Source: Fibrobacterota bacterium | GTDB taxonomy: Bacteria > Fibrobacterota > Fibrobacteria > UBA11236 | Length of the DNA stretch: 64,000 bases | Assembly (NCBI GenBank): GCA_947482115.1 | Contig: CANKII010000001.1 | Coordinates: forward strand, 248,001-312,000 | Direction: 5' to 3' | Shown: piece after piece, positions 1 through 64,000 of the stretch | How the letters are laid out: the number at the start of each line of letters is the position of its first letter | Numbering within the stretch: the first letter of the stretch is position 1 | The notes under the pieces: generated by a model | Told to the model about the DNA's origin: nothing | Seen by the model: the letters and a program-made list of their open reading frames with translations, nothing else | The model's database searches: none | Position numbers and translations under genes: made by a program

Positions 1-1
1 G

Positions 2-517
2 AAGGTGATTCCGGTGGGCACAAGCTTTACCCGTGGACCTGAAAACGCTGCGCTCACTCTGGTGGAATTTTCGGACATTCAATGTCCCTATTGTGCACAG
101 TTGGCTCCGATTCTTGATTCGGTTTCCAAAGCCTTTCCAAACGACGTAAGGCTGGTCTTCAAGCATTTTCCGCTTTCCTTCCATCCCCAGGCTCGTGCTG
201 CAGCAGCTGCTGCCATTGCAGCAGGGAAACAGGGAAAGTTTTTTGAGTTCCGGTTTCAGGCCGCGCCGCATTACCACAATCTGGGCGACAGTCTTTACCT
301 CGCATTGGCCAGGAATCTGGGATTGGATATGGAGCGGTTTAAAAAGGATATGGCTCTCACTCCCGAAGTCAATAGCCTGCTTCAGGAAGATATGGATCTG
401 GGACGCAAGGTGGGTGTTGAGGGAACGCCCACCGTTTTTGTTAATGGACATCTGGCAACAGATCGGTCGTTCGAATATTATGCCGCGCTTGTGATTGAGG
501 CGAAAGGGAAGCGGTAG
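2..517 (+). CDS. DsbA-like thioredoxin-fold oxidoreductase (C-terminal part, runs in from upstream)
   Basis: The reading frame is open from the first bases of the window, so the N-terminus, probably with a signal peptide, lies upstream. A GTG at 5 is in frame but falls where the DsbA domain of such proteins starts, so it is unlikely to be the true start. Visible features are the thioredoxin strand and active site FSDIQCPYC, a helical insertion rich in alanine, and the cis-proline loop GVEGTPTVFVNG near the end. Family knowledge: these periplasmic proteins form, isomerise or reduce disulfides using the CxxC pair. The substrate and the redox partner cannot be told from the sequence. A GC-rich hairpin follows the stop by 12 bases. 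Confidence 0.85.
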   Translation, partial: KVIPVGTSFTRGPENAALTLVEFSDIQCPYCAQLAPILDSVSKAFPNDVRLVFKHFPLSFHPQARAAAAAAIAAGKQGKFFEFRFQAAPHYHNLGDSLYLALARNLGLDMERFKKDMALTPEVNSLLQEDMDLGRKVGVEGTPTVFVNGHLATDRSFEYYAALVIEAKGKR

Positions 518-528
518 TTGAAACGGGG

Positions 529-553
529 ACGGCGGCCCCAAGGGAGCCGCCGT
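529..553 (+). terminator. GC-rich hairpin after the DsbA-like gene
   Basis: The arms ACGGCGGC (529-536) and GCCGCCGT (546-553) pair perfectly over 8 bp with a 9-base loop. The hairpin lies 12 bases after the stop codon. No T-run follows, so it may be a weak terminator or an mRNA 3' end protector. The rest of 554-756 shows no gene, only a second small hairpin. Confidence 0.5.
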
Positions 554-681
554 ATAAGGGATTAGGCCGTTATATACCCGCGCAACGGACACTAATCGAG
601 GGGAAGGCGATTGAATTTAAGGTAAGGGATGTTCAAACCTTCCGCTTAGCATTTTTTTTGTTGTTGCCACGGGGATTTTCG

Positions 682-699
682 TTGCGGCGGAAGCCGCAA
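682..699 (-). terminator. Small hairpin downstream of the helicase gene
   Basis: The arms TTGCGGC and GCCGCAA (7 bp) enclose GGAA on the plus strand. It lies between convergent genes, 58 bases beyond the helicase stop at 757. It lacks a clear T-run on either strand, so a terminator role is only suggested. Confidence 0.35.
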
Positions 700-756
700 T
701 TCAGTGTTCGGTAATCTTTTTAATCGCTGGTAAAATCAGGAGTTATAAAAATAGGA

Positions 757-1959
757 TTAGGTTTCCAGTCCCTGTTCCTTGCGAATGAACTGGGCGCGTT
801 CCAGATTCTTGACTTTCAAATCATGCAGCCTTTTGGCCTGAACCATCCAGGCATCCCGCTGCGCATAAGCCGGGTGACAGGGCAACGGGGATTCAAAACC
901 CTTTTCCAGATTGCGCAATGGCAGATACTCGTCAGGTCCCGCATAACTCAAACAATTTCCCGGCCGTGAGCGACGCGCTGTTCGACCTGAGCGGTGGATG
1001 TAATCCCGGAAGGTGCGGGGAAGATCGTAATTCACCACATAATCCACTTCGGGAATGTCGAGTCCGCGTGCGGCCAAATCCGTGGCCACGAGCACGCGGA
1101 AGCGGCCTTCCTTGAAGCCTTGATAGGCTTGGGCACGTTCTTTCTGCAACCGATCTCCGTGCAAAGCTTCCGAGGAAAAGCCGCGCAGGCGCAGAAGTCC
1201 GTTGAGGTGATTGGCTTTTTCGCGGTTGGCGACAAAAACAATGGCCTGCCCCTTGGTGGCATTCAGCGTTTCCACCAGCAGATCATTTTTGCGGCGGTTG
1301 GATTTGAGGAAGTAAAACGTTTCGGCAAGCGGAGCATTTTTCCCCAGATGTGTTTGCAAGCGTTTCAAATCACCAAGTGGCAACCGGCTCAACGCATCTT
1401 CCGCACCAGTGGCGGAAAACAAAAGTGTTTGCCGTTGTTTGGGAACATGGGAAAGTACGGCGGCGAGCTGTTCCTCAAAACCCAAATCGATGAGGCGGTC
1501 AAATTCATCCAACACTAGAAAGCGGATGTGTTTTAGAAGATCCGGATCCTTGTCCAATACATCGAGAAGGCGACCGGGAGTGGCAATGATAGTGTGCCAT
1601 TCACGGCGCAACTCCTGCCGTTGTGCGGCGGGATCATGCCCACCCATGCACATGGCAATACCTTCGCGGGCTGTCGGATGAAAAGCCTGCAGCATTTGTG
1701 AAACCTGATAACCGAGTTCCCGCGTGGGAATCAGCACCAGATTTTTTTTACGGGAGGGAAGATTGTTCCAGATGGGAAGCAGATAAACCAGTGTTTTACC
1801 GGTGCCCGTAGGAGCCACGGCGGCAAAGGACTCCCCAGCCAAAGCAGGAGGAAGGCATTCTTCCTGCACGGGCGTGGGTTTGACGAAGTTGAGCCGGAGC
1901 ACGGCATCCTTCGCCTTGGGCGGAAGGAAATTCCAGGCCGGGGAGAGGTTTGGCTTCAT
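757..1959 (-). CDS. DEAD-box type ATP-dependent RNA helicase
   Basis: A two-domain superfamily 2 helicase of 400 residues that would unwind RNA duplexes with ATP in the cytoplasm. Motifs appear in order: Q-motif around residues 24-36, Walker A APTGTGKT (49-56), PTREL, TPGRLLD, motif II DEFD (151-154), FSAT, and the C-terminal motifs VATDLAARGLDIP and HRSGRTARR. Motif II is DEFD rather than the usual DEAD. A long basic C-terminal tail is absent, so it is a minimal helicase core of the RhlE/SrmB kind; the exact subfamily is uncertain. The start codon overlaps the stop of the upstream DAHP synthase gene (ATGA), which implies translational coupling. Confidence 0.92.
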   Translation of the reverse strand: MKPNLSPAWNFLPPKAKDAVLRLNFVKPTPVQEECLPPALAGESFAAVAPTGTGKTLVYLLPIWNNLPSRKKNLVLIPTRELGYQVSQMLQAFHPTAREGIAMCMGGHDPAAQRQELRREWHTIIATPGRLLDVLDKDPDLLKHIRFLVLDEFDRLIDLGFEEQLAAVLSHVPKQRQTLLFSATGAEDALSRLPLGDLKRLQTHLGKNAPLAETFYFLKSNRRKNDLLVETLNATKGQAIVFVANREKANHLNGLLRLRGFSSEALHGDRLQKERAQAYQGFKEGRFRVLVATDLAARGLDIPEVDYVVNYDLPRTFRDYIHRSGRTARRSRPGNCLSYAGPDEYLPLRNLEKGFESPLPCHPAYAQRDAWMVQAKRLHDLKVKNLERAQFIRKEQGLET

Positions 1960-3011
1960 GCCCCTTGGGCGACTTTGGAAATCTTTTGCACCCGTGAGTG
2001 AATCTCACGGCATTCACGAATGATGTGACCCAGCATATCAGGAGTGACAGCTTGCTTGGGATCATCGCCGACGCCTTTTTTGGGCTGACAATGCGTTTCG
2101 ATCAGGATTCCATCCGCGCCATAAGCCGCTGCAGCCAGTGAGGCGTGGGGAACGAAGACGGCTTTGCCGACGCTATGCGAGGGATCGACCACCACCGGAG
2201 CCCAGGTTTTTTCCTTGAGCAATGGCGTGATACTTTCATCCGGATGATTGCGATAACCTTCCAGCGGCGGCATGGTGCCACGTGGGCAAAGCATGATGTT
2301 GGGATTGCCCTGCGCCACGATGTATTCACCGGCCAAGATGAATTCGGAAACTGGACCCATGTGCATACCGCGCTTGAGCAGCACGCGGATATCCGTGCCT
2401 TTGGTCAGGCGGCCGACTTCCTGCAGCAGGCGGTAATTCAGCGCGCTGCGTGCGCCAATTTGCAGACAGTCCACCTTGGCGTCAATGCAAATCCGGGCCT
2501 GTTCAAAATCCATCACTTCGGTGTTGATCTGTAATCCGGTTTGTTCGCGGGCCTCAAGTAAAAATTCCAGGCAGCGGGCGTCGCCTTGAAAAGAGTGTGG
2601 CGAGGTGCGGGGTTTCCACACGCCACCACGGATCATATCCGCTCCGGCTTCTTTCACCGCATGCGAGGTTTCGAGGAAGAAGTTTTTGTTTTTCGGATCG
2701 ATGGTGCATTGTCCGGCGATCACGCAAAAATCACCCGGAATCATCCGCTTGCCCACGGCTATTTGGTGTTTGGAAAGCTTGCTCTCCTTGGCCATCAACT
2801 TGAAAGGAGATTGAATTCGGTCGATGCGCTCGATGTAAGGCAGACCCTCAATCCGGGTGATCAACTCCTGAACAGTTTCATCGCCGAGAATGGCATAAAT
2901 CGAACGCTCGGCTCCGTGAATTGGCTGGATGCGCACATTGAATTCGGCCGCAACTTCCGTCAGTTCGCGTTCTTGGGCTTCTGAAAGTCTGGGGTGCAAT
3001 GGAATAATCAT
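1956..3011 (-). CDS. aroF: 3-deoxy-7-phosphoheptulonate (DAHP) synthase, single-barrel type with N-terminal regulatory domain
   Basis: Catalyses the first step of the shikimate pathway, joining phosphoenolpyruvate and erythrose 4-phosphate. The 351-residue protein has an N-terminal ferredoxin-like domain (about 1-65) followed by the catalytic barrel, with the signatures FCVIAGQCTI, ADMIRGGVWKPRTSPHSFQG, KRGMHMG, and DPSHSVGK with its metal-binding region. The architecture matches the Thermotoga-like class in which the N-terminal domain gives feedback control by aromatic amino acids; that regulation is inferred from the family. It is 59 bases downstream of the metalloprotease gene on the same strand and overlaps the helicase gene by 4 bases. 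Confidence 0.93.
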   Translation of the reverse strand: MIIPLHPRLSEAQERELTEVAAEFNVRIQPIHGAERSIYAILGDETVQELITRIEGLPYIERIDRIQSPFKLMAKESKLSKHQIAVGKRMIPGDFCVIAGQCTIDPKNKNFFLETSHAVKEAGADMIRGGVWKPRTSPHSFQGDARCLEFLLEAREQTGLQINTEVMDFEQARICIDAKVDCLQIGARSALNYRLLQEVGRLTKGTDIRVLLKRGMHMGPVSEFILAGEYIVAQGNPNIMLCPRGTMPPLEGYRNHPDESITPLLKEKTWAPVVVDPSHSVGKAVFVPHASLAAAAYGADGILIETHCQPKKGVGDDPKQAVTPDMLGHIIRECREIHSRVQKISKVAQGA

Positions 3012-3070
3012 GTTTTTAGACCTGTGATTTTGAGATTAAAGCACAGGGAATTTAACCATTATTGCCGGTT

Positions 3071-4843
3071 TTAAGGGGGCAGAATCAGCAACGTTTTTGG
3101 CGTCTGAGCGGGGAACTGATAGTAGTAGGCTCCCGGCGGTACGAGAATGCCCTGCTTGTTCTTGAGATTCCAAGACCACGCCGAGTTGGTTGAATCAAAA
3201 GGGAGTTCCGCTACGCGAAGTCCGGACTCCGACACCACATTCATCATCGAGCCGGATGTAACGCTGTGGGGTGTGAAAAAGGCAACAGTGGCGCCGCCGA
3301 TCAACTTCACCGGATTGGGAGCGGTGATGTACTTCGTTCCACGGGTGGCGAGTATTGCCTGTCCGGATTGGGAAAATGAGGCGTTGGGAATGGAAACGAA
3401 GAGGGTTGCAGTATCCGATGGGACGTTAAAGGGGTTGAAGGTAATCGACGTTGAGGAATATGCCGAACCGTTGTGAAATACGTTTTTGGGTGTGCCCAGT
3501 CCGGATGAATTTACTGAACGGGTTGTGCTCGAACTTGCGGATGGTTTCAAAAGACGGAACGTGGTGGGTGCAAGACTCAAATTGACAGCACTCCCTTCTT
3601 TGGGAAGAGTGTCATACGATGGGGTGGGCCAGCAACGAATATCGCGGGAAAAGATGACACTGGTGGTGTCGGTGCACGTAGTCGTAGAACCTGCGCGACC
3701 CGCCGTGGCGATAGCCGCGACATAGGAAGAATAAAGCGAAGTCCATGATGTTCCGGAAGAATCCGCGATGGCGGAGAGCGCGGAAGGCAAGTCATTGCCG
3801 TTGTTCCTCAACAGATCCCATAGTTTCACATCGAATCCTGTTCCAAGAGTTTGAGTGATGAATTGATGGAACATGGAATTGCCATAATTTTCTGTGGTCG
3901 GAGGGAGGGTCATGATCGAAACCGTCTCATGGTGTTTCAGCACCGATGGTAAATACTGGAAATAATCGTTCACTTCCGGAGCGAGGCGTTCCTCCATGCC
4001 CACGGCTGAAAGTTCATACCACGCATGATAATCCGGGTTGGGAGTATAAGTGTATTGCACCAGATGATAAAATTCGTGCGAGGCCGTCACCTTGAGGCCC
4101 ATCTCCCAATCCGTCGTATAATTGTGAAGAAGCTGGTTGTTGGCGTCATTGGCCTGGATGGGCGTACCCGTCACCACGCCGCTGGAATTCACGGAGGCGA
4201 AATAAAGAAAGTCGTTTTCGAGTAAAATTGTTGAACTCGCATAGGTGGAGGGCCCATTATCAAAAGCGGGCGGATAAGTGATGGCATAGTAAGAGTCGTT
4301 ATAGTCGGGGTCCGCTGTACCAATGTCTGCGATATCCACGGTGAGCAATTCACCATCGTTAGTTGTGTGAAAAAAAACGGAGCTGCTTCCCTGTGCATTT
4401 GGCAGCATCATCCCCAAAGTGGTATAGTAATACGAATAGGCCCGTTCAAAATAGACGGCCGCTCGCCTCACATAGTTTGGGGCGATGCTATCCACAAAGG
4501 CGGCGTTAACGGTGGAATCGCGCTTGATGGTCGTTGAGAAGGAGCCTTGAAGGATGGTATTGATCTGGCGCAGCAATGCGGAATCTGCCGTCACAAATCT
4601 GGGGCGATGCACGGTCGGTGCCAGCGTGTAATGGATGGCAAAATGCGCTGTTTTCAGAACGCGTCCGGAAGGCAGCGAGACACCTTGCATCCGGAGAGAA
4701 ACTCCTGTCGCACCGGATTTGGTATTCCGATGTTGAGCTGCCAGTGCCGTGCCACAGTGTGGATGAACGGTTGTATCGGACATGGAAACGGAAACCAGCA
4801 GCGCACTGACCGACAAGATTCGATGGAAAAGGAAACGTCTCAT
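3071..4843 (-). CDS. Secreted zinc-metalloprotease-like protein of the MXAN_6640 type
   Basis: A 590-residue protein with an N-terminal hydrophobic segment (about 5-21) suggesting export. A zinc-protease motif HEFYH lies at residues 256-260, followed by an acidic stretch WYELSAVGMEERLAPEV that could give the third ligand. This combination resembles the putative metalloproteases named after Myxococcus MXAN_6640; the assignment is from memory of the motif. The C-terminus (about 535-590) looks like a FlgD-type Ig domain (GLRVAEL...WNLKNKQG..VPPGAYYYQF), common on secreted proteins of FCB bacteria. The start overlaps the stop of the response regulator (ATGA), so its translation is probably coupled to the two-component system. 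Its substrate is unknown. Confidence 0.72.
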   Translation of the reverse strand: MRRFLFHRILSVSALLVSVSMSDTTVHPHCGTALAAQHRNTKSGATGVSLRMQGVSLPSGRVLKTAHFAIHYTLAPTVHRPRFVTADSALLRQINTILQGSFSTTIKRDSTVNAAFVDSIAPNYVRRAAVYFERAYSYYYTTLGMMLPNAQGSSSVFFHTTNDGELLTVDIADIGTADPDYNDSYYAITYPPAFDNGPSTYASSTILLENDFLYFASVNSSGVVTGTPIQANDANNQLLHNYTTDWEMGLKVTASHEFYHLVQYTYTPNPDYHAWYELSAVGMEERLAPEVNDYFQYLPSVLKHHETVSIMTLPPTTENYGNSMFHQFITQTLGTGFDVKLWDLLRNNGNDLPSALSAIADSSGTSWTSLYSSYVAAIATAGRAGSTTTCTDTTSVIFSRDIRCWPTPSYDTLPKEGSAVNLSLAPTTFRLLKPSASSSTTRSVNSSGLGTPKNVFHNGSAYSSTSITFNPFNVPSDTATLFVSIPNASFSQSGQAILATRGTKYITAPNPVKLIGGATVAFFTPHSVTSGSMMNVVSESGLRVAELPFDSTNSAWSWNLKNKQGILVPPGAYYYQFPAQTPKTLLILPP

Positions 4844-5535
4844 ACGGGCCCTATGAACTTGTATCCCGTGCCGTGAATGGACAGGATATATCTTGGCTTT
4901 TTCGGGTTTTCCTCAAGCAATTTCCTGAGTTGCACGATGTGATTGTCCACCGTCCGGCTTTGAATATAGCCTTCGACTCCCCAGATTTTTTGCAGCAACT
5001 CTTCGCGCGTCACGATTTGATTCCGTCGCTCCCACAGTAATTTGAGAATTTGCGCTTCCTTGTAGGTGAGCTTGGTGGTTTTACCCCGCACCTCGGCGGT
5101 GAGCGAGTTGAAATCCACCCGTACTTCTTCAAAACGAGCCTCGTCCGGTGCTTCCCCGGAGGCACGCCACGAACGGCTGCGCAACAGACTGCGGATGTGC
5201 GCGAGCAGGATGTTCAAATCGAAGGGCTTGGTCATGTAATCGTCCGCACCGCTGTCCAAACCTTCGACGATATCTTCCTTGTCGTCACGGGCTGTGAGCA
5301 ACAATACCGGAACGCGGCTGCTATCCGCGCGCACCTTGCGGAGCATTTCGATTCCATTGAGACCGGGAAGCATCCAGTCCAGCACGACGAGATCAAATTC
5401 AGGTCCCTTTTCAATGGCCTCCAACGCCTTCTCGGCATCCGGACACATCACGGTTTCATAGCCTTCAGAACGAAGATTGAATTCCAGCCCCATGGCCAGG
5501 CTGCGATCATCTTCCACAAGGAGAATACGGTTCAT
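4840..5535 (-). CDS. OmpR/PhoB-family response regulator
   Basis: A 231-residue cytoplasmic transcription regulator. The receiver domain (1-120) has acidic residues D9-D10, the phosphoacceptor D53 in VVLDWMLPG, T81 and K103 in TKPF. A C-terminal winged helix (about 135-230) carries the typical recognition region (LLQKIWG..YIQSRTVDNHIVQLRKLLE). All catalytic residues are present. The partner kinase gene lies 8 bases upstream and the metalloprotease gene overlaps downstream. Targets are unknown; the operon context suggests envelope or secretion stress. Confidence 0.93.
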   Translation of the reverse strand: MNRILLVEDDRSLAMGLEFNLRSEGYETVMCPDAEKALEAIEKGPEFDLVVLDWMLPGLNGIEMLRKVRADSSRVPVLLLTARDDKEDIVEGLDSGADDYMTKPFDLNILLAHIRSLLRSRSWRASGEAPDEARFEEVRVDFNSLTAEVRGKTTKLTYKEAQILKLLWERRNQIVTREELLQKIWGVEGYIQSRTVDNHIVQLRKLLEENPKKPRYILSIHGTGYKFIGPV

Positions 5536-5543
5536 GGCGCGGC

Positions 5544-6461
5544 CTACCTCATTACCGGAATACGGATGGAAAATTCATTGCCCATGGGCGCTGTTAATGG
5601 AACAACCTGGGCGCTGCCGCCGTGAAATTTCGCGATGTTTTTCACGATATACAGGCCAAGCCCCACGCCGTTCTGACGTCGGGTGTTGGAGTTGGGGATG
5701 CGGTAGAACTTGCGGAAGATACGCTTCAAATATTTTTTAGGGATGGGTCGTCCCTGATCGCGCACGGAGAAGCAGGCCTGACGGTTCACGGTTGTCAGAA
5801 CGATTTCTGGAATGCTTCCACGCCCGTATTTTTCCGCGTTGGTCACGAGGTTGAGTAGCGCCAGTTCCAGCAACATGGGATCGGCTTCTATGCGGATGTG
5901 TTCGTCGGCAATAATCTTGAGCGGCCGCGGCCATTTCCCGGTAAAAGTTTTTAAAAACCCGGCGGCATCTAACGGGACACGGTGAACGGGCAGTTTCCCC
6001 TGATCGATTTGCTGGAGTTTGAGCAGCTGATCAATCAACAGTCCAAGGCGGGAACATTCGGAAAGAATCCCTTCCAGAAATTTGCTCTGCGTTTCCGGTT
6101 CCACCGTGCGTTGTTGCAAAGTCTGGGTGAACACCTGTATGGAGGACAAAGGCAGGCGCAGTTCATGGGTTACCATGTTGGCGAAGTCGCGCTGCTGTTC
6201 CCGGAACCGGTTGCCGCGCATGATGTTGGCGAAGAATACGGAAAGAATCGCGATGACGATGCCCAGAAAGGCGATTCCCAGTGTGAGTACAACCCATCGA
6301 CCCGTGGTCGGAACGGGGCCGTGCCCATACATGGCAATGTGCAATCCCTTGATGGTGCGGTAATCGTTGATGATGTAAATGTTCCAGAACACCAGCAAGG
6401 TGATGACCATGGTGATGGCCAGAACAAATATCGTGGTGTAAATGGCGCTGCGGAAGCTCAC
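5544..6461 (-). CDS. Membrane sensor histidine kinase
   Basis: A 305-residue kinase with two predicted membrane helices (about 8-31 and 56-80) flanking a very short periplasmic loop of some 25 residues, so the signal is probably sensed in or near the membrane. There is no clear HAMP domain. The H-box is VTHELRLP with H99; the N-box NLVTNAEKYG and the G-boxes VRDQGRPIP and GVGLGLYIVKNIAKFHGG form the ATPase. The start is GTG and overlaps the lnt stop (GTGA). It should phosphorylate the adjacent response regulator. Confidence 0.9.
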   Translation of the reverse strand: MSFRSAIYTTIFVLAITMVITLLVFWNIYIINDYRTIKGLHIAMYGHGPVPTTGRWVVLTLGIAFLGIVIAILSVFFANIMRGNRFREQQRDFANMVTHELRLPLSSIQVFTQTLQQRTVEPETQSKFLEGILSECSRLGLLIDQLLKLQQIDQGKLPVHRVPLDAAGFLKTFTGKWPRPLKIIADEHIRIEADPMLLELALLNLVTNAEKYGRGSIPEIVLTTVNRQACFSVRDQGRPIPKKYLKRIFRKFYRIPNSNTRRQNGVGLGLYIVKNIAKFHGGSAQVVPLTAPMGNEFSIRIPVMR

Positions 6462-8017
6462 AGCAATAAACTAGCTAGTATCCAAATCCCCAGCATGGTC
6501 AAAAAGAATCCGTCGATAAACCCGCCGTGGCGGGCATAAAAAGTGTCGCGATGGGGAACAGGTAAACGGCGTTGCAACACGGTGCTGTCCATCAATTCCG
6601 TATGCCCCAAATCCCGGCCCCAGGCATCGTAGAACACGCTCACACCCGTATTGGAACAGCGCGCAATGGGCAACCCCGTTTCCACCGCTCGGAAGCGTGC
6701 GATGTTGGCATGGGCATAGGGTCCGTTGCTGCGGCCGAACCAGCCGTCATTGGTGATGTTCACAATGAATTGCGCTCCGGCATTTTTGGCATGGCGCACA
6801 AATTCCGGGTAAATGATCTCGTAACAAATCGACGGGGCATACCGAAGGCTGTCGCCCCAGATGCGATAGCCGTTACCCGGACTGAAATCACCTTCGCCCA
6901 GATGGACGTAATTGAGCAGTGGAAAAACGTTTTGAAACGGGAGCTTTTCACTGAAGGGCACCAGCCGCAACTTGGAGTATTGTTTCACAAGACTTCCAGC
7001 TTGGGGCCGGAAGAGAAATGCCGAGTTGTAAAAAATGAATTCCCGCCATGGCTTGTGATCCGGGACATAATCCAGCGCTCCAAGCAGGAGGGAGGTGTGT
7101 AATCCTATCGCTCTGGCCGAAAAGGAATCGATGAGATCCTTGTGCACAAAAGAACCTCCATGTACGGGTTGAAACAGGAAATCGGGTACGGCTGTTTCGG
7201 CCAGCACCACCAAATCAGATCCCTTCACCGGAGTGAAGTTTCCCTGCAGGCCATCCATGGTTCGGAATGTTTTGGCCATGACTTCGCCGAAATAAGCGTC
7301 ACTCCACTTTTTGGTTTGCGGAATGGAAGGTTGCACCAGACTGATATTGATTGAAGGCGCACCTGAAGAGTTATCGCGCAAAGTCAACGAACCGTGAACG
7401 AGCATGGCCAAGGGCACAGTGACCCACGCTAAAAGCCACAGTCTTCGGTTGCTTTGTGTCCGCCATGCCTGAAACAGAAAAAGATTGGCGGCAACAAGGA
7501 AAGTGGAGAGTCCGTAAACTCCGAACAAGGATGCGGATTGGATCAGGGATAGATGATGACCGAGTGTGTATCCGAAATTATTCCATGGAAAGGACATTTC
7601 GCCCACGGCGCGTGCAGCTTCCAGTCCGGCCCATGCCAGCGGGTAAGTCATCATTAGCAGGGGACGCTTTAATGACAAACGAAATCCCAAACCGATCATG
7701 CCATTGAAGAGGGAGAGAAAAAGAATGAGCAGCACCAGTCCACCGCCGACCACAAATGCGGGCCCCACCTTCATCACGTTGTAAATCCACCAGTACATCA
7801 CGATGTTGTAAGCGAGCCCGCCGAGAAACCAATAACCGAAAGCCTGACGGGGTTTCAAACCCACGGTGGCAAGGAATGCCGGAGCCAGTACGATAAAGCT
7901 CATCCATCCCAACGGGAATGGGGGATAGGCGAAGGCCCAAAGCAAAGAGGAGAAAACGATGGTCCAGCGCGGATGTTTTTGAATCCAATCCGTGCCGTCG
8001 CGGAAAATTTTAATCAT
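6458..8017 (-). CDS. lnt: Apolipoprotein N-acyltransferase
   Basis: An inner-membrane enzyme that adds the third acyl chain to lipoproteins, using phospholipid as donor, before their transport to the outer membrane. The 519-residue protein has about six N-terminal membrane helices, a periplasmic carbon-nitrogen hydrolase domain (about 220-490) and a final helix. The catalytic triad can be seen as E274 (VVLAETAVPD), K349 (SKLRLVPFSE) and C398 (PSICYEIIYPEF). Length and order match the family. It is coupled by 4-base overlaps to rsmI upstream and to the histidine kinase downstream. Its presence supports a Gram-negative envelope. Confidence 0.95.
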   Translation of the reverse strand: MIKIFRDGTDWIQKHPRWTIVFSSLLWAFAYPPFPLGWMSFIVLAPAFLATVGLKPRQAFGYWFLGGLAYNIVMYWWIYNVMKVGPAFVVGGGLVLLILFLSLFNGMIGLGFRLSLKRPLLMMTYPLAWAGLEAARAVGEMSFPWNNFGYTLGHHLSLIQSASLFGVYGLSTFLVAANLFLFQAWRTQSNRRLWLLAWVTVPLAMLVHGSLTLRDNSSGAPSINISLVQPSIPQTKKWSDAYFGEVMAKTFRTMDGLQGNFTPVKGSDLVVLAETAVPDFLFQPVHGGSFVHKDLIDSFSARAIGLHTSLLLGALDYVPDHKPWREFIFYNSAFLFRPQAGSLVKQYSKLRLVPFSEKLPFQNVFPLLNYVHLGEGDFSPGNGYRIWGDSLRYAPSICYEIIYPEFVRHAKNAGAQFIVNITNDGWFGRSNGPYAHANIARFRAVETGLPIARCSNTGVSVFYDAWGRDLGHTELMDSTVLQRRLPVPHRDTFYARHGGFIDGFFLTMLGIWILASLLL

Positions 8018-8754
8018 CGTTTGTTTTGCGGATGAAACAACACCACGAATTCTCCACGCGGTGTGTGGGTGGAATAATGCTTTAAAATTTCCCCTGCGGG
8101 TCCGCGTCGAAACTCCTCGAATTTTTTGGTCAGTTCGCGCGCCACGACGATGTAAAGATCGGGTCCGAATACTTCGACGATTTCACCGAGGAACTTTACA
8201 ATCTGGTACGGTGCCACGAAGAAACCCAGAGTCGGCGCATGATCCGCATCCTCCGGCCATTTTTCTTTGAGGGTTTGCAGTTTGCGTAAACGCTGTGCGG
8301 ATTTTTTCGGCGGAAAATTTTCGAAGGAAAAACGATCCGTGGGCAAACCTGACGCCGTCAAGGCTGTGAGCAAAGCAGAAGGTCCCGGCACGGAAAAAAC
8401 TGGAATGTCTTCCGCCAGCGCAGCCTTGACCAGATTAAAAGCCGGGTCAGCGATTCCGGGAGTACCTGCGTCGCAAATCAAGGCCACCGCCTCCCCGTCG
8501 CGTAGCCGTTGCAAATAACTCGCTGTCGTCCGCTCCTTATTGAAATCGTGGTACGGTTCCAACGGTTTGCGGACACCATAATGGTCGAGAAGAATCCGCG
8601 AATGTCGGGTGTCCTCAGCCAAAATCCGGTTGCAGGTTTTGAGCGTTCGCACGGCGCGGAATGTGATGTCCTCGAGGTTGCCGATGGGTGTGGCGACGAG
8701 GTACAGGCCGGGCGTTAAGGGTTCTGCCGGGATTTCGAGGGCGGGGTCGAGCAT
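8014..8754 (-). CDS. rsmI: 16S rRNA (cytidine-2'-O)-methyltransferase
   Basis: A tetrapyrrole-methylase-fold enzyme of 246 residues that 2'-O-methylates C1402 of 16S rRNA with S-adenosylmethionine. Signatures are LYLVATPIGNLEDITFRA at the N-terminus, AEDTRHSRILLDHYG, ICDAGTPGIADP and VPGPSALLTALTASGLPTDRF. The C-terminal part matches the family, including the VAREL(T)K.FEE segment. It is the first gene of the minus-strand operon; the region to the divergent gene at 8888 is 133 bases and must hold both promoters. No strong ribosome binding site is visible before its ATG. Confidence 0.94.
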   Translation of the reverse strand: MLDPALEIPAEPLTPGLYLVATPIGNLEDITFRAVRTLKTCNRILAEDTRHSRILLDHYGVRKPLEPYHDFNKERTTASYLQRLRDGEAVALICDAGTPGIADPAFNLVKAALAEDIPVFSVPGPSALLTALTASGLPTDRFSFENFPPKKSAQRLRKLQTLKEKWPEDADHAPTLGFFVAPYQIVKFLGEIVEVFGPDLYIVVARELTKKFEEFRRGPAGEILKHYSTHTPRGEFVVLFHPQNKR

Positions 8755-8887
8755 GGATGGGGGTAAAATGCAAAAAACGGACGCTTATTTCAGGTGTTCG
8801 TTCTTTACGAACAGAATTAGAGGTTTCAGCTTGCATGGAGTACATGGACGCAATAAGTTCAATACGTTCCAATCCACGAGGTTGAGA

Positions 8888-10957
8888 GTGAACACAAGAA
8901 TCGGTCTTTTGGGAATTTTGCTTTGCGTCTCGGCAGCCTTTTCCCAGGAGGTTTACGGAACTTACGGGCATTACCGTAGCATTACAGTGAACACCAGTTC
9001 TACCGGGGCGAACGTTGCGGCGACGCAGTATAAATTCCCGGTGTTGATTCGTTTGAATTCCTCGAACTTCAACTTTGCTTTGGCAAAAGGAGACGGGCGC
9101 GACGTTCGTTTTTCAAAGACCAACACACTTCCGTTGAAGTACCAGATTGAAAATTGGGACAGCGCGGGTCAATCTGCCTCGATTTGGGTTCTGTTGGACA
9201 CCGTTCTGGGGAATAGCAATGTTGCGAAGTTTCGGATGTATTACGGGAAAGCCGGAGTGGCGGATAGTTCCAAGGGCTCGGCGGTGTTTGATACTGGGAA
9301 TGGATTTCAGGGTGTGTTCCATCTTGCGGAGGCGACGAATGATACCATCCGCGATGCCACCGTAAATCGATTCAAGGGAATTCCAAGAAATCGAGGTGGT
9401 TCGAATCCTGTGAATGTCACAGGCATCAGTGGAAATGCGAAGAATTTTTTGGGAGACACTACGCTCGCTAATAACAGTGGTGGGGCTTATCGTTTGGCGA
9501 CCTCGACAGGCGGGAACACTTTCACAAATAACGCTCTGAACTTTCAGAACGACTCTGCAACTAGGAATGGCACTTCACAATACACAATTTCGTCATGGAT
9601 TAATGTGACGCAGTATCCTAGGAGCCTAACAGCACGCAAAGGGATTATTGCCAAATCCGGAGGGACAAATGGTTCTCAGTATCAGCTCCGTTTACTTGAT
9701 CCTGCTATCAATAACATTTACACGCCCTACAATGATACGATGCGAATAGGCTTCTCAGATGGACCATCGGCGATATATGTGCGCGGGGATCATCGGCTGA
9801 CTCCATGGCTTTTTGGTTACCCGGCATCCGTGATTCCCGCAGCATGGCAATATATTACTGCGAGACGCAGTGGGGTCGTGGGTACCCCAGCCAACCTGAA
9901 AGTATTTGTGGACGGTGTATTTGCATGTTCCTCAAGCACAAGCATGACGATGACTACTCGCAGCGATTTCGATGTGACCATTGGAAGCTTCTCCAACGAC
10001 TCGGGATTCTTCAGTGGAAAGTTGGATGAGGTACGGTTTGAGAATGTAGCGCGGGATACGAACTGGATTAAGCTGTCTTATGAGACACAAAAACCCGGTT
10101 CGACTGTGGTGGCAATAAGCGGTGATTCCCTGCCTCCCTGTTTGTGTGAGTTTGGATATCGCACGAACCCTCTTGTATTAAAGACAAATGTTACGATGAT
10201 TCCTGACTCGGTGATAGCCAGCATTGGGACGATAACCAGTTATTCTGTATCACCAACACTTCCGGCGGGCTTGAGTTTGAACACTACCAATGGTGTCATC
10301 TCGGGAACGCCAGCCGTGGCTCAAGCTGTAGCGAATTACACCATTACAGGGCTAGGGCCGGGCGGATCAAACGTGTTTGTCATTGCGATTGCCATCAATG
10401 CACCGCCGGTGATTACGGTAAATCCTGCGAATGTGATTGTTTATACCGTACAAAATGCTGGAAAATTTTGGGTGGGAGCATCGAGTACAGCTCCGCTTAC
10501 TTACAAATGGATTCGTACTAGGAGCACGGTGATAGATACTTTGACCAATACTGGGATATTTACTGGAGCGACTACCGATACACTTCGATTTATAAATGCA
10601 AGAATCGCTGATAGTGGTTCCTTGTTCAAATGTTTGGTGAGCAACGTTGCAGGTTCTGCGGTGAGCACATCCGGGAGTCTCACTGTTCGAATAGTGGATC
10701 CTCTTGTGGGACGGTACGTTGTTCATGTACAGGGCTTGGGTCCATATTCATTCCGAATCCCCGACGGTATTTCCTCAGTTCAGTTGAGTGCAGAGGACAT
10801 GATGGGGCGCGTGGTGTGGAATAAGGATTTTACGGCGACAAAAAATCGGATTGTCTCATGGAATGGAAACGGAATGGATGGCCGGCCTGTATCGAAAGGC
10901 ATGTATATCATACGATTGCATACAATTGAATCGATAAAGAATCATCCCGGTCCCTGA
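8888..10957 (+). CDS. Secreted DUF2341/LamG surface protein with Ig-like domains and truncated FlgD-like end
   Basis: I place the start at GTG 8888, preceded by GAGG 6 bases upstream, because it gives a clean signal peptide (NTRIGLLGILLCVSAAFSQ). The upstream part of the frame lies antisense over rsmI and is not coding. From 8888 the protein has 689 residues. Domains in order: DUF2341-like (about 30-150), a LamG/concanavalin-type domain that ends with KLDEVRFENVARD, a short putative-Ig repeat (LPAGLSLNTTNGVISGTP), an Ig-like domain (PPVITVNPANVIV...) and the beginning of a FlgD-like C-terminal domain (MGRVVWNKDF). The role is probably extracellular glycan binding or adhesion. Its 3' end is interrupted by a palindromic repeat; see the repeat entry. 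Confidence 0.8.
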   Translation: MNTRIGLLGILLCVSAAFSQEVYGTYGHYRSITVNTSSTGANVAATQYKFPVLIRLNSSNFNFALAKGDGRDVRFSKTNTLPLKYQIENWDSAGQSASIWVLLDTVLGNSNVAKFRMYYGKAGVADSSKGSAVFDTGNGFQGVFHLAEATNDTIRDATVNRFKGIPRNRGGSNPVNVTGISGNAKNFLGDTTLANNSGGAYRLATSTGGNTFTNNALNFQNDSATRNGTSQYTISSWINVTQYPRSLTARKGIIAKSGGTNGSQYQLRLLDPAINNIYTPYNDTMRIGFSDGPSAIYVRGDHRLTPWLFGYPASVIPAAWQYITARRSGVVGTPANLKVFVDGVFACSSSTSMTMTTRSDFDVTIGSFSNDSGFFSGKLDEVRFENVARDTNWIKLSYETQKPGSTVVAISGDSLPPCLCEFGYRTNPLVLKTNVTMIPDSVIASIGTITSYSVSPTLPAGLSLNTTNGVISGTPAVAQAVANYTITGLGPGGSNVFVIAIAINAPPVITVNPANVIVYTVQNAGKFWVGASSTAPLTYKWIRTRSTVIDTLTNTGIFTGATTDTLRFINARIADSGSLFKCLVSNVAGSAVSTSGSLTVRIVDPLVGRYVVHVQGLGPYSFRIPDGISSVQLSAEDMMGRVVWNKDFTATKNRIVSWNGNGMDGRPVSKGMYIIRLHTIESIKNHPGP

Positions 10958-10999
10958 GCTTGCTTGCGGTGAGCCTGTCGAATCCGTCGAAGGGCCGGG
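10946..10999. repeat. Palindromic repeat inserted at the 3' end of the LamG gene
   Basis: The outer arms CCCGGTCCCT (10946-10955) and AGGGCCGGG (10991-10999) pair with one bulge, and the inside holds GGTGAGCCTGTCGAATCC (10968-10985). Closely related cores occur at 14454-14470 and, inverted, at 47676-47692. The gene's TGA stop lies inside the left arm region. Beyond the repeat, another frame reads PGMYVVRMKSLGK then stop (11034-11036), echoing GMYIIRL just before the repeat. Confidence 0.75.
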
Positions 11000-11051
11000 A
11001 ATGTATGTGGTTCGAATGAAATCTTTGGGAAAATAATCGCCCACCAAAAGC

Positions 11052-11079
11052 AAAGCCGATTCTTCGCGGAATCGGCTTT
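11052..11079. terminator. Strong hairpin between convergent genes
   Basis: Perfect 11-bp arms AAAGCCGATTC and GAATCGGCTTT enclose TTCGCG. It separates the LamG gene (+) from the small membrane protein gene (-). The arm ends give short A and T runs on each strand, so it could work in both directions. Confidence 0.7.
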
Positions 11080-11091
11080 GATCAGAACAGT

Positions 11092-11247
11092 TTATCCAAG
11101 AAAAAGTTTGAGGGTGTGATATGCAAAGATGCCGACGACGGAGAGAAAGGCAGCGATGAACCCGGCAATTACCAGCGGGTCCACCAGCTTTTCCTCTTCA
11201 TCGAAGTCATCCAGGTCATGATGCGTATCAATTGTCTTGTTGTTCAC
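11092..11247 (-). CDS. Small single-pass membrane protein (51 residues)
   Basis: I do not recognise this protein. A GTG start is preceded on the minus strand by GGAAGG 6 bases upstream. The translation is an acidic, histidine-containing N-terminus (NNKTIDTHHDLDDFDEEEK), then one hydrophobic helix from about residue 23 to 43 (PLVIAGFIAAFLSVVGIFAY), then a short basic tail ending LKLFLG. This charge pattern is typical of a real small membrane protein, not a shadow of another gene, and no other frame here codes. It is monocistronic, bounded by the hairpin at 11052-11079, and its leader holds two hairpins (11266-11309). Confidence 0.72.
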   Translation of the reverse strand: MNNKTIDTHHDLDDFDEEEKLVDPLVIAGFIAAFLSVVGIFAYHTLKLFLG

Positions 11248-11265
11248 GCTTGACCTTCCGTTTCC

Positions 11266-11309
11266 CCAGGTTTAAAGCCTGGTACTTTAGGCAGGGGGAA
11301 CATCCCCCT
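11266..11309 (-). promoter_or_regulatory. Two stacked hairpins in the leader of the small membrane protein gene
   Basis: Going upstream from the gene, CCAGG/CCTGG arms (11266-11282) and then AGGGGGA/TCCCCCT arms (11293-11309, loop ACA) lie between the ribosome binding site and a possible -35 box (TTGACA on the minus strand, 11336-11341). They could be a structured leader that controls expression, or an upstream transcription barrier. No riboswitch family is recognised. The rest of 11310-11569 contains no gene that I can see. Confidence 0.4.
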
Positions 11310-11569
11310 TCTTGAGGTTACAATATCTCCGGTGGTGTCAAAAAGAAAGCGATTTCTTATAACATGAACAGGATGGTGACAATTATTGATGAGAAACAAG
11401 TTGCAACAAATAATCTTGTGACGTTCCGTTACACCATGTTAATTTCCTGTAATATTCGCGGCAGGTTCAAATTCATTTCCAAACATGACTGAAGAATGAC
11501 AATCCGTTTTATGCCCTGCCGTGTACCTTAAGTGAAGATTAACCTGGACGATCAACAAAGGAAATCATC

Positions 11570-11881
11570 ATGGACAACCGTTCAATCAAACACAAGGTTC
11601 TCGATTACATCTATGACGTGGTGGGACATAACGAAGTGCGGGAGGCCAACGAGAAAAAACTCCGGGCCAGCATTTTAAACCGCCTGCCACACAAGGTTCC
11701 CTCGTATTTGTCCGGCGAAATTGAAGCCGAGGCGAACAACGTGGACGGGAAAAACTTCTCCAATTTTCTTTTCTCGGTGGGAATTTTATCGGCTCCCGGC
11801 ACTGCCGTGGAGCAGGAAAGTTTCATCTATCTGAAAAACAAGGCGGAGCTGCAGGGCGCAAGCCGAACGCTCTTCAACTGA
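11570..11881 (+). CDS. Small hypothetical protein (103 residues)
   Basis: I do not recognise a family. The ATG is well supported by AAAGGA 7 bases upstream. The product is soluble, rich in lysine, asparagine and glutamate, with alternating helical segments (IKHKVLDYIYDVVGHNEVREANEKKLRASILNRL broken into two parts) and no signal peptide or membrane helix. The N-terminal half has the look of a small helical, possibly nucleic-acid or partner-binding domain, but this is only an impression. It lies 33 bases upstream of cmk on the same strand and may be co-transcribed with cmk and rpsA. Confidence 0.6.
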   Translation: MDNRSIKHKVLDYIYDVVGHNEVREANEKKLRASILNRLPHKVPSYLSGEIEAEANNVDGKNFSNFLFSVGILSAPGTAVEQESFIYLKNKAELQGASRTLFN

Positions 11882-11914
11882 TACGCGCTTGCCGGATAGC
11901 TACCTTCTTGCTTC

Positions 11915-12571
11915 ATGCTTCAGGTAGTGACCATCGATGGGATCAGTGGATCCGGTAAAAGCAGCACCGCCAAACTTTTGGCCAAAGCCCTTGGATTTTT
12001 CCATCTCGACAGCGGGGCAATGTACCGTATGCACACCCTGACTTCCATGAAGCAGGGATTCAAACCGGATCAACATTCTGATTTAAAACAAGTTGCGGAT
12101 TCGCTGGAGTTCTCCTTTGCAGAAAACGGGGAATTGTTGGCCAACGGTCAATCATTGCCCAAGGAAATCCGTTCGCCGGAAATCAGTTCCCATGTCTCCG
12201 AGTATTGTAAAGCCAAGATTGTTCGCGAAGCTTTGGCTAAGCAGCAGCGCAAACTCGGTGTTTCCCAGCCCTGCGTGGCTGAAGGGCGGGATATGGGTAC
12301 CGTGGTGTTTCCCGATGCGCAATGGAAATTTTACATGACCGCCCGTCCCGAAGTGCGGGCCAAACGGCGCGCCAAAGAGCTTGAAGCCGCCGGCATGCAA
12401 GCCGATTACGGGGAAATCCTGCAAAACCTTCAGGAACGCGATTCCAAGGACACCACTCGCGAGCATTCACCGCTGCGACAGGCCGATGGAGCCGTGGAAA
12501 TCGACACCAGCGACTTAACGCTGGACGAACAAGTTTCTATCCTTTCCCGCCTTGTCCGGACTGCCCCGTAG
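11915..12571 (+). CDS. cmk: Cytidylate kinase
   Basis: Phosphorylates CMP and dCMP to diphosphates with ATP. The 218-residue protein has the P-loop GISGSGKSS (residues 9-17), the substrate-binding DSGAMYR segment, EGRDMGTVVFPDA and the lid region RAKRRAKELEAAG followed by ERDSKDTTREHSPL. Length and motif order match bacterial Cmk. It precedes rpsA, an arrangement conserved in many bacteria. Confidence 0.94.
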   Translation: MLQVVTIDGISGSGKSSTAKLLAKALGFFHLDSGAMYRMHTLTSMKQGFKPDQHSDLKQVADSLEFSFAENGELLANGQSLPKEIRSPEISSHVSEYCKAKIVREALAKQQRKLGVSQPCVAEGRDMGTVVFPDAQWKFYMTARPEVRAKRRAKELEAAGMQADYGEILQNLQERDSKDTTREHSPLRQADGAVEIDTSDLTLDEQVSILSRLVRTAP

Positions 12572-12651
12572 GGCATCCGACAACCACAGCCAGCAACACG
12601 ATTTTCCCGAATGTCCGGGAATGAACCCGTTGCCCGGCGGAAACAAATCTC

Positions 12652-14382
12652 ATGTCAGACAAACTTTTATATGGTAGCGAAGCGGATCTCAAGGATTTTG
12701 AATCCGAGGAACAACGCCTGAGTGAAGATGCGGGTCATATCGCTCTTCTGGCTCAATACGACACCACGTTGCGCGGCTATGCCGAGGGCAGCATCATCAA
12801 GGGCATCGTCGTCCGGGTCACCGACTCCGACGTCTTTGTCGATATCCGTTTCAAATCCGAGGGCGTCATTCCCCGGGAAGAGTTCAAGGAAGAATCCGAA
12901 CTCGTTCCCGGCACTGAAATCGACGTCTATCTCGAACAGGTTGAAAATCAGGATGGTCAAATCATCCTCTCCAAGCAGCGCGCCGACTTCATGCGCGTCT
13001 GGGAGCGCATCCGCGAGGCTTTCGAGCGCGAGGAAATGGTCACCGGCATGATTACCCGCCGCATCAAGGGTGGCGTTGTCGTCGACCTGTTCGGCATCGA
13101 AGCCTTCCTTCCCGGATCGCAAATCGACCTGCGCCAGGTTCCCGATCTCGACTCCCTGCTCGGCCAGAAGATGGAGTTCAAGGTCATCAAGGTCAACAAG
13201 ATTCGCCGCAACATCGTGGTTTCACGCCGCGTGGTGCTCGAACAGGAACGTTCCAAGATGCGCGATGAAATCATCGACACATTGGAAAAAGGCCAGTCCC
13301 GCGAGGGCGTGGTCAAGAACATCACCGATTTCGGCGCCTTCATCGACTTGGGCGGCGTGGACGGCTTGTTGCACATCACCGACATGTCCTGGGGCCGTGT
13401 CAATCATCCGAGCGAAGTGGTCAAACTGGGCCAGCGCGTCAAGGTGGTTGTCCTCGATTTCAACGACAAGAAGGAACGCATTTCTCTGGGCATGAAGCAG
13501 CTGACCAAACATCCCTGGGAGGATGTGGCCGCGAAGTATCCCGAAGGCACGCGCATCACGGGCAAGGTCGTCTCCATTACGGATTACGGCGTGTTCGTCG
13601 AAATCGCGCAGGGTGTGGAAGGCCTCATTCACATCTCCGAAATGTCCTGGACACAGCATATCAAGCATCCTTCGCAACTGGTCACCGTCGGTCAGGAAGT
13701 CGAAGCCGTGGTGCTCAAACTCGACCCGGAAAACGAAAAGATCTCGCTGGGTCTCAAGCAGAACCAGCCGGATCCGTGGTCCAACATCGAGGATGAACTC
13801 CCCGTCGGCTCCAAGGTGAAGGGTGAAATTCGCAACCTCGCGGCTTTCGGTGCCTTCATCGAAATCAAGGAAGGCGTGGACGGACTCATTCACGTTTCCG
13901 ACATGTCGTGGACCAAGAAAATCAATCATCCCTCCGAAGCCCTCAAAAAGGGCGATCAGGTGGAGTGCATTGTACTGGCCATCGACAAGGAAAAGCGCCG
14001 CATCTCGCTGTCCATGAAACATCTCATGGATGATCCATGGGACAGCGTCGCGTCCGAATATCCGGCCGGCAAGGAAGTCAAGGTCACCATCGCCCGTCTG
14101 CTTGATCGCGGCGCGGTGATTGAACTCGGCACCGGCGTGGAAGGTTTCATTCCCATGTCCAAGCTCACCACCGAGTCCATCAAGCATCCGTCCGAGGCTT
14201 TCAAGGCTGGAGATGAAGTGCCTGCCGTGGTCACGGAAATCGATGTCAACGCGCGCAAGATGACCTTGAGCGTTGTGGATTACTTCAAGAACAAGGAAGA
14301 CGCCGAATGGAAGTCTTATCTGGAAGCCCACAAGCCCAAGCCCACAACCTTGGGTGATGTCGTAAGGATTGAAGGCGAGTAA
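12652..14382 (+). CDS. rpsA: 30S ribosomal protein S1
   Basis: Binds mRNA and assists its loading on the 30S subunit. The 576-residue protein contains six S1 (OB-fold) repeats, the later ones carrying the typical phrases (V)NITDFGAFIDLGGVDGLLHITDMSW, GLIHISEMSW and ISLGMKQL. An acidic N-terminal segment precedes the first repeat. Codon use is strongly biased to C- and G-ending codons compared with the neighbours, as expected for a highly expressed gene, and this produces long false frames on both strands. A small hairpin (TTCCCG/CGGGAA, 12604-12621) sits in its leader; S1 autoregulates translation in E. coli, so a leader role is possible. A strong terminator follows at 14490. Confidence 0.96.
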   Translation: MSDKLLYGSEADLKDFESEEQRLSEDAGHIALLAQYDTTLRGYAEGSIIKGIVVRVTDSDVFVDIRFKSEGVIPREEFKEESELVPGTEIDVYLEQVENQDGQIILSKQRADFMRVWERIREAFEREEMVTGMITRRIKGGVVVDLFGIEAFLPGSQIDLRQVPDLDSLLGQKMEFKVIKVNKIRRNIVVSRRVVLEQERSKMRDEIIDTLEKGQSREGVVKNITDFGAFIDLGGVDGLLHITDMSWGRVNHPSEVVKLGQRVKVVVLDFNDKKERISLGMKQLTKHPWEDVAAKYPEGTRITGKVVSITDYGVFVEIAQGVEGLIHISEMSWTQHIKHPSQLVTVGQEVEAVVLKLDPENEKISLGLKQNQPDPWSNIEDELPVGSKVKGEIRNLAAFGAFIEIKEGVDGLIHVSDMSWTKKINHPSEALKKGDQVECIVLAIDKEKRRISLSMKHLMDDPWDSVASEYPAGKEVKVTIARLLDRGAVIELGTGVEGFIPMSKLTTESIKHPSEAFKAGDEVPAVVTEIDVNARKMTLSVVDYFKNKEDAEWKSYLEAHKPKPTTLGDVVRIEGE

Positions 14383-14394
14383 AATCGATAGAGA

Positions 14395-14474
14395 CGATGG
14401 CCGAGTGGCCCGCCGCGCTTCGACTACGCTCAGCGAACGGCGGGTGTACTTGTGGTGAGCTTGTCGAACCATCG
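14395..14474. repeat. Compound palindromic repeat downstream of rpsA
   Basis: The outer arms CGATGG (14395-14400) and CCATCG (14469-14474) enclose an inner hairpin with CCCGCCG/CGGCGGG arms and the core CTTCGACTACGCTCAGCG. The right part holds GGTGAGCTTGTCGAACC (14454-14470), which matches cores at 10968 and 47676. It lies between the rpsA stop and the rpsA terminator. Confidence 0.75.
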
Positions 14475-14489
14475 AGGCCGAGAATACGA

Positions 14490-14519
14490 AGGGATCCCGA
14501 TACCGGGATCCCTTTTTCT
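14490..14519 (+). terminator. Rho-independent terminator of rpsA
   Basis: Perfect 10-bp arms AGGGATCCCG (14490-14499) and CGGGATCCCT (14504-14513) with loop ATAC, followed by a T-rich tract. It ends about 15 bases before the start codon of the C25 peptidase gene. Confidence 0.93.
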
Positions 14520-14534
14520 TTGTAATTTCCCCGC

Positions 14535-17500
14535 GTGCAGTCCAAATTTTCGATTCTGTTTATCGCGCTGTTTTGTGTCATTCCCATTTTCAGCCGTGAA
14601 ACCGTCTTGGAGGATTCTCCATCCCGTCTGACCTTGGAAATCGAGGTCTCCGGTTACCATGTAAATGCGGGAACGGATGGTTCCCGGATCACAGCAGATG
14701 ACTTCTCCGGGGCGGCAAAAGTGGGGGCACCGGAATTGCCCTGGTACCGGTTTCAGGTCGCCAGCGGAGCCCAAACGCCTTCGGTTACGGTTGAGCCCGA
14801 AGAATGGGTGGAGCTGCCATTAAGCCAACCTTTAGCCGGAATCCCACGCTGGCTGACACCACAGAAATCTGAGGCTCAGAAAGACCCGGCCCTGTTTTCT
14901 GCTGCCGCTGGATTGATCACGGATGTTTCTCCGATTCAAGAATATCGGGGAATGTCCCTGCGTTCCATTTCCCTGTCTACCGGAACCTATGTCGAAGGTT
15001 CGGGTCGAGTGAAGCTGCTGAAACGCTTCCGCATTCATGTCGCTTTTTCCGATGCCCGACCTACACTGGATTCCCGCGTAAAGGAATGGCTGCTGCAAGC
15101 CGGAATCAAAAACGTTCAGGGTGGCCAATATTTAACGTCCCTGCCGCGTACGGCTTTGTCCAAGGCGGCGAGGGCGCAAGTCCATGCCGCATTGGGAACT
15201 TCGCACATCAAAATCCGCATTGGAGATCGTCAGTTGGATGGTTTCGGTGAAGACGGCGTCTACACGCTAAGTTATGAAGCCGTAAAGTCCATTATACCCG
15301 CCGCAACCCAGGTTCGCAATCTTCGCATCTATGCCGGGCCAAATGACACGTTGCTCTCGGCTTATGACAGTACGGAAGTGAATCCCACTTTGCATGAAAT
15401 TCCCATCCAGATTCTGGATAAGAACGGACAAGTTACGGCTTCATCCAGCACCGAAACCTTTGATGCCGGATATAAAATCCAGTTCTACGCGCATGGGACC
15501 AGTATGTGGAAACCCATTTCTGGAGCTACGGGTCCCATTCAATGGAAATTTGGATCGGATCCTTATTCGTTTGACAACCACTATTATCTGGATTGGAGTT
15601 TTCAATCGGACACGGCGTTGAGATTGGGAACAATACCTGTCCATTTCACTCCGGATACAGTCACTTCTACGCCGCAATATCTGAGGGCGGAGCATGACGC
15701 ACAAACAGGAGCCTGCGATCCTTCCTCGCGTTTTGATGATGAAACCGGCTATGACTGGTACTGGTACGCCAAGGGAAATTGCGGGGCAGATCCCGCCAAG
15801 CCCTGGACCATTACGCTTTCCGGCGTCCAGTTGCGCAGCGCATCTGTGGACACGCTCAAAGGATATGCTTCCGGGGACACGACATGGATCGGATTTTTCA
15901 GTAATTCACAAAATTTCGGGAATGAGTATGGCGTTTGGGCGGGTTCCCAGCTTGCTTATACAACGCTGGAGTCCTCGGTCTCGGGCTCGTGGTACGCTCA
16001 ACCTGCTGCGATTGTGAATCAAAAATTGGGATTGGACAGTGTGGTATGGGCTGGCAGCAGCATGGGTTTCGAGGGTTATACGATCCGATACAAGCGGACG
16101 TTGACATGGGATGGTTCGAATCGAAGCATTTTTCCTGCGGTCCGCGGGAAATGGGTTGCCTACAAGATCTCACAGGGAGCCGGATTGCATTGTCTTCGCG
16201 TGGAACAGGGGGCTGCCTCGCGGTTGCTTTCAGTTCAATCCTCCGGTCAGGATGGAATCTTCACGGATAGTGCCGGAGCTGGGGAGGACGTCCAATACTT
16301 TTTGTACGGTAGTCCAAGAAATCTGGATCCCAATGCCGTTGCCTTGGAAAAGATTCACACCGAAGACGGGGTTGTTCAGAACCTCTCGAACGGAGACAAT
16401 AAAAACCCCCAATATGTGATCATAGCCCCGGAAGCTCTGCTTTCAGAGGCGTTGAAACTTCGTACCTATCGCCAGGATACCAAAAGATTGATGCCTCTTG
16501 CAACCTCCGTGATTCGCGCCGAGGATATTTACCGGGAATGGTCGGGAGGGCGGATGTCCCCGACGGCGATTCGTAATGCCCTGCGTTACGTATTAAATCA
16601 TTGGGGAGCGAATGGAACCCAGGGCCGCTTGCATTATGTCCTTCTCTATGGGGATGGGCATTACGATTATCGCGACATTCTGAACTCCGCCTCCAACAAT
16701 CCGCTTCCGAACCATATTCCACCTTTCAATTGGGTGACCTATAACAGCAGCCCCACAAACAACAATCCCATGAGCACCGATGATTTTTACGGGGTGTTGG
16801 GATCGGCTGGAGATTGGAGAACAGGGCTTTTGGATGTGGCTTTGGGCCGGTTGTCCTTGCAGAGTCTGGATCAAGCCCGGAATTATCTCGACAAGGTCAA
16901 AGCGTATGAAGATCCGACAAAAGCAGGTGAATGGCGGGGGCGTATCACCCTTACGGCAGATGATGCCACTCAACATGGTAGTGGTGGGCCGGATGGAATA
17001 CCACATACGAAAGAATCCGAAGATTTAGGACAAGTCATTTTGTCTCACCAGCCTGGAACGCAGCTAGAGAAGGTTTACCTGTTCGATTATCCCGCCAACG
17101 CAAATTTCCTGAAACCTGAGGCAACCCAGGCTTTGCTGACAAATTTGAATCAGGGAACGCTTTATCTGAATTTCTTTGGCCACGGCGCCTATAATCAATG
17201 GGCCGATGAAGTCCTGTTGCAAACCAATGACGCGCTCAAGCGCTTGTACAATACAGACAAAGCCTTTATGGTATCTGTTTTTAGTTGCACCGTAGGGCGA
17301 TTTGAAAAACTCAAAGATGATGGAATGTTGGAGAAGTTTGTCCGTCAAACGGATTTTGGAGCCATTTCTGCCTTGGGGGCTAGCCGCGAATCCTATGATA
17401 ATGACAACGCCGCGCTTGGAAATTTGATGGTGTCCCGGCTCTTTCCTGTGGAGCCCGACTCTGTTTTATTGGGCATCGGAGATGCCGTTCAAGGGGCGAA

Positions 17501-18689
17501 AAATTCCAGGATCAACCAGAATGAATACAACAAGCAGAAATACATCTTGTTTGGAGAGCCTGTGGTGACCATTCGCCGGCCCGGCCCGGCGATTCAGGTG
17601 CAACAGGTTCCGGATACCTTGCGGGCTTTGCAATGCGGGACCATCAAGGGAAGAATCCCCGGTGGCAGCGGGCATGGATTTATCAGTATCCGCATTCTGG
17701 CCGGTGACCTGACCAAGAATTATCTGAATGCACCCGGTGTTATAAAACGTGGTGCAATACTGTTTGAACGTACGCTGGAGTACAAGGATTCCGCTTTCTC
17801 CATGGATTATTTTCTCCCCAAACAGGTTCCCTTCGGTGATTCGACAGCGAAGATTCAATTCTTTGCCTGGGATGCTGTGCAACCGATGGAGACCAATCAT
17901 CTCGTATCCGGGCTGTGGATTAAATCGGCGCAAACGAATGCCGCATGTTCTGTGAATGATGATGCACGCGGCCCCAGAATTACGGTCACGGGCTGCAATT
18001 CCAAGGAAAGCGGCAGCGTGAATTTTTCGGATCGGGTCAAAATATCGCTGCCATACTGTCTTCAGATCGATGCGATGGACAGTCTGGGTGGTGTGATGTC
18101 GGGGGATGGACCGGATGAAGGCACCACCGTGGAGGTGACTGGGGTTCTGGAGCCTTACCATCCCCAGCCCAGTGTGGATGACTTGTATCACAAGTCCTAT
18201 CAATTGACTTTACAGAACGGATTAATGACGCAGGGGGCCCATCTCCTCAAAATTTCCGCGCGGGATGGTTTTGGCAATCTGAGCCTTCGTCAGCTGACGT
18301 TGGAAACCTATACCGACACGGCCCTGCGGTTCGTAAAAACGTTCAATGTGCCGAATCCCGTAAAGCGGAACGGTACGACATTTTATTTCTCCACCACCTT
18401 GCCGCAGGACGAAAATCTGGATGTGACAGGGTCTGGAGGAATCGCTGCAGCCAATATTGATCGGGTGCGTTTCGACCTGCGCATCTTCAACCAATTGGGA
18501 AAGATGGTTCGGGAGTTTCCCGATGCCCAAGCTACTGGGCAACCTTGGGATGGCAAGGATGCCTGGGGTCAGACTCTTGCCAATGGAGTTTATTTCTATC
18601 AGGTCACGGCAATTTGGGATGTGGGTAATGGTGCACCGGTAAATGGACAACACACATCGAAACGGAACATATTGGTTTTGTCACGGTAG
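14535..18689 (+). CDS. Gingipain-like C25 cysteine peptidase, PorU-type, with FlgD-like C-terminus
   Basis: A 1384-residue exported protein with an N-terminal signal peptide (FSILFIALFCVIPIFS). The central caspase-like region carries YVLLYGDGHYDYRD, then H883 in NFFGHGAYNQW and C918 in FSCTVGRFE, the likely catalytic His-Cys dyad of family C25. A long N-terminal beta-rich region precedes it, and the C-terminus (about 1290-1384) is a FlgD-like Ig domain (LRIFNQLGKMVREF...GKDAWGQTLANGVYFYQV). In Bacteroidota, PorU is the sortase of the type IX secretion system; whether this one has that function is inferred. The GTG start is so close to the rpsA terminator that its promoter must lie within or before it; a somewhat later start is possible. 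Confidence 0.83.
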   Translation: MQSKFSILFIALFCVIPIFSRETVLEDSPSRLTLEIEVSGYHVNAGTDGSRITADDFSGAAKVGAPELPWYRFQVASGAQTPSVTVEPEEWVELPLSQPLAGIPRWLTPQKSEAQKDPALFSAAAGLITDVSPIQEYRGMSLRSISLSTGTYVEGSGRVKLLKRFRIHVAFSDARPTLDSRVKEWLLQAGIKNVQGGQYLTSLPRTALSKAARAQVHAALGTSHIKIRIGDRQLDGFGEDGVYTLSYEAVKSIIPAATQVRNLRIYAGPNDTLLSAYDSTEVNPTLHEIPIQILDKNGQVTASSSTETFDAGYKIQFYAHGTSMWKPISGATGPIQWKFGSDPYSFDNHYYLDWSFQSDTALRLGTIPVHFTPDTVTSTPQYLRAEHDAQTGACDPSSRFDDETGYDWYWYAKGNCGADPAKPWTITLSGVQLRSASVDTLKGYASGDTTWIGFFSNSQNFGNEYGVWAGSQLAYTTLESSVSGSWYAQPAAIVNQKLGLDSVVWAGSSMGFEGYTIRYKRTLTWDGSNRSIFPAVRGKWVAYKISQGAGLHCLRVEQGAASRLLSVQSSGQDGIFTDSAGAGEDVQYFLYGSPRNLDPNAVALEKIHTEDGVVQNLSNGDNKNPQYVIIAPEALLSEALKLRTYRQDTKRLMPLATSVIRAEDIYREWSGGRMSPTAIRNALRYVLNHWGANGTQGRLHYVLLYGDGHYDYRDILNSASNNPLPNHIPPFNWVTYNSSPTNNNPMSTDDFYGVLGSAGDWRTGLLDVALGRLSLQSLDQARNYLDKVKAYEDPTKAGEWRGRITLTADDATQHGSGGPDGIPHTKESEDLGQVILSHQPGTQLEKVYLFDYPANANFLKPEATQALLTNLNQGTLYLNFFGHGAYNQWADEVLLQTNDALKRLYNTDKAFMVSVFSCTVGRFEKLKDDGMLEKFVRQTDFGAISALGASRESYDNDNAALGNLMVSRLFPVEPDSVLLGIGDAVQGAKNSRINQNEYNKQKYILFGEPVVTIRRPGPAIQVQQVPDTLRALQCGTIKGRIPGGSGHGFISIRILAGDLTKNYLNAPGVIKRGAILFERTLEYKDSAFSMDYFLPKQVPFGDSTAKIQFFAWDAVQPMETNHLVSGLWIKSAQTNAACSVNDDARGPRITVTGCNSKESGSVNFSDRVKISLPYCLQIDAMDSLGGVMSGDGPDEGTTVEVTGVLEPYHPQPSVDDLYHKSYQLTLQNGLMTQGAHLLKISARDGFGNLSLRQLTLETYTDTALRFVKTFNVPNPVKRNGTTFYFSTTLPQDENLDVTGSGGIAAANIDRVRFDLRIFNQLGKMVREFPDAQATGQPWDGKDAWGQTLANGVYFYQVTAIWDVGNGAPVNGQHTSKRNILVLSR

Positions 18690-18701
18690 GCATTCCGCGT
18701 T

Positions 18702-18810
18702 GTCTCGATACGCCTACGGCTACTCGACAAGCGGTTGGGGTTTCCCAGATTGACTAGCGAAGCGCCGCTCATCGAGTAGTCCACAGTAGGTGGACGTATC
18801 GAGATGAGCG
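18702..18810. repeat. Pair of palindromic repeats between the C25 gene and glnA
   Basis: The first part has GTCTCGATA (18702-18710) facing TACTCGAC (18721-18728). The second is a long hairpin with outer arms CGCTCAT/ATGAGCG (18766-18772, 18804-18810) and inner arms GTCCAC/GTGGAC (18779-18784, 18790-18795). The motif TATCGAG...CTCGATA is related in style to, but different from, the repeats at 10946 and 14395. Confidence 0.7.
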
Positions 18811-18819
18811 GAAGCAATA

Positions 18820-18849
18820 AAAAAGCCCCACCTTTCGGCGGGGCTTTTT
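18820..18849. terminator. Bidirectional rho-independent terminator, mainly for glnA
   Basis: The arms AAAAAGCCCC (18820-18829) and GGGGCTTTTT (18840-18849) pair over 10 bp, so each strand ends in a T-run. It lies 20 bases beyond the glnA stop and also downstream of the C25 gene. Confidence 0.92.
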
Positions 18850-18868
18850 GTTTCGATGAATCAACGAT

Positions 18869-20266
18869 TTAGTTATGGTAGTACAGTTCGAATTCCACCG
18901 GATTCGGACGAAGTTTGACGGGGGCAATTTCCGCCGACTTCTTGTAATCCAGATAGGCTTCGATGAACTCATCCGTGAAAACATCACCAGCAGTAAGCCA
19001 GCCCTTGTCTTTCTCGAGTTCTTCCATGGCCTGTTCCAAACTGTAGCAGGTCGAAGGCACTTTCTTCAGCTCTTCCGGCGGCAATTCATAGATGTTCTTG
19101 TCGAGGGGTTGACCCGGATCGACCTTGTTCTTGATGCCATCGATCATTGCCATGAGCATGGCGGAGAACGTCAGATAGGCGCTGCCAGAGCTGTCCGGGC
19201 AACGGAACTCAAAACGGCGGGCCTTGTCACCCTGCACATAAGGAATTCGCACCGATGCGGAACGATTCGTGGCGGAGTAGGCGAGGTTCACAGGCGCTTC
19301 GTAACCCGGTACCAAACGGCGGTAGCTGTTGGTAGAGGAGTTCGAGAACGCTTGAATGGACCGACCGTGCTTGAGAATACCGCCAATTGCGTAGATGGCA
19401 GTCTGGCTCATATTGGCATAGCCGTCGCCTGCAAACAAGTTCTTTCCATCTTTCCAGATGGAGGTATGAACGTGCATGCCGCTTCCGTTGTCGCCAAACA
19501 TGGGCTTCGGCATGAACGTAGCCGTTTTACCGTGCTGGTTGGCGGTATTCTTCACAGCATACTTGAGCTTGTGAACCTGATCACCAGCCTTGATAAGAGC
19601 GCCGAATTGAACGCCGATTTCGCACTGGCTTGTCGCGACTTCATGGTGATGGATTTCAGGAACCATTCCCATTTTGATGAGGTTAAGAACCATTTCATCG
19701 CGCAGATCGGAAAGTGTATCGAGTGGGGCAGCCGGAGCGTATCCGAATTTGAATGGAATCTTGTGGCCGCCACTCTCTTCACCGCTGGTCCAGGGACCTT
19801 CGTTGGTGATGATTTCATAGCCGGCTTTATTAGGCATGCTCTCATAACGGATGCCGTCGAACACGAAGAATTCGGGTTCGGGACCAAAAAAGGCTGCGTC
19901 ACCGATGCCGGTGGTCTTGAGATAGGCCAGTGCCTTGTGGGCGATGGAACGCGGATCGCGCTCATACAATTGACCGGTACGCGGTTCCAGAATATCGCAG
20001 AAAAGGCAAAGGGTGGGTACAATGCGGAATGGATCCAGAAAGGCGGATTCCGGATCCGGCTTCATAATCATGTCGGATTTCTCAATCGACTTCCATCCAC
20101 GTATGGAAGAGCCATCAAAGGCCATTCCGTCTTTGAACATGGCATCGTCCAAACGAGCCACGGGAAATGTAAAGTGCTGCAGAATTCCGAACATATCGCC
20201 AAACAGCAAGTCCACGAATTGGATGTTGTTGTCTTTTGCAAGCTTGAAAACGTCATTGGGAGTCAT
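18869..20266 (-). CDS. glnA: Glutamine synthetase, type I
   Basis: Makes glutamine from glutamate, ammonia and ATP; a cytoplasmic dodecamer. The 465-residue protein shows DGSSIRGWKSI near the N-terminus, the glutamate/metal region FGPEPEFFVFD, the GSGMHVHTS loop, NRSASVRIPYV and the C-terminal EFELYYHN. The sequence KNIYELPPEE retains the tyrosine that is adenylylated in GS-I beta enzymes, so control by GlnE-type adenylylation is possible; no glnE or glnB lies in this window. AAGGAG is visible 10 bases before the ATG. It ends at a strong terminator. Confidence 0.97.
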   Translation of the reverse strand: MTPNDVFKLAKDNNIQFVDLLFGDMFGILQHFTFPVARLDDAMFKDGMAFDGSSIRGWKSIEKSDMIMKPDPESAFLDPFRIVPTLCLFCDILEPRTGQLYERDPRSIAHKALAYLKTTGIGDAAFFGPEPEFFVFDGIRYESMPNKAGYEIITNEGPWTSGEESGGHKIPFKFGYAPAAPLDTLSDLRDEMVLNLIKMGMVPEIHHHEVATSQCEIGVQFGALIKAGDQVHKLKYAVKNTANQHGKTATFMPKPMFGDNGSGMHVHTSIWKDGKNLFAGDGYANMSQTAIYAIGGILKHGRSIQAFSNSSTNSYRRLVPGYEAPVNLAYSATNRSASVRIPYVQGDKARRFEFRCPDSSGSAYLTFSAMLMAMIDGIKNKVDPGQPLDKNIYELPPEELKKVPSTCYSLEQAMEELEKDKGWLTAGDVFTDEFIEAYLDYKKSAEIAPVKLRPNPVEFELYYHN

Positions 20267-20455
20267 ACGCGGGACTTCTCCTTGGATGGATTGAGATGAT
20301 GGTTTGAAACCGAGGGGCTAAAATAGAAAGAATCATGCCACGACTAACAAGGTGGAAATGTTAAAAAAATGGGCTTGATCGGATTTTGGTAACAATTTTG
20401 GCATTCCCTGTGTCGTTTTTTGTCAATCGTTGAAATCCAATGGAAAGTAATGGGA

Positions 20456-21022
20456 TTATTGAAAATCCTTGTACAACTGGCTGGCTTGCGGTTCCTTTTG
20501 GCTGGAGTACTTGCCTTTGTAGAAAGACAGCTCTCCGTCTGGAGTCATAAAATAGACCTGTCCAATGCGAACATTGGGATATACTCGAATGGGGTGAACC
20601 ACTTCTATTTCCAAAGTCCAGGTCGGAAACTGGCATTGCAACTGGCCATTTTCATCCGGCATATATCCCCACCCCACGTCTCCGAAACCGGCGGTGATAT
20701 GGGTGTTGATTCCGAGGCGGCCAATGCTGGAACGTCCCTCGAACATGGGAACGTACCGCCGACTGGTGGCGGTTTCATTGCTGCAGCCGATATAAAGCGT
20801 TCCCGGCTTTAGCACTAAACCCTCGGGTGGAATGGTGATGCCATGGCTGGGGTTGTTTTTTTTCATGTCCAGTGCTTCGCCGGGAGCAAGATCGTAAAGC
20901 AACAGCTTGGCGTTCAAAGTGACATCGTAAGAGTTCGGACCCACATGGGCGGGTTGGAAAGGGGCGATATGGATGTTGCCTAATTCCATTTGCCGAATGA
21001 TTTCAGGACCGGTGAGCACCAT
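20456..21022 (-). CDS. dcd: dCTP deaminase
   Basis: Deaminates dCTP to dUTP, the main source of dTMP precursors in many bacteria. The 188-residue protein carries VGPNSYDVTLN, EGRSSIGRLGINTHITAGFGDVGWG and, after a short insertion, TWTLEIEVV with the catalytic glutamate. The segment between GDVGWG and TLE is about 14 residues longer than in E. coli Dcd (YMPDENGQLQCQFP), so it belongs to a variant subgroup. It lies 189 bases upstream of glnA on the same strand and is divergent from the envelope operon at 21103; the shared 80-base region probably holds both promoters. Confidence 0.9.
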   Translation of the reverse strand: MVLTGPEIIRQMELGNIHIAPFQPAHVGPNSYDVTLNAKLLLYDLAPGEALDMKKNNPSHGITIPPEGLVLKPGTLYIGCSNETATSRRYVPMFEGRSSIGRLGINTHITAGFGDVGWGYMPDENGQLQCQFPTWTLEIEVVHPIRVYPNVRIGQVYFMTPDGELSFYKGKYSSQKEPQASQLYKDFQ

Positions 21023-21102
21023 GGGAATTCATGTCTTTCGTTTTTACAGGTCCATTTTTTACAGATGGCTTAATTTAACGCCTTTGTAAGTTGGATTCAA
21101 CG

Positions 21103-22344
21103 ATGAGATGGCCTAACCTCATATTATGCATGCCGCTGGTTTTCCCTGCGTGTCCTCCGGTACAAGCCTTGGGGATTCTGGAATTGCGGGTTCCGGTTTC
21201 GGATGGTGGGGGCGGGCAGATTGAGGCGTCCCTCGCGGTTGCTTTTCCAGATTCACTTTCAGGCACGGATGTGCATGCGCTCTTGACGGCGGTTTCCGGC
21301 ACGCAAACGGTTTTACTGCCCGGTGGTCAACTGCGGACCGTGGAAGCGGATTTTGTGGAAGGCTTGCGTGCCTTTTCAAAAGGAGGGTCCCCTCAAAAAG
21401 CAGATTCCTTGTGGGCTCGACTTCGTGGACGTCGATTGGAACCGGCGCTTCAAAGCGCATTCAATGTAAACATGGGATTTTTGTTGTGTCTCAGAGGAGA
21501 CACCAGGAATGCTGAAACCCTGTGGAAAAGGGAATGGAACAGAGCCGCTCCGGCGCGGGAAGCCGCATGGCGCAATTTGTTGGCGCTGTATCTGGCGCAA
21601 CGAAATTTTGAAACCGCGAACCGGTTGGTGGACAGGGTGTTGGGTGAGCAGCCACACAATCGCCTGGCAGCTTTGGCAAAGGCCTCTTTGCTAAAACAAC
21701 TCCGTCCGGATGCCGAATGGGAGGCTTTTCTGCGTTCAAAATCCGCTCCCGAAGATTCCATGCCTTACATGCAAATAGCCTACGGAGAAGTATTGATATC
21801 GCAAAAACGTTATTCCCAGGCCGTCAAGTTATTGGATCGCGGCTTGGTGAATTTACCCGGGGAGGGAAGGGGATGGCTTTTACTCGCCGAGGCCCAATAT
21901 CATCTGGGGTACTACTACTTCGCTTTGGATTGCCTGCAAAACGCCGAACGTTCCGGGTATCATGAGGCCGATATATACGAGCTATACGCCAATGTGCTGA
22001 GAGGTTGTTGCATGAACGAAGAAGACACCCGGGCGGCGCAGTCGCTTAAAACGGTGGAGCATATTTTGGAAGAGGGATTTCCGAAAGATTTTCACCGCCG
22101 TTCCATGGCCCAGCTTCTTTACCACATATATTGCCAGAATCTGAAACCCGAAGCTGCCAGGCGGTTGAAGGAAAATTTCTGGTTTCACTTCGAGGGGCCG
22201 GGTCAAACACCCCCTGTTTTCGGCCATGATGCATGGCCGAATGCTGGCTTGGAATCCATCGGTTTGAAGATTCGATTTGGTTTGCATGATTTTCAATGGG
22301 TCATGGCTTTGAGGGATGACAATTTCTATCAGGCCTTTTACTAG
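21103..22344 (+). CDS. Exported TPR-like repeat protein
   Basis: I prefer ATG 21103 over TTG 21091 because it gives a short signal peptide (RWPNLILCMPLVFPACPPVQA). From 21103 the protein has 413 residues. The middle is made of helical pairs in the TPR style: SAFNVNMGFLLCLRGDTRNAETLW, AWRNLLALYLAQRNFETANRLV, MQIAYGEVLISQKRYSQAVKLLDRG and GWLLLAEAQYHLGYYYFALD (each shown shortened). The function is unknown; such proteins often assemble envelope complexes. It is the first gene of a four-gene plus-strand operon (gap to the next gene 48 bases, then overlaps), all encoding exported proteins. Confidence 0.7.
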   Translation: MRWPNLILCMPLVFPACPPVQALGILELRVPVSDGGGGQIEASLAVAFPDSLSGTDVHALLTAVSGTQTVLLPGGQLRTVEADFVEGLRAFSKGGSPQKADSLWARLRGRRLEPALQSAFNVNMGFLLCLRGDTRNAETLWKREWNRAAPAREAAWRNLLALYLAQRNFETANRLVDRVLGEQPHNRLAALAKASLLKQLRPDAEWEAFLRSKSAPEDSMPYMQIAYGEVLISQKRYSQAVKLLDRGLVNLPGEGRGWLLLAEAQYHLGYYYFALDCLQNAERSGYHEADIYELYANVLRGCCMNEEDTRAAQSLKTVEHILEEGFPKDFHRRSMAQLLYHIYCQNLKPEAARRLKENFWFHFEGPGQTPPVFGHDAWPNAGLESIGLKIRFGLHDFQWVMALRDDNFYQAFY

Positions 22345-22392
22345 TTTCCAACGCGGTATTGGAACGGAAACTTTGAAGCGCAAGGAGGGCAT

Positions 22393-23679
22393 ATGCATCC
22401 TGGGCACCGGCAACCCGGTTTCCTGTTCACACTGGCCATAAGTCTGCTGCTTTTCGTTTCCAGTTCAGTGTATGGGAGCGGGTTAAGACTGGGGAAACGC
22501 GCAGATTTCAAGGCTTGCAATGATGTGGTGCCATTAACAGGTCATCCAATGGTGGTGAATGCCCCGATTCTGAAGTACACGATTACTTCATTCAACCCTA
22601 ATTGGTTTAACGACAATTCGGGCCAACCAAGCTCTCCCTTGTTTACGGCAACGCTTTCCTCCAGCTTGGTTCCTTACACGACAAACAACCGTCTTACAAT
22701 GAGTGTCTACGTCTGGGCTGATACAAATTTGACCCATAAGAACCCTCTTGCATCACCGGTTCAGGCATTCAAGCACAATGTTTCTTTGGATGAAGCGCAC
22801 ATTGGATTTTTGACGTCGAGTGACATTTTCGCCCTACCGGTTGTACCAGGTGATATAGGAGTTGATTTCAAAGGCAGCGATCTTTACAATCTGGTCATGG
22901 TACAGCACCAAGTACCTCCTCTGAATCTTCATATTGAGCTTGCACTACTTTGCGGTGGAGTTGCTGTGACGGAAGGCGGGGTGAATGTAAAATTCGACTC
23001 GGCTGCGAGCCTGCGCTTTGTTCACACCCTGCAGGCTTTGTCTCCCGGAACCGATGTGGGGAATTCTCGTGCGGTGCCCATTTACACCCTGAGTCCTGTT
23101 TTCCGTGTGGTCTCGGACCTGCTCAGCAATAGCGAGTTTAACTATCCAAGCGACGAACCCAAGATGGAAATATTCATCTATCAATTGCAAGAGGGTCAGC
23201 AACCCAAGGACGCTTTGAATGGAACCGAGTTCGCACGATTCCCGGTCACAAGCAACGGGACTGTTAGCTACCCGTCCGATTTGCCAATTCTGATTCCGGG
23301 CAAGAGTTACATCTGGCGTGTAAGGGGACTTTTGCGAGGAACCACCAACGAATACATCTTTTCCAACACCCTGTATTTCCTCGTGGACCCGCGTCTTGCC
23401 GGAGGTTCGAGTCTCACTTCCCCCAGTATTCTTTCGGATCCGAAGGCCTTTGCCCAGGAAGTTCGATTTGGAGATGATTATGTGAAACGCGTCCTTGCCG
23501 CGCTGAAACTCATTTTGGGTGAGAACTATGAAGTGTTGGCACTGTCTCACATCGAGAAGATTCCAGCCAAAGGACAAATCCGGTTGAACGGACATCCTTA
23601 TTCCCTTGAGGAATTGGAGCGATTGGCACAGGAGTTTCACCAAAGTCATCACAGTCTGACCCGGTTGAGGTTCCAATGA
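22393..23679 (+). CDS. Exported beta-rich protein with fibronectin-like segment
   Basis: A 428-residue protein not assigned to a family. The N-terminus is a signal peptide (FLFTLAISLLLFVSSSVYG). AAGGAGG lies before the ATG. The sequence is beta-rich; the part around residues 290-335 (LIPGKSYIWRVRGLLRGTTNEYIFSNTLYFLV, shown broken) has the look of a fibronectin type III strand pair, and the C-terminal 60 residues are charged and helical (VKRVLAALKLILGENYEVL). It overlaps the next gene by 4 bases. Its place between a TPR-like and a FecR-like protein suggests a role in an envelope complex, but this is inference. Confidence 0.62.
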   Translation: MHPGHRQPGFLFTLAISLLLFVSSSVYGSGLRLGKRADFKACNDVVPLTGHPMVVNAPILKYTITSFNPNWFNDNSGQPSSPLFTATLSSSLVPYTTNNRLTMSVYVWADTNLTHKNPLASPVQAFKHNVSLDEAHIGFLTSSDIFALPVVPGDIGVDFKGSDLYNLVMVQHQVPPLNLHIELALLCGGVAVTEGGVNVKFDSAASLRFVHTLQALSPGTDVGNSRAVPIYTLSPVFRVVSDLLSNSEFNYPSDEPKMEIFIYQLQEGQQPKDALNGTEFARFPVTSNGTVSYPSDLPILIPGKSYIWRVRGLLRGTTNEYIFSNTLYFLVDPRLAGGSSLTSPSILSDPKAFAQEVRFGDDYVKRVLAALKLILGENYEVLALSHIEKIPAKGQIRLNGHPYSLEELERLAQEFHQSHHSLTRLRFQ

Positions 23680-24350
23680 AATATTCATGGGTTCTTCTTT
23701 GCGGAATGCTTTCCCTGACATGGGGAAAACCGGCTCCCCGTGAACCTTACATGGCAGTAGTGCGCCAAGTTTTGGGAGGCGTGCAAACTTTTGGACGGGA
23801 CACGACTCTGGCTTCCGGAATAAAAATTGGAGACCTGCCACCGAGCGGACAGACATTTGAAATTCCTGAAAACGGTCAACTCGTCATTCGCTTTCATCCG
23901 GATTACATGAGGATAGAGGCGCGTTCCAAAACGCGTTTTCTGTTGGGCTATTCCAGCATGGACTCGACCCGGGTCCGTACCGTACATATGGAAAAAGGAC
24001 AAATGGTGCTGGGCGTTCCCAAACGTTCGCCCCCCTTGCAGGCCGAGGATGCCAGTTGTTGGGTGCGGGCCAAAGATGCCCGTTATGCCATGAACACCGA
24101 TGGAGCCGGGTCCACTGTTATTGTGCTTGAGGGTGTGGTGGAAATGCACAATCGAGCCAAGGACATCACGGAGTTTGTGCATCACGGTCAAAAGGCGGTT
24201 TCCGATGCGACGGGACTGAGAATCAGCGATGCAGCGGCCAATGAGCTCGCGCAGGTGGGATTGGGACAAAACATTCTCGAAGTGGATTTCTGGAACCCCT
24301 CGACGGAAGAATTCAGCACGCTCGAAGTGGAGTATGAGAACAACTTCTAG
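23676..24350 (+). CDS. FecR-domain-like exported protein
   Basis: A 224-residue protein with a signal peptide (KYSWVLLCGMLSLTWG). The region 25-150 shows the pattern of a FecR domain: VVRQVLGGVQTFG, then IPENGQLVIRFHPDYMRIEARSKTRFLL shortened here, and GSTVIVLEGVVEMHN. Classical FecR transmits iron-siderophore signals to a sigma factor, but stand-alone FecR-like domains occur in many periplasmic proteins and no FecI-like sigma factor is present here. Start and stop overlap both neighbours (4 bases upstream, 17 bases downstream), so translation is tightly coupled in the operon. Confidence 0.68.
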   Translation: MKYSWVLLCGMLSLTWGKPAPREPYMAVVRQVLGGVQTFGRDTTLASGIKIGDLPPSGQTFEIPENGQLVIRFHPDYMRIEARSKTRFLLGYSSMDSTRVRTVHMEKGQMVLGVPKRSPPLQAEDASCWVRAKDARYAMNTDGAGSTVIVLEGVVEMHNRAKDITEFVHHGQKAVSDATGLRISDAAANELAQVGLGQNILEVDFWNPSTEEFSTLEVEYENNF

Positions 24351-26556
24351 TCTCTCATTCTGCCTGCTTCTTTGCGCAGTATCCCTTTTTGCGCAGGTAC
24401 CCGCCGACAGTTCGGTGGTGGCAGAAAGTACCGTCGATTCCAACGCCTCTTCCGTGTCTTTTGTGATGCCGGCCGAGGGCGACGTCTTTTATTCCTCCGA
24501 TGTGAAAATAGTGGCTCATGTTCAGGGACCCGTGCCCCCGGCAATGCTGGCGGTACTGGACGGTTTCGCACTGGACAAGCCCATTCAAGTCGAAAACGGG
24601 ATTTTGACGGTGGAGCTATACGATCTTGCGCAGGGTGTTCATGAATTCAAATTGCTTTTTCTGGATGATCACAAGCACATCACGTTAAGCCAAATCGTCC
24701 GTTTCTTCATTCGAGTTCCCGAACCGCGGCGCGATGCTACGAAGGGAAAATTCCGCCAGTTCGGAAGTGTCAAGGCGCAGGCTGAGTGGAAGGGCGAGGA
24801 TGCTGCGAGCCGTATCATGCAACAATCCGAAGTGCTGGACATCATAACGTTTTATGACCCCGTTGCAGATGAATATTTTGACAGCGCCCTTACTGGAAAA
24901 GCGGAGAAACCGATTTCAAAAAACCTCAATGCCGGGACCCAGGTGACCTATAATTTCAAAGATGGGCGTTGGGAAGGCTATGTCAGCGGTCTTTTAAGCA
25001 CGGATGAAAGCCGTTTCCGACAGCCGGTCGATCGTTTTTCCGGTAGTGTCACCTTCGGTCCGTGGGCCTCCATCAAGGGTGGCGACGTTTATCCCAGCTA
25101 CAACTCCATGGTGTTGAACGGAACCCGCGTTCGTGGGACGGAAGTAAGCGCAGCCGTGGTGACAGGGGATAGCGCGATTCATTGGGCGTATGTCAAGGCA
25201 ACCACGGGTGAAACCCGCCGTGAGGTTCCCGCCTATGTGGTTCGAACGGAAGCCCCCAGTGAATCGCTCGGATACCGGGATGATATTATACCGGGAACTT
25301 TGGCGCAAAAACTTTCGGCAGTGCGCCTCGGATTCGGAGGAGGTCCGACTTTTGATTTGGGAATCACTGTTATGAAGGCTTCAGACCTGAGGGGGGATAG
25401 TTTATATGAATTCATAAATGGCGATCTCTACGGAGTTCGTCCGGTGGAAAACCTTGTCACCGGTGTCGACAGCCGGCTCGGCTTGTGGGACGGCAGGATT
25501 CAGATCTACGGCCAGTGGGCCATCAGTCTTTATACGCAGGATCGATCTCTGGGCGCATTCAATGCGGATACGGCGGGAAAGAGTTTCAATCCCAAGAAGT
25601 ACGAGGATATTTTCACCATCAATCCGACCACCAGTGGCTGGGAGTATTTGCTGACAGGGGGTGGGACCAAACCGGATTACAAGGGTTTTGTGGACGCCAA
25701 CAGCACCTATTCCATGGGATTCAGCACTTCAATTCCTTTTTCATCGGGTCTGGTTTATGAAACCGATGCCAGTTATACCCATTTGGGCGCGGAGTATCAC
25801 AGCGAGGGCAATCCTTTTTTGGGATCGAATCCGGGCAATGGTTGGGACCTCCAACAGCGGCTGGCTTTGCTGGAAAACCGTTTGAATCTGGGTCTTGAAG
25901 GTTCAAATTTCGAACAGGACCTCGGGATTTACGAACAACTGCAGCGCTCCTTCAAAGGGGAGGTACGGTTTTCACCAGGAGCCTATCAGCCCGCTGTCTG
26001 GTTGAACGGCGGTGTGACCGCTCAAATTCCACGCGGAAATTCCCCATTTCAATACACCCAGGACTTTGATGAATTGAACGTCGGTGGTTTCCATCAATTC
26101 AAACTGGGACAGGGGAGCCTTCACCTTTCGACACAATACGGCTATACCTACAGCAAACTGACCTTGGAGACAGACACCTCTTCGGCCGCATTGCAAAACA
26201 GCCCCGCCACACAGACCCATAATGTGAACACGACTTTCCAGTACAAATTCAGGGGATCAAATTTTCAACCCAAGTTGTCGTACACCTATTCCAATAATGG
26301 GGTCCAAAAACCCACCAACAATTTGATCTTGGGAATTCAGGACGCCTTTCTGGAAAAAAGATTCCGCATGGACGTCAACTTTTTGATGGGGCAGTATCCG
26401 AAATCCGTTACCAAAAACGACCTGAGTTTCGGCGAAAATCTGACGTTGTCCTACGCCATTGGGGACAAGCAATCGGTGCGCTGTAATGAACGCTGGTCCA
26501 AATACGGAACGAGAACCAGCATCACTTCGGGCGCTTATTACGAAATGTTCTTCTAA
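24334..26556 (+). CDS. Outer-membrane beta-barrel protein with N-terminal Ig-like domain
   Basis: The ATG at 24334 gives a good signal peptide (RTTSSLSFCLLLCAVSLFAQ) and 740 residues; the longer frame upstream overlaps the FecR-like gene too deeply. Residues about 35-135 form an Ig-like domain (VMPAEGDVFYSSDVKIVAHV). The remaining 550 residues have alternating hydrophobic and aromatic strands (TQVTYNFKDGRWEGYVSGLL, QFKLGQGSLHLSTQYGYTYS) and the protein ends in ...SGAYYEMFF, with a terminal phenylalanine typical of outer-membrane barrels. It is the last gene of the operon. The function is unknown; an outer-membrane channel or assembly platform for the other three products is plausible. Confidence 0.68.
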   Translation: MRTTSSLSFCLLLCAVSLFAQVPADSSVVAESTVDSNASSVSFVMPAEGDVFYSSDVKIVAHVQGPVPPAMLAVLDGFALDKPIQVENGILTVELYDLAQGVHEFKLLFLDDHKHITLSQIVRFFIRVPEPRRDATKGKFRQFGSVKAQAEWKGEDAASRIMQQSEVLDIITFYDPVADEYFDSALTGKAEKPISKNLNAGTQVTYNFKDGRWEGYVSGLLSTDESRFRQPVDRFSGSVTFGPWASIKGGDVYPSYNSMVLNGTRVRGTEVSAAVVTGDSAIHWAYVKATTGETRREVPAYVVRTEAPSESLGYRDDIIPGTLAQKLSAVRLGFGGGPTFDLGITVMKASDLRGDSLYEFINGDLYGVRPVENLVTGVDSRLGLWDGRIQIYGQWAISLYTQDRSLGAFNADTAGKSFNPKKYEDIFTINPTTSGWEYLLTGGGTKPDYKGFVDANSTYSMGFSTSIPFSSGLVYETDASYTHLGAEYHSEGNPFLGSNPGNGWDLQQRLALLENRLNLGLEGSNFEQDLGIYEQLQRSFKGEVRFSPGAYQPAVWLNGGVTAQIPRGNSPFQYTQDFDELNVGGFHQFKLGQGSLHLSTQYGYTYSKLTLETDTSSAALQNSPATQTHNVNTTFQYKFRGSNFQPKLSYTYSNNGVQKPTNNLILGIQDAFLEKRFRMDVNFLMGQYPKSVTKNDLSFGENLTLSYAIGDKQSVRCNERWSKYGTRTSITSGAYYEMFF

Positions 26557-26701
26557 GGCTATTGGGCCTTATACCTGCAATTCGGTGTTTTACATCACCA
26601 ACCCCCGTTTTTAGCCCAAATATGGGATGCGGTCGTTATGTTTTAGCGGCGAATTGGCATGTTTCGGGGTAGTTTTAAAAGCAATTCACGCAGGAGACCC
26701 C

Positions 26702-27220
26702 ATGAAGAACTTGTTTTATACCGCCCTCTTTGCAACTGTCTTTTTCGGTTTCGCGGCCAAGGATGCCAATGCGAATCAGGTCAAGAAATCGAAGTCGAAT
26801 GTGTCAAACAATCGTGCTTCGGCTGCAGATACCGTGCGTGACAATGACTCCGACGGCGATGGAGTTCCAACTGCCGCCGCAAAAGTAAATACCACTGCCG
26901 GTGAAGTATGCGATGATGGCAATGACAACTCGGAAGATTGCCACAAGGCGAACAAGGATTATAGTACGGATCCTTACGTCGAAACAACTCAGCGCGATCG
27001 CGCCTCGGGTTTGCCCACTGGAAAGCGAATGCACAAACCCATGGCAGTAACCCAAGAAACGAATACTGTTGGAACCGCGACAAGTGCATCCGCTGAGAAA
27101 TTATGTCCGGGTTCGCCCAACTGCCCTCCAGAACCGTCTGAACCCACTGCCAGACCTGGATCGGATCCCTTCAAGGGCACTAATGTTGCGAATACGAAGA
27201 AAAAAAAAGAGAGTAAATAG
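26702..27220 (+). CDS. Small exported modular protein, paralog 1 of 5
   Basis: A 172-residue unrecognised protein. ATG 26702 has AGGAG 6 bases upstream and gives a signal peptide (KNLFYTALFATVFFGFAAKDANA). The mature part is polar and probably disordered. Modules in order: KKSKSNVSNNRAS; an acidic calcium-like stretch DNDSDGDGVPTAAAKVN with GEVCDDGNDNSEDC, which resembles the cysteine-rich repeats of myxobacterial proteins; RDRASGLPTGKRMHKPM (26993-27043); and EKLCPGSPNCPPEP. The same modules recur in other combinations in the next genes. It begins a five-gene tandem family 145 bases after the beta-barrel gene. Confidence 0.75.
   Translation: MKNLFYTALFATVFFGFAAKDANANQVKKSKSNVSNNRASAADTVRDNDSDGDGVPTAAAKVNTTAGEVCDDGNDNSEDCHKANKDYSTDPYVETTQRDRASGLPTGKRMHKPMAVTQETNTVGTATSASAEKLCPGSPNCPPEPSEPTARPGSDPFKGTNVANTKKKKESK
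26846..26941 (+). repeat. 96-base direct repeat, copy A (inside paralog 1)
   Basis: Matches 28650-28745 with 8 differences in 96 bases by hand count. It encodes DSDGDGVPTAAAKVN...CDDGN..SEDC. Confidence 0.85.
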
Positions 27221-27255
27221 AGTCTCGAAAGTTCACTCACAAAAAGGAGTTCCAA

Positions 27256-27921
27256 ATGAAAAACATGCATTACACCGCCACCTTTGCCGCAGTCTTTTTC
27301 GGCTTGGCAATATTGAATGCGGGAGCAGTGAACCCGGTAAAGACATCCAAATCGAATGTTTCAAATAACCGTGCTGCCGCCGTCTCCGATCCCAAGGATG
27401 AGGATTGTGATGGCAGAGCCGATGCTCCCGATTGTAAGAGCGCGGATGTAACATCACCCCGCGATCATGCATCCGGCCTGCCCACGGGCAAGCGTATGCA
27501 CAAACCCATGGTGATCACCAAGGAACTGGATAAGTCCACAACGGCTCCCGGAGACCAAACCGCACCACAAACATCGAATCGGGAATCCAGCGCTCCATCC
27601 ATCTCGGAAGTGGTTGTGACAAAACCCATGGATCAATCGAGCGACCCTTCAACCGCACCCGCCACTGGAACCGTCTCTTCACCACGTGATGCGGCGTCGG
27701 GACAGGCCACCGGAAAGCGACAGCACAAGCCCATGATGCCGCCGCGTGACGCCTCTTCCGGCATGGCGACTGGAAGAATGGCCGAAGGTACCGATCCAAA
27801 CAGTGGGTCGAACGGAAATGGCGGTCAGCCGGCCAGTTTTACCTACCCGATCCTTCCCGCGATCAAGAGCACCTTGGTGTCCATGCCGGAAACCGATCCC
27901 ACTTTGGAAATCAAACGATAA
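27256..27921 (+). CDS. Small exported modular protein, paralog 2 of 5, with Hcp-like motifs
   Basis: A 221-residue protein; AAGGAG precedes the ATG. The signal peptide (KNMHYTATFAAVFFGLAILNAGA) is nearly identical to that of paralog 4. The mature part starts KTSKSNVSNNRAA. It holds three copies of one motif: RDHASGLPTGKRMHKPM (27460-27510, residues 69-85), RDAASGQATGKRQHKPM (27685-27735, residues 144-160) and a shortened RDASSGMATGR (from 27745). The first copy continues VITKELDKSTT, which closely resembles the corresponding segment of Hcp/TssD proteins as I remember them. The remainder is Ser/Thr/Pro-rich and probably disordered, so the protein cannot be a full Hcp ring subunit. The function is unknown. 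Confidence 0.75.
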   Translation: MKNMHYTATFAAVFFGLAILNAGAVNPVKTSKSNVSNNRAAAVSDPKDEDCDGRADAPDCKSADVTSPRDHASGLPTGKRMHKPMVITKELDKSTTAPGDQTAPQTSNRESSAPSISEVVVTKPMDQSSDPSTAPATGTVSSPRDAASGQATGKRQHKPMMPPRDASSGMATGRMAEGTDPNSGSNGNGGQPASFTYPILPAIKSTLVSMPETDPTLEIKR

Positions 27922-27954
27922 GGTCTGATGATTAACAACACCCGGAGGGGCCAA

Positions 27955-28452
27955 ATGAAAAATTTGTTTTTCACCGCAACTGTTGCCGGCATCTTTTTCG
28001 GATTCGCTTTCGAAGCCAATGCAGCAGGCATTTCCACGTCACGCAGTAACATTCGAACCAAGTCCAAGATGATGGGAGATAGTGTGGCAAACCCGGCCTC
28101 GGATGATGCCATGCAGAGTGATGTAAAGTCTCCGCGCGATCCTGCCAGTGGACAGGCGACAGGCAAACGAAGCAAGCGTTCCGAAGCCGAATTGAATTTG
28201 AATGCCATTGGAAAAAAGGGCGGTAAAGCCGGAACCAGCTCGAGCGGTGGCGAAGAATTACCAAAGGAGTCGCTCGAACAGGCTGCGCCCCCAACGAGCT
28301 CCGGCGCACCCGTTTCAAGTCCTGAAGCCTCGATGGAAAAATTATGTCCTGGATCGCCTAATTGCCCCCCAGAACCTGCGGAAGCGAAAACCACCCCAAA
28401 ACCCATCCGAAAACCAAAACCCAGCGATTATGATCTGAAGGAAATGAAATAA
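27955..28452 (+). CDS. Small exported modular protein, paralog 3 of 5
   Basis: A 165-residue protein. I choose ATG 27955 (GGAGGGG 6 bases upstream; signal peptide KNLFFTATVAGIFFGFAFEANA) over the upstream ATG 27928. The mature part contains TSRSNIRTKSKMM, then RDPASGQATGKRSKRSE at residues 61-77, where the usual HKPM end is replaced by KRSE. It ends with EKLCPGSPNCPPEPAE and a lysine- and proline-rich tail. It shares the CPGSPNCPPEP module with paralog 1 but lacks the acidic CDDGN module. Probably disordered. Function unknown. Confidence 0.73.
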   Translation: MKNLFFTATVAGIFFGFAFEANAAGISTSRSNIRTKSKMMGDSVANPASDDAMQSDVKSPRDPASGQATGKRSKRSEAELNLNAIGKKGGKAGTSSSGGEELPKESLEQAAPPTSSGAPVSSPEASMEKLCPGSPNCPPEPAEAKTTPKPIRKPKPSDYDLKEMK

Positions 28453-28466
28453 TAAAGGCGTTCCAT

Positions 28467-28967
28467 ATGAAAAACTTGTTTTACACCGCCACTTTTGCCG
28501 CTTTCTTTTTCGGCCTCGCCACTCTGAATGCTGGATCAGCGGGTAATATCTCACTGGGTAAGGTCAAAAGAGTAGCGGGTCAGATCGAAACATCAAAATC
28601 CAATGTTTCAAATAATCCCGCCGCGATGAGTGACACCTTGCGAGATCCCGATTCGGACGGCGATGGAGTTCCAACTGCCGCTGCAAAAGTAAATGCCACT
28701 GCCGGTGAAGAATGCGATGATGGCAATAGCAACTCGGAGGATTGCAAGCGTGATCAGGCATCCGGCCTGCCCACCGGAAGACGCATGCATAAACCTTCTG
28801 CGGCCAAGGCTGGCTGTACGATTCCTCCCAATTGTCCCATAGGGTCTAGCATTATGGATGACTGCACTTGCGTGCCACCTGGGAAGGCCACAACAGGCAC
28901 GGCTTCTCCCGGTGATACAACTCCTTCCTCTCCGGCTAAAAGATTGCTTCCCACTGTGAATAAATAA
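28467..28967 (+). CDS. Small exported modular protein, paralog 4 of 5
   Basis: A 166-residue protein with signal peptide KNLFYTATFAAFFFGLATLNAGSA. The mature part holds TSKSNVSNNPAA, then the acidic module RDPDSDGDGVPTAAAKVN and GEECDDGNSNSEDC almost identical to paralog 1, then RDQASGLPTGRRMHKPS from residue 95, and a cysteine-containing end (CTIPPNCP...DDCTCVPPG). It has the spacing AAAGG...ATG in its leader, with only 14 bases after the previous stop. Cysteines suggest disulfides outside the cytoplasm. Function unknown. Confidence 0.74.
   Translation: MKNLFYTATFAAFFFGLATLNAGSAGNISLGKVKRVAGQIETSKSNVSNNPAAMSDTLRDPDSDGDGVPTAAAKVNATAGEECDDGNSNSEDCKRDQASGLPTGRRMHKPSAAKAGCTIPPNCPIGSSIMDDCTCVPPGKATTGTASPGDTTPSSPAKRLLPTVNK
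28650..28745 (+). repeat. 96-base direct repeat, copy B (inside paralog 4)
   Basis: Partner of 26846-26941; about 92% identical by hand count. Two other paralogs lie between the two copies and lack this segment. Confidence 0.85.
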
Positions 28968-29000
28968 TTCTGAATCGAGCCATCCAAAACAGGAGCCTCA

Positions 29001-29450
29001 ATGAAAAGCTTGTTTTGCGCCATGATTGTGGCAGCCGTCTTTTTAGTTTTGACAATATCGGACTTGTCGGCTGCCGCACAGCCCATTCCTGGCGTGGATA
29101 TTAGTGCCAAGAAAAATCCGGGGGGAGTGCGTTCCAAACCCACGGCAATGGCGCCGAACGATACCGGAAACAGTGGCGCTGAAGGATCCCAACAAGTTGC
29201 TCAATTGGACTCGAATGGGGCCTCCGCCCCAATCACGCCATCCATGTCTAAAAAGATGAGACCGCGGAGTGCTGTTTTAAATGGCAATGCTGACGCAGGT
29301 TCTCCACCGGTTGATCCGAGTCCTCCCACTGGCTTTAACAATGGGGACTGCAAGAAAATGTGCATCAAGGAAGAGGCATGTAAGTGCGATGAACACTTCG
29401 TCAATTGCCACTGCGTTATTCCAGGCTTGCCTGAGCGAGGCGGGCAATAA
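29001..29450 (+). CDS. Small exported protein, diverged paralog 5 of 5
   Basis: A 149-residue protein with AGGAG before the ATG and a signal peptide (KSLFCAMIVAAVFLVLTISDLSAA) that is clearly a diverged form of the family's. It lacks the TGKRxHKP motif. The middle is Ser/Pro/Asn-rich, and the C-terminus is a cysteine cluster, C-x3-C-x5-C-x-C with a further CHC, within DCKKMCIKEEACKCDEH and FVNCHCVIPG. It could be a small disulfide-bonded or metal-binding end domain. It is the last gene of the tandem and is convergent with the His-rich lipoprotein gene. Confidence 0.68.
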   Translation: MKSLFCAMIVAAVFLVLTISDLSAAAQPIPGVDISAKKNPGGVRSKPTAMAPNDTGNSGAEGSQQVAQLDSNGASAPITPSMSKKMRPRSAVLNGNADAGSPPVDPSPPTGFNNGDCKKMCIKEEACKCDEHFVNCHCVIPGLPERGGQ

Positions 29451-29472
29451 ATCCGTTGTTCCCGCTTTTTTC

Positions 29473-29952
29473 TTAAACGTGCCTTGGAATAATGGCCGTG
29501 CTCACCATTGCGAACGTAACTATGTGAGTATGGGCAATGGTGGAGGTTGAAGTTTTAGACACGAGTTTTCCGGCTTTAATGTCAGCCATGTCCTGTCCAG
29601 TTAGCGCGATTGTATGAGTGTGAGGCGCACTTCCTTGAATATCCAAGGCGGCAATAGCACCTCCATTATCCAACTGAACACCCGTAACAGTTGCTACATG
29701 CCCATGGTTGGCGCTGATGGTTTCTGCGGTTCTGTCCGCCGTTGCAACAGCATGAGTGGTTGCCTGCTGTTGTGAAGTACCCGGAGCATCGGGCATTATG
29801 GGATTGCCAAGTGCATTGGTATTTGAATTTCCCGATATCGAGGTATTGTCATCGCACCCCATGATCTGTATCGCGATGCCCGCAAACAACGCTCTCGCTG
29901 TGGCTCCGAGAAATTCCCGACGGTTTAAGTCTTTTTTGATTGGGTTTTCCAT
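29473..29952 (-). CDS. Histidine-rich Tat-exported lipoprotein
   Basis: A 159-residue protein with a twin-arginine motif NRREFLG at residues 10-16 followed by a hydrophobic stretch and a lipobox IQIMGC with C33. The mature part is Ser/Thr/Asn-rich at first, then has repeated histidine pairs: NHGHVATV, APHTHTIAL and IAHTHIVTF, spaced by GQDMADIKAGKLV. Similar HxHxV-repeat domains occur in myxobacterial and other exported proteins in my memory, and the histidines suggest metal binding, copper or zinc. No enzyme signature is present. It is convergent with the modular protein cluster, with 22 bases between the stops. Confidence 0.68.
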   Translation of the reverse strand: MENPIKKDLNRREFLGATARALFAGIAIQIMGCDDNTSISGNSNTNALGNPIMPDAPGTSQQQATTHAVATADRTAETISANHGHVATVTGVQLDNGGAIAALDIQGSAPHTHTIALTGQDMADIKAGKLVSKTSTSTIAHTHIVTFAMVSTAIIPRHV

Positions 29953-30031
29953 TTTGACCTCAAGTCTTAAAAGGTTACTCGCAGTTTGTGAGGATAATTC
30001 ATTTCAATATTAAAAAAGATAAATACGTGTT

Positions 30032-31150
30032 TTATCCAGCGGTCGTTAGGCCATTCCTGCGCCACGGTGAGAACGCATCCAGTTTCGCCGGAGTCTTCTC
30101 CCCGTTGAGCAATGCGGACATGCAACGTGCCGCCATGGGAGCAAGACTAATCCCGCTCTTGTAATGTCCTGTGCATAAAGCAATTCCGGCTTTTTCATTC
30201 ACCCATCCCATGAGTGGCAGGCGATCCGCAGTGCGCGGACGCAAACCACTCCATGTTTCGGACCAGACAGGTTTCACATTTGGAAAAAAAGCTTGAAGTC
30301 GATTTTGTAAATAAGTGTCCCCCTCGTCGTCAAAATCCTCGTTCCATTTCCCGGATTCCGTTGTGGCTCCACAGACAAGTTGATCTCCACGCGGAACCAG
30401 ATAGATTTTTTCTGCGCAATGAATCATCGATTTTTGGACGTGAAAATTGGGCAACATTGCGAGTTGACCTTTTACGGGAATCAACGGCACGGCCAACCCC
30501 AGTAATGCCAATACATCGTTGCACCAGGCTCCAGCCGCGATAAGAACCTGACGGGTCTGCACATTCCAGACTTCACCGGAGAGCACGGATTCATCCTTTG
30601 TCACGGACCATGAGATGGGTTTGGCATTCAGAAAATCCACACCCCGTTGGCGGAGAGCCGTTTCCAATGCTTCGAGAAGAAGGCGGTTGTTCACGCTGGC
30701 TTCGTTTGGAAAATGAAACACCTTCGCATTTTGAATCGAAGCATGAGGTCGCAAAAAGGAGGGTAATTCGCTTGATATGGAAAAATCGGAAGCCTTTTCA
30801 CGGATCAATTGCTTTTCCTGAAGCTTGAATGCCTGAAGCGATTCCCTGTTGTCCAAAGGAAAAATTTGATAATCCCCGCTGCGTTCAAAAGACACGGACC
30901 TTCCGGACTCCAATTCGATACGTGCCAGCCAGTCCGAGTAGCCGTACAAGGAGCGCAAATACATTTCGCGCAGGGGAGAGTTGCCAATCACCCCAGCCCG
31001 GGCCACCAAAATTCCGGCTGCGGCCCACGAAGCTTTATGACCGATGGGATTGGGATCGATGACCACAACGCGTTTCCCGCGCATGGCCTCCTCAAAGGCG
31101 CAGGACAATCCCATAATGCCGCCGCCCAATACGGCGAGGTCGTATTTCAT
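30032..31150 (-). CDS. FAD-dependent glycine oxidase-like enzyme (ThiO type)
   Basis: A 372-residue flavoprotein of the D-amino-acid oxidase superfamily. The N-terminal Rossmann motif GGGIMGLSCA binds FAD; SWAAAGIL follows, and the C-terminal GLRPRTADRLPLMGW with CTGHYKSGISLAPM matches ThiO proteins. ThiO makes dehydroglycine for thiamine thiazole synthesis in some bacteria; no other thiamine gene is nearby, so another amine substrate is possible. The start overlaps the stop of the M20 peptidase by 4 bases. Together with the two upstream peptidases it may take part in peptide and amino-acid use. Confidence 0.83.
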   Translation of the reverse strand: MKYDLAVLGGGIMGLSCAFEEAMRGKRVVVIDPNPIGHKASWAAAGILVARAGVIGNSPLREMYLRSLYGYSDWLARIELESGRSVSFERSGDYQIFPLDNRESLQAFKLQEKQLIREKASDFSISSELPSFLRPHASIQNAKVFHFPNEASVNNRLLLEALETALRQRGVDFLNAKPISWSVTKDESVLSGEVWNVQTRQVLIAAGAWCNDVLALLGLAVPLIPVKGQLAMLPNFHVQKSMIHCAEKIYLVPRGDQLVCGATTESGKWNEDFDDEGDTYLQNRLQAFFPNVKPVWSETWSGLRPRTADRLPLMGWVNEKAGIALCTGHYKSGISLAPMAARCMSALLNGEKTPAKLDAFSPWRRNGLTTAG

Positions 31151-32553
31151 AGCCCGGATTCAGCGAGGTCGGCGAAGAAATGGATCTGCGAAATCACGGC
31201 CTTATCGAAATCACCGAGGTGCAGAGATTCGTTTTCCGAATGGGCATTGGTATACGGATCTTCAATGCCGACTAACAAGGCAGGAACGTCGCCGAGAATT
31301 TGCGTGAAATGATCGACGAAGGGAATGGTACCACCGCAGCCGATGCAAACCGCATCGTTGCCGTAACCGCGTGTTAGACTGCGTTTAGCAACTTCAAAAA
31401 CGGGATGATCGGGTCGGGTTTTCCACGGTTTAGCCCCCTGCTCCGGTGTCACTTCAATGTGAAGTCCCCAAGGACAAACTTTATTTAGATGCTCGACCAA
31501 TAATCGTGTGCAATGTTCCGGGTCCATTCCCGGTGCCAGCCGCAAACCTATCCGGGCCCATGCGGAGTCCATCAAGACATTTCCCACGGCTCCAGTTCCA
31601 CCGGCCCGAAACGCGTTTACCGAGATAGCAGGTTCACGCCAGAGTTTCACCAACAGCTCTTCGTTTTTTGCAAAGATATCCACGCCTTCCAATAAGCCCG
31701 CTTGTTGTCGGAATAATTTTTCTGTCATTCCCAAGGCTTTGAAATCCGCCAATTCTTCTCCGGAAGGTGGGATGACATTGTTGAGCAGACCGGGAACAGA
31801 AACTCGCCCTTGTTCATCGGTCAACGTGGCAATGATTTTACACAATCCCGCAACGGGATCGGGAATTGGGCCGCCCCACATGCCGGAATGCAAAGGTGAA
31901 CGCAACGCAGATACAGTCACATCCATGGTGATCAAGCCGCGCAAGCTTGTGGTCAAGCTGGGTTTTCCCGTGTCGTAATTGGCGCAGTCGGTGAGCACCA
32001 GAAAGTCACAACTTAATCGATTGCGATAGTGTTGTAGATACGCCGTAAGATTCGGGCTGCCGATTTCCTCTTCGCCTTCAATCAATACTTTCACATTCAC
32101 CGGCAAACTTCCGGTAGTCTTCAACCATGCGGCAATAGAAGCGGCATGCACGGCGATGCCGGCCTTATCATCCGCGGTACCGCGTCCATATAAACGTCCA
32201 TCGCGTTCGGTGGGTTCAAAGGAGGGGGAGTTCCAAAGTTCTTCGCGCAGAGGCGGTTGCACGTCGTGATGGGCATACAACAGAATCGTGGGCGCGTTTG
32301 GAGCCTGCAACCATTCACCGTAAACGCAGGGATAGGTTCCGGGCAGTTCCCAGATTTCAACCGTGTTCAATCCGGAAGCTTTCAACCATTCCGCAGTAGC
32401 TTTTGCGGATCGTTTTACTTCTTCCGCAGGATAGCCCGCAAAGCTGACGCTGGGAATGCGACAAAGATTCTTCAACGCTTTCAGATGTTCATTGCGATTT
32501 GCGTCGTAATGTGATAACGCTTCGGCGCGACCATTCATATCACAGTCCGCCAT
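31147..32553 (-). CDS. M20-family metallopeptidase (dipeptidase type)
   Basis: A 468-residue cytoplasmic peptidase with two zinc ions. Metal-binding signatures: YAHHDVQPP, GRGTADDKAG and EGEEEIGSPN (Glu-Glu), then LTDCANYD and a late histidine in PFVDHF. The length and the insertion of the dimerisation domain match the M20 dipeptidases of the carnosinase/PepV-like group. It overlaps the oligopeptidase gene upstream by 19 bases and the glycine-oxidase-like gene downstream by 4, so these three genes form an operon for breaking down peptides. Confidence 0.9.
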   Translation of the reverse strand: MADCDMNGRAEALSHYDANRNEHLKALKNLCRIPSVSFAGYPAEEVKRSAKATAEWLKASGLNTVEIWELPGTYPCVYGEWLQAPNAPTILLYAHHDVQPPLREELWNSPSFEPTERDGRLYGRGTADDKAGIAVHAASIAAWLKTTGSLPVNVKVLIEGEEEIGSPNLTAYLQHYRNRLSCDFLVLTDCANYDTGKPSLTTSLRGLITMDVTVSALRSPLHSGMWGGPIPDPVAGLCKIIATLTDEQGRVSVPGLLNNVIPPSGEELADFKALGMTEKLFRQQAGLLEGVDIFAKNEELLVKLWREPAISVNAFRAGGTGAVGNVLMDSAWARIGLRLAPGMDPEHCTRLLVEHLNKVCPWGLHIEVTPEQGAKPWKTRPDHPVFEVAKRSLTRGYGNDAVCIGCGGTIPFVDHFTQILGDVPALLVGIEDPYTNAHSENESLHLGDFDKAVISQIHFFADLAESGL

Positions 32554-34283
32554 TCTTCACGGACTTTTTCGATCAAAGGTCGGATAGCTTCTTCACCCAT
32601 ATCGAATTTCAAACCCGTAGCGGAAAAAAGTTCACTCAAACCTTTGGTGCCACCGGTGGCAAGACCGTGTTTATAAAGCCGTAAGGCTTCCGCTTGATTT
32701 TCCAGCGAATGGCTCCAAACTTGCAATGCGCCGAGTTGGGCAATGCCGTACTCGATGTAATAGAACGGGTATTCAAACAAATGAAGTTGCCTGTGCCATG
32801 TATGCCCGCGAAATTCCTCGATGCCGCTCCAGTCCACATTGGGCCCGAAACGGGAATCAATTTCCAGCCATTTATCGCGACGCTGATCGGCAGTATGCTG
32901 CGTCGTATAAATCCAATGTTGAAAAGAATCGATGGTGGCCACCCAGGGAAGAATGCGGAACACTTCCTCGTCTTCCATGCGAATGGCGCGTTTGATTTCT
33001 TCAGGCGAATAAAACTCGTGCAAAAATCTTGCACCCAATCGTTCCATGGACATGGAAGCCACTTCGCTGAATTCCATCGGTGCATGGCGGTTGAACGGTA
33101 AAGTTTGATCGCGAGCAAGTAAGTAGTGAAAGGAATGCCCGCTTTCATGAAGTAAAGTGAAAATGTCGTCGTTCAATCCGACGGAATTCATGAAGATGAA
33201 AGGCATGCGCACTTCGGTCAGGGAACTTTGATAACCACCCGGAGCCTTGCCGACACGATTCTCCAAATCCATCAAACCATTCGCACGCATTTCCTTGTAC
33301 ATCGATGCCAGTTCGGGATCGAGGCGATCAAAAATACGTTGAACACCTTCGATGAGCTCTTGTGCTCCCTGAAAAGGCTTGAGTGGCGGACGTCCTTGCG
33401 GATCGCAGCTTAAATCCCAAGGCCGCAAACGATCCAGTCCCAACGCTTTACGCCGCGCTTCCAAAGCCTCGCGATATACGGGAACCACGGCCTTTTCCAC
33501 AGCGGTGTGAAAACGGAAACAATCTGCGGGAGTATAATCCGTGCGCAAATTGCTTTTGAAGGCATAGTCCACATAATTGGGAAGATTGAGATTCGCGGAA
33601 ATCTTCAGTCGCAGTTGCAACATTTGATCGAACAAGGCGTCGAGACTTTCGCGTTCCTGATGCCGCCGTTCGGCGATTTTACGCCATGCTTTTTCGCGAA
33701 CGTCGCGATCGGGTTCCTGCAACAGGGGAGACATCTGACTCAAAGTCTTGGTTTGGCCTTCCCATTCCACGGTCATATCGCCCATGGTTTTTTGATAGGT
33801 TTGGGAGAGTTTTGCCAGCTCGGTGTAAATGGGAATATTCTCTTCCTTGAAAAGCTCAATTCCTGTTTTCACGGAACGCAACCACGGTCCATGATCGGCG
33901 GGAAGTTTAGCGGTGTCGGGATGCTCGGCGAGTTTGCGGTTCAATGCATCGCCGACCGGAGCGAGTTTGGGATCGACTTCCTCGACAAATTTGAGATACG
34001 CGGCTTCGATTTCCTTGTCCTGCGTAAAACACGTCATGTCGATGTATCGTCGCGAGGATTCTTCCTGCACCGCATCGGACAATTCATTCCAATCTTCAAT
34101 CCATTGTTGGAGCGTTTTGGCATCAGGCAATGCCCGGTTCTGTAGCTCTTCCCACAAAGGCTGCTGGGCCTCCCAGTTTCCCAAGTCGATGGACTCGGGC
34201 ACAAAATGGCGGGGATATTTTGGAGAAGGCCGGACGGCTTTCTGTTTCCAGTTCGGCGGGGTGGGGGATGCGGAGGCAATCAT
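32535..34283 (-). CDS. pepF: M3-family oligoendopeptidase
   Basis: A 582-residue cytoplasmic zinc endopeptidase acting on oligopeptides. The zinc motif is H379-E-S-G-H383 with the downstream glutamate in FSEVASMSMERLG. The N-terminal helical half (about 40-200) matches PepF. No signal peptide. It is the first gene of the peptidase operon and is divergent from prfC, with 103 bases between. Confidence 0.9.
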   Translation of the reverse strand: MIASASPTPPNWKQKAVRPSPKYPRHFVPESIDLGNWEAQQPLWEELQNRALPDAKTLQQWIEDWNELSDAVQEESSRRYIDMTCFTQDKEIEAAYLKFVEEVDPKLAPVGDALNRKLAEHPDTAKLPADHGPWLRSVKTGIELFKEENIPIYTELAKLSQTYQKTMGDMTVEWEGQTKTLSQMSPLLQEPDRDVREKAWRKIAERRHQERESLDALFDQMLQLRLKISANLNLPNYVDYAFKSNLRTDYTPADCFRFHTAVEKAVVPVYREALEARRKALGLDRLRPWDLSCDPQGRPPLKPFQGAQELIEGVQRIFDRLDPELASMYKEMRANGLMDLENRVGKAPGGYQSSLTEVRMPFIFMNSVGLNDDIFTLLHESGHSFHYLLARDQTLPFNRHAPMEFSEVASMSMERLGARFLHEFYSPEEIKRAIRMEDEEVFRILPWVATIDSFQHWIYTTQHTADQRRDKWLEIDSRFGPNVDWSGIEEFRGHTWHRQLHLFEYPFYYIEYGIAQLGALQVWSHSLENQAEALRLYKHGLATGGTKGLSELFSATGLKFDMGEEAIRPLIEKVREEWRTVI

Positions 34284-34386
34284 GGTAAAACCGGTTCTGA
34301 AGAAGGAAAAAACAATTTAGAAAGGAGCTGATGGACGAACGATTCAATCGCGTCCTTACCATCCCTTTCTACCTTTACCGTCCCTC

Positions 34387-35958
34387 ATGAGTCTCGAAGA
34401 AGAAATCCTGCGTCGGCGCACGTTCGCCATTGTCAGCCATCCTGACGCCGGTAAAACCACCATTACCGAGAAATTCCTGTGGTACGGCGGGGTGATCCGC
34501 GAAGCGGGTCACGTGCGCGCCAAGGCTGGCAAGAAATTCACCACGTCCGACTGGATGAAAATTGAACAGCAGCGCGGAATTTCCGTGTCCTCCTCCGTGT
34601 TGTCCTTTCCCTATAGCTCCTGCCAAATCAATCTCGTGGACACTCCCGGTCACCAGGACTTTTGCGAAGACACCTACCGCGCCCTCACGGCCGTGGATTC
34701 TGCGCTTGTGCTCATTGACTCTGCAAAAGGTGTCGAGCCACAAACCATCAAACTGATGGAGGTGTGCCGTCTGCGTAAAACACCCATCACCGTATTCATG
34801 AACAAAATGGACCGTGACAGCCTCGACCCGTTGGAATTGATGGACGAAGTCGAACGCATTCTCGGTGTTCGCTGTACACCGCGCACCATGCCCATCGGCA
34901 GCGGAAAAATGTTCAAAGGAGTTTATTCCTTCATCGACGACTCGGTACATTTCTTCCAGCCGGATACGGAAGAAAATGAAATCCGCAAAGTCAGTGGCAT
35001 TCACGATCCGCAGTTGGATGAATGGTTCGATGAAAAATACCTGCGTGAATTCCGCGAACAAGCCGAATTGGCCATTGGCGCTTCCGACACTTTTGACCGT
35101 GAAAAATATTTGCAAGGGGAACAGGCTCCGGTTTATTTCGGTTCGGCCATCAACAATTTCGGTGTCAAACATTTGCTCGACAGCTTCGTAGCCGTTGCAC
35201 CTGCTCCCATGTCACGCCACGCCAAGGAACGCGATGTGTTGGCTACCGAACCACGCTTCACGGGTTTCGTGTTCAAGATTCAGGCCAATACTGATCCGAA
35301 GCATCGTGACCGCATTGCCTTCATCCGCGTTTGTTCCGGTCAATTCGTGCGTGGCAGCAAGGTCATCCACTGTCGCACCGGTCGTCAGGTGCGTCTCGCA
35401 GCTCCGACTTCATTGCTGGCCAATGATCGCACGGTATTGGATGAAGCTTATGCCGGAGATATTATCGGTATTCACGATCCCGGATTGTACAACATCAGCG
35501 ACACGATTTCTGAAACAGAAAATCTGGCGTTTGATGGCATTCCCGATTTTGCGCCGGAACATTTCTGCCGGGTCTATCTCGAAGATCCGCTGCGCAGCAA
35601 ACAATTGCAACAGGGATTGCATCAGCTTTCTGAAGAGGGGGCAACGCAGCTTTTTTATCCGCTCAGCGGTCCGATTCCTGTTCTCGGTGTGGTCGGCGTT
35701 CTGCAATTCGACGTGCTCAAGTTTCGATTGGAAGAGGAGTACAACGCCAAGTGTCGGTTGGAACCTTCCACTATTTACCAAGCCCGTTGGATCTCCGGGG
35801 ATGCGACCGAACTGGCTGCCTTTCGGTCCGAGCATGGCTTCGATTTGGCACAGGATAAAAAGGGCCATCTGGTGTATTTGTGCCCTAATGAATTCAGGTT
35901 ACAAACGGTCGAAAAAAACTATCCCAAGCTTCAATTCGACAAATTTCATGTGGAGTGA
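34387..35958 (+). CDS. prfC: Peptide chain release factor 3
   Basis: A translational GTPase of 523 residues that removes RF1/RF2 from the ribosome after termination. Signatures are SHPDAGKTTITEKFLWYGG (P-loop), ARAGKKFTTSDWMKIEQQRGISVSSSV-like switch region, DTPGHQDFCEDTYR and NKMDRD. The RF3-specific C-terminal part (FPVLGVVGVLQFDVLKFRLEEEYN-like) is complete. A good terminator follows at 36005. Confidence 0.95.
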   Translation: MSLEEEILRRRTFAIVSHPDAGKTTITEKFLWYGGVIREAGHVRAKAGKKFTTSDWMKIEQQRGISVSSSVLSFPYSSCQINLVDTPGHQDFCEDTYRALTAVDSALVLIDSAKGVEPQTIKLMEVCRLRKTPITVFMNKMDRDSLDPLELMDEVERILGVRCTPRTMPIGSGKMFKGVYSFIDDSVHFFQPDTEENEIRKVSGIHDPQLDEWFDEKYLREFREQAELAIGASDTFDREKYLQGEQAPVYFGSAINNFGVKHLLDSFVAVAPAPMSRHAKERDVLATEPRFTGFVFKIQANTDPKHRDRIAFIRVCSGQFVRGSKVIHCRTGRQVRLAAPTSLLANDRTVLDEAYAGDIIGIHDPGLYNISDTISETENLAFDGIPDFAPEHFCRVYLEDPLRSKQLQQGLHQLSEEGATQLFYPLSGPIPVLGVVGVLQFDVLKFRLEEEYNAKCRLEPSTIYQARWISGDATELAAFRSEHGFDLAQDKKGHLVYLCPNEFRLQTVEKNYPKLQFDKFHVE

Positions 35959-36004
35959 ATCTCCGGAATCCGCTGTCTGAATTCTCACTTTTTGAATGAT
36001 GCAA

Positions 36005-36030
36005 CTGTTCGAATTTTACGAACGGTTTTT
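36005..36030 (+). terminator. Rho-independent terminator of prfC
   Basis: The arms CTGTTCG (36005-36011) and CGAACGG (36019-36025), with one G-T wobble and loop AATTTTA, are followed by five T residues. It lies 47 bases after the prfC stop. Confidence 0.8.
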
Positions 36031-36099
36031 GAAAATATGAGATGCCCGAGATCTGTAAGCGGATTATTATCTGTTATATGGAGAAGGGAAGGTTTTCAC

Positions 36100-37233
36100 A
36101 TGAAAACAAAAATGCTTCTTTTGTACTGTCTTTCAGGCTTTACCATTGAGGTCGGTGCTCAAACCTGGCCTGCCGATTCCAGCGGTACGACTCAAAACCT
36201 CAATGGAGTAACCGAGCAAGGTTTAAGGTTTTACGCCGTTGGCACCGCCGGGACAATTCGAACTGCAGGTGACGGGCTTCCTCTTACTGCAAAAGCGTCC
36301 GCAACTTCATTTACCCAAGGCACTTGGTCCTCTCAAACGAGTGGAACCACCATGACGCTGGATGCCATATTTTGTTCAACCAGTGCCTGTTATGCCTCTG
36401 GGATTAACGGCATTCTGCTGAAAACAACCAATAGTGGTACCACATGGACACCTCTTACCAGCAATGTCAGTGCGCCCTTATTGGCGGGATTGTTTGTGAC
36501 CTCCAATGTCGGCTTTGTGGTAGGCAATGGTGGATATCTGATTAAAACCACGAATGGCGGAAGTGCCTGGACCACTTATCTTCCCAATGTCACCGGTACA
36601 TTTCAAAACCTGTATTCCGTTTACTTCACGGATACAGCCACCGGCTATGCTGCGGGTGTTGGTGGGGTCCTGATTAAAACCACCAATGGAGGCGGTGCTT
36701 GGGTTTCGCAGGTAAGTGGAACAACTCAAACCTTGTATTCCATCAGTTTCATAAACGCGAGCACCGGCTATGCTGTGGGCGGAAGCGGGACCATGATTAA
36801 AACCACCAATGGAGGCGGTACTTGGATTTCACAGGCAAGCGGAACGAATCGAATATTGCGTTCAATCAGTTTCGCGTCCGCGACAATTGGGGTTGCAGTG
36901 GGCGACACGGGCGTCATTTTATGGACATCCAACGGCGGAAGCACTTGGATGCAGGAAAATGGTAATACCACAAGAAATCTGTATTCCGTGTACGCCAGCC
37001 CTTACACGATTGTTGCGGTGGGTGTCGGCGGAATCATCCTTGAGAAGGATCTTGCCACGGGAGCCGTAATTCCGAGAAAGTTTGGGCATAAACAGATTTT
37101 AAGTGCATCCGCCATGTTTGATCTTCAAGGGAGGCATGTTTCAACCTTAGGTGGTTTCTCCGTTTTGGAATTCCAAGCTAACGGAAGCCATCAATTATTC
37201 CCAATTTTGCAAACTTCGGGAGTCACGCCTTAA
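36100..37233 (+). CDS. Exported YCF48-like beta-propeller protein
   Basis: I choose ATG 36100 (AAGG 7 bases upstream) since it gives a signal peptide (KTKMLLLYCLSGFTIEVGAQ); an earlier in-frame ATG at 35992 lies inside the prfC terminator region. The 377-residue protein contains about five or six repeats of about 45 residues, each with the Asp-box-like phrase KTTNGGxxW and a GYAxG turn, as in YCF48/Hcf136 propellers. The end (SASAMFDLQGRHVSTLGG...) resembles a short sorting-type or FlgD-like beta domain. A larger relative lies at 51053. Probably a surface protein of unknown ligand. Confidence 0.78.
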   Translation: MKTKMLLLYCLSGFTIEVGAQTWPADSSGTTQNLNGVTEQGLRFYAVGTAGTIRTAGDGLPLTAKASATSFTQGTWSSQTSGTTMTLDAIFCSTSACYASGINGILLKTTNSGTTWTPLTSNVSAPLLAGLFVTSNVGFVVGNGGYLIKTTNGGSAWTTYLPNVTGTFQNLYSVYFTDTATGYAAGVGGVLIKTTNGGGAWVSQVSGTTQTLYSISFINASTGYAVGGSGTMIKTTNGGGTWISQASGTNRILRSISFASATIGVAVGDTGVILWTSNGGSTWMQENGNTTRNLYSVYASPYTIVAVGVGGIILEKDLATGAVIPRKFGHKQILSASAMFDLQGRHVSTLGGFSVLEFQANGSHQLFPILQTSGVTP

Positions 37234-37377
37234 CCGGCAACATAGAACGATGTTGCGATATTTCCTTTAAAATCAATGGGATACGGTTTCATAACAGGCT
37301 CTGACACGATTTTACAAGTTTTTCAGGGTTTTTCGGGGTTGAGGTTCCTAAAATAAGTCTCGGATTTACGGGGACTT

Positions 37378-39219
37378 ATGACCATGTACCAGACCCATCA
37401 TCGCTTCCACATTCCCGTCATGGGAACAGGATTTACCATCGACACCGCTTTGCGCGTGGCGCGCTTCGGCATTGGCTCGGTGATTTCCCTCGTGGACGAC
37501 ATGCTTATTGAGCGGATTCGCAAGCATTATTGCCGCGAACACAACCTGCCATTCGAGTCCGTTCCCTTAAGCGTTCCTGATGCCCGTGCTTTGCGTATCA
37601 CAGCTTATCTCGACATGATTCAAGATATCGTCGATGCTCAAATCGAAGATTTGCGTCGCATGCCTTTTGCATCTGGCAAAGACAAATCCAAATACTTTGA
37701 AATGTTGCCGGCCTCTTCACCGGTTCGTGTTTTGTACAACCAGTATCTCGCTGCATCGGAATCCGAAAAAGCCAAGCTTGAACCCGAATTGAATGCCCTG
37801 ATTCTGGCCGGTCCCATCGATGTCAATATCATGACCAAACTGGATCGTCTGCCTTACGGCAAAGACGGTCAACCCATGCCCACTGAATTCAGCGATGCAA
37901 AAGCGGCCTTACGTGGCTTTGCCCGTTCCAAAGTTCGCGGCAACATGGTTTTTAGTGCGGGCATCAATCCGACCTTGTATGGCACGCTGGAGCAGTTCCC
38001 GGACTTCTATCGTCAACCCGATGGCACGATGAAGAAAGGGATCATTCTCAAAGTGACCGATTACCGTTCCAGCATTATTCAGGGCCGCTTTCTCGCCAAG
38101 AAGGGCATCGAAATTCGCGAGTTCCGGATCGAATCCGCTTTGAATTGCGGCGGCCACGCCTTTGCCTCCGATGGATTTTTACTTGGCCCCATTTTGCAGG
38201 AGTTCAAGGACAATCGGGACAAATTTCCGGAGATGTTTGAATCGCTCATCGAGTCCTACTACAAGAAAAAGAGTATGGTTTATCCGGAATCCGCGCGGAA
38301 CCGGAGGGTGTTGGTGACAGCTCAAGGCGGCATTGGCATCCATGGTGAAATGCAACGTCTGCTGGATGGTTACGGTCTCGACGCCACAGGCTGGGCAAGC
38401 CCATTCCTTCTCGTTCCCGAAGTGACCTCATTGGATGAAGGCACCCGCAAGCAATTGGCTGAGGCCAAAGAAGAGAATCTTTACCAGAGTGAAGCTTCTC
38501 CGCTTGGCATTCTCTTCAACAATTTGCGCGGCTCCAGTTCCGAACAATGGACGGTTGAGAGAATCGATGAAGGCAAACCCGGTTCAGCGTGCCCCAAGGG
38601 TTATCTGGTATCAAACACCGAGTTTACGCAGAAACCCATTTGTACGGCCTCCAAGGAATATCAGGGACTCAAACTCAAGTCGCTGGGATATGAGGTTCCG
38701 CCGCCCGCCAATGATCCGAATCCGGTCATCCAAAAGATTTACACCAAGCAATGCATTTGCGATCAGCTCGGAAATGGCGCACTAATTGAAATGAACGAGG
38801 TTCGTTCCAGCCAACCGGTTTCCGTTTGCCCGGGTCCCAACATCGCCTATTTCGACAGGATGTATACTCTGCGTGAAATGGTGGATCACATTTACGGCAT
38901 CGGCCCGTCGCTTGTGCCTGTAAACCGTCCGCACATGTTCGCCAAGGATTTGTTGCTGTATGTGGATTACTTCGAGAGACTTGTACGCAAGCATGTCACT
39001 TTGGGAGATCCTGGCATGAATTACCTGCGCGAGTTTAAGGACAATCTGGAAAGCGGCATGGCCTATTACAGTCCCATGTTGATCGGCAAGGGTTTTCCGG
39101 GGGAAAACCTGAATTCCCTGTCGCTGGAAATTGCCGCGCAATCCCTACGCCTCGAAGAGCTTTGGTTAAGCGCCCAACCTGTGGGTGAGCCGTTGTCTTT
39201 GACGGCCGCAATGGCCTGA
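37378..39219 (+). CDS. Conserved-looking cysteine-containing protein of unknown function (613 residues)
   Basis: I do not recognise a named family. It is a soluble protein without a signal peptide. The N-terminus has a glycine-rich phrase VMGTGFTIDTALRVARFGIGSVISLVDD that looks like the first strands of an alpha/beta barrel. Cysteines stand at 52, 257 (NCGGHAF), 405 (CPKGY), 422, 459, 461 (KQCICDQLG) and 484 (VCPGPN); the C-terminal group could hold an iron-sulfur cluster or zinc. HAF, KVTDYRSSIIQGRF and RRVLVTAQGGIGIHGE are other blocks that look conserved. The gene is preceded by GGGGAC and followed after 11 bases by a convergent gene. Confidence 0.72.
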   Translation: MTMYQTHHRFHIPVMGTGFTIDTALRVARFGIGSVISLVDDMLIERIRKHYCREHNLPFESVPLSVPDARALRITAYLDMIQDIVDAQIEDLRRMPFASGKDKSKYFEMLPASSPVRVLYNQYLAASESEKAKLEPELNALILAGPIDVNIMTKLDRLPYGKDGQPMPTEFSDAKAALRGFARSKVRGNMVFSAGINPTLYGTLEQFPDFYRQPDGTMKKGIILKVTDYRSSIIQGRFLAKKGIEIREFRIESALNCGGHAFASDGFLLGPILQEFKDNRDKFPEMFESLIESYYKKKSMVYPESARNRRVLVTAQGGIGIHGEMQRLLDGYGLDATGWASPFLLVPEVTSLDEGTRKQLAEAKEENLYQSEASPLGILFNNLRGSSSEQWTVERIDEGKPGSACPKGYLVSNTEFTQKPICTASKEYQGLKLKSLGYEVPPPANDPNPVIQKIYTKQCICDQLGNGALIEMNEVRSSQPVSVCPGPNIAYFDRMYTLREMVDHIYGIGPSLVPVNRPHMFAKDLLLYVDYFERLVRKHVTLGDPGMNYLREFKDNLESGMAYYSPMLIGKGFPGENLNSLSLEIAAQSLRLEELWLSAQPVGEPLSLTAAMA

Positions 39220-39230
39220 TTTTTCCGCCG

Positions 39231-40154
39231 TTAAATCCCGTAGGCGAGATTCAGCCGCAAGCTTCGGCCTGAACCGATATCTTCTTCATGAAGTGGCCCG
39301 CCGTTTGGTAATCCCAAATTTTCCCGGCCCCAAAGAAGCTCCTTGTATTTCAAACGCAAATAGCAGTGCTTTCCGAGGGAGTATTGGATTCCTGTTTCCG
39401 CCCCGGCGCTCTGGTATTCATAACTGGCATTGTCCTTCAATGCGAAAAATTCCAGATTAAACCGCACCCCTGCAGTAACCGCCAGTTTGGGACCAAGAAA
39501 TTTTCTGAGTTCAACGAAGTCCGCATCCCAAACCAGCTTTGTGGTTTCAGAAAGGCGCCAATTCACAAAAAGCAAAGGGTAGGGGGCAAGTTGCCATTTT
39601 CGAAAGACAAGCGGGTAAAAGGGGCCTTTGATAAACCGTCCCGAGTACTGTTGTATGTCTAGACCCAACCCCCATTGGAAGTTGGGGTTGATTTTGAACG
39701 AATGAGTGTAAATCCATTCCGTATTCCAATCTTTGGATCCGACGTCGGCAAAATCGCTGTTGATTCCCACTCCGGCAATGAAAAAAGAACTGTGTTTTGG
39801 CGCATCGACCAAATTAATGCCACCGCTCAACCAGTAACGTTGCAGAATGCCATCATTCAGCTTCTGCCCATTATAAACGATGTCGCGATCCATTAAGGTG
39901 TTCTTGAAGGAACCAAACACAAAATGCCCGCTTACGTGTCCTGCAGGAAATGAAAACTGATCCGCGATGCGCCAATATTGACTTTGGTTTCCATTCGAAG
40001 CCGATTTGTTTTTGAATTCCGGATAAGGTTCAAATTCTGCAAAGGCGAAATCCTTCCCCGGATCCTGTAAATCGACAGTCGTGGGCTGGCTGTGGGAAAG
40101 AATGCAAAGAATCAAAACTGCGGAACTAACCGCACCGAAAAACTTTTTAGGCAT
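39231..40154 (-). CDS. Outer-membrane beta-barrel protein, DUF6268-like
   Basis: I choose ATG 40154, giving a signal peptide (PKKFFGAVSSAVLILCILSHS) and 307 residues; the earlier ATG at 40196 adds 14 residues without a clear ribosome site. The mature protein shows alternating amphipathic strands with many aromatic residues (YWLSGGINL, FFIAGVGINSDF, WQLAPYPLLFVNWRLS, RLKYKEL) and ends LNLAYGI. This is typical of an outer-membrane barrel; the DUF6268 likeness is from memory and unsure. It overlaps the fatty-acid hydroxylase gene upstream by 8 bases, so the two are probably co-expressed. Confidence 0.62.
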   Translation of the reverse strand: MPKKFFGAVSSAVLILCILSHSQPTTVDLQDPGKDFAFAEFEPYPEFKNKSASNGNQSQYWRIADQFSFPAGHVSGHFVFGSFKNTLMDRDIVYNGQKLNDGILQRYWLSGGINLVDAPKHSSFFIAGVGINSDFADVGSKDWNTEWIYTHSFKINPNFQWGLGLDIQQYSGRFIKGPFYPLVFRKWQLAPYPLLFVNWRLSETTKLVWDADFVELRKFLGPKLAVTAGVRFNLEFFALKDNASYEYQSAGAETGIQYSLGKHCYLRLKYKELLWGRENLGLPNGGPLHEEDIGSGRSLRLNLAYGI

Positions 40155-40773
40155 CCATTTGATGCTGGGATGGGGGGCGACGATGACGGGTTCCAAATAC
40201 GATATCCCAAAAACGCATCGTTACCCCGAAATTGGTTTCAGGAAGTTGATGATGGACTCTATGGTACGCCTTGAGTTTACGCATGAATGTGTTTTGAATA
40301 TTCCAATGATGATGGCTGTGATGCACAACGGAATACCAAACAAAACCAAACAGCCACCCGGCGAGACAAGCTGCAAAAAGGGGGAAATTCAATCTTACAG
40401 CAAAGGCATACCACAAGGCGAACATCAGCAAAGTGGTCATAAACCATGGCATGGCGATAAGAACGTCTTCTTCCTCGTGATGGATGCGATGGCCATCCCC
40501 AAAAACACCTTCAGCTTGATGGTAAATCCAGCGGTGGAAGATGTATTCGGAAAGGCCCCAAATCAGGTATCCGGCAAAGGCAGCCAAGGCGATGTAAAAG
40601 GAATACGCATGTCCGACTTCAAATGCCCAAATCAGGAAGAAAAGGGCAGTGGAGGTATCCGCGATAAAAGTGAACCAGTAATTTTTTGCCCCCAAGGCAT
40701 ACTTTTTCATGGCTCGTCTTTGAGTATCGGCCCATTTTTGGGATATGGAGCCAGAAAACGACTTTTTTTCCAT
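40147..40773 (-). CDS. Fatty-acid hydroxylase / sterol-desaturase superfamily membrane enzyme
   Basis: A 208-residue integral membrane di-iron enzyme. Histidine clusters in order are HRWIYH, HRIHHEEE, HHSHHHWN and HRVHHQLPETNFG, the typical ligand set of this superfamily. Four or so membrane helices lie around them. The substrate may be a lipid acyl chain (2-hydroxylation) or a carotenoid; neither can be told from the sequence. The downstream gene encodes an outer-membrane protein that overlaps it, so lipid modification of the outer envelope is a reasonable guess. Confidence 0.85.
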   Translation of the reverse strand: MEKKSFSGSISQKWADTQRRAMKKYALGAKNYWFTFIADTSTALFFLIWAFEVGHAYSFYIALAAFAGYLIWGLSEYIFHRWIYHQAEGVFGDGHRIHHEEEDVLIAMPWFMTTLLMFALWYAFAVRLNFPLFAACLAGWLFGFVWYSVVHHSHHHWNIQNTFMRKLKAYHRVHHQLPETNFGVTMRFWDIVFGTRHRRPPSQHQMDA

Positions 40774-40862
40774 GAATATTCGAACCTTTTAAGCTTGGGT
40801 CAAGAATGTAAAAATTTGGCTAGAATAAGCCATTCAAAACAGCAACAGATTGAATCATTTCA

Positions 40863-40882
40863 GGGTTTTTCAATAAAAACCC
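40863..40882 (-). terminator. AT-rich hairpin after the receiver-like gene
   Basis: Perfect 8-bp arms GGGTTTTT and AAAAACCC enclose CAAT. It lies 68 bases beyond the stop of the gene at 40950 and upstream of the hydroxylase gene. No separate T-run follows, so it is a moderate candidate. Confidence 0.45.
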
Positions 40883-40949
40883 CAAAGAAGGTGTAAGGAT
40901 ATTTGCTGTTAAATCAATGAGTTATAGGTTGAAAAGTGTGTTTTCAACG

Positions 40950-41699
40950 TCACGATTCCTGTGCTCCACCTGCAGCATTTTCAGCTGAAGAACCTGCATC
41001 CAGGTCAAAAAGGCGCTTCAAGGGAATGATTTTCAAGCCCTTCTTCGGATCCACGGCATCTGAGATTTTATCGGCAGCGAAACCCAAGAGTAGGGGATGA
41101 TCAGGATGATTTGCCACAGCTTTCACAAAGGCCGATGCACTGTAACCGGGCATCAGAAAATTCACCACGTAGGTATCGAAGTCGCAATCCTGCATGATGT
41201 CCCAGGCTTCATCCGGGTCGTCTGCGACTTCCACGATGGCATTTGGGAGGATTTGGGAGATGATGGTGACCGTTTCACCGCGGCGCTTGCCTTCTTCATC
41301 CACCACAAGGATGTACCGCTCTGAAGTGTCCGTAGGGACAAAGGAGGCATCCAATGTATCGTCGTCGTCGTTCAAGGCCTTGGCCAGATCCCGCTTTTCT
41401 TCTTCGAGAAAGTCCTCTTTCTCTTCAAGGTCCACCAGCAGCAAATCATCTTCGAGGCTCAGCTTTGAAGCTTTCGCAGCCGGTTTTGACTTGGGTGTGG
41501 TTGGGGAAATGATTGCTTTGGGAATTTTGGCCATGGCGGGGAGCTCTGTCTTTTGAATGGGAGTAGCGGGAGCGTTTTTCGCTGCCACTGCGGTTTTCTG
41601 AGGTTTCTTGTCAGTCACAGGCTTTAAAGCTTTCGTGATTGGTTTCTTTTTGGGCGTTACAATCTTCGCCGCATTTTTTTTGCTCTTCTTCGCACTCAT
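40950..41699 (-). CDS. Degenerate receiver-domain protein with lysine-rich N-terminal tail
   Basis: I choose the second ATG (41699), which has GGGG 5 bases upstream; 249 residues. The first 80 residues are almost only lysine, alanine, proline and threonine (histone H1-like, disordered), followed by an acidic helix (EEKEDFLEEEKRDLAKALNDDDD). The C-terminal 120 residues fold as a response-regulator receiver (ILVVDEEGKRRGETVTIIS... DTYVVNFLMPGYSASAFV), but the phosphoacceptor aspartate is replaced by asparagine (VVNFLMPG). It therefore should not be phosphorylated in the usual way. A DNA- or polyanion-binding adaptor is possible. Monocistronic. Confidence 0.72.
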   Translation of the reverse strand: MSAKKSKKNAAKIVTPKKKPITKALKPVTDKKPQKTAVAAKNAPATPIQKTELPAMAKIPKAIISPTTPKSKPAAKASKLSLEDDLLLVDLEEKEDFLEEEKRDLAKALNDDDDTLDASFVPTDTSERYILVVDEEGKRRGETVTIISQILPNAIVEVADDPDEAWDIMQDCDFDTYVVNFLMPGYSASAFVKAVANHPDHPLLLGFAADKISDAVDPKKGLKIIPLKRLFDLDAGSSAENAAGGAQES

Positions 41700-41778
41700 G
41701 ACGACCCCATGTTGGAGACACATTCCGATAAGGCAACAGTGGCGGAAATATACAAGTTTGCAGTGAAATGACCCGAAA

Positions 41779-43209
41779 TTAACCCCGGATAAGCGCCTCT
41801 ATTTCTTCAGGTTCACGGGGAATGGGTTCCGACAGGTTACGACAGCCTGCTTTTGTGACCAGCAGGTCGTCCTCAATACGAATTCCGATCCATTCGGAAT
41901 AACGTTTGCCTTTCAAAGTCATCGAGAAATGACCGTACAATCCCGGTTCATTCGAGATTTGCCAGCCCACTTGCAGGGGTTGGTCCTGATAGATACGATG
42001 GGGGTCGCCATCGTGTTCCTGTTCGCCCATGAGGTGGGACACGCCGTGGGGATTTTTCGAGTACGCCCGCTCCATTTTTCCGCCCTTGGACAGAAACTTT
42101 TCCTGCAGGGAGTTTTCAATGGAGGCCCATACGGCGTCATTCAACTTGCGAATGGTGGCACCGGGCCGGACATTTTTTTGATGCAACTTCGCGGCATCCA
42201 GCACGATTCCGTAGAGCAATTTCTGCAGTGAATTGTAGCGGCCTGAAACCGGAACGGTACGCGTAATGTCGGCATGCATTGTCCCATAGCGCGCACCAAA
42301 ATCGATCAGCACCAGGCTGTTGGCGGGAATGGGTTCATCGTTCTTGAGATAATGCAAAACGGTTCCATTGCGCCCTGCAGCAACGATGGAAGGAAAGCTG
42401 AGTCCGTAAGGGCTGCGACTTTTCATGCCATGTTCAATATGAGCCGCCAGCGCATTTTCGTTTTTAAATCCGGGTAATACCGCGAGGGTGTCGAGGAAAG
42501 CGGATCGGGTGATGTCGACGGCCAATTCACAGTCACGTACCTGTTCCTTTTCCAGTGGTAACCGCAACTGAAAATGCAGCGGGGCGCAGGTGCAGATTTC
42601 AAAATCCGCTTTGACGCTGCGCGCCATGCGTTCCAAACCCTGTTTAAAAATGAAGTTGTGATCGCCGCGAGTGGTTTTGAGTCGGCCGCCTTTATTCGGG
42701 TCGGAATATTGATGGAAGAACGCATAACCGAAGGATTGTTTCGATCGTTTCACCAAATCACGAAACCACGGGCCAAATTCTCCCAGAGGGCGAACATCTT
42801 CAATGCCTGTAAGGCGTCGAAGGTCTTGTAAGTCCTGCGACTTTTCCGCATTGTCGCCGGTGGGATACCCAAATCGTACGCCGTCCCAGAATTCCTTTTT
42901 CGGATCTTTTTCCGGAACGAATAAAATTTCCTGTGGCTTTCCACCCGGAACCAGGGCCAGAACGATTTGCGGTTGATTGATACCGCACAAATGGATCAAT
43001 GCGGGTTCCTGAAAAATTTTTAAGCCGTTCATATGCCAGATGTTTTCAGCACCTGGCTCACGGGGGACGCCGGAGAAAATGGCGAAGCCGTCCAGCGCAT
43101 CCAGATGGCGTTTGCGACGGCGTTTCAGAATTTCAGGAAAACGAAACCCCGCCGATCCTACTGGAAAGACCTGGGAATAACGTTGAAGTAACGCTGGAGT
43201 CGCGTTCAC
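41779..43209 (-). CDS. Xaa-Pro aminopeptidase (M24 family)
   Basis: A 476-residue metallopeptidase that removes N-terminal residues preceding proline. The N-terminal domain starts with the AMP_N pattern (YSQVFPVGSAGFRFPEILKRRR shortened). The C-terminal pita-bread domain has metal ligands in LIDFGARYGTMHADITRTVP (two Asp), GVSHLMGEQEHD (His), ISNEPGLYG (Glu) and GIRIEDDLLVT (Glu). The length matches PepP. It overlaps leuD by 4 bases and so is translated from the leu transcript. Confidence 0.9.
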   Translation of the reverse strand: MNATPALLQRYSQVFPVGSAGFRFPEILKRRRKRHLDALDGFAIFSGVPREPGAENIWHMNGLKIFQEPALIHLCGINQPQIVLALVPGGKPQEILFVPEKDPKKEFWDGVRFGYPTGDNAEKSQDLQDLRRLTGIEDVRPLGEFGPWFRDLVKRSKQSFGYAFFHQYSDPNKGGRLKTTRGDHNFIFKQGLERMARSVKADFEICTCAPLHFQLRLPLEKEQVRDCELAVDITRSAFLDTLAVLPGFKNENALAAHIEHGMKSRSPYGLSFPSIVAAGRNGTVLHYLKNDEPIPANSLVLIDFGARYGTMHADITRTVPVSGRYNSLQKLLYGIVLDAAKLHQKNVRPGATIRKLNDAVWASIENSLQEKFLSKGGKMERAYSKNPHGVSHLMGEQEHDGDPHRIYQDQPLQVGWQISNEPGLYGHFSMTLKGKRYSEWIGIRIEDDLLVTKAGCRNLSEPIPREPEEIEALIRG

Positions 43210-43829
43210 CAGCGTCCGCTGACATAGGGAAGATGCGCGGCCACTTCATCCACTTCAGGCAAATGCGAAAGCAATTCGTTCATGGGATTCCACTGGCCGC
43301 TTTGGAATTGGGATTGCGGTCCCGCAGGCATGATGACAGTTTCGTTAATCGTCCCGCTGATTTGCAAAGTATTGAGATCCAACGTCCAGTTGGCGGACGG
43401 ATTGGATTCCACGGCTTGAAAAAGCTTTTGTGCGGTGGCTTCATCAACAGTCACACAGGGAATGCCGAGGGACACGCAATTGCCAAAAAATATTTCGGCG
43501 AAGCTTACACCCAAGATGGCTTTGATTCCCCAGCGCATCAAGGCTTGCGGAGCATGCTCACGACTGCTGCCGCAGCCGAAATTTTTATCCACAAAAAGGA
43601 TGCTTGCGCCCTGGAAGTCCGGGTTTTCGAATGAGTGGATTTGGTTCTTGGCTTTCAGTCCGCGGCGATCGTCCTCAAACGCATGTTCGCCAAGTCCGTC
43701 AAAGGTGACGCAACGCAGATAACGCGCCGGGATGATGCGATCGGTGTCGATGTCGTTGCCGCGCAACGGAATGCCGCGGCCGGAAACGGAAGTGATGATG
43801 AGTGAATCGGCAGTCATTGTCTTCTCCAT
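43206..43829 (-). CDS. leuD: 3-isopropylmalate dehydratase small subunit
   Basis: With LeuC it isomerises 2- to 3-isopropylmalate in leucine biosynthesis. The 207-residue protein has GNDIDTDRIIPARYL, FGCGSSREHAPQAL and GVSFAEIFFGNC, diagnostic for LeuD. Its ATG overlaps the leuC stop by one base (TAATG); a second ATG 12 bases on is possible. leuA and leuB are not in this window. Confidence 0.94.
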   Translation of the reverse strand: MEKTMTADSLIITSVSGRGIPLRGNDIDTDRIIPARYLRCVTFDGLGEHAFEDDRRGLKAKNQIHSFENPDFQGASILFVDKNFGCGSSREHAPQALMRWGIKAILGVSFAEIFFGNCVSLGIPCVTVDEATAQKLFQAVESNPSANWTLDLNTLQISGTINETVIMPAGPQSQFQSGQWNPMNELLSHLPEVDEVAAHLPYVSGRW

Positions 43830-45244
43830 TACTTCAACCCGAATACCTTGCGGGCATCGGAAACTTTTCCAGTGACGGCGGCAGCAGCTGCCATAATCGG
43901 ACTCATGAGCAAGGTACGACCGGCGGGCGATCCTTGACGGCCTTTGAAATTACGGTTGCTTGTGGAAGCACAGATTTCGCGACCTTTGAGTTTGTCGGGA
44001 TTCATAGCCAGACACATGGAACAACCCGGTTCACGCCATTCAAAACCCGCTTCACGAAATACTTCGTGCAGACCCAGAGCTTTGGCGGCCTTATCGACAG
44101 CCTCCGAACCCGGAACCACGAGGGCTTTCACTCCCGGTGCGACCTTATGACCCTTGACCACACGGGCAGCTTCCTGGAAATCTGAGATGCGGCCATTGGT
44201 GCAGGAACCGATGAATACGACATTCACCGGAAGACCTTCGATCTTCTGACCGTCTTGCAGATCCATGTATTCCAGCGCTTCGCGAATCAACGGTTTTTCG
44301 GATTCACTGAAAGAAGCCACCGTGGGAATATTTTCATCCACAGCCACGGATTGACCGGGAGTGATGCCCCAAGTGACGTGCGGGGCCAGTGAACTTCCAT
44401 CCAAAGTGACGACATCATCGAAGGTCGCGTCCGCATCGGAAGCGATGCTGCGCCAATACTCAACAGCCTTGTCCCAATCCGCGCCTTGCGGGGAATAGGG
44501 ACGACCTTTGAGATATTCAAAAGTGGTCTCGTCCGGATTCACATAGCCGATGCGCGCACCGCCCTCAATGGACATGTTGCACAAGGTCATGCGCTCTTCC
44601 ATGGAGAAATTCGAAATCACTTCTCCGCAATATTCATAGGCATAGCCTACGCCGCCGTTGACACCGAGTTTACGGATGATGGCGAGAATGACATCCTTGG
44701 CATACACGCCCGGAGACAATTTGCCATCGACTTGAATTTTGCGAACCTTGAGGCGCCCCAAGCTCATAGTTTGTGTGGCGAGAATGTCCGCAACCTGACT
44801 GGTACCGATTCCAAAAGCCAAAGAACCAAAGGCGCCATGCGTTGACGTATGACTGTCTCCGCAGGCAATAGTCATGCCCGGTTGAGTCAGACCCAATTCC
44901 GGACCGATGACATGCACAATGCCTTGTTTGCCGGATTCGGGTCCGAAGTAGGAAACGCCGAAGTCCTTGGTGTTTTTTTCAATGGCCTGAAGCATCTCTT
45001 CCGCCAATGAGTCCTGAAGAGGACGATGACGCTCTTTCGAGTCCGTGGGAATAATATGATCCACAGTGGCAAAGCTGCGATTGGGAAAGCGCACTTTAAG
45101 CCTGCGTTCGCGTAAAAGGGCAAAGGCTTGGGGGGATGTCACTTCATGAACGAGATGCAGACCGATTAAGACCTGATACTGGCCGGAAGAGAGACGGCTG
45201 ACGACGTGTCGGTCAAAGACCTTGTTGTAGAGATTCTGTTTCAT
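43829..45244 (-). CDS. leuC: 3-isopropylmalate dehydratase large subunit
   Basis: An aconitase-family iron-sulfur enzyme of 471 residues. Cluster cysteines are visible in [10 protein letters not shown] and in [22 protein letters not shown] and [13 protein letters not shown] are also typical. It is the large partner of LeuD, encoded downstream with a one-base overlap. The gene lies 39 bases downstream of the TlpA-like gene. Confidence 0.95.
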
Positions 45245-45283
45245 GGGACATTGAAAAATAGAAAAATGGGGCCGGAGGACAAT

Positions 45284-45781
45284 TCACAATTGCGCTAGAA
45301 TTTCCTGTTCCAATTGATCCCCAAGGGCCACGCCTTCGGTTCTTTTCTTCAACATTCCGTCGCGGCCCACCAAAAAGGAGGTCGGAATGCCGGTCAGGCC
45401 TCCAAATTTGCTGATGGTTTCCTGACCGCCGATCAACATGGGATAGTTAATGTGATAATATTCCATGATGGGACGAGCTTTGCTGCCATCTGGATCATCG
45501 ATGTTAATCCCCACAACCCGAAAACCACGTTTCCCATACATGTCTTGTAATGCCATCAAAATGGGCATTTCCATTTTGCAGGGGCCGCACCACGTAGCCC
45601 AGAAAACAACAAGGGTTACCAGAGTGTCTTTGGGTGAAACGGTATAGGTCTCGCCGGAATATGTTTTAAGAGCGACCAAGGGTACTTCACCCGCTCTTTT
45701 TTCCTGGTGGCATCCGGTAGTCAATAGGACTGACATCAGAAGAAACAGTACCGGAATCGCTGTAAAAAGTCGTGTTTTCAT
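45284..45781 (-). CDS. TlpA/ResA-like thioredoxin lipoprotein
   Basis: A 165-residue protein with a lipobox ending in C24 (LLTTGCHQ), so it is probably anchored at the periplasmic face of a membrane. The thioredoxin active site is WCGPC (64-68) in FWATWCGPCKMEMP, and the cis-proline loop is GIPTSFLVG. Family members reduce disulfides of apocytochromes or other periplasmic proteins; the substrate here is unknown. It shares the strand of leuCD but probably has its own role. Confidence 0.88.
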   Translation of the reverse strand: MKTRLFTAIPVLFLLMSVLLTTGCHQEKRAGEVPLVALKTYSGETYTVSPKDTLVTLVVFWATWCGPCKMEMPILMALQDMYGKRGFRVVGINIDDPDGSKARPIMEYYHINYPMLIGGQETISKFGGLTGIPTSFLVGRDGMLKKRTEGVALGDQLEQEILAQL

Positions 45782-45851
45782 CCTTTACGCAATATATGAA
45801 ACCGTGCGGCTTCCTTGCCAGAATATCCCCCTCGACTTAACCTTCCCAACC

Positions 45852-46595
45852 ATGTCTTATTTGTGGCTTCCGGCGGGATTAGCGCTCAGTTCGTGGTTTG
45901 GATTTGCCCTCGGAGTTCTGCCATACAGGAAGCGCAAGCATTCCGAAGACATGGGTTCTTCGGCGCTCGATCATCTCTTTCCCATCACCGTGGCCTTTTT
46001 CCTTGGCTATCTGGCCATGACGCTTTTGCCGCACGCGCTCCTCGAGTCCAGACAACCTTTCTTCGCATTTATTGTCGGTGCAGTCGTGATGGCTTTCTTG
46101 TCGCGAAAAGTATTTCATCGCGATCCTTGTTGCGAAGTGGGGCACACTCATGATCCCCTGGGCCTGACTTTTTTTCTGGCCTTATCGGTGTGTTCCATCA
46201 ATGACGGCATTTTGATCGGCTTAATCCATCCACCTTTGTTGTCCGGTTTGAATTTGGGAATGCTGTTTCACAAGGTCACATCGTCTTTTGCACTGGCACT
46301 GGCCTTGGGACATTGGCATTATCGTGGAAAACGACTGTCGTTATTTGGATTGGCGAACGGATTAATCAGCCCGGTCTGCTTTTTTATTGGACTGTTTTTG
46401 CGAAGCGCCCCACATGCAGTATTGGACGCATTGCTGGGATTCTCTGCGGGAATTCTGACCTATACCGTGCTTACCGGAATGCTGCCGCACAGTCATCAAA
46501 TGCTGAAACGAAAACCAACGGCTTGGATTGGATTTATCGCGGCCCTTGGAATATCGCTGTATCTCGGATTTTTACACCGGGCCTGGCATCATTAA
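45852..46595 (+). CDS. ZIP-like metal transporter
   Basis: I choose ATG 45852, giving 247 residues that begin directly with a membrane helix; an upstream GTG at 45804 adds a polar stretch and is less likely. About eight hydrophobic helices are visible. The helix-4-like segment SINDGILIGLIHPP and the following helix MLFHKVTSSFALALALGH recall the HN..DG..I and HE..E metal sites of ZIP proteins, and a histidine-containing loop CCEVGHTHD could bind metal between helices. The substrate is probably zinc or another divalent ion, by analogy. It is divergent from the TlpA-like gene. Confidence 0.68.
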   Translation: MSYLWLPAGLALSSWFGFALGVLPYRKRKHSEDMGSSALDHLFPITVAFFLGYLAMTLLPHALLESRQPFFAFIVGAVVMAFLSRKVFHRDPCCEVGHTHDPLGLTFFLALSVCSINDGILIGLIHPPLLSGLNLGMLFHKVTSSFALALALGHWHYRGKRLSLFGLANGLISPVCFFIGLFLRSAPHAVLDALLGFSAGILTYTVLTGMLPHSHQMLKRKPTAWIGFIAALGISLYLGFLHRAWHH

Positions 46596-46630
46596 TCGCT
46601 GACTTCGACTCCGCTCAGTCAGCGATTAAT
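46591..46630. terminator. 14-bp perfect palindrome covering two convergent stop codons
   Basis: ATTAATCGCTGACT (46591-46604) is exactly repeated inverted at 46617-46630, with the loop TCGACTCCGCTC. The left arm holds the TAA stop of the ZIP-like gene, and the right arm holds the stop of hldD on the minus strand. The core is of the same TTCGAC...GCTCA kind as the dispersed repeats. It probably terminates both transcripts. Confidence 0.75.
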
Positions 46631-47630
46631 TCCATCCAAAAATTTGTTCGCCCATTTCGAGGTAAGGAATATAGGCGGACACGCCCTCTTCCAAGGTTTG
46701 AATCGCCTTTCGGTATCCAGCTTTCTTGATCTTGCTGATCTCCGCTTCGGTGAAATACTGGTACTTGCCTTGTAATACTTCAGGCATGGGAATAAAGTCA
46801 ATGCGCGGTTCGCGACCCATGGCAAAGAACACAGCCTTCATCATGTCGATCCACGTTCGCGAGGTTCCCGTTCCCACATTGTAAATGCCGCCATCCACCT
46901 TGGGATTCAGGAAGAACAAAGTCATGTCCACCGCATCCATCACATGCAGAAAATCGCGTTTCTGTTCACCGTCTTGATAATCGGGACGATGAGACTTGAA
47001 TAATTGTACGGAGCCGGTTTCACGGATTTGTGCGTGAGCCTTGGCCACCATGCTTTTCATGTCACCCTTGTGATACTCGTTGGGTCCATAAACATTGAAG
47101 TATTTGAGGCCCGCAGAGTATTCAAAGGCACCATGACGCAACGCCCAGAGATCGAATAATTGCTTGGAATATCCGTAAGCATTTAGGGGCCGGAGATTGG
47201 GAATCATGGAATGGTCGTCGTTATAGCCGAGACTTCCGTCCCCATAAGTCGCTGCGGAGGAGGCGTAGATAAACCGGACGGGATCTTTTTTCTTCGCACA
47301 CCATTGAGCTAACAACTTGGTGTATTCAAAATTGTTCTTGAGCAAAAAAACCACATCCGCTTCGGTGGTGGAGGAACAAGCACCGAGATGGAAAATGGCC
47401 TTGATGTTCAGATGATCCAATTTACCGGCAAGGAGGGCTTCTAGAAAATCCTTGCGGTCATAATAATCCGAATAACGCAGCGGAACCAAATTGCGCCAAC
47501 GACTGTCTTTTCCGGGCGCGTCGACCAGAATCAAATTATCACGACCAAATTGGTTGAGGCGATAGGCAAGGGTGCTGCCCAAAAATCCGGCGGCACCGGT
47601 GATGACATAACAGGGGGATGTGGCGGTCAT
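46626..47630 (-). CDS. hldD: ADP-glyceromanno-heptose 6-epimerase
   Basis: Converts ADP-D-glycero-mannoheptose to the L-form for the lipopolysaccharide inner core. The 334-residue short-chain dehydrogenase fold has TGAAGFLGSTLA for NAD(P) binding, HLGACSSTTEADV, ASSAATYGDG and the catalytic YGYSK, followed by LKYFNVYGPNEYHKGDM and RDFLHVMDAVD. Length and motifs match HldD. It implies heptose-containing lipopolysaccharide, so a Gram-negative outer membrane. Other heptose genes are not in the window. Confidence 0.94.
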   Translation of the reverse strand: MTATSPCYVITGAAGFLGSTLAYRLNQFGRDNLILVDAPGKDSRWRNLVPLRYSDYYDRKDFLEALLAGKLDHLNIKAIFHLGACSSTTEADVVFLLKNNFEYTKLLAQWCAKKKDPVRFIYASSAATYGDGSLGYNDDHSMIPNLRPLNAYGYSKQLFDLWALRHGAFEYSAGLKYFNVYGPNEYHKGDMKSMVAKAHAQIRETGSVQLFKSHRPDYQDGEQKRDFLHVMDAVDMTLFFLNPKVDGGIYNVGTGTSRTWIDMMKAVFFAMGREPRIDFIPMPEVLQGKYQYFTEAEISKIKKAGYRKAIQTLEEGVSAYIPYLEMGEQIFGWN

Positions 47631-47661
47631 AGTCAGTCAAAATTATATCCTTTTTGACGTC

Positions 47662-47712
47662 CGCGGTGCTTCGACGGTTCGACAGGCTCACCGCAGGCTG
47701 GTCAGCAACCGC
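47662..47712. repeat. Palindromic repeat between hldD and nth
   Basis: The outer arms CGCGGTGC (47662-47669) and GCAACCGCG (47704-47712) pair with a bulge. Inside is GGTTCGACAGGCTCACC (47676-47692), the inverted form of the core GGTGAGCYTGTCGAAYCC seen at 10968 and 14454. It lies in the divergent promoter region of hldD and nth. Confidence 0.68.
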
Positions 47713-47733
47713 GTCTGCGTTTAAAAAGGCGTT

Positions 47734-48354
47734 ATGAATAAGATCCAAAAAGTCAAAAGAATAAGCCAAGTGCTGGATGAGTTATATCCCAATCCGCCGA
47801 TTCCGTTACACCACGAAAATGCGTTCACTTTATGCATTGCGGTGTTGCTGTCAGCCCAAGCCACGGACAAATCCGTAAACCTTGTGACCCCGGAACTGTT
47901 CCGAAGGGCTCCCACGCCGGAAGCCATGGTGAAATTAGGACCGGAGAAAATTCTGTCCATCATTAAGACGGTGGGGCTGGCTCCCACCAAAAGCCGCAAT
48001 GTTTGGAATCTCTGTCGCATCCTGCTGGAAAAACATGATGGCAAGATTCCGAGCACGTTTGAGGAATTGGAAGCCTTGCCGGGCGTGGGTCACAAAACTG
48101 CCTCGGTAGTCATGTCGCAGGCTTTTGGATTTCCCGCTTTTCCCGTGGACACGCATATTCACCGGTTGGCAGAACGTTGGGGGTTGTCCAACGGAACCAC
48201 CGTGGAACAAACCGAAAGGGATTTGAAAAAGTTATTTCCCGAGAATCAGTGGAATAAACTCCACTTGCAAATCATCTATTACGGCCGCGAATATTGTCCG
48301 GCGCGTGGACATGATTTGGAACGCTGCGTTTTGTGCCGGGAATTTAAACGTTGA
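47734..48354 (+). CDS. nth: Endonuclease III
   Basis: A DNA glycosylase/AP lyase for oxidised pyrimidines. The 206-residue protein has the helix-hairpin-helix with the catalytic lysine K121 (LPGVGHKTASVV) and the catalytic aspartate D139 (FPVDTHIHRLAERW). The C-terminal iron-sulfur motif has only three cysteines: C188, C198 and C201 (C-x9-C-x2-C), and the chain ends five residues after the last. The usual pattern is C-x6-C-x2-C-x5-C. Whether a cluster is bound is uncertain. Confidence 0.92.
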   Translation: MNKIQKVKRISQVLDELYPNPPIPLHHENAFTLCIAVLLSAQATDKSVNLVTPELFRRAPTPEAMVKLGPEKILSIIKTVGLAPTKSRNVWNLCRILLEKHDGKIPSTFEELEALPGVGHKTASVVMSQAFGFPAFPVDTHIHRLAERWGLSNGTTVEQTERDLKKLFPENQWNKLHLQIIYYGREYCPARGHDLERCVLCREFKR

Positions 48355-48357
48355 ATC

Positions 48358-49464
48358 CTAAACGTTGAACAGGAAGTGCATGATATCTGCATCCTGCACA
48401 ATGTATTCCTTGCCTTCGGTCCGAACCAATCCCTTTTCCTTCGCTGCCTGCCAAGTTCCGCATTTGACTAAATCGGCAAAGGCCAAGGTTTCTGCGCGGA
48501 TGAATCCCTTTTCAAAATCGGAGTGAATGACGCCTGCTGCCTGCGGAGCCTTCCAGCCTTTGTGAATCGTCCAGGCACGAGTTTCCTGCTCACCAGCTGT
48601 GAAATACGTTTCCAGTCCGAGCATGGAAAAACCCTTGTGAATCACGCGATCGAGCCCGCTCTCCGTAAGTCCCATCGTTTTCAGAAAATCGTCTTTTTCA
48701 GAAGGATCCAGTTCGGCGATTTCGCTTTCGATTTTTCCGCTAATGACAACGACGTCACAGCCTTGCTCTTTCGCATAAGTTTGCAGAGCTTTCAGATGAT
48801 CATTGCCGGATTGAATTTCATCTTCGCGCATATTGGCGCAATAGAACATGGGCTTCAAGGTCAGCAAACCGAGATCTTTAATTAAATCGTTTTCTTCCTT
48901 GGAAATTCCCGCGGCACGAGCTGGTTGTCCGGCATCCAACAACACCTTGATTTTTTCCAAGACTGCTACACGGGCTTTGGCTTCCTTGGCATCCGGACTT
49001 GTAACCAGTGCTGCGAGCTTTTTATCCTTCGCCAGTTTTTTGTCCAGCGTATCGAGATCGCGCAAAGCCAGTTCAAGATTGACGATGTCGGCGTCATGTG
49101 TGGGATTGATGGTGCCTTCGACGTGAGTCACATCCACATCCTCGAAACAGCGGGTGACATGCATGATCGCATCGGTTTCTCGGATGTGCGACAGGAATTG
49201 ATTGCCCAGTCCTTCACCCTGCGATGCGCCTTTGACGAGTCCGGCGATATCGACAAATTGCATGACTGCGGGAAGTTCGCGTTTGGGCTTGTAGATGCGG
49301 GTCAGCTCACGCAGGCGCGGGTCGGGAATGTTGACCATGCCGACGTTCGGGTCCTTGGTGCAAAAAGGGAAATTGGCCGCTTCAGCCCCCGCAGAGGTGA
49401 GCGCGTTGAAAATGGTGGACTTTCCGACGTTGGGAAGACCGACAATGCCACATTTGAAACCCAT
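48358..49464 (-). CDS. ychF: Ribosome-binding ATPase YchF
   Basis: A conserved P-loop NTPase of the OBG group that binds ribosomes and prefers ATP. I choose the ATG at 49464 (GGGG 7 bases upstream; MGFKCGIVGLPNVGKST), giving 368 residues, the normal length; the frame continues upstream without coding character. Motifs: GLPNVGKS (G1), DIAGLVKGASQGEGLGNQFL (G3), and the C-terminal TGS-like domain (EQETRAWTIHKGWKAPQAAG, HSDFEKGFIRAET). It is convergent with nth, with three bases between the stops. Confidence 0.95.
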   Translation of the reverse strand: MGFKCGIVGLPNVGKSTIFNALTSAGAEAANFPFCTKDPNVGMVNIPDPRLRELTRIYKPKRELPAVMQFVDIAGLVKGASQGEGLGNQFLSHIRETDAIMHVTRCFEDVDVTHVEGTINPTHDADIVNLELALRDLDTLDKKLAKDKKLAALVTSPDAKEAKARVAVLEKIKVLLDAGQPARAAGISKEENDLIKDLGLLTLKPMFYCANMREDEIQSGNDHLKALQTYAKEQGCDVVVISGKIESEIAELDPSEKDDFLKTMGLTESGLDRVIHKGFSMLGLETYFTAGEQETRAWTIHKGWKAPQAAGVIHSDFEKGFIRAETLAFADLVKCGTWQAAKEKGLVRTEGKEYIVQDADIMHFLFNV

Positions 49465-49528
49465 GAAAATCCCCTTTGGAAGGAGCGTAAAGTTAGGTTT
49501 TTCGTTCAATAGCTGCAGGGAGCCGATC

Positions 49529-50923
49529 ATGCAAAAAGTGTTTTTTCCGTTATTCCACGCTCTGGCCATGCTGTCTTTAGCCGCCAGCGGAAGTTCGGAA
49601 CAACGCACGGCCCGGTATTTCGAGTCAATCCGTAATTCCCCTTCGCAGCAAATGGCTTTTCTTTTGAAGGTGCCTAAGGGCGGGGATTTGCACAGCCATC
49701 TTTCAGGAGCAGTGTATGCCGAGTCCATGATCCAATGGGCAGCGGACAAGGGGATGTGTGTCAACACCGCAATGGTTGCCTCGCCACCTCCTTGTGACTC
49801 CACGGCAGGACAGGTTCAGGCCAAGACTGCGTTTTCAAATTCCGTTCTATATCGTCAAATGATCAATGCGTGGTCGATGCGTGCATGGGAATACTCGGGG
49901 CAAACTGGACATGATCATTTCTTCGATACCTTCGGAAAATTCGGCGCAGCCAATTCCGGTGAAACAGGGAAGATGCTGGCCGAGGTTGCTGCACGCGCAG
50001 CCCGTGGGCACGTGAGCTATCTGGAATTGATGCTGACACCGGAAGGTCTTTCCATGCAACTCGGAAAGAAAATCGGCTGGGATTCCAATTTTGTCGAAAC
50101 CTTGCGGGCATTGGAGAGTCACGGCATCTATGATGCGGTGACTGCAGGGACTCAATCGATCAAAACAGCGGAAGCCCAAAAGGACAGCATTCTGAAATGC
50201 GGTACCACCCAAGCAGATGCGGGATGCTCGGTGACCATCCGCTATCTGTATCAAGTATTGCGCGAGTTTGCACCGGGTCAGGTCTTCGCTCAAATCACCA
50301 CGGGATTTCTGATGGCTGAGGACACCACATCCAAAGTGGTCGGACTGAATCTGGTGCAAGCCGAAGATGGGGTTAACTCCATGAAAAACTTTTCGCTTCA
50401 CATGCACATGCTGGATTACCTGCGTGTCATCTATTCCAAAGCGCATATCAGTTTGCATGCCGGGGAACTTGCTCCGGGTCTTGTTCCGCCGGAAGGCATG
50501 ACCTTCCACATCCGTGAATCGGTTTTGATCGGACATGCCGAACGCATCGGGCATGGCATTGACATTATGCATGAAAGCCAGCCCTATGATCTTTTGAAGG
50601 AAATGGCCAAACGCAATGTCATGGTGGAAATCTGTCTGACGAGCAACGATGTCATTCTTGGAGTCCGCAAGGAACAGCATCCGCTGAATACCTATATGCA
50701 ATACCACGTTCCCGTAGCTTTGGCGACGGATGATGAAGGTGTTTCGAGATCGGAGATGTCGATGGAGTATCTGAAGGCCACGCAGGATCAAGGCTTGGGA
50801 TATGTTCAACTCAAAGAAATGGCAAGGAACAGTTTAGTCCATGCTTTCGTGAGCGATGGAGAAAAGATGCGGTTGGAGAAAAAACTGGAGGAGGATTTTA
50901 GGGAATTTGAGATGGGGTATTGA
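49529..50923 (+). CDS. Exported adenosine-deaminase-like hydrolase (ADGF type)
   Basis: I choose ATG 49529 because it gives a signal peptide (QKVFFPLFHALAMLSLAASG); the frame upstream is a shadow of ychF. The protein has 464 residues. Zinc-binding and catalytic residues of the adenosine deaminase family are visible: GGDLHSHLSGA (HxH), SLHAGELAPG (His and Glu), GHAERIGHGIDI (His) and ALATDDEGVSRSEMS (Asp-Asp). The similarity is nearest to the secreted adenosine deaminase growth-factor (CECR1-like) branch. It may deaminate extracellular adenosine for nucleoside use; the true substrate is inferred. Confidence 0.86.
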   Translation: MQKVFFPLFHALAMLSLAASGSSEQRTARYFESIRNSPSQQMAFLLKVPKGGDLHSHLSGAVYAESMIQWAADKGMCVNTAMVASPPPCDSTAGQVQAKTAFSNSVLYRQMINAWSMRAWEYSGQTGHDHFFDTFGKFGAANSGETGKMLAEVAARAARGHVSYLELMLTPEGLSMQLGKKIGWDSNFVETLRALESHGIYDAVTAGTQSIKTAEAQKDSILKCGTTQADAGCSVTIRYLYQVLREFAPGQVFAQITTGFLMAEDTTSKVVGLNLVQAEDGVNSMKNFSLHMHMLDYLRVIYSKAHISLHAGELAPGLVPPEGMTFHIRESVLIGHAERIGHGIDIMHESQPYDLLKEMAKRNVMVEICLTSNDVILGVRKEQHPLNTYMQYHVPVALATDDEGVSRSEMSMEYLKATQDQGLGYVQLKEMARNSLVHAFVSDGEKMRLEKKLEEDFREFEMGY

Positions 50924-51052
50924 ATCTTAATCTCCGAATTTATGGATTTTCGGGCATAACGATTTGCTTTTAAATCGAGATATGGTCACATACTTAGGAC
51001 TGTTGCACCTAAATTGAGGATAATGGTTGCCTAAGTTTGGGAGAGGGAAACT

Positions 51053-53443
51053 ATGAAAAAAATTCAAAGTATAATCCTTATTATTTACATGTTTTCTCTA
51101 AACGCCAAAGCACTTGATAATTGGTCCATCTTAAGTGTTGCGCCAGATACATTGAATGCGTTATGGTTTACCAATTCGACAATTGGTTACGGGGTGGGAG
51201 TGCATGGCATCATCGTTAAAACGATTGATGGAGGAAACACCTGGAGCACACAAATCAGTGGAACTACTGTTGGTCTGACTAGTGTCGGATTTACTGACGC
51301 AAATAACGGCTGGGCTGGAGGCCCAAAGGTTCTACTTAAAACATCAAATGGTGGAAGTACCTGGACATCAAGTGCTGCTAAAGGTACCCCGCTTGCTTCT
51401 GCTAATGCTAATACGTTTATAAGTAACGCGGGGAGTATTGGGTATAGTATTGATAATACCAGTTATTTCATCAACGATACCATTTACAAAACTACCAATA
51501 CCGGGACTGCTTGGAGCAGCTCCAGTATTTCATCGACTACCATTTTAAACTCGATCTACTTAGTTGATGCGAACCAGGGATGGGCGGTAGGTGGCATAAA
51601 CTTCGTTTTCTACCGCAATGTTTTTAAAACTACTGTTAAAAATATCGCCATCCTGAAAACTACCGATGGTGGAAGCTCTTGGTTTGGTCAATCCCCCGGG
51701 GAGGCTAATCAAGTCTTGCGTTCCGTTTATTTCGCCGACTTAAATAACGGTTGGGCTGTAGGCGACAGTGGAATCATTGTCAAAACCATCGACGGAGGAA
51801 CCACATGGGTCCGCAAAACTTCCGGCACACTTGCAAATTTAGTCTCAGTTCACTTCGCCACGACAACCACCGGCAGGGTTGTGGGAGACAGTGGGATCAT
51901 TTTAAAAACTACCGATGGGGGATCTACGTGGGTTAAACAATTCAACCCCTTGGGAAATGCAAAAATGTATTCCGTCCGTTTTGTTGACACGGATAATGGT
52001 TGGGCGGTGTCCGGGAAAAACATTATTAAATGCACCAAAAGTACCCCTATTGTTGTAACGTCCCCGATTGGCGGGGAGAAATGGTATGCAGGCTCAAGCC
52101 ATAACATTACATGGCAAAGTGAAGGAGTTCAAAATGTTAAGTTGGAATATTCATTTAACAATGGTGTGAACTGGACCTTAATTTCCGCTTCGGCTGCGTC
52201 AGGTGGTATTTATCCATGGGTGATCCCAAATACTCCTTCCTTACAGACATTAATCAGAATCAGTGATGTCGCTAACAGCGCCATATCAGATACAAGCGAT
52301 GCCGGTTTCACCATTCCTTCTCTGACATTGACAAGCCCGATTGGTGGCGAAATTTGGAGTGTAGGTTCGGCTCACAACATTACATGGTCAAATATTGGCG
52401 TAACCAATGTAGGGTTAGGTTATTCCATAAATGGCGGATCCAGTTGGGCCACCATCATTTCTTCAACAGCTGCGTCCACGGGTAGTTATGCCTGGACGAT
52501 CCCCAATGCTCCTTCCACGCAAGTAAAAATTCGGGTAAGGGATGCGTCTAATACAGCCTTGTCGGATTCTACTCATGGTTTTTTTACAATCCCTGTCCCA
52601 CCACCTTCTGTGACCCTTATCAACCCCAATGGAGGCCAAACTTGGTTGGGAAACTCGGTGAATAGTATCACTTGGTCCAGCTTGTCCGTTGTAAACGTTA
52701 AACTGGAATATTCCCTTGATAATGCGTCCACATGGAACACGATTACCGCTTCTATTGCAGCATCCCCGGCCAGTTATGCGTGGACAGTTCCCAATACACC
52801 TTCCACCTTGGCAAAAGTCCGTGTCAGTGACATCGCAAATGCGGCTACTTCGTCTATGAGCAGTAATGTTTTCACAATATCTTATCTAGCGCCTTCTTTA
52901 ACTTTGACAAGCCCGAATGGGGGCGAAACCTGGGCGCCTAATTCGACTCATAATGTTACTTGGAGCGCGACATCAGTCGCCAATGTCAAGCTTGAATATT
53001 CAATAGACAATGGAACCACTTGGGCTACCATCATTTCCTCAACACCTTCTACTGGTACTTATGCTTGGGTGCTTCCTGGGACGTTATCGCTACAGGCATT
53101 TGTAAGAATCAGCGATGCTAGCAACCCCGCATTGACCGACAGAAGTAATGCGACTTTCAATATCTCCAATACAGTACCTATCGTTTCTACAAGCTTTTCC
53201 AAAAATGCCTGTATGACTTTTTCGGGAAACGCCCTCCTTCACCTCCAATTACCGCCGTCCAAATCATGGGTGACACTGAAGGTATTTGATTTGAAAGGGA
53301 ATCTTATCTCAACTCTAATGAATGAAAAACCAAGCGCGGATAGTTATGACGTTCCCTTCCCCAATCTGAAAAAAGAAGAGATTCTAATCCTCGATCTTCA
53401 AGTGGGTGAAGTACATCAAACTTTAATTATGCCACCGAATTAA
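51053..53443 (+). CDS. Large exported YCF48 propeller protein with four Ig-like repeats
   Basis: A 796-residue protein with a signal peptide (IQSIILIIYMFSLNAKA); GGGAGAGGG lies 5 bases before the ATG. Residues about 20-330 hold YCF48-like repeats (KTIDGGNTW, NNGWAVGDSG, KTTDGGSTWV). Residues about 334-705 hold four tandem domains of about 90 residues that begin TSPxGGExW and HNITW, as in the Kre9/KNH-like Ig domain. A C-terminal beta domain (FDLKGNLISTL...) recalls a type IX sorting or FlgD-like domain. It is a larger relative of the protein at 36100 and probably a surface adhesin or binding protein. The base composition is more AT-rich than its neighbours. Confidence 0.8.
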   Translation: MKKIQSIILIIYMFSLNAKALDNWSILSVAPDTLNALWFTNSTIGYGVGVHGIIVKTIDGGNTWSTQISGTTVGLTSVGFTDANNGWAGGPKVLLKTSNGGSTWTSSAAKGTPLASANANTFISNAGSIGYSIDNTSYFINDTIYKTTNTGTAWSSSSISSTTILNSIYLVDANQGWAVGGINFVFYRNVFKTTVKNIAILKTTDGGSSWFGQSPGEANQVLRSVYFADLNNGWAVGDSGIIVKTIDGGTTWVRKTSGTLANLVSVHFATTTTGRVVGDSGIILKTTDGGSTWVKQFNPLGNAKMYSVRFVDTDNGWAVSGKNIIKCTKSTPIVVTSPIGGEKWYAGSSHNITWQSEGVQNVKLEYSFNNGVNWTLISASAASGGIYPWVIPNTPSLQTLIRISDVANSAISDTSDAGFTIPSLTLTSPIGGEIWSVGSAHNITWSNIGVTNVGLGYSINGGSSWATIISSTAASTGSYAWTIPNAPSTQVKIRVRDASNTALSDSTHGFFTIPVPPPSVTLINPNGGQTWLGNSVNSITWSSLSVVNVKLEYSLDNASTWNTITASIAASPASYAWTVPNTPSTLAKVRVSDIANAATSSMSSNVFTISYLAPSLTLTSPNGGETWAPNSTHNVTWSATSVANVKLEYSIDNGTTWATIISSTPSTGTYAWVLPGTLSLQAFVRISDASNPALTDRSNATFNISNTVPIVSTSFSKNACMTFSGNALLHLQLPPSKSWVTLKVFDLKGNLISTLMNEKPSADSYDVPFPNLKKEEILILDLQVGEVHQTLIMPPN
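52050..53167 (+). repeat. Four tandem Ig-like domain repeats of about 270 bases
   Basis: Units begin at about 52050, 52315, 52605 and 52890, each encoding TSPxGGExW..., VKLEYSxDNGxTWxxI and a YAWxxPNTPS block near the end. They are similar in protein but diverged in DNA, so the duplication is old. Confidence 0.8.
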
Positions 53444-53466
53444 TTAAGGCTCTGGCCTTCTGGTAA

Positions 53467-55380
53467 TCAATCCTCATAAACCCTGATAATGTCGTTCTCC
53501 ATCCACTTGTAATCCCCGTTCAACACACCCTTCGCAATCTTGTTAGCCTGTCGATCATCGTTGTTTTCCTGCGCCAGAAACAGGGACTCGATTCGCCGTT
53601 TACTTTCCTTGCAGAAATAATTGGCGATATGACCGGGTTCCTCAATCTTCGGGTCACGGTCGGACAACATCTTTGCCCTTGCGCAGCAGGCGGACATGGC
53701 GAACAGTTCAATACCGATGTCCACATAGCGGGCCAGAATCATTTGCCGGCGTTCCAGTGAATTCTGATACATGCCCATCGAAATGAAAATATCCCGCGCC
53801 AGTTTGTGACTCGTGCGTTCCACGAAACTCATGTGACCCGAAAGTTTGGGACCGAATTCCGAATAGGTGTGGAAAACGCTGGTGTTGATCCATTGTTTTG
53901 GAAACCAGATGCTGTAGAACTCCGCCATGTGAATTCCCGCGCGAATGCGACGACCCATGGGAATATGTTTGAGTAGCACCTCCGCCGCCACTTCCATGTG
54001 CGGGTCCAACGCTTCGCGAGCGAGGAACAAATGCATGATGTCCGTCGTGCCTTCGATGATGCGATTGATGCGATGATCCCGCATCATGCGTTCCACCGGT
54101 ACCGCTTTTTCCCCACGATCACGAAGCGACTCTGCGCGTTCATAGCCGCGTCCGCCGCGAATTTGCAAGGTGTCGTCTATCATCTTCCACGCGGACTCGG
54201 AACAGAACAGTTTGGCCATCGCCGCTTCAATGCGAATATCATAGCCGCCGCGATCGGCCATGGCCGAAGCCAGCCACGTCACCGATTCCATCGCGAATTG
54301 CGTCGCGGTCATACCGGCCAGTTTGTTGGCCACAGCCTCGTGCTTGCCCACGGGAAGGCCCCATTGCACGCGCTCATTGCACCAGTTACGCACAATGTTC
54401 AGGCATTGCCGTCCCGCACCCACCGAGGCTGCAGGGATGGTAAGGCGACCCGTGTTCAAAGTGGTCAACGCAAGCTTGAGACCTTTGCCCACACCAAGGA
54501 TGATATTCTCTTTGGGAACTTTGACATTGGTGAAACGCAACAACCCGTTCTGGATGCCGCGCAAGCCCATGAAGTCGCAGCGATGCACGACTTCGAATCC
54601 GGACATGTTCTTTTCCACGATGAAAGCCGTGATTTGTGGAATCTCTTTGCCCTTCTTGATGATCGGTGGCGTTCGGGCCATGACCACCAGAATGTCCGCG
54701 ATAGGACCGTTAGTGCACCACAATTTTTGTCCGTTGATCAGATAATGCGAACCGTCTTCAGAAGGAGTTGCCGTGGTTCCGATCTTCGCTGGGTCCGATC
54801 CCACATCGGGTTCGGTGAGTGCGAAGGCGGAAATAGCGCCCTCTGCAAAGCGTGGCAGCCATTTCTTTTTCTGCTCATCTGTTCCAAATAATTTCAAGGG
54901 CTGGGGGACACCAATGCTTTGATGCGCTGACAGCAGTACCGCCGTGGAACCGCAATGACTGGATACCATGGCCATGACACGATTGTAATTCACCTGACTC
55001 AATCCCAAGCCACCATATTCCTTGGGGATTTTCATGGCCCACAGATTCATTCGGGTGAGACCGTCCATCACCTTCTTGGGAATCTCGCGCGTCCGATCCA
55101 CTTCGTCCGCGTCCAGATTGGCTTTGAGGAATGCCGAAGCTTCTGCGATCAGTTTATCGCCCACAGCCTTGTCTTCAGCGGATTGTTCGGGGTAGGGGGA
55201 GATTAAATCGAGTTGAAACTTCCCCATGAACAAGCCGCCTGCAAAACTGGGATTTTCCCATTTCGTTTCACGGGAGGACTCGGCCACCATCATGGCCTCG
55301 GCTTTTCCCTGCGACATTTTGCTGGTGTCGATTTTCAAGTCGAATTCAGCTTCTTTAATTTCTTTGGCTTCGGCGCCCAT
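53467..55380 (-). CDS. Acyl-CoA dehydrogenase, long form
   Basis: A 637-residue FAD enzyme that introduces the alpha-beta double bond in acyl-CoA during fatty-acid oxidation. The core has LTEPDVGSDPAKIGTTA, the FAD-binding region WCTNGPIADILVV, the segment IRGGRGYERA and, near the end of the core, NRIIEGTTDIMHLF with the probable catalytic glutamate of VLCAD-type enzymes. The C-terminal extension of about 150 residues matches the long (VLCAD/FadE-like) group. It is 91 bases downstream of the small membrane protein gene that ends the suf operon, and is probably separate from it. Confidence 0.88.
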   Translation of the reverse strand: MGAEAKEIKEAEFDLKIDTSKMSQGKAEAMMVAESSRETKWENPSFAGGLFMGKFQLDLISPYPEQSAEDKAVGDKLIAEASAFLKANLDADEVDRTREIPKKVMDGLTRMNLWAMKIPKEYGGLGLSQVNYNRVMAMVSSHCGSTAVLLSAHQSIGVPQPLKLFGTDEQKKKWLPRFAEGAISAFALTEPDVGSDPAKIGTTATPSEDGSHYLINGQKLWCTNGPIADILVVMARTPPIIKKGKEIPQITAFIVEKNMSGFEVVHRCDFMGLRGIQNGLLRFTNVKVPKENIILGVGKGLKLALTTLNTGRLTIPAASVGAGRQCLNIVRNWCNERVQWGLPVGKHEAVANKLAGMTATQFAMESVTWLASAMADRGGYDIRIEAAMAKLFCSESAWKMIDDTLQIRGGRGYERAESLRDRGEKAVPVERMMRDHRINRIIEGTTDIMHLFLAREALDPHMEVAAEVLLKHIPMGRRIRAGIHMAEFYSIWFPKQWINTSVFHTYSEFGPKLSGHMSFVERTSHKLARDIFISMGMYQNSLERRQMILARYVDIGIELFAMSACCARAKMLSDRDPKIEEPGHIANYFCKESKRRIESLFLAQENNDDRQANKIAKGVLNGDYKWMENDIIRVYED

Positions 55381-55471
55381 AAATCACCCCGTGGTTCTAC
55401 TCATTATGGTACGACAAAACAGGCCGTAAATCCACGGAAAACCGAATGCAAATTATCAGGCGAAGGATGCC

Positions 55472-55666
55472 TTAGGGCATGGGGATAATCAAAGTCAGTA
55501 GGGAAAGAACAATGGCCAGCCCCAATGTGGAAAGGCCGATGATGAACATCTTGCGCTGGCCCTTTTCCAGGCCTTCCTTCATGATGAGCATGGCCTTCAG
55601 GGATTGGCCGACAAGAATGCCGCCTACACAACTGAGGAAACAGACAATGCAGAGAATGAAGACCAT
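55472..55666 (-). CDS. Small two-helix membrane protein at the end of the suf operon
   Basis: A 64-residue protein with ATG at 55666, two bases after the sufU stop. It has a first hydrophobic helix with three cysteines (VFILCIVCFLSCVGGILVG), a short positive loop (KEGLEKGQRK) and a second helix (FIIGLSTLGLAIVLSLLTLII). The longer frame upstream is a shadow of sufU. I do not recognise the family. Its position suggests co-expression with the SUF system; the cysteine pattern (positions 6, 9 and 13) could bind a metal or form disulfides, but there is no evidence for a function. Confidence 0.66.
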   Translation of the reverse strand: MVFILCIVCFLSCVGGILVGQSLKAMLIMKEGLEKGQRKMFIIGLSTLGLAIVLSLLTLIIPMP

Positions 55667-55668
55667 GG

Positions 55669-56124
55669 TTACTCCGTGGACGTGGTTTCCTTGCGATCCA
55701 GCGCACCCATCAGGGCATGCCAGGCCAGCGTGGCGCATTTGATACGGGAAGAGTATTCCTTCACTCCCTGAAACAGCTTGAGCTTGCCCAAATGATTGGG
55801 AGCCGTTTCCGGATCGAGATCGCCTTTGACCATGGCATGAAATTCCTGAAACAATTCCCGGGCTTCGGAAACGGGTTTTCCCTTGAGCTGCGAAGTCATC
55901 AATGAAGAACTGGCTTTGCAAATGGCGCAACCGTTTCCCTGAAAGCTCAAGTCCTCCAAAGTTTGTCCCGTAGCATCAGCCTTGGCAAAGATGGTGATAT
56001 TGTCGCCGCAAAGCGGATTATAGCCTTGACAGGCATAAGTCGCATCCGGCATGGGATGGTAATTACGCGGATTGCGGTTGTGATCCAGAATGACCTGCTG
56101 GTACAGCTCGTTTGCCTGTGACAT
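55669..56124 (-). CDS. sufU: SUF iron-sulfur scaffold / sulfurtransferase protein SufU
   Basis: A 151-residue IscU-fold protein. Conserved residues are C39 and D41 (NPLCGDN), C66 (GNGCAICKAS) and C130 (RIKCATLAWHAL), matching the zinc-binding SufU pattern that accepts sulfur from SufS. It overlaps the sufS stop by one base. In Firmicutes SufU activates SufS; the same role is expected here. Confidence 0.9.
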   Translation of the reverse strand: MSQANELYQQVILDHNRNPRNYHPMPDATYACQGYNPLCGDNITIFAKADATGQTLEDLSFQGNGCAICKASSSLMTSQLKGKPVSEARELFQEFHAMVKGDLDPETAPNHLGKLKLFQGVKEYSSRIKCATLAWHALMGALDRKETTSTE

Positions 56125-57350
56125 CAGTGGTGAAACATTCCCCGGATTTTCTGAATCCCCGCCGCCAGCGCGTCAAGATCCGCCTCTGTGTTGTAAGGCC
56201 CAAGGGAGGCACGTGCCGTGGCCGGAACACCGAAGCGCTGCATGGTGGGCTGGGCGCAATGATGCCCGGCGCGGATGGCAATGCCGTCCATATCCAGCAA
56301 GGTACCGATATCGTGGGGATGGACTCCGTCGAGTTCAAAACCGAGAATCGCGCCTTTATGTTCAGCGGTACCAATAAGTCGTACACCGGGAATCCCAGAA
56401 AGCAGTTTTGTGCCGTATTCCAGCAAGGCATGCTCATGTCCTGCAATCTTGTCGAGTCCGACAGACTGGAGATAATCCACTGCAACTCCCAAACCCAATA
56501 CTTCAACAATGGAAGGAGTTCCCGCTTCGAAGCGGTGCGGAGGATCCTGATAAGTTGTTTTCTCAAAAGTGACCTGACGGATCATGTCACCGCCGCCCTG
56601 AAATGGCGGCATTTTTTCCAGCAGGTCATAACGTCCATACAATATGCCGGCACCCGTGGGGCCGAACATCTTGTGACTCGAGAAGGCGTAGAAGTCCGCA
56701 CCGAGATCCTGAACATCCACAGTCATGTGACTGATACTTTGCGCGCCATCCACCACCATCACAGCCCCGGCCTCATGCGCCAGTTTTGCAATTTCCTTGA
56801 TGGGATTAATCGTGCCTAACGCATTGGACACGTGATTCACGGCCACAATTTTGGCGCGCGGGGAAAGCAGTTTCCGGTATTCTTCCAGAAACAATTCACC
56901 GCGATCATTGCAGGGAATGATTTTGATGACTGCACCGGTCATTTCACGGACGATTTGCCATGGCACAATGTTGGCGTGATGTTCGATTTGCGAAAGAATG
57001 ATCTCGTCACCCGATTTCAAAACAGACCGGCCATAGGAATAGGCCACCAGATTCAGACTTTCCGTGCATCCACGTGTGTAGATGATTTCTCGATCTGACG
57101 AGGCGTTGATGAGTTTCGCCACCTTGTGACGGGTGCTTTCATAAGCCTGCGTAGCCTTTTCACTCAAACGATAAACTCCACGCCGCACCGTGCCATAACT
57201 TTCGCGATAGAAATGATCCATGGCGTCAATGACAACGGTGGGTTTTTGTGAAGTGGCCGCAGTGTCGAGATAGACCAAAGGTTTTCCGTCGAATTCGCGG
57301 TTCAAAACAGGAAAGTCTTTTTTGATGTCGAGATAAGGGGACTTGCTCAT
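56124..57350 (-). CDS. sufS: Cysteine desulfurase SufS
   Basis: A PLP enzyme of 408 residues that takes sulfur from cysteine for iron-sulfur assembly. Catalytic lysine K227 (SSHKMFGPTGAG) binds PLP and C365 (AGHHCAQP) carries the persulfide. The histidine/asparagine region EHHANIVPW matches group II desulfurases. It overlaps sufD by 4 bases upstream and sufU by 1 downstream, so the supply of sulfur and its acceptor are coupled in translation. Confidence 0.95.
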   Translation of the reverse strand: MSKSPYLDIKKDFPVLNREFDGKPLVYLDTAATSQKPTVVIDAMDHFYRESYGTVRRGVYRLSEKATQAYESTRHKVAKLINASSDREIIYTRGCTESLNLVAYSYGRSVLKSGDEIILSQIEHHANIVPWQIVREMTGAVIKIIPCNDRGELFLEEYRKLLSPRAKIVAVNHVSNALGTINPIKEIAKLAHEAGAVMVVDGAQSISHMTVDVQDLGADFYAFSSHKMFGPTGAGILYGRYDLLEKMPPFQGGGDMIRQVTFEKTTYQDPPHRFEAGTPSIVEVLGLGVAVDYLQSVGLDKIAGHEHALLEYGTKLLSGIPGVRLIGTAEHKGAILGFELDGVHPHDIGTLLDMDGIAIRAGHHCAQPTMQRFGVPATARASLGPYNTEADLDALAAGIQKIRGMFHH

Positions 57351-58603
57351 GACTTCTGCTCCAGCGCTGTCAACAGGCGTATCCGCGCAGCCTCGCGAAA
57401 ATCGGTCAATGCCGACGCGTCCAAAGCCTCTCCGAGAAAAGCATGCGTCAAGAGACTATTGGCCGATTCCATATCCAGTCCGCGGGAACGCAGGTAAAAC
57501 AATTGGTCCGCATCCATTTTTCCGACCGTGGCTCCATGGCCGCATTTTACATCATCCGCGTGAATGAACAAGCGGGGTTTGCTATCAGCCCGGCCCTCTT
57601 TGGAAAGCATGAGATGACGCAAAAGCTGCTTAGCATCCGTATGCTGCGCACCGCGATCTACAATCACCGTGCCATCCACGCTGCTGCGACCGGAGCCCAA
57701 CACCACGGCTTTGAATAATTGTCTCGACACGCAATCCGGCGCATGATGATGGATGAGGATATGCCGGTGGCAACGGTTGGAACCACCGATGACTGCGGCT
57801 CCGCGCAAATCCACTTCCGCATCCGGGTCCAGCAAATCCACCTCAACGGCAAGGCGTTGGAATCGGCTGCCGGTGGAGGAAGAAAGGAAACGCAGCTTCG
57901 CTCCCTTTTCCAGAATGAAATGCAATTTCAAAGTTTGTGCGCCTTCAGCCGGATCAATTTGGGCAAAGTCCAGTTCGGCATTTGCGCCAAGTCGAAACAC
58001 CGCGCTGGCATTGAGATAACCGCCCCCCATACCCCCGACGGGGGCTAGGGGGGCGGAATCGAACGTGACTTTCGCAGAACTTCCGGCTTCGAATCGAAAG
58101 AACAAAGCCGCATCAGTCCGTTCACCATTACTTTTGCAAACGATGGGGAAGGGTTGTTCCAGATGTGTTCCGGCCTTCAAACGCAAGGCATTGAGCTGTG
58201 GAGATAGTGCCATGGCTAAAGAAGAAGCAACATCCTGTTCTTCTACAGCCGCATTTTTCCAGGCACTTACCAACGCTTCCGGTGTGGAAGATGAGTTTAA
58301 TGAAAATGCTTCAATGCCTGTAACAGTCTGAAATTGAAATCCAGATTGCGAATCCAAGTCCGAAGATTGGGGGTTACGGGACAACAGACTTTTGATTTCG
58401 CTGATGGACGTAAAGCTGTAATCCTCATCGTTGGTGCGGGGAAGGCCACGATCGAAAAAGGATTTCCATGCGGCGGAACGCACTGCGGATGCGGCAGGCA
58501 ACTCCGGAATGGATTCAAATGCGGAAAGCAAAGTCTCCGGAATTTCCGGGACCGGGGCTTTGCGCATGAATTGCGGTGGGGATGTTTCGGCTACGGCGGT
58601 CAT
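57347..58603 (-). CDS. sufD: SUF complex subunit SufD, with an in-frame palindromic insertion
   Basis: A 418-residue beta-helix protein that forms the SufBCD scaffold with SufB and SufC. The C-terminal part has the family phrases (QLFKAVVLGSGRSSVDGTVIV, HADDVKCGHGATVGKMD, LRSRGLDMESANSLLTHAF). At residues about 183-195 the glycine- and proline-rich stretch SAPLAPVGGMGGGY is encoded by a 37-base GC-rich palindrome (58020-58056) in frame. This looks like an inserted repeat that kept the gene open. SufC lies one base upstream, sufS overlaps downstream. Confidence 0.92.
   Translation of the reverse strand: MTAVAETSPPQFMRKAPVPEIPETLLSAFESIPELPAASAVRSAAWKSFFDRGLPRTNDEDYSFTSISEIKSLLSRNPQSSDLDSQSGFQFQTVTGIEAFSLNSSSTPEALVSAWKNAAVEEQDVASSLAMALSPQLNALRLKAGTHLEQPFPIVCKSNGERTDAALFFRFEAGSSAKVTFDSAPLAPVGGMGGGYLNASAVFRLGANAELDFAQIDPAEGAQTLKLHFILEKGAKLRFLSSSTGSRFQRLAVEVDLLDPDAEVDLRGAAVIGGSNRCHRHILIHHHAPDCVSRQLFKAVVLGSGRSSVDGTVIVDRGAQHTDAKQLLRHLMLSKEGRADSKPRLFIHADDVKCGHGATVGKMDADQLFYLRSRGLDMESANSLLTHAFLGEALDASALTDFREAARIRLLTALEQKS
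58020..58056. repeat. GC-rich palindromic repeat inside sufD
   Basis: The outer arms CCGCCCCCC and GGGGGGCGG (9 bp), a symmetric 3-by-3 internal loop, inner arms CCCCC/GGGGG and the loop GAC make a 37-base hairpin. It is in frame with sufD and leaves no stop codon. Confidence 0.85.
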
Positions 58604-58604
58604 A

Positions 58605-59360
58605 TCATGCCACCGCAGTCAACCAATCATATCCACGGGTTTCAACTTCCAATGCCAAATCCTTGCCACCCGATTTCAGGATGCGGCCTTGGGCCAGTAC
58701 ATGCACAAAATCCGGCTGTACATAATCGAGAAGGCGCTGATAATGGGTGATGAGCAAGATGGCATTGTCCGGCTTACGCAAAGCATTGATGCCCTTTGAA
58801 ACAATTTTCAGTGCATCCACGTCGAGACCGGAATCGGTTTCATCAAGAATGGCCAGCGAAGGCTCCAGCACCGCCATTTGCAGGATTTCATTTCGCTTCT
58901 TTTCACCACCGGAGAATCCCTCGTTCACGCCGCGATTGCGGAAACGATCATCCACTTCCAGAAACTGCATTTTCTCCGTCAGCAATTCCTGAAAGTCAAA
59001 CGGGTCCAGTTCTTCCAATCCCTTTTCCTTGCGACGAGAATTGTAGGCCATGCGCAGGAATTCAGAATTGTTCACTCCGGGAATTTCCACCGGATATTGA
59101 AAGCCCAAGAAGATGCCGAGTCGCGCGCGTTGGTCAGCAGGGAGGTCAAGAAGATTTTTTCCGTGGAAAAGAATCTCACCGGAGATCACCTGATAATCCG
59201 GATGCCCCGCCACGATTTTAGACAAGGTGCTTTTGCCGGAACCGTTCGGCCCCATGATGGCATGGACCTCACCGGCTTCAATCTTGAGCGAAATGCCTTT
59301 GAGAATTTCCAAACCGGAATGCCCGGCCTTTAAATCTTTGATTTCCAAAATCGCTGTCAT
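58605..59360 (-). CDS. sufC: SUF complex ATPase SufC
   Basis: An ABC-type ATPase of 251 residues that drives conformational change in the SufBCD scaffold. Walker A is GPNGSGKST, the signature is [11 protein letters not shown], and Walker B is [16 protein letters not shown]. It has no membrane domain partner, as normal for SufC. It lies two bases after sufB and one base before sufD. Confidence 0.96.
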
Positions 59361-59362
59361 GC

Positions 59363-60817
59363 CTATCCCACGCTATTTTCAAGTTTAAGTGTCAACAGTT
59401 TCTGCGCTTCCACTGCAAACTCCATCGGGAGTTGCTGGAACACTTCCTTGCAGAAACCATTCAATATCATCGCCACCGCATCCTCACGGATAATGCCGCG
59501 GGACTCGAAGTAAAAAAGTTGATCTTCGCTGATCTTGGAAGTCGATGCTTCGTGTTCGACCACAGCTTCGTCATTACCGACTTCCAGATAGGGGAAGGTA
59601 TGCGCCGCGCATTCAGAGCCGACGAGCATGCTGTCGCATTGGGAAAAGTTGCGTGCACCCGTGGCATTCTTGCCGATGCGCACCAATCCGCGATAAGCAT
59701 TGGTGCTTTTATCGGAGGAAATGCCTTTGGACACAATGCGCGACTTGGTGTTCTTGCCCAAGTGAATCATCTTGGTACCGGTATCGGCCTGCATGAGTCC
59801 ATTGGTGAGCGCCACGGAGTAGAACTCACCGATGCTGCCGTCACCTGCGAGAATGCAACTGGGATATTTCCACGTGATGGCGGAACCCGTTTCCACCTGC
59901 GTCCACGAGATTTTGGAATTCTTTCCTTTGCACAGTCCGCGTTTGGTGACGAAGTTAAAAATGCCACCCTTGCCGGTGATCGGATCGCCGGAATACCAGT
60001 TTTGCACTGTGCTGTATTTGATCTCCGCCTTGTCCAGGGTGATTAGTTCCACCACGGCGGCATGCAATTGATTGGTATCAAACTTGGGAGCCGTGCAACC
60101 TTCGAGATAACTGACATGGCTGCCTTCGGAACACACAATGAGTGTGCGTTCAAATTGTCCACTTTCCTCCGTGTTGATACGGAAATAGGTCGAAAGCTCC
60201 ATGGGGCAGCGCGTATTGGGTGGAATGAAGACAAACGATCCGTCAGTGAACACGGCGGAGTTTAGGGCGGCGTAAAAGTTATCGCCAATAGGTACCACGG
60301 TACCGAGATATTGTTCAATCAATTCCGGATATTCCTGTACGGCTTCGCTGATGGAGCAGAAAATAACGCCGTGTTCCAGCAGTTTTTTCTTGTGCGTCGT
60401 CGCCACGCTCACCGAATCAAACACCGCATCGACAGCCACATTGGCGAGTTTCTTTTGCTCATCCAGCGGAATGCCGAGTTTTTCAAAGGTACGGAGAATT
60501 TCCGGGTCGATTTCATCCAAGCCGGAAACTTGCGGTTTCTGTTTTGGTGCGGCGAAATAGACGATGTCCTGATAATCGATGGGCGGATAATTCACCTGTG
60601 CCCATAACGGTTCCGTCATGGTCAGCCATTTGCGATAAGCCTTGAGACGAAACTCGAGCAGAAAAGCCGGCTCATTTTTCTTGGTGGACAACGCGCGGAT
60701 GACATCCTCGTTCAACCCCTTTTTCAGGGTTTCCATTTCCACATCGGAGGTAAAACCGTATTTGTACTCGGGTCCCGCGAGTTTCGAATCGGCAATGGTG
60801 GTGGCGGAGGATTCCAT
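59363..60817 (-). CDS. sufB: SUF complex subunit SufB
   Basis: A 484-residue beta-helix scaffold protein on which iron-sulfur clusters are assembled. The N-terminal phrase [19 protein letters not shown] and the late phrases [24 protein letters not shown] (shortened here), [18 protein letters not shown] and [21 protein letters not shown] are highly typical; the conserved cysteine is in [10 protein letters not shown]. Length is normal. It follows the nfu-like gene by three bases. Confidence 0.97.
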
Positions 60818-60820
60818 GGC

Positions 60821-61678
60821 TTATCCCGGGCTCATATAAGCGAACGAATCGGGAAGTTCCACAGGAACAACCTGCATGCCGCCATAAATTTGACGGCGCA
60901 AGGTGTCTTCGATAAAGGCCAGCGTCGCGCCGACGGAGGAACCGCAGCTGCCACAGGCACCTTCGTATTTCACGGTGAGTTTGGAACCGTTTTCCAAATC
61001 GATGATTTGCAAATCGCCGCCGTCGCTGTTGAGTCCGGGGCGAATGTCGCTGGTCAGCACCAGTTCGATGTCGCGGAGCTGTGCTTCCTTTTCCTTCTTC
61101 AACCAAGCGTTGTCCGCCTCGGTGAGATTTTCATAGGAAGTCTTACGGGAGTTTTTTTGATCTGCAGCTTGTTGCTTTAGTTGGGTCGATGCCAACGCCA
61201 AAGCTTTGGCGGAAGGATAAGCCTCGCGGGCCGTGTCCAACAACATGGGTAAATTCGCGAATGAAACGTCTTTGGGTTGCGACGTCGCGGGAACATCCGA
61301 GGAATCGCGCAGCAAGCTTTCGATTTCATCTATGCTAATGTCACAGGCCGTGTCGAGTTTCATTCCACGCACAAGCGAGCAAAGCATTTCGCCCATGGCC
61401 ATGGAAATCGCACCGCCGTATGAGAAGAACTTCGCGTCGTAAATCAGGTCGCTTTGCGGGTCCACCAACCAGTAAACCTTGATGTCCTTGTACTTGGCCG
61501 TGACGAGCGCCAAATCCTTGGCCGTGGCATCCTCGGTAAAGAATGCGCCGCGATGGCGGGGGTTGGCCGCCAGGCTTTCTATTTTCTGCGAGAATTGACG
61601 GGCTTCCACGGTCTGTACTGACTCGGAATTCCCCTCAGAAGGGTTCGCGGAAATGGGTGTTTCAGGTGAATTTGACAT
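60821..61678 (-). CDS. NifU-like protein: degenerate IscU domain fused to an Nfu domain
   Basis: A 285-residue protein leading the suf operon, with AGAAGG before the ATG. The C-terminal 80 residues are an Nfu domain with the cluster-binding pair C242-x2-C245 (EGACGSCGSSVGA). Residues about 40-125 match an IscU-like fold (VDPQSDLIYDAKFFSYGGAISMAMGEMLCSLVRGMKLD), but the cysteines normally found in NPDCGD and FGCGAA are absent (FSYGGA). So it is probably an iron-sulfur carrier that uses the Nfu site, with the N-terminal domain kept for binding partners. That function is inferred. Confidence 0.85.
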   Translation of the reverse strand: MSNSPETPISANPSEGNSESVQTVEARQFSQKIESLAANPRHRGAFFTEDATAKDLALVTAKYKDIKVYWLVDPQSDLIYDAKFFSYGGAISMAMGEMLCSLVRGMKLDTACDISIDEIESLLRDSSDVPATSQPKDVSFANLPMLLDTAREAYPSAKALALASTQLKQQAADQKNSRKTSYENLTEADNAWLKKEKEAQLRDIELVLTSDIRPGLNSDGGDLQIIDLENGSKLTVKYEGACGSCGSSVGATLAFIEDTLRRQIYGGMQVVPVELPDSFAYMSPG

Positions 61679-61750
61679 CGTGGCAACCTTCTGTCTTAGC
61701 CATAACTTACGAAATATCTACTGAATGAGTAAACAATTTGTGGAGCCCTT

Positions 61751-63154
61751 ATGAGCCTGCGTCAAACCAGACAAAAAATTACCGAAATTCTTAAGAATCC
61801 GGCCATTGGTTCGTCGGCCACGGTCATGGGTTGGGTGCGCACCAAACGCGAATCCAAAGCCGGAGTCGCTTTCGTCGAAATCAACGATGGTTCCAGCTTC
61901 GACAATCTCCAGGCCGTCGTTCCCAACACCTTGGCCGATTACGCCTCTTTAGTCGCTCGATTATATCCCGGAACTTCGTTGCAGGTGCGCGGTCAACTCG
62001 TGGCTTCGCAAGGCGGACGTCAGGCTGTGGAATTGCAAGTGGAAAGTCTGGAAATTCTCGGTGAATCCGATCCGCTGAAATATCCCATCGCCAAACAAAA
62101 GATGACTTACGAGCATTTGCGCGAGTTCACGCATTTGCGCGCGCGCACCAACACCTTCGGAGCGCTGGCGCGTTTGCGCGATGTGCTGGCGCAATCCATT
62201 CACGAGTTTTTTCACCAGCGCGGTTTCATCTGGGTGCATACACCCATCATCACGGCGAATGATTGTGAAGGTGCTGGCAAGGCATTTCAAGTGACGACGA
62301 TTGATTTGGCAAAACTCGCTGCATCCGGCAAAGCTCCGGATTTTACGCAGGACTTTTTCGGTGAACCCGTGAATCTCACCGTGTCCGGTCAGCTCGAAGG
62401 TGAGGCTTATGCGTTGAGCCTCGGTGATGTGTACACCTTTGGCCCGACGTTTCGTGCGGAAAATTCCAACACGTCGCGGCATCTTGCCGAGTTTTGGATG
62501 GTGGAACCTGAAATGGCCTTTGCGGATCTGGAAGACGATATGGACTTGGCCGAAGCCTTCCTTAAACATCTCTGCCGCGCGGCCTTGGAGCAATGTCCGC
62601 GAGAAATGGAATTCTTCCGCGAGCGCGTGGATGCTGGCGTAATCGACCGCGTGAAGAATGTGGTCGAAAGCCCGTTCACTCGGTTAACCTATACCGAAGC
62701 GGTGGAAAAATTAAAATCGAGCGGGGAAACGTTTCAGTATCCGGTGGAGTGGGGAAGTGATCTGCAATCAGAACACGAACGCTGGTTGACGGAAAAAGTT
62801 TATCAAGGTCCCGTGATTCTGACGGATTATCCGAAGGAAATCAAAGCCTTTTACATGAAAGTCAGCGACGATGGCCGCACCGTGCGGGCCATGGACGTTC
62901 TTGTCCCGCATATCGGTGAAATCATCGGCGGGGCGCAGCGCGAAGATCGCATCGATGTGCTAACCTCGCGGATTCAGGAGATGGGACTCAGCGTGGAAAG
63001 CCTGAGCTGGTATCTGGATCTGCGCCGCTTCGGCGGCGTTCCGCATGCAGGATTTGGTTTGGGATTTGAACGGTTGGTTCAGTTTGTTTCGGGGATGGGA
63101 AACATCAGGGATGTCATTCCGTTTCCCAGAACACCTGGGCACGCAGGGATTTAA
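61751..63154 (+). CDS. asnS: Asparaginyl-tRNA synthetase
   Basis: A class II synthetase of 467 residues that charges tRNA-Asn. The N-terminal OB-fold (about 20-105; VMGWVRTKRESK) precedes the catalytic domain with motif 2 (TFGPTFRAENSNTSRHLAEFWMVEPE) and motif 3 (GFGLGFERLVQFVSG). GGAG lies 5 bases before the ATG. It is divergent from the suf operon, with 72 bases between. A transposase remnant follows. Confidence 0.96.
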   Translation: MSLRQTRQKITEILKNPAIGSSATVMGWVRTKRESKAGVAFVEINDGSSFDNLQAVVPNTLADYASLVARLYPGTSLQVRGQLVASQGGRQAVELQVESLEILGESDPLKYPIAKQKMTYEHLREFTHLRARTNTFGALARLRDVLAQSIHEFFHQRGFIWVHTPIITANDCEGAGKAFQVTTIDLAKLAASGKAPDFTQDFFGEPVNLTVSGQLEGEAYALSLGDVYTFGPTFRAENSNTSRHLAEFWMVEPEMAFADLEDDMDLAEAFLKHLCRAALEQCPREMEFFRERVDAGVIDRVKNVVESPFTRLTYTEAVEKLKSSGETFQYPVEWGSDLQSEHERWLTEKVYQGPVILTDYPKEIKAFYMKVSDDGRTVRAMDVLVPHIGEIIGGAQREDRIDVLTSRIQEMGLSVESLSWYLDLRRFGGVPHAGFGLGFERLVQFVSGMGNIRDVIPFPRTPGHAGI

Positions 63155-63169
63155 TAGTATCAAATGATG

Positions 63170-63339
63170 CTACCAAAATTTGATATGAGTTTTTTTGAAA
63201 TTGGTTTCAAATGTTTCCGGTGGCATATAGCCAAGCGGACTGTGTGGCCGAACAGTATTGTAAAACTGACAATTTAAACTGGGCCCGTTTTCCCAATCCA
63301 ATCAGTTAGGCGCAGTTGCAAGTCGTATTTTTCGCATCG
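63170..63339 (-). pseudogene. 3' remnant of an IS3-family-type transposase
   Basis: On the minus strand the translation NTVRPHSPLGYMPPETFET, then NFKKT and a stop at 63170, is the typical end of an integrase-core transposase (YN..RPHSSLGY.TPEEF). Upstream the similarity continues in another frame (EKYDLQLRLTDWI), so there is a frameshift, and everything before is gone. A 7-bp inverted repeat TATCAAA/TTTGATA (63158-63164, 63179-63185) flanks the end. It marks an old insertion between asnS and the radical SAM gene. Confidence 0.75.
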
Positions 63340-63363
63340 CCTTGAACAGGAACGGGGGAAAAC

Positions 63364-64000
63364 ATGATTGCTGAAAAAATCGAAGAAAATGGTTCTTTAT
63401 CTGATTTATATAATCTTGCCGAAAAGGTCGTGCATAAAGGCAAAGAGACGGATTTGGGTGAGTTCATTGACTACAGTATTCCCGGGCCCGATAAGGAATT
63501 TCTCTACAGGTTTCCGTGGAGCATCAATGACAATCCGGTCGGTTGGGTCGAAATAACCGACAAGTGCAACATTTATTGCAAGGGTTGTTACCGTAACCGG
63601 ATGGATGGCCACAAAAGCCTGCAGGACATCAAAACCGAAATCGATTTCATGAAAAAATGGCGAAAGGTTGATGCCGTCTATATCGCGGGCGGCGAGCCGC
63701 TGATCCACCCCGACATCGTCGAAATAGTGAAATATATCGATTCCATTAAATTAAAGCCGACCATCATATCCAATGGACAGGCATTGACCGAAAACATGCT
63801 GCGGGATTTGAAAACGGCAGGCTTGACGGAAATCAGCTTTCATGTCGATTCCGGTCAGATAAGGAAGGGCTGGACGGGAAAAGACGAAGTCGAATTGATC
63901 CAATTGCGACAAAAGTTCGCCGACTTGCACCACAAAGTGGGAGGCGTCAAAAGCAACTTTAATATGACGATTTCAAAGAGAAATGTGGAGGACGTTCCAA
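63364..64000 (+). CDS. Radical SAM enzyme (N-terminal part, runs off the window)
   Basis: The frame opens at ATG 63364 with GGGGG 5 bases upstream and continues to the window end (212 codons). The cluster motif C68-x3-C72-x2-C75 (ITDKCNIYCKGC) binds the 4Fe-4S cluster and S-adenosylmethionine; AGGEPLIHPDI and ISNGQAL are typical of the barrel that follows. A C-terminal domain, if present, is outside the window, so the substrate cannot be inferred. About 60 residues precede the motif, suggesting a small N-terminal extension. The gene is more AT-rich than the asnS side and follows a transposase scar. Confidence 0.87.
   Translation, partial: MIAEKIEENGSLSDLYNLAEKVVHKGKETDLGEFIDYSIPGPDKEFLYRFPWSINDNPVGWVEITDKCNIYCKGCYRNRMDGHKSLQDIKTEIDFMKKWRKVDAVYIAGGEPLIHPDIVEIVKYIDSIKLKPTIISNGQALTENMLRDLKTAGLTEISFHVDSGQIRKGWTGKDEVELIQLRQKFADLHHKVGGVKSNFNMTISKRNVEDVP

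What the first reader, a model, noticed from the sequence alone, without database searches (positions are those of the whole stretch)
26702..29450. Tandem family of five small exported proteins built from shuffled modules
Five consecutive genes share near-identical signal peptides and leader sequences but combine a few modules in different order: SKSNVSNN, the acidic DSDGDGVPT/CDDGN block, RDxASGxxTGKRxHKP and CPGSPNCPPEP. The mature proteins look disordered and fit no family I know. Such combinatorial paralogs suggest a variable extracellular set, for example substrates or structural parts handled by a common machine. The four-gene exported operon just upstream could be that machine. The modules are seen; the role is inference.
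Basis: partly seen in the sequence, partly recalled or inferred. Interest (0 to 1): 0.85.

Follow-up and report, generated by a model that had tools for sequence, protein, structure and literature searches.

The report
Exported proteins carrying T6SS-tube loop peptides
A small Fibrobacteria genus makes a tandem set of short, unstructured exported proteins that carry detached copies of one surface loop of the type VI secretion tube protein Hcp, although these genomes lack that weapon, and similar loop-only exported proteins turn up in about five other bacterial phyla.

Summary
The cluster is real: five consecutive genes with ribosome-binding sites and Sec-type signal peptides. Two details need correcting: module presence and copy number vary, but order does not, and gene 5 has none of the named modules. 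One module is not new: RDxASGxxTGKRxHKP is the extended L2,3 loop of the type VI secretion tube protein Hcp/TssD (Pfam E 3e-8; 26 of 30 residues as in a sister-genus Hcp). Only this loop is present, up to three times per protein; gene 2's product is predicted to have no fold, while an Hcp control folds well. The own genus lacks Hcp and the T6SS sheath. Loop copies differ at most synonymous sites (dN/dS about 0.18), so the peptide is under selection. The upstream operon is not a dedicated machine: all six sister-genus genomes keep it without the cluster, and further members lie at two other loci of this genome. Outside the phylum, 28 loop-only, mostly signal-peptide-bearing proteins were found, 23 in genomes without a T6SS sheath; some share further exact 8-12-residue words with the genus family. 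Most likely these are exported disordered scaffolds displaying docking peptides; that function is inferred, not shown.

The parts
26702..27220 (+). gene 1 (s1): signal peptide, SKSNVSNN, acidic DSDGDG..CDDGN block, one Hcp loop, CPGSPNCPPEP
   Evidence: start at 26702 rather than 26627 because of AGGAG and the MKNLF start shared with the paralogs
26993..27043 (+). Hcp extended-loop copy in gene 1 (RDRASGLPTGKRMHKPM)
   Evidence: local Hcp profile E 5e-9, model positions 42-66 of 162; coordinates
26846..26923 (+). acidic DxDGDG..CDDGN block of gene 1
   Evidence: 92% DNA identity to the block of gene 4
27256..27921 (+). gene 2 (s2): signal peptide, SKSNVSNN, DEDCDG word, Hcp loop, RESSAPSISEVVVTK word, two more Hcp loops
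   Evidence: PF05638 E 2.9e-8, TIGR03344 E 2.2e-7, phmmer to Hcp3 3he1 E 3e-5
27454..27540 (+). longest Hcp loop copy (SPRDHASGLPTGKRMHKPMVITKELDKST)
   Evidence: E 2e-16, model positions 36-69
27679..27735 (+). second Hcp loop copy of gene 2
   Evidence: E 2e-6, model positions 39-59
27742..27777 (+). third, partial Hcp loop copy of gene 2 (PRDASSGMATGR)
   Evidence: weak on its own, E 0.1
27955..28452 (+). gene 3 (s3): signal peptide, AGISTSRSNIR, one Hcp loop, CPGSPNCPPEP
28129..28170 (+). Hcp loop copy in gene 3 (SPRDPASGQATGKR)
   Evidence: E 6e-4
28467..28967 (+). gene 4 (s4): signal peptide, SKSNVSNN, acidic block, one Hcp loop, Cys/Pro word, C-terminal RLLPTVNK
28749..28796 (+). Hcp loop copy in gene 4 (RDQASGLPTGRRMHKP)
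   Evidence: E 3e-6
29001..29450 (+). gene 5 (s5): signal peptide and a Cys-rich C-terminus, no Hcp loop and no named module
21091..26556 (+). upstream operon TPR / unknown 428 aa / FecR-like / outer-membrane-barrel-like; neighbour, not part of the finding
   Evidence: Pfam TPR and FecR; conserved in the sister genus without the cluster

Best explanation
Shown: a genus-level, tandemly duplicated family of proteins with Sec-type signal peptides, charge-balanced and (for gene 2) without predicted fold, built from short portable peptides. The commonest is the extended (L2,3) loop of the T6SS tube protein Hcp without the Hcp barrel; a [KR]SN word usually follows shortly after the signal peptide, and acidic DxDGDG/DxDCDG and Cys/Pro words are added in varying sets. 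Inferred mechanism: in Hcp this loop is a contact between stacked rings, so the detached loop most likely still acts as a docking peptide, displayed outside the cytoplasm in one to three copies on a flexible chain and binding an acceptor surface in the envelope or on other cells. Duplication and gain or loss of words diversify the set. No T6SS of its own is needed.
For: Loop identity: PF05638 E 2.9e-8, TIGR03344, Hcp3 structure, 26 of 30 residues as in sister-genus Hcp. Loop only: Hcp profile positions about 36-69 of 162, lying between strands 30-36 and 59-64 of the Hcp model. No fold: gene 2 pLDDT 52 against 85 for the Hcp control. Peptide-level selection: 59% of same-residue codons differ, median dN/dS about 0.18. 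Signal peptides and ribosome-binding sites. No Hcp or TssC in the genus. Same architecture in 28 outside proteins, 23 in TssC-less genomes. The loop is a ring-stacking contact in Burkholderia Hcp1 (PMC4650826) and is needed for effector delivery in E. coli (PMC5874247).
Against: No partner is known and no expression data exist. The loop might need the barrel to hold its shape. dN/dS rests on 13-codon segments with saturated synonymous sites in many pairs. Gene 5 lacks the loop. Disorder was predicted by AlphaFold2 for one protein only, from nine sequences.
Confidence: 0.42

Rival explanations
1. Anti-T6SS decoys: the exported loops mimic the ring-to-ring contact of Hcp and interfere with tubes or free Hcp from attacking bacteria.
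For: The loop is the ring-stacking contact (PMC4650826); the sister genus carries T6SS whose Hcp has a nearly identical loop; loop-only proteins sit mostly in genomes without TssC.
Against: Tubes assemble inside the attacker, so an exported peptide meets them only after firing; the other words have no T6SS link; no defence family matches.
Confidence: 0.15
2. Leftovers: Sec-exported Hcp-fold proteins decayed by duplication and deletion to loop remnants, kept by inertia with little function.
For: Exported full or partial Hcps exist outside T6SS genomes and look like intermediates (L113, L117, L120, L126, L146).
Against: Synonymous divergence with conserved residues across copies and genomes, repeated loop copies within one chain, identical words across phyla with different codons.
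Confidence: 0.2
3. Substrates or structural parts handled by the upstream TPR/FecR/barrel operon.
For: Adjacent in G000, G002 and G003; both absent in G001.
Against: The operon is kept without the cluster in six of six sister-genus genomes; other family members in the own genome lie elsewhere.
Confidence: 0.08
4. Diverged but complete Hcp homologs in which only the loop is still recognisable.
For: The loop is among the best conserved parts of this Hcp subtype.
Against: Up to three loops in one chain; no strands predicted for gene 2 while an Hcp control folds well from seven sequences.
Confidence: 0.04

Closest known systems
Hcp / TssD, tube protein of type VI secretion (PF05638, TIGR03344)
   Same: The RDxASGxxTGKRxHKP segment is its extended L2,3 loop.
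   Different: No barrel, loop repeated, signal peptide present, no T6SS in the genus.
Loop-only exported proteins in Acidobacteriota, Bacteroidota/Ignavibacteria, Pseudomonadota, Gemmatimonadota and UBP7 (e.g. L110, L116, L119, L124, L128, L145; unnamed)
   Same: Signal peptide and one or more bare Hcp loops in a mosaic of words; an Ignavibacteria tandem pair also shares RESSAPS, RLLPTVNK and DEDCDG.
   Different: Word sets and lengths differ (about 90 to 2,600 aa) and most were found as single genes.
Sec-exported full-length Hcp homologs (L117, L120, L131; unnamed)
   Same: Signal peptide plus the same loop.
   Different: They keep the whole Hcp fold.
MopE-type / FG-GAP / EF-hand-like acidic loops (PF11617, PF13517)
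   Same: DxDCDG, DVNGDG and DSDGDG words resemble them.
   Different: Matches are below the curated cut-offs.

Membership tests
Hcp/TssD (PF05638, TIGR03344) | sequence match to the profile | tested here: met
   Gene 2: PF05638 34.5 bits against a cut-off of 23.5; but TIGR03344 30.9 against 58.9, and over the loop only
Hcp/TssD (PF05638, TIGR03344) | complete beta-barrel fold | tested here: not met
   18-34 of 162 profile positions covered in genes 1-4; no strands predicted for gene 2
Hcp/TssD (PF05638, TIGR03344) | encoded in a genome with T6SS machinery | tested here: not met
   No TssC/VipB in the four genomes of the genus
Hcp/TssD (PF05638, TIGR03344) | hexamer and tube formation, T6SS-dependent release | not testable with these tools
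   needs protein; unlikely without the barrel
MopE-type metal-binding motif (PF11617) | profile match above cut-off | tested here: not met
   Gene 2 at 15.5 bits against 27
Loop-only exported protein class (proposed here) | signal peptide and at least one Hcp loop without barrel | tested here: met
   Genes 1-4; gene 5 does not meet the loop criterion
Anti-phage defence components (PADLOC) | profile match | tested here: not met
   No match for cluster or upstream operon at E up to 0.01

The most novel reading that the evidence does not exclude
A cross-phylum class of exported, disordered proteins is assembled from a shared vocabulary of portable short peptides kept by selection; the Hcp extended loop is one word that works on its own, outside any T6SS, as an extracellular docking or decoy peptide, and the window cluster is a tandem, diversified set of them.
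Probability: 0.3. Interest if true: 0.85.

Novelty: new variant of a known kind. Interest (0 to 1): 0.66.

Why it matters
It shows that the loop by which T6SS tube rings stack also exists as a free-standing module in exported proteins, mostly in bacteria without a T6SS sheath, and that identical 8-12-residue words recur in otherwise unrelated exported proteins of different phyla while their codons differ. That is unexpected for disordered sequence and gives a concrete set of peptides to test. It also warns that a Pfam Hcp call on a short protein does not mean a T6SS.

Tried and rejected
No relatives in plasmids, phages or viral contigs, so a mobile-element origin is not supported. PHROGs, NCBIfam and PADLOC gave nothing convincing for the other modules. 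No Rfam family in 20000-31000. Promoter and terminator scans were no better than shuffles. The nine-sequence alignment was too diverse for a collection scan; a loop-linker-loop alignment was used instead. The RESS word had no PDB match, so my hunch that it is an alternative Hcp loop is untested. A second-locus protein searched in 39 genomes found the SRSN word only in two already known proteins, so that word is not spread over those genomes. The notebook's early figure of about 15 phyla was too high; record titles support about five besides Fibrobacterota. Literature: no paper in the open library holds these peptides, and searches for exported Hcp outside T6SS found nothing on point.

Full report
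1. The observation. Five consecutive + strand genes lie at 26702-27220, 27256-27921, 27955-28452, 28467-28967 and 29001-29450. All have a purine-rich ribosome-binding stretch and a signal-peptide-like N-terminus. Genes 1-4 share modules; gene 5 shares only its place and its type of signal peptide. Module order in genes 1-4 is constant, and only presence and copy number vary, so 'shuffled' is too strong for the window. In the relative G003 the order does differ.

2. One module is known. Pfam finds T6SS_HCP in gene 2 (E 2.9e-8, two stretches) and NCBIfam finds the Hcp1 family over residues 64-95 (E 2.2e-7). The best solved structure is Pseudomonas Hcp3, again over residues 64-95. A profile built from seven sister-genus Hcps covers only positions about 34-69 of 162 in genes 1-4, three times in gene 2. 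In the sister-genus Hcp model this segment is the loop between strands 30-36 and 59-64, and that model matches Hcp structures in the PDB. The same loop protrudes about 20 angstroms from the barrel in EvpC (PMC2944823), is a ring-stacking contact in Burkholderia Hcp1 (PMC4650826) and is needed for effector delivery in E. coli (PMC5874247).

3. It is only the loop. AlphaFold2 gives gene 2 a mean pLDDT of 52 with no structure beyond the signal peptide, while the Hcp control with seven sequences reaches 85. The mature proteins are charge-balanced (K+R against D+E 22/22, 23/23, 22/19, 16/16, 13/13) and more than half P, S, T, G, A, N. Only gene 2 was folded; the others are judged by composition.

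4. The peptide is under selection. Among 14 loop copies of the genus, 59% of codons that encode the same residue differ, with a median dN/dS of about 0.18 over 53 usable pairs of 13 codons each (short segments with saturated synonymous sites, so rough). The acidic block of genes 1 and 4 is 92% identical in DNA, which suggests a recent duplication or conversion, while the loops of genes 1, 2 and 4 are 73-82% identical.

5. Genomic setting. The closest named records belong to Fibrobacteria (L107 is the G003 locus). The own genus (G000-G003) has no full Hcp and no TssC; all six sister-genus genomes have TssC and Hcp (split over two contigs in one). The cluster lies between the barrel gene of the upstream operon and a thiO-like gene. 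In the sister genus these two genes are within about 85 bases of each other and the cluster is missing. G002 has three such genes and G003 one with three loops; G001 has neither operon nor cluster. Further family members in the own genome lie at G000:C1 about 668,000 (two genes) and G000:C3 about 158,700. The upstream operon is therefore not a dedicated machine.

6. Beyond the phylum. A scan of 84,980 species genomes with a loop-linker-loop query gave 41 loci, two of them G003 and G002. Of the rest, 28 encode proteins with the loop but not the barrel, 24 of them flagged with a signal peptide by a simple rule, from Acidobacteriota, Bacteroidota (including Ignavibacteria), Pseudomonadota, Gemmatimonadota and UBP7 by record title. 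TssC was missing from 23 of their 28 genomes; many are draft assemblies, so absence is not proof. The other 11 are full or partial Hcps, several with signal peptides; three of those 11 genomes have TssC. Because the query was the loop, these counts do not measure how common such proteins are.

7. Shared words other than the loop. With loops masked, the genus proteins share 26 exact words of six or more residues with the outside proteins, against a mean of 1.9 and a maximum of 6 in 200 shuffles; the longest are KTKTKSNQSNDR, AGISTSRSNIR and QDHNSSRSNK, while no shuffle gave a word above 8 residues. Codons mostly differ. An Ignavibacteria tandem pair carries RESSAPS, the loop, RLLPTVNK and DEDCDG. 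What these words do is unknown.

8. Mechanism. Shown or strongly supported: export signals, lack of predicted fold in gene 2, loop identity, selection on the peptide, lack of an own T6SS, independence from the upstream operon. Inferred: that the free loop docks to a partner outside the cytoplasm. Rivals are decoys against T6SS, leftovers of exported Hcp, substrates of the operon, and cryptic full Hcps; the evidence is listed under each.

9. Novelty. Tandem families of exported modular paralogs are a known kind of thing, and the loop comes from a known family; loop-only exported derivatives in T6SS-less genomes were not found described in the open library searched, which lacks most subscription journals. 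I therefore file it as a new variant and give the stronger cross-phylum reading separately at 0.3.

Noticed in passing
L053 about 4910-4930 (G002, minus strand): A run of ten A right after the signal peptide puts the second gene of G002 out of frame with its own signal peptide: either an assembly error or a slippage site.
   Followed up: no
L117, L120, L126, L131, L137, L142: Full or partial Hcp homologs with N-terminal signal peptides or lipoprotein-like starts, mostly in genomes without TssC; Hcp outside T6SS seems under-described.
   Followed up: partly
L108, L121, L127, L139: Proteins of 1,000-2,600 aa sprinkled with the loop and other words, including an AILIGLLLPAVQKVREAAAR pilin-like word (L121) and a kinase-like HRDLAARN word (L127; also in the small proteins of L123 and L145).
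   Followed up: partly
G000:C1:668001-669140 (L083) and G000:C3:158730-159430 (L105): Three more exported members of the family in the own genome, with QDHNSSRSNKT, HAINTKGTG, RKAFVxPHVLEKSG and KTKTKSNQSNDR words.
   Followed up: yes
window 21091-26556: TPR / unknown / FecR-like / barrel operon conserved in the family between dcd-glnA and thiO; its last three genes are duplicated in G002 (L053).
   Followed up: partly
window 29473-29952 (-): Small protein with a Tat-like start (NRREFLGA) and His-rich HTHT motifs, possibly metal binding; no convincing family match.
   Followed up: no
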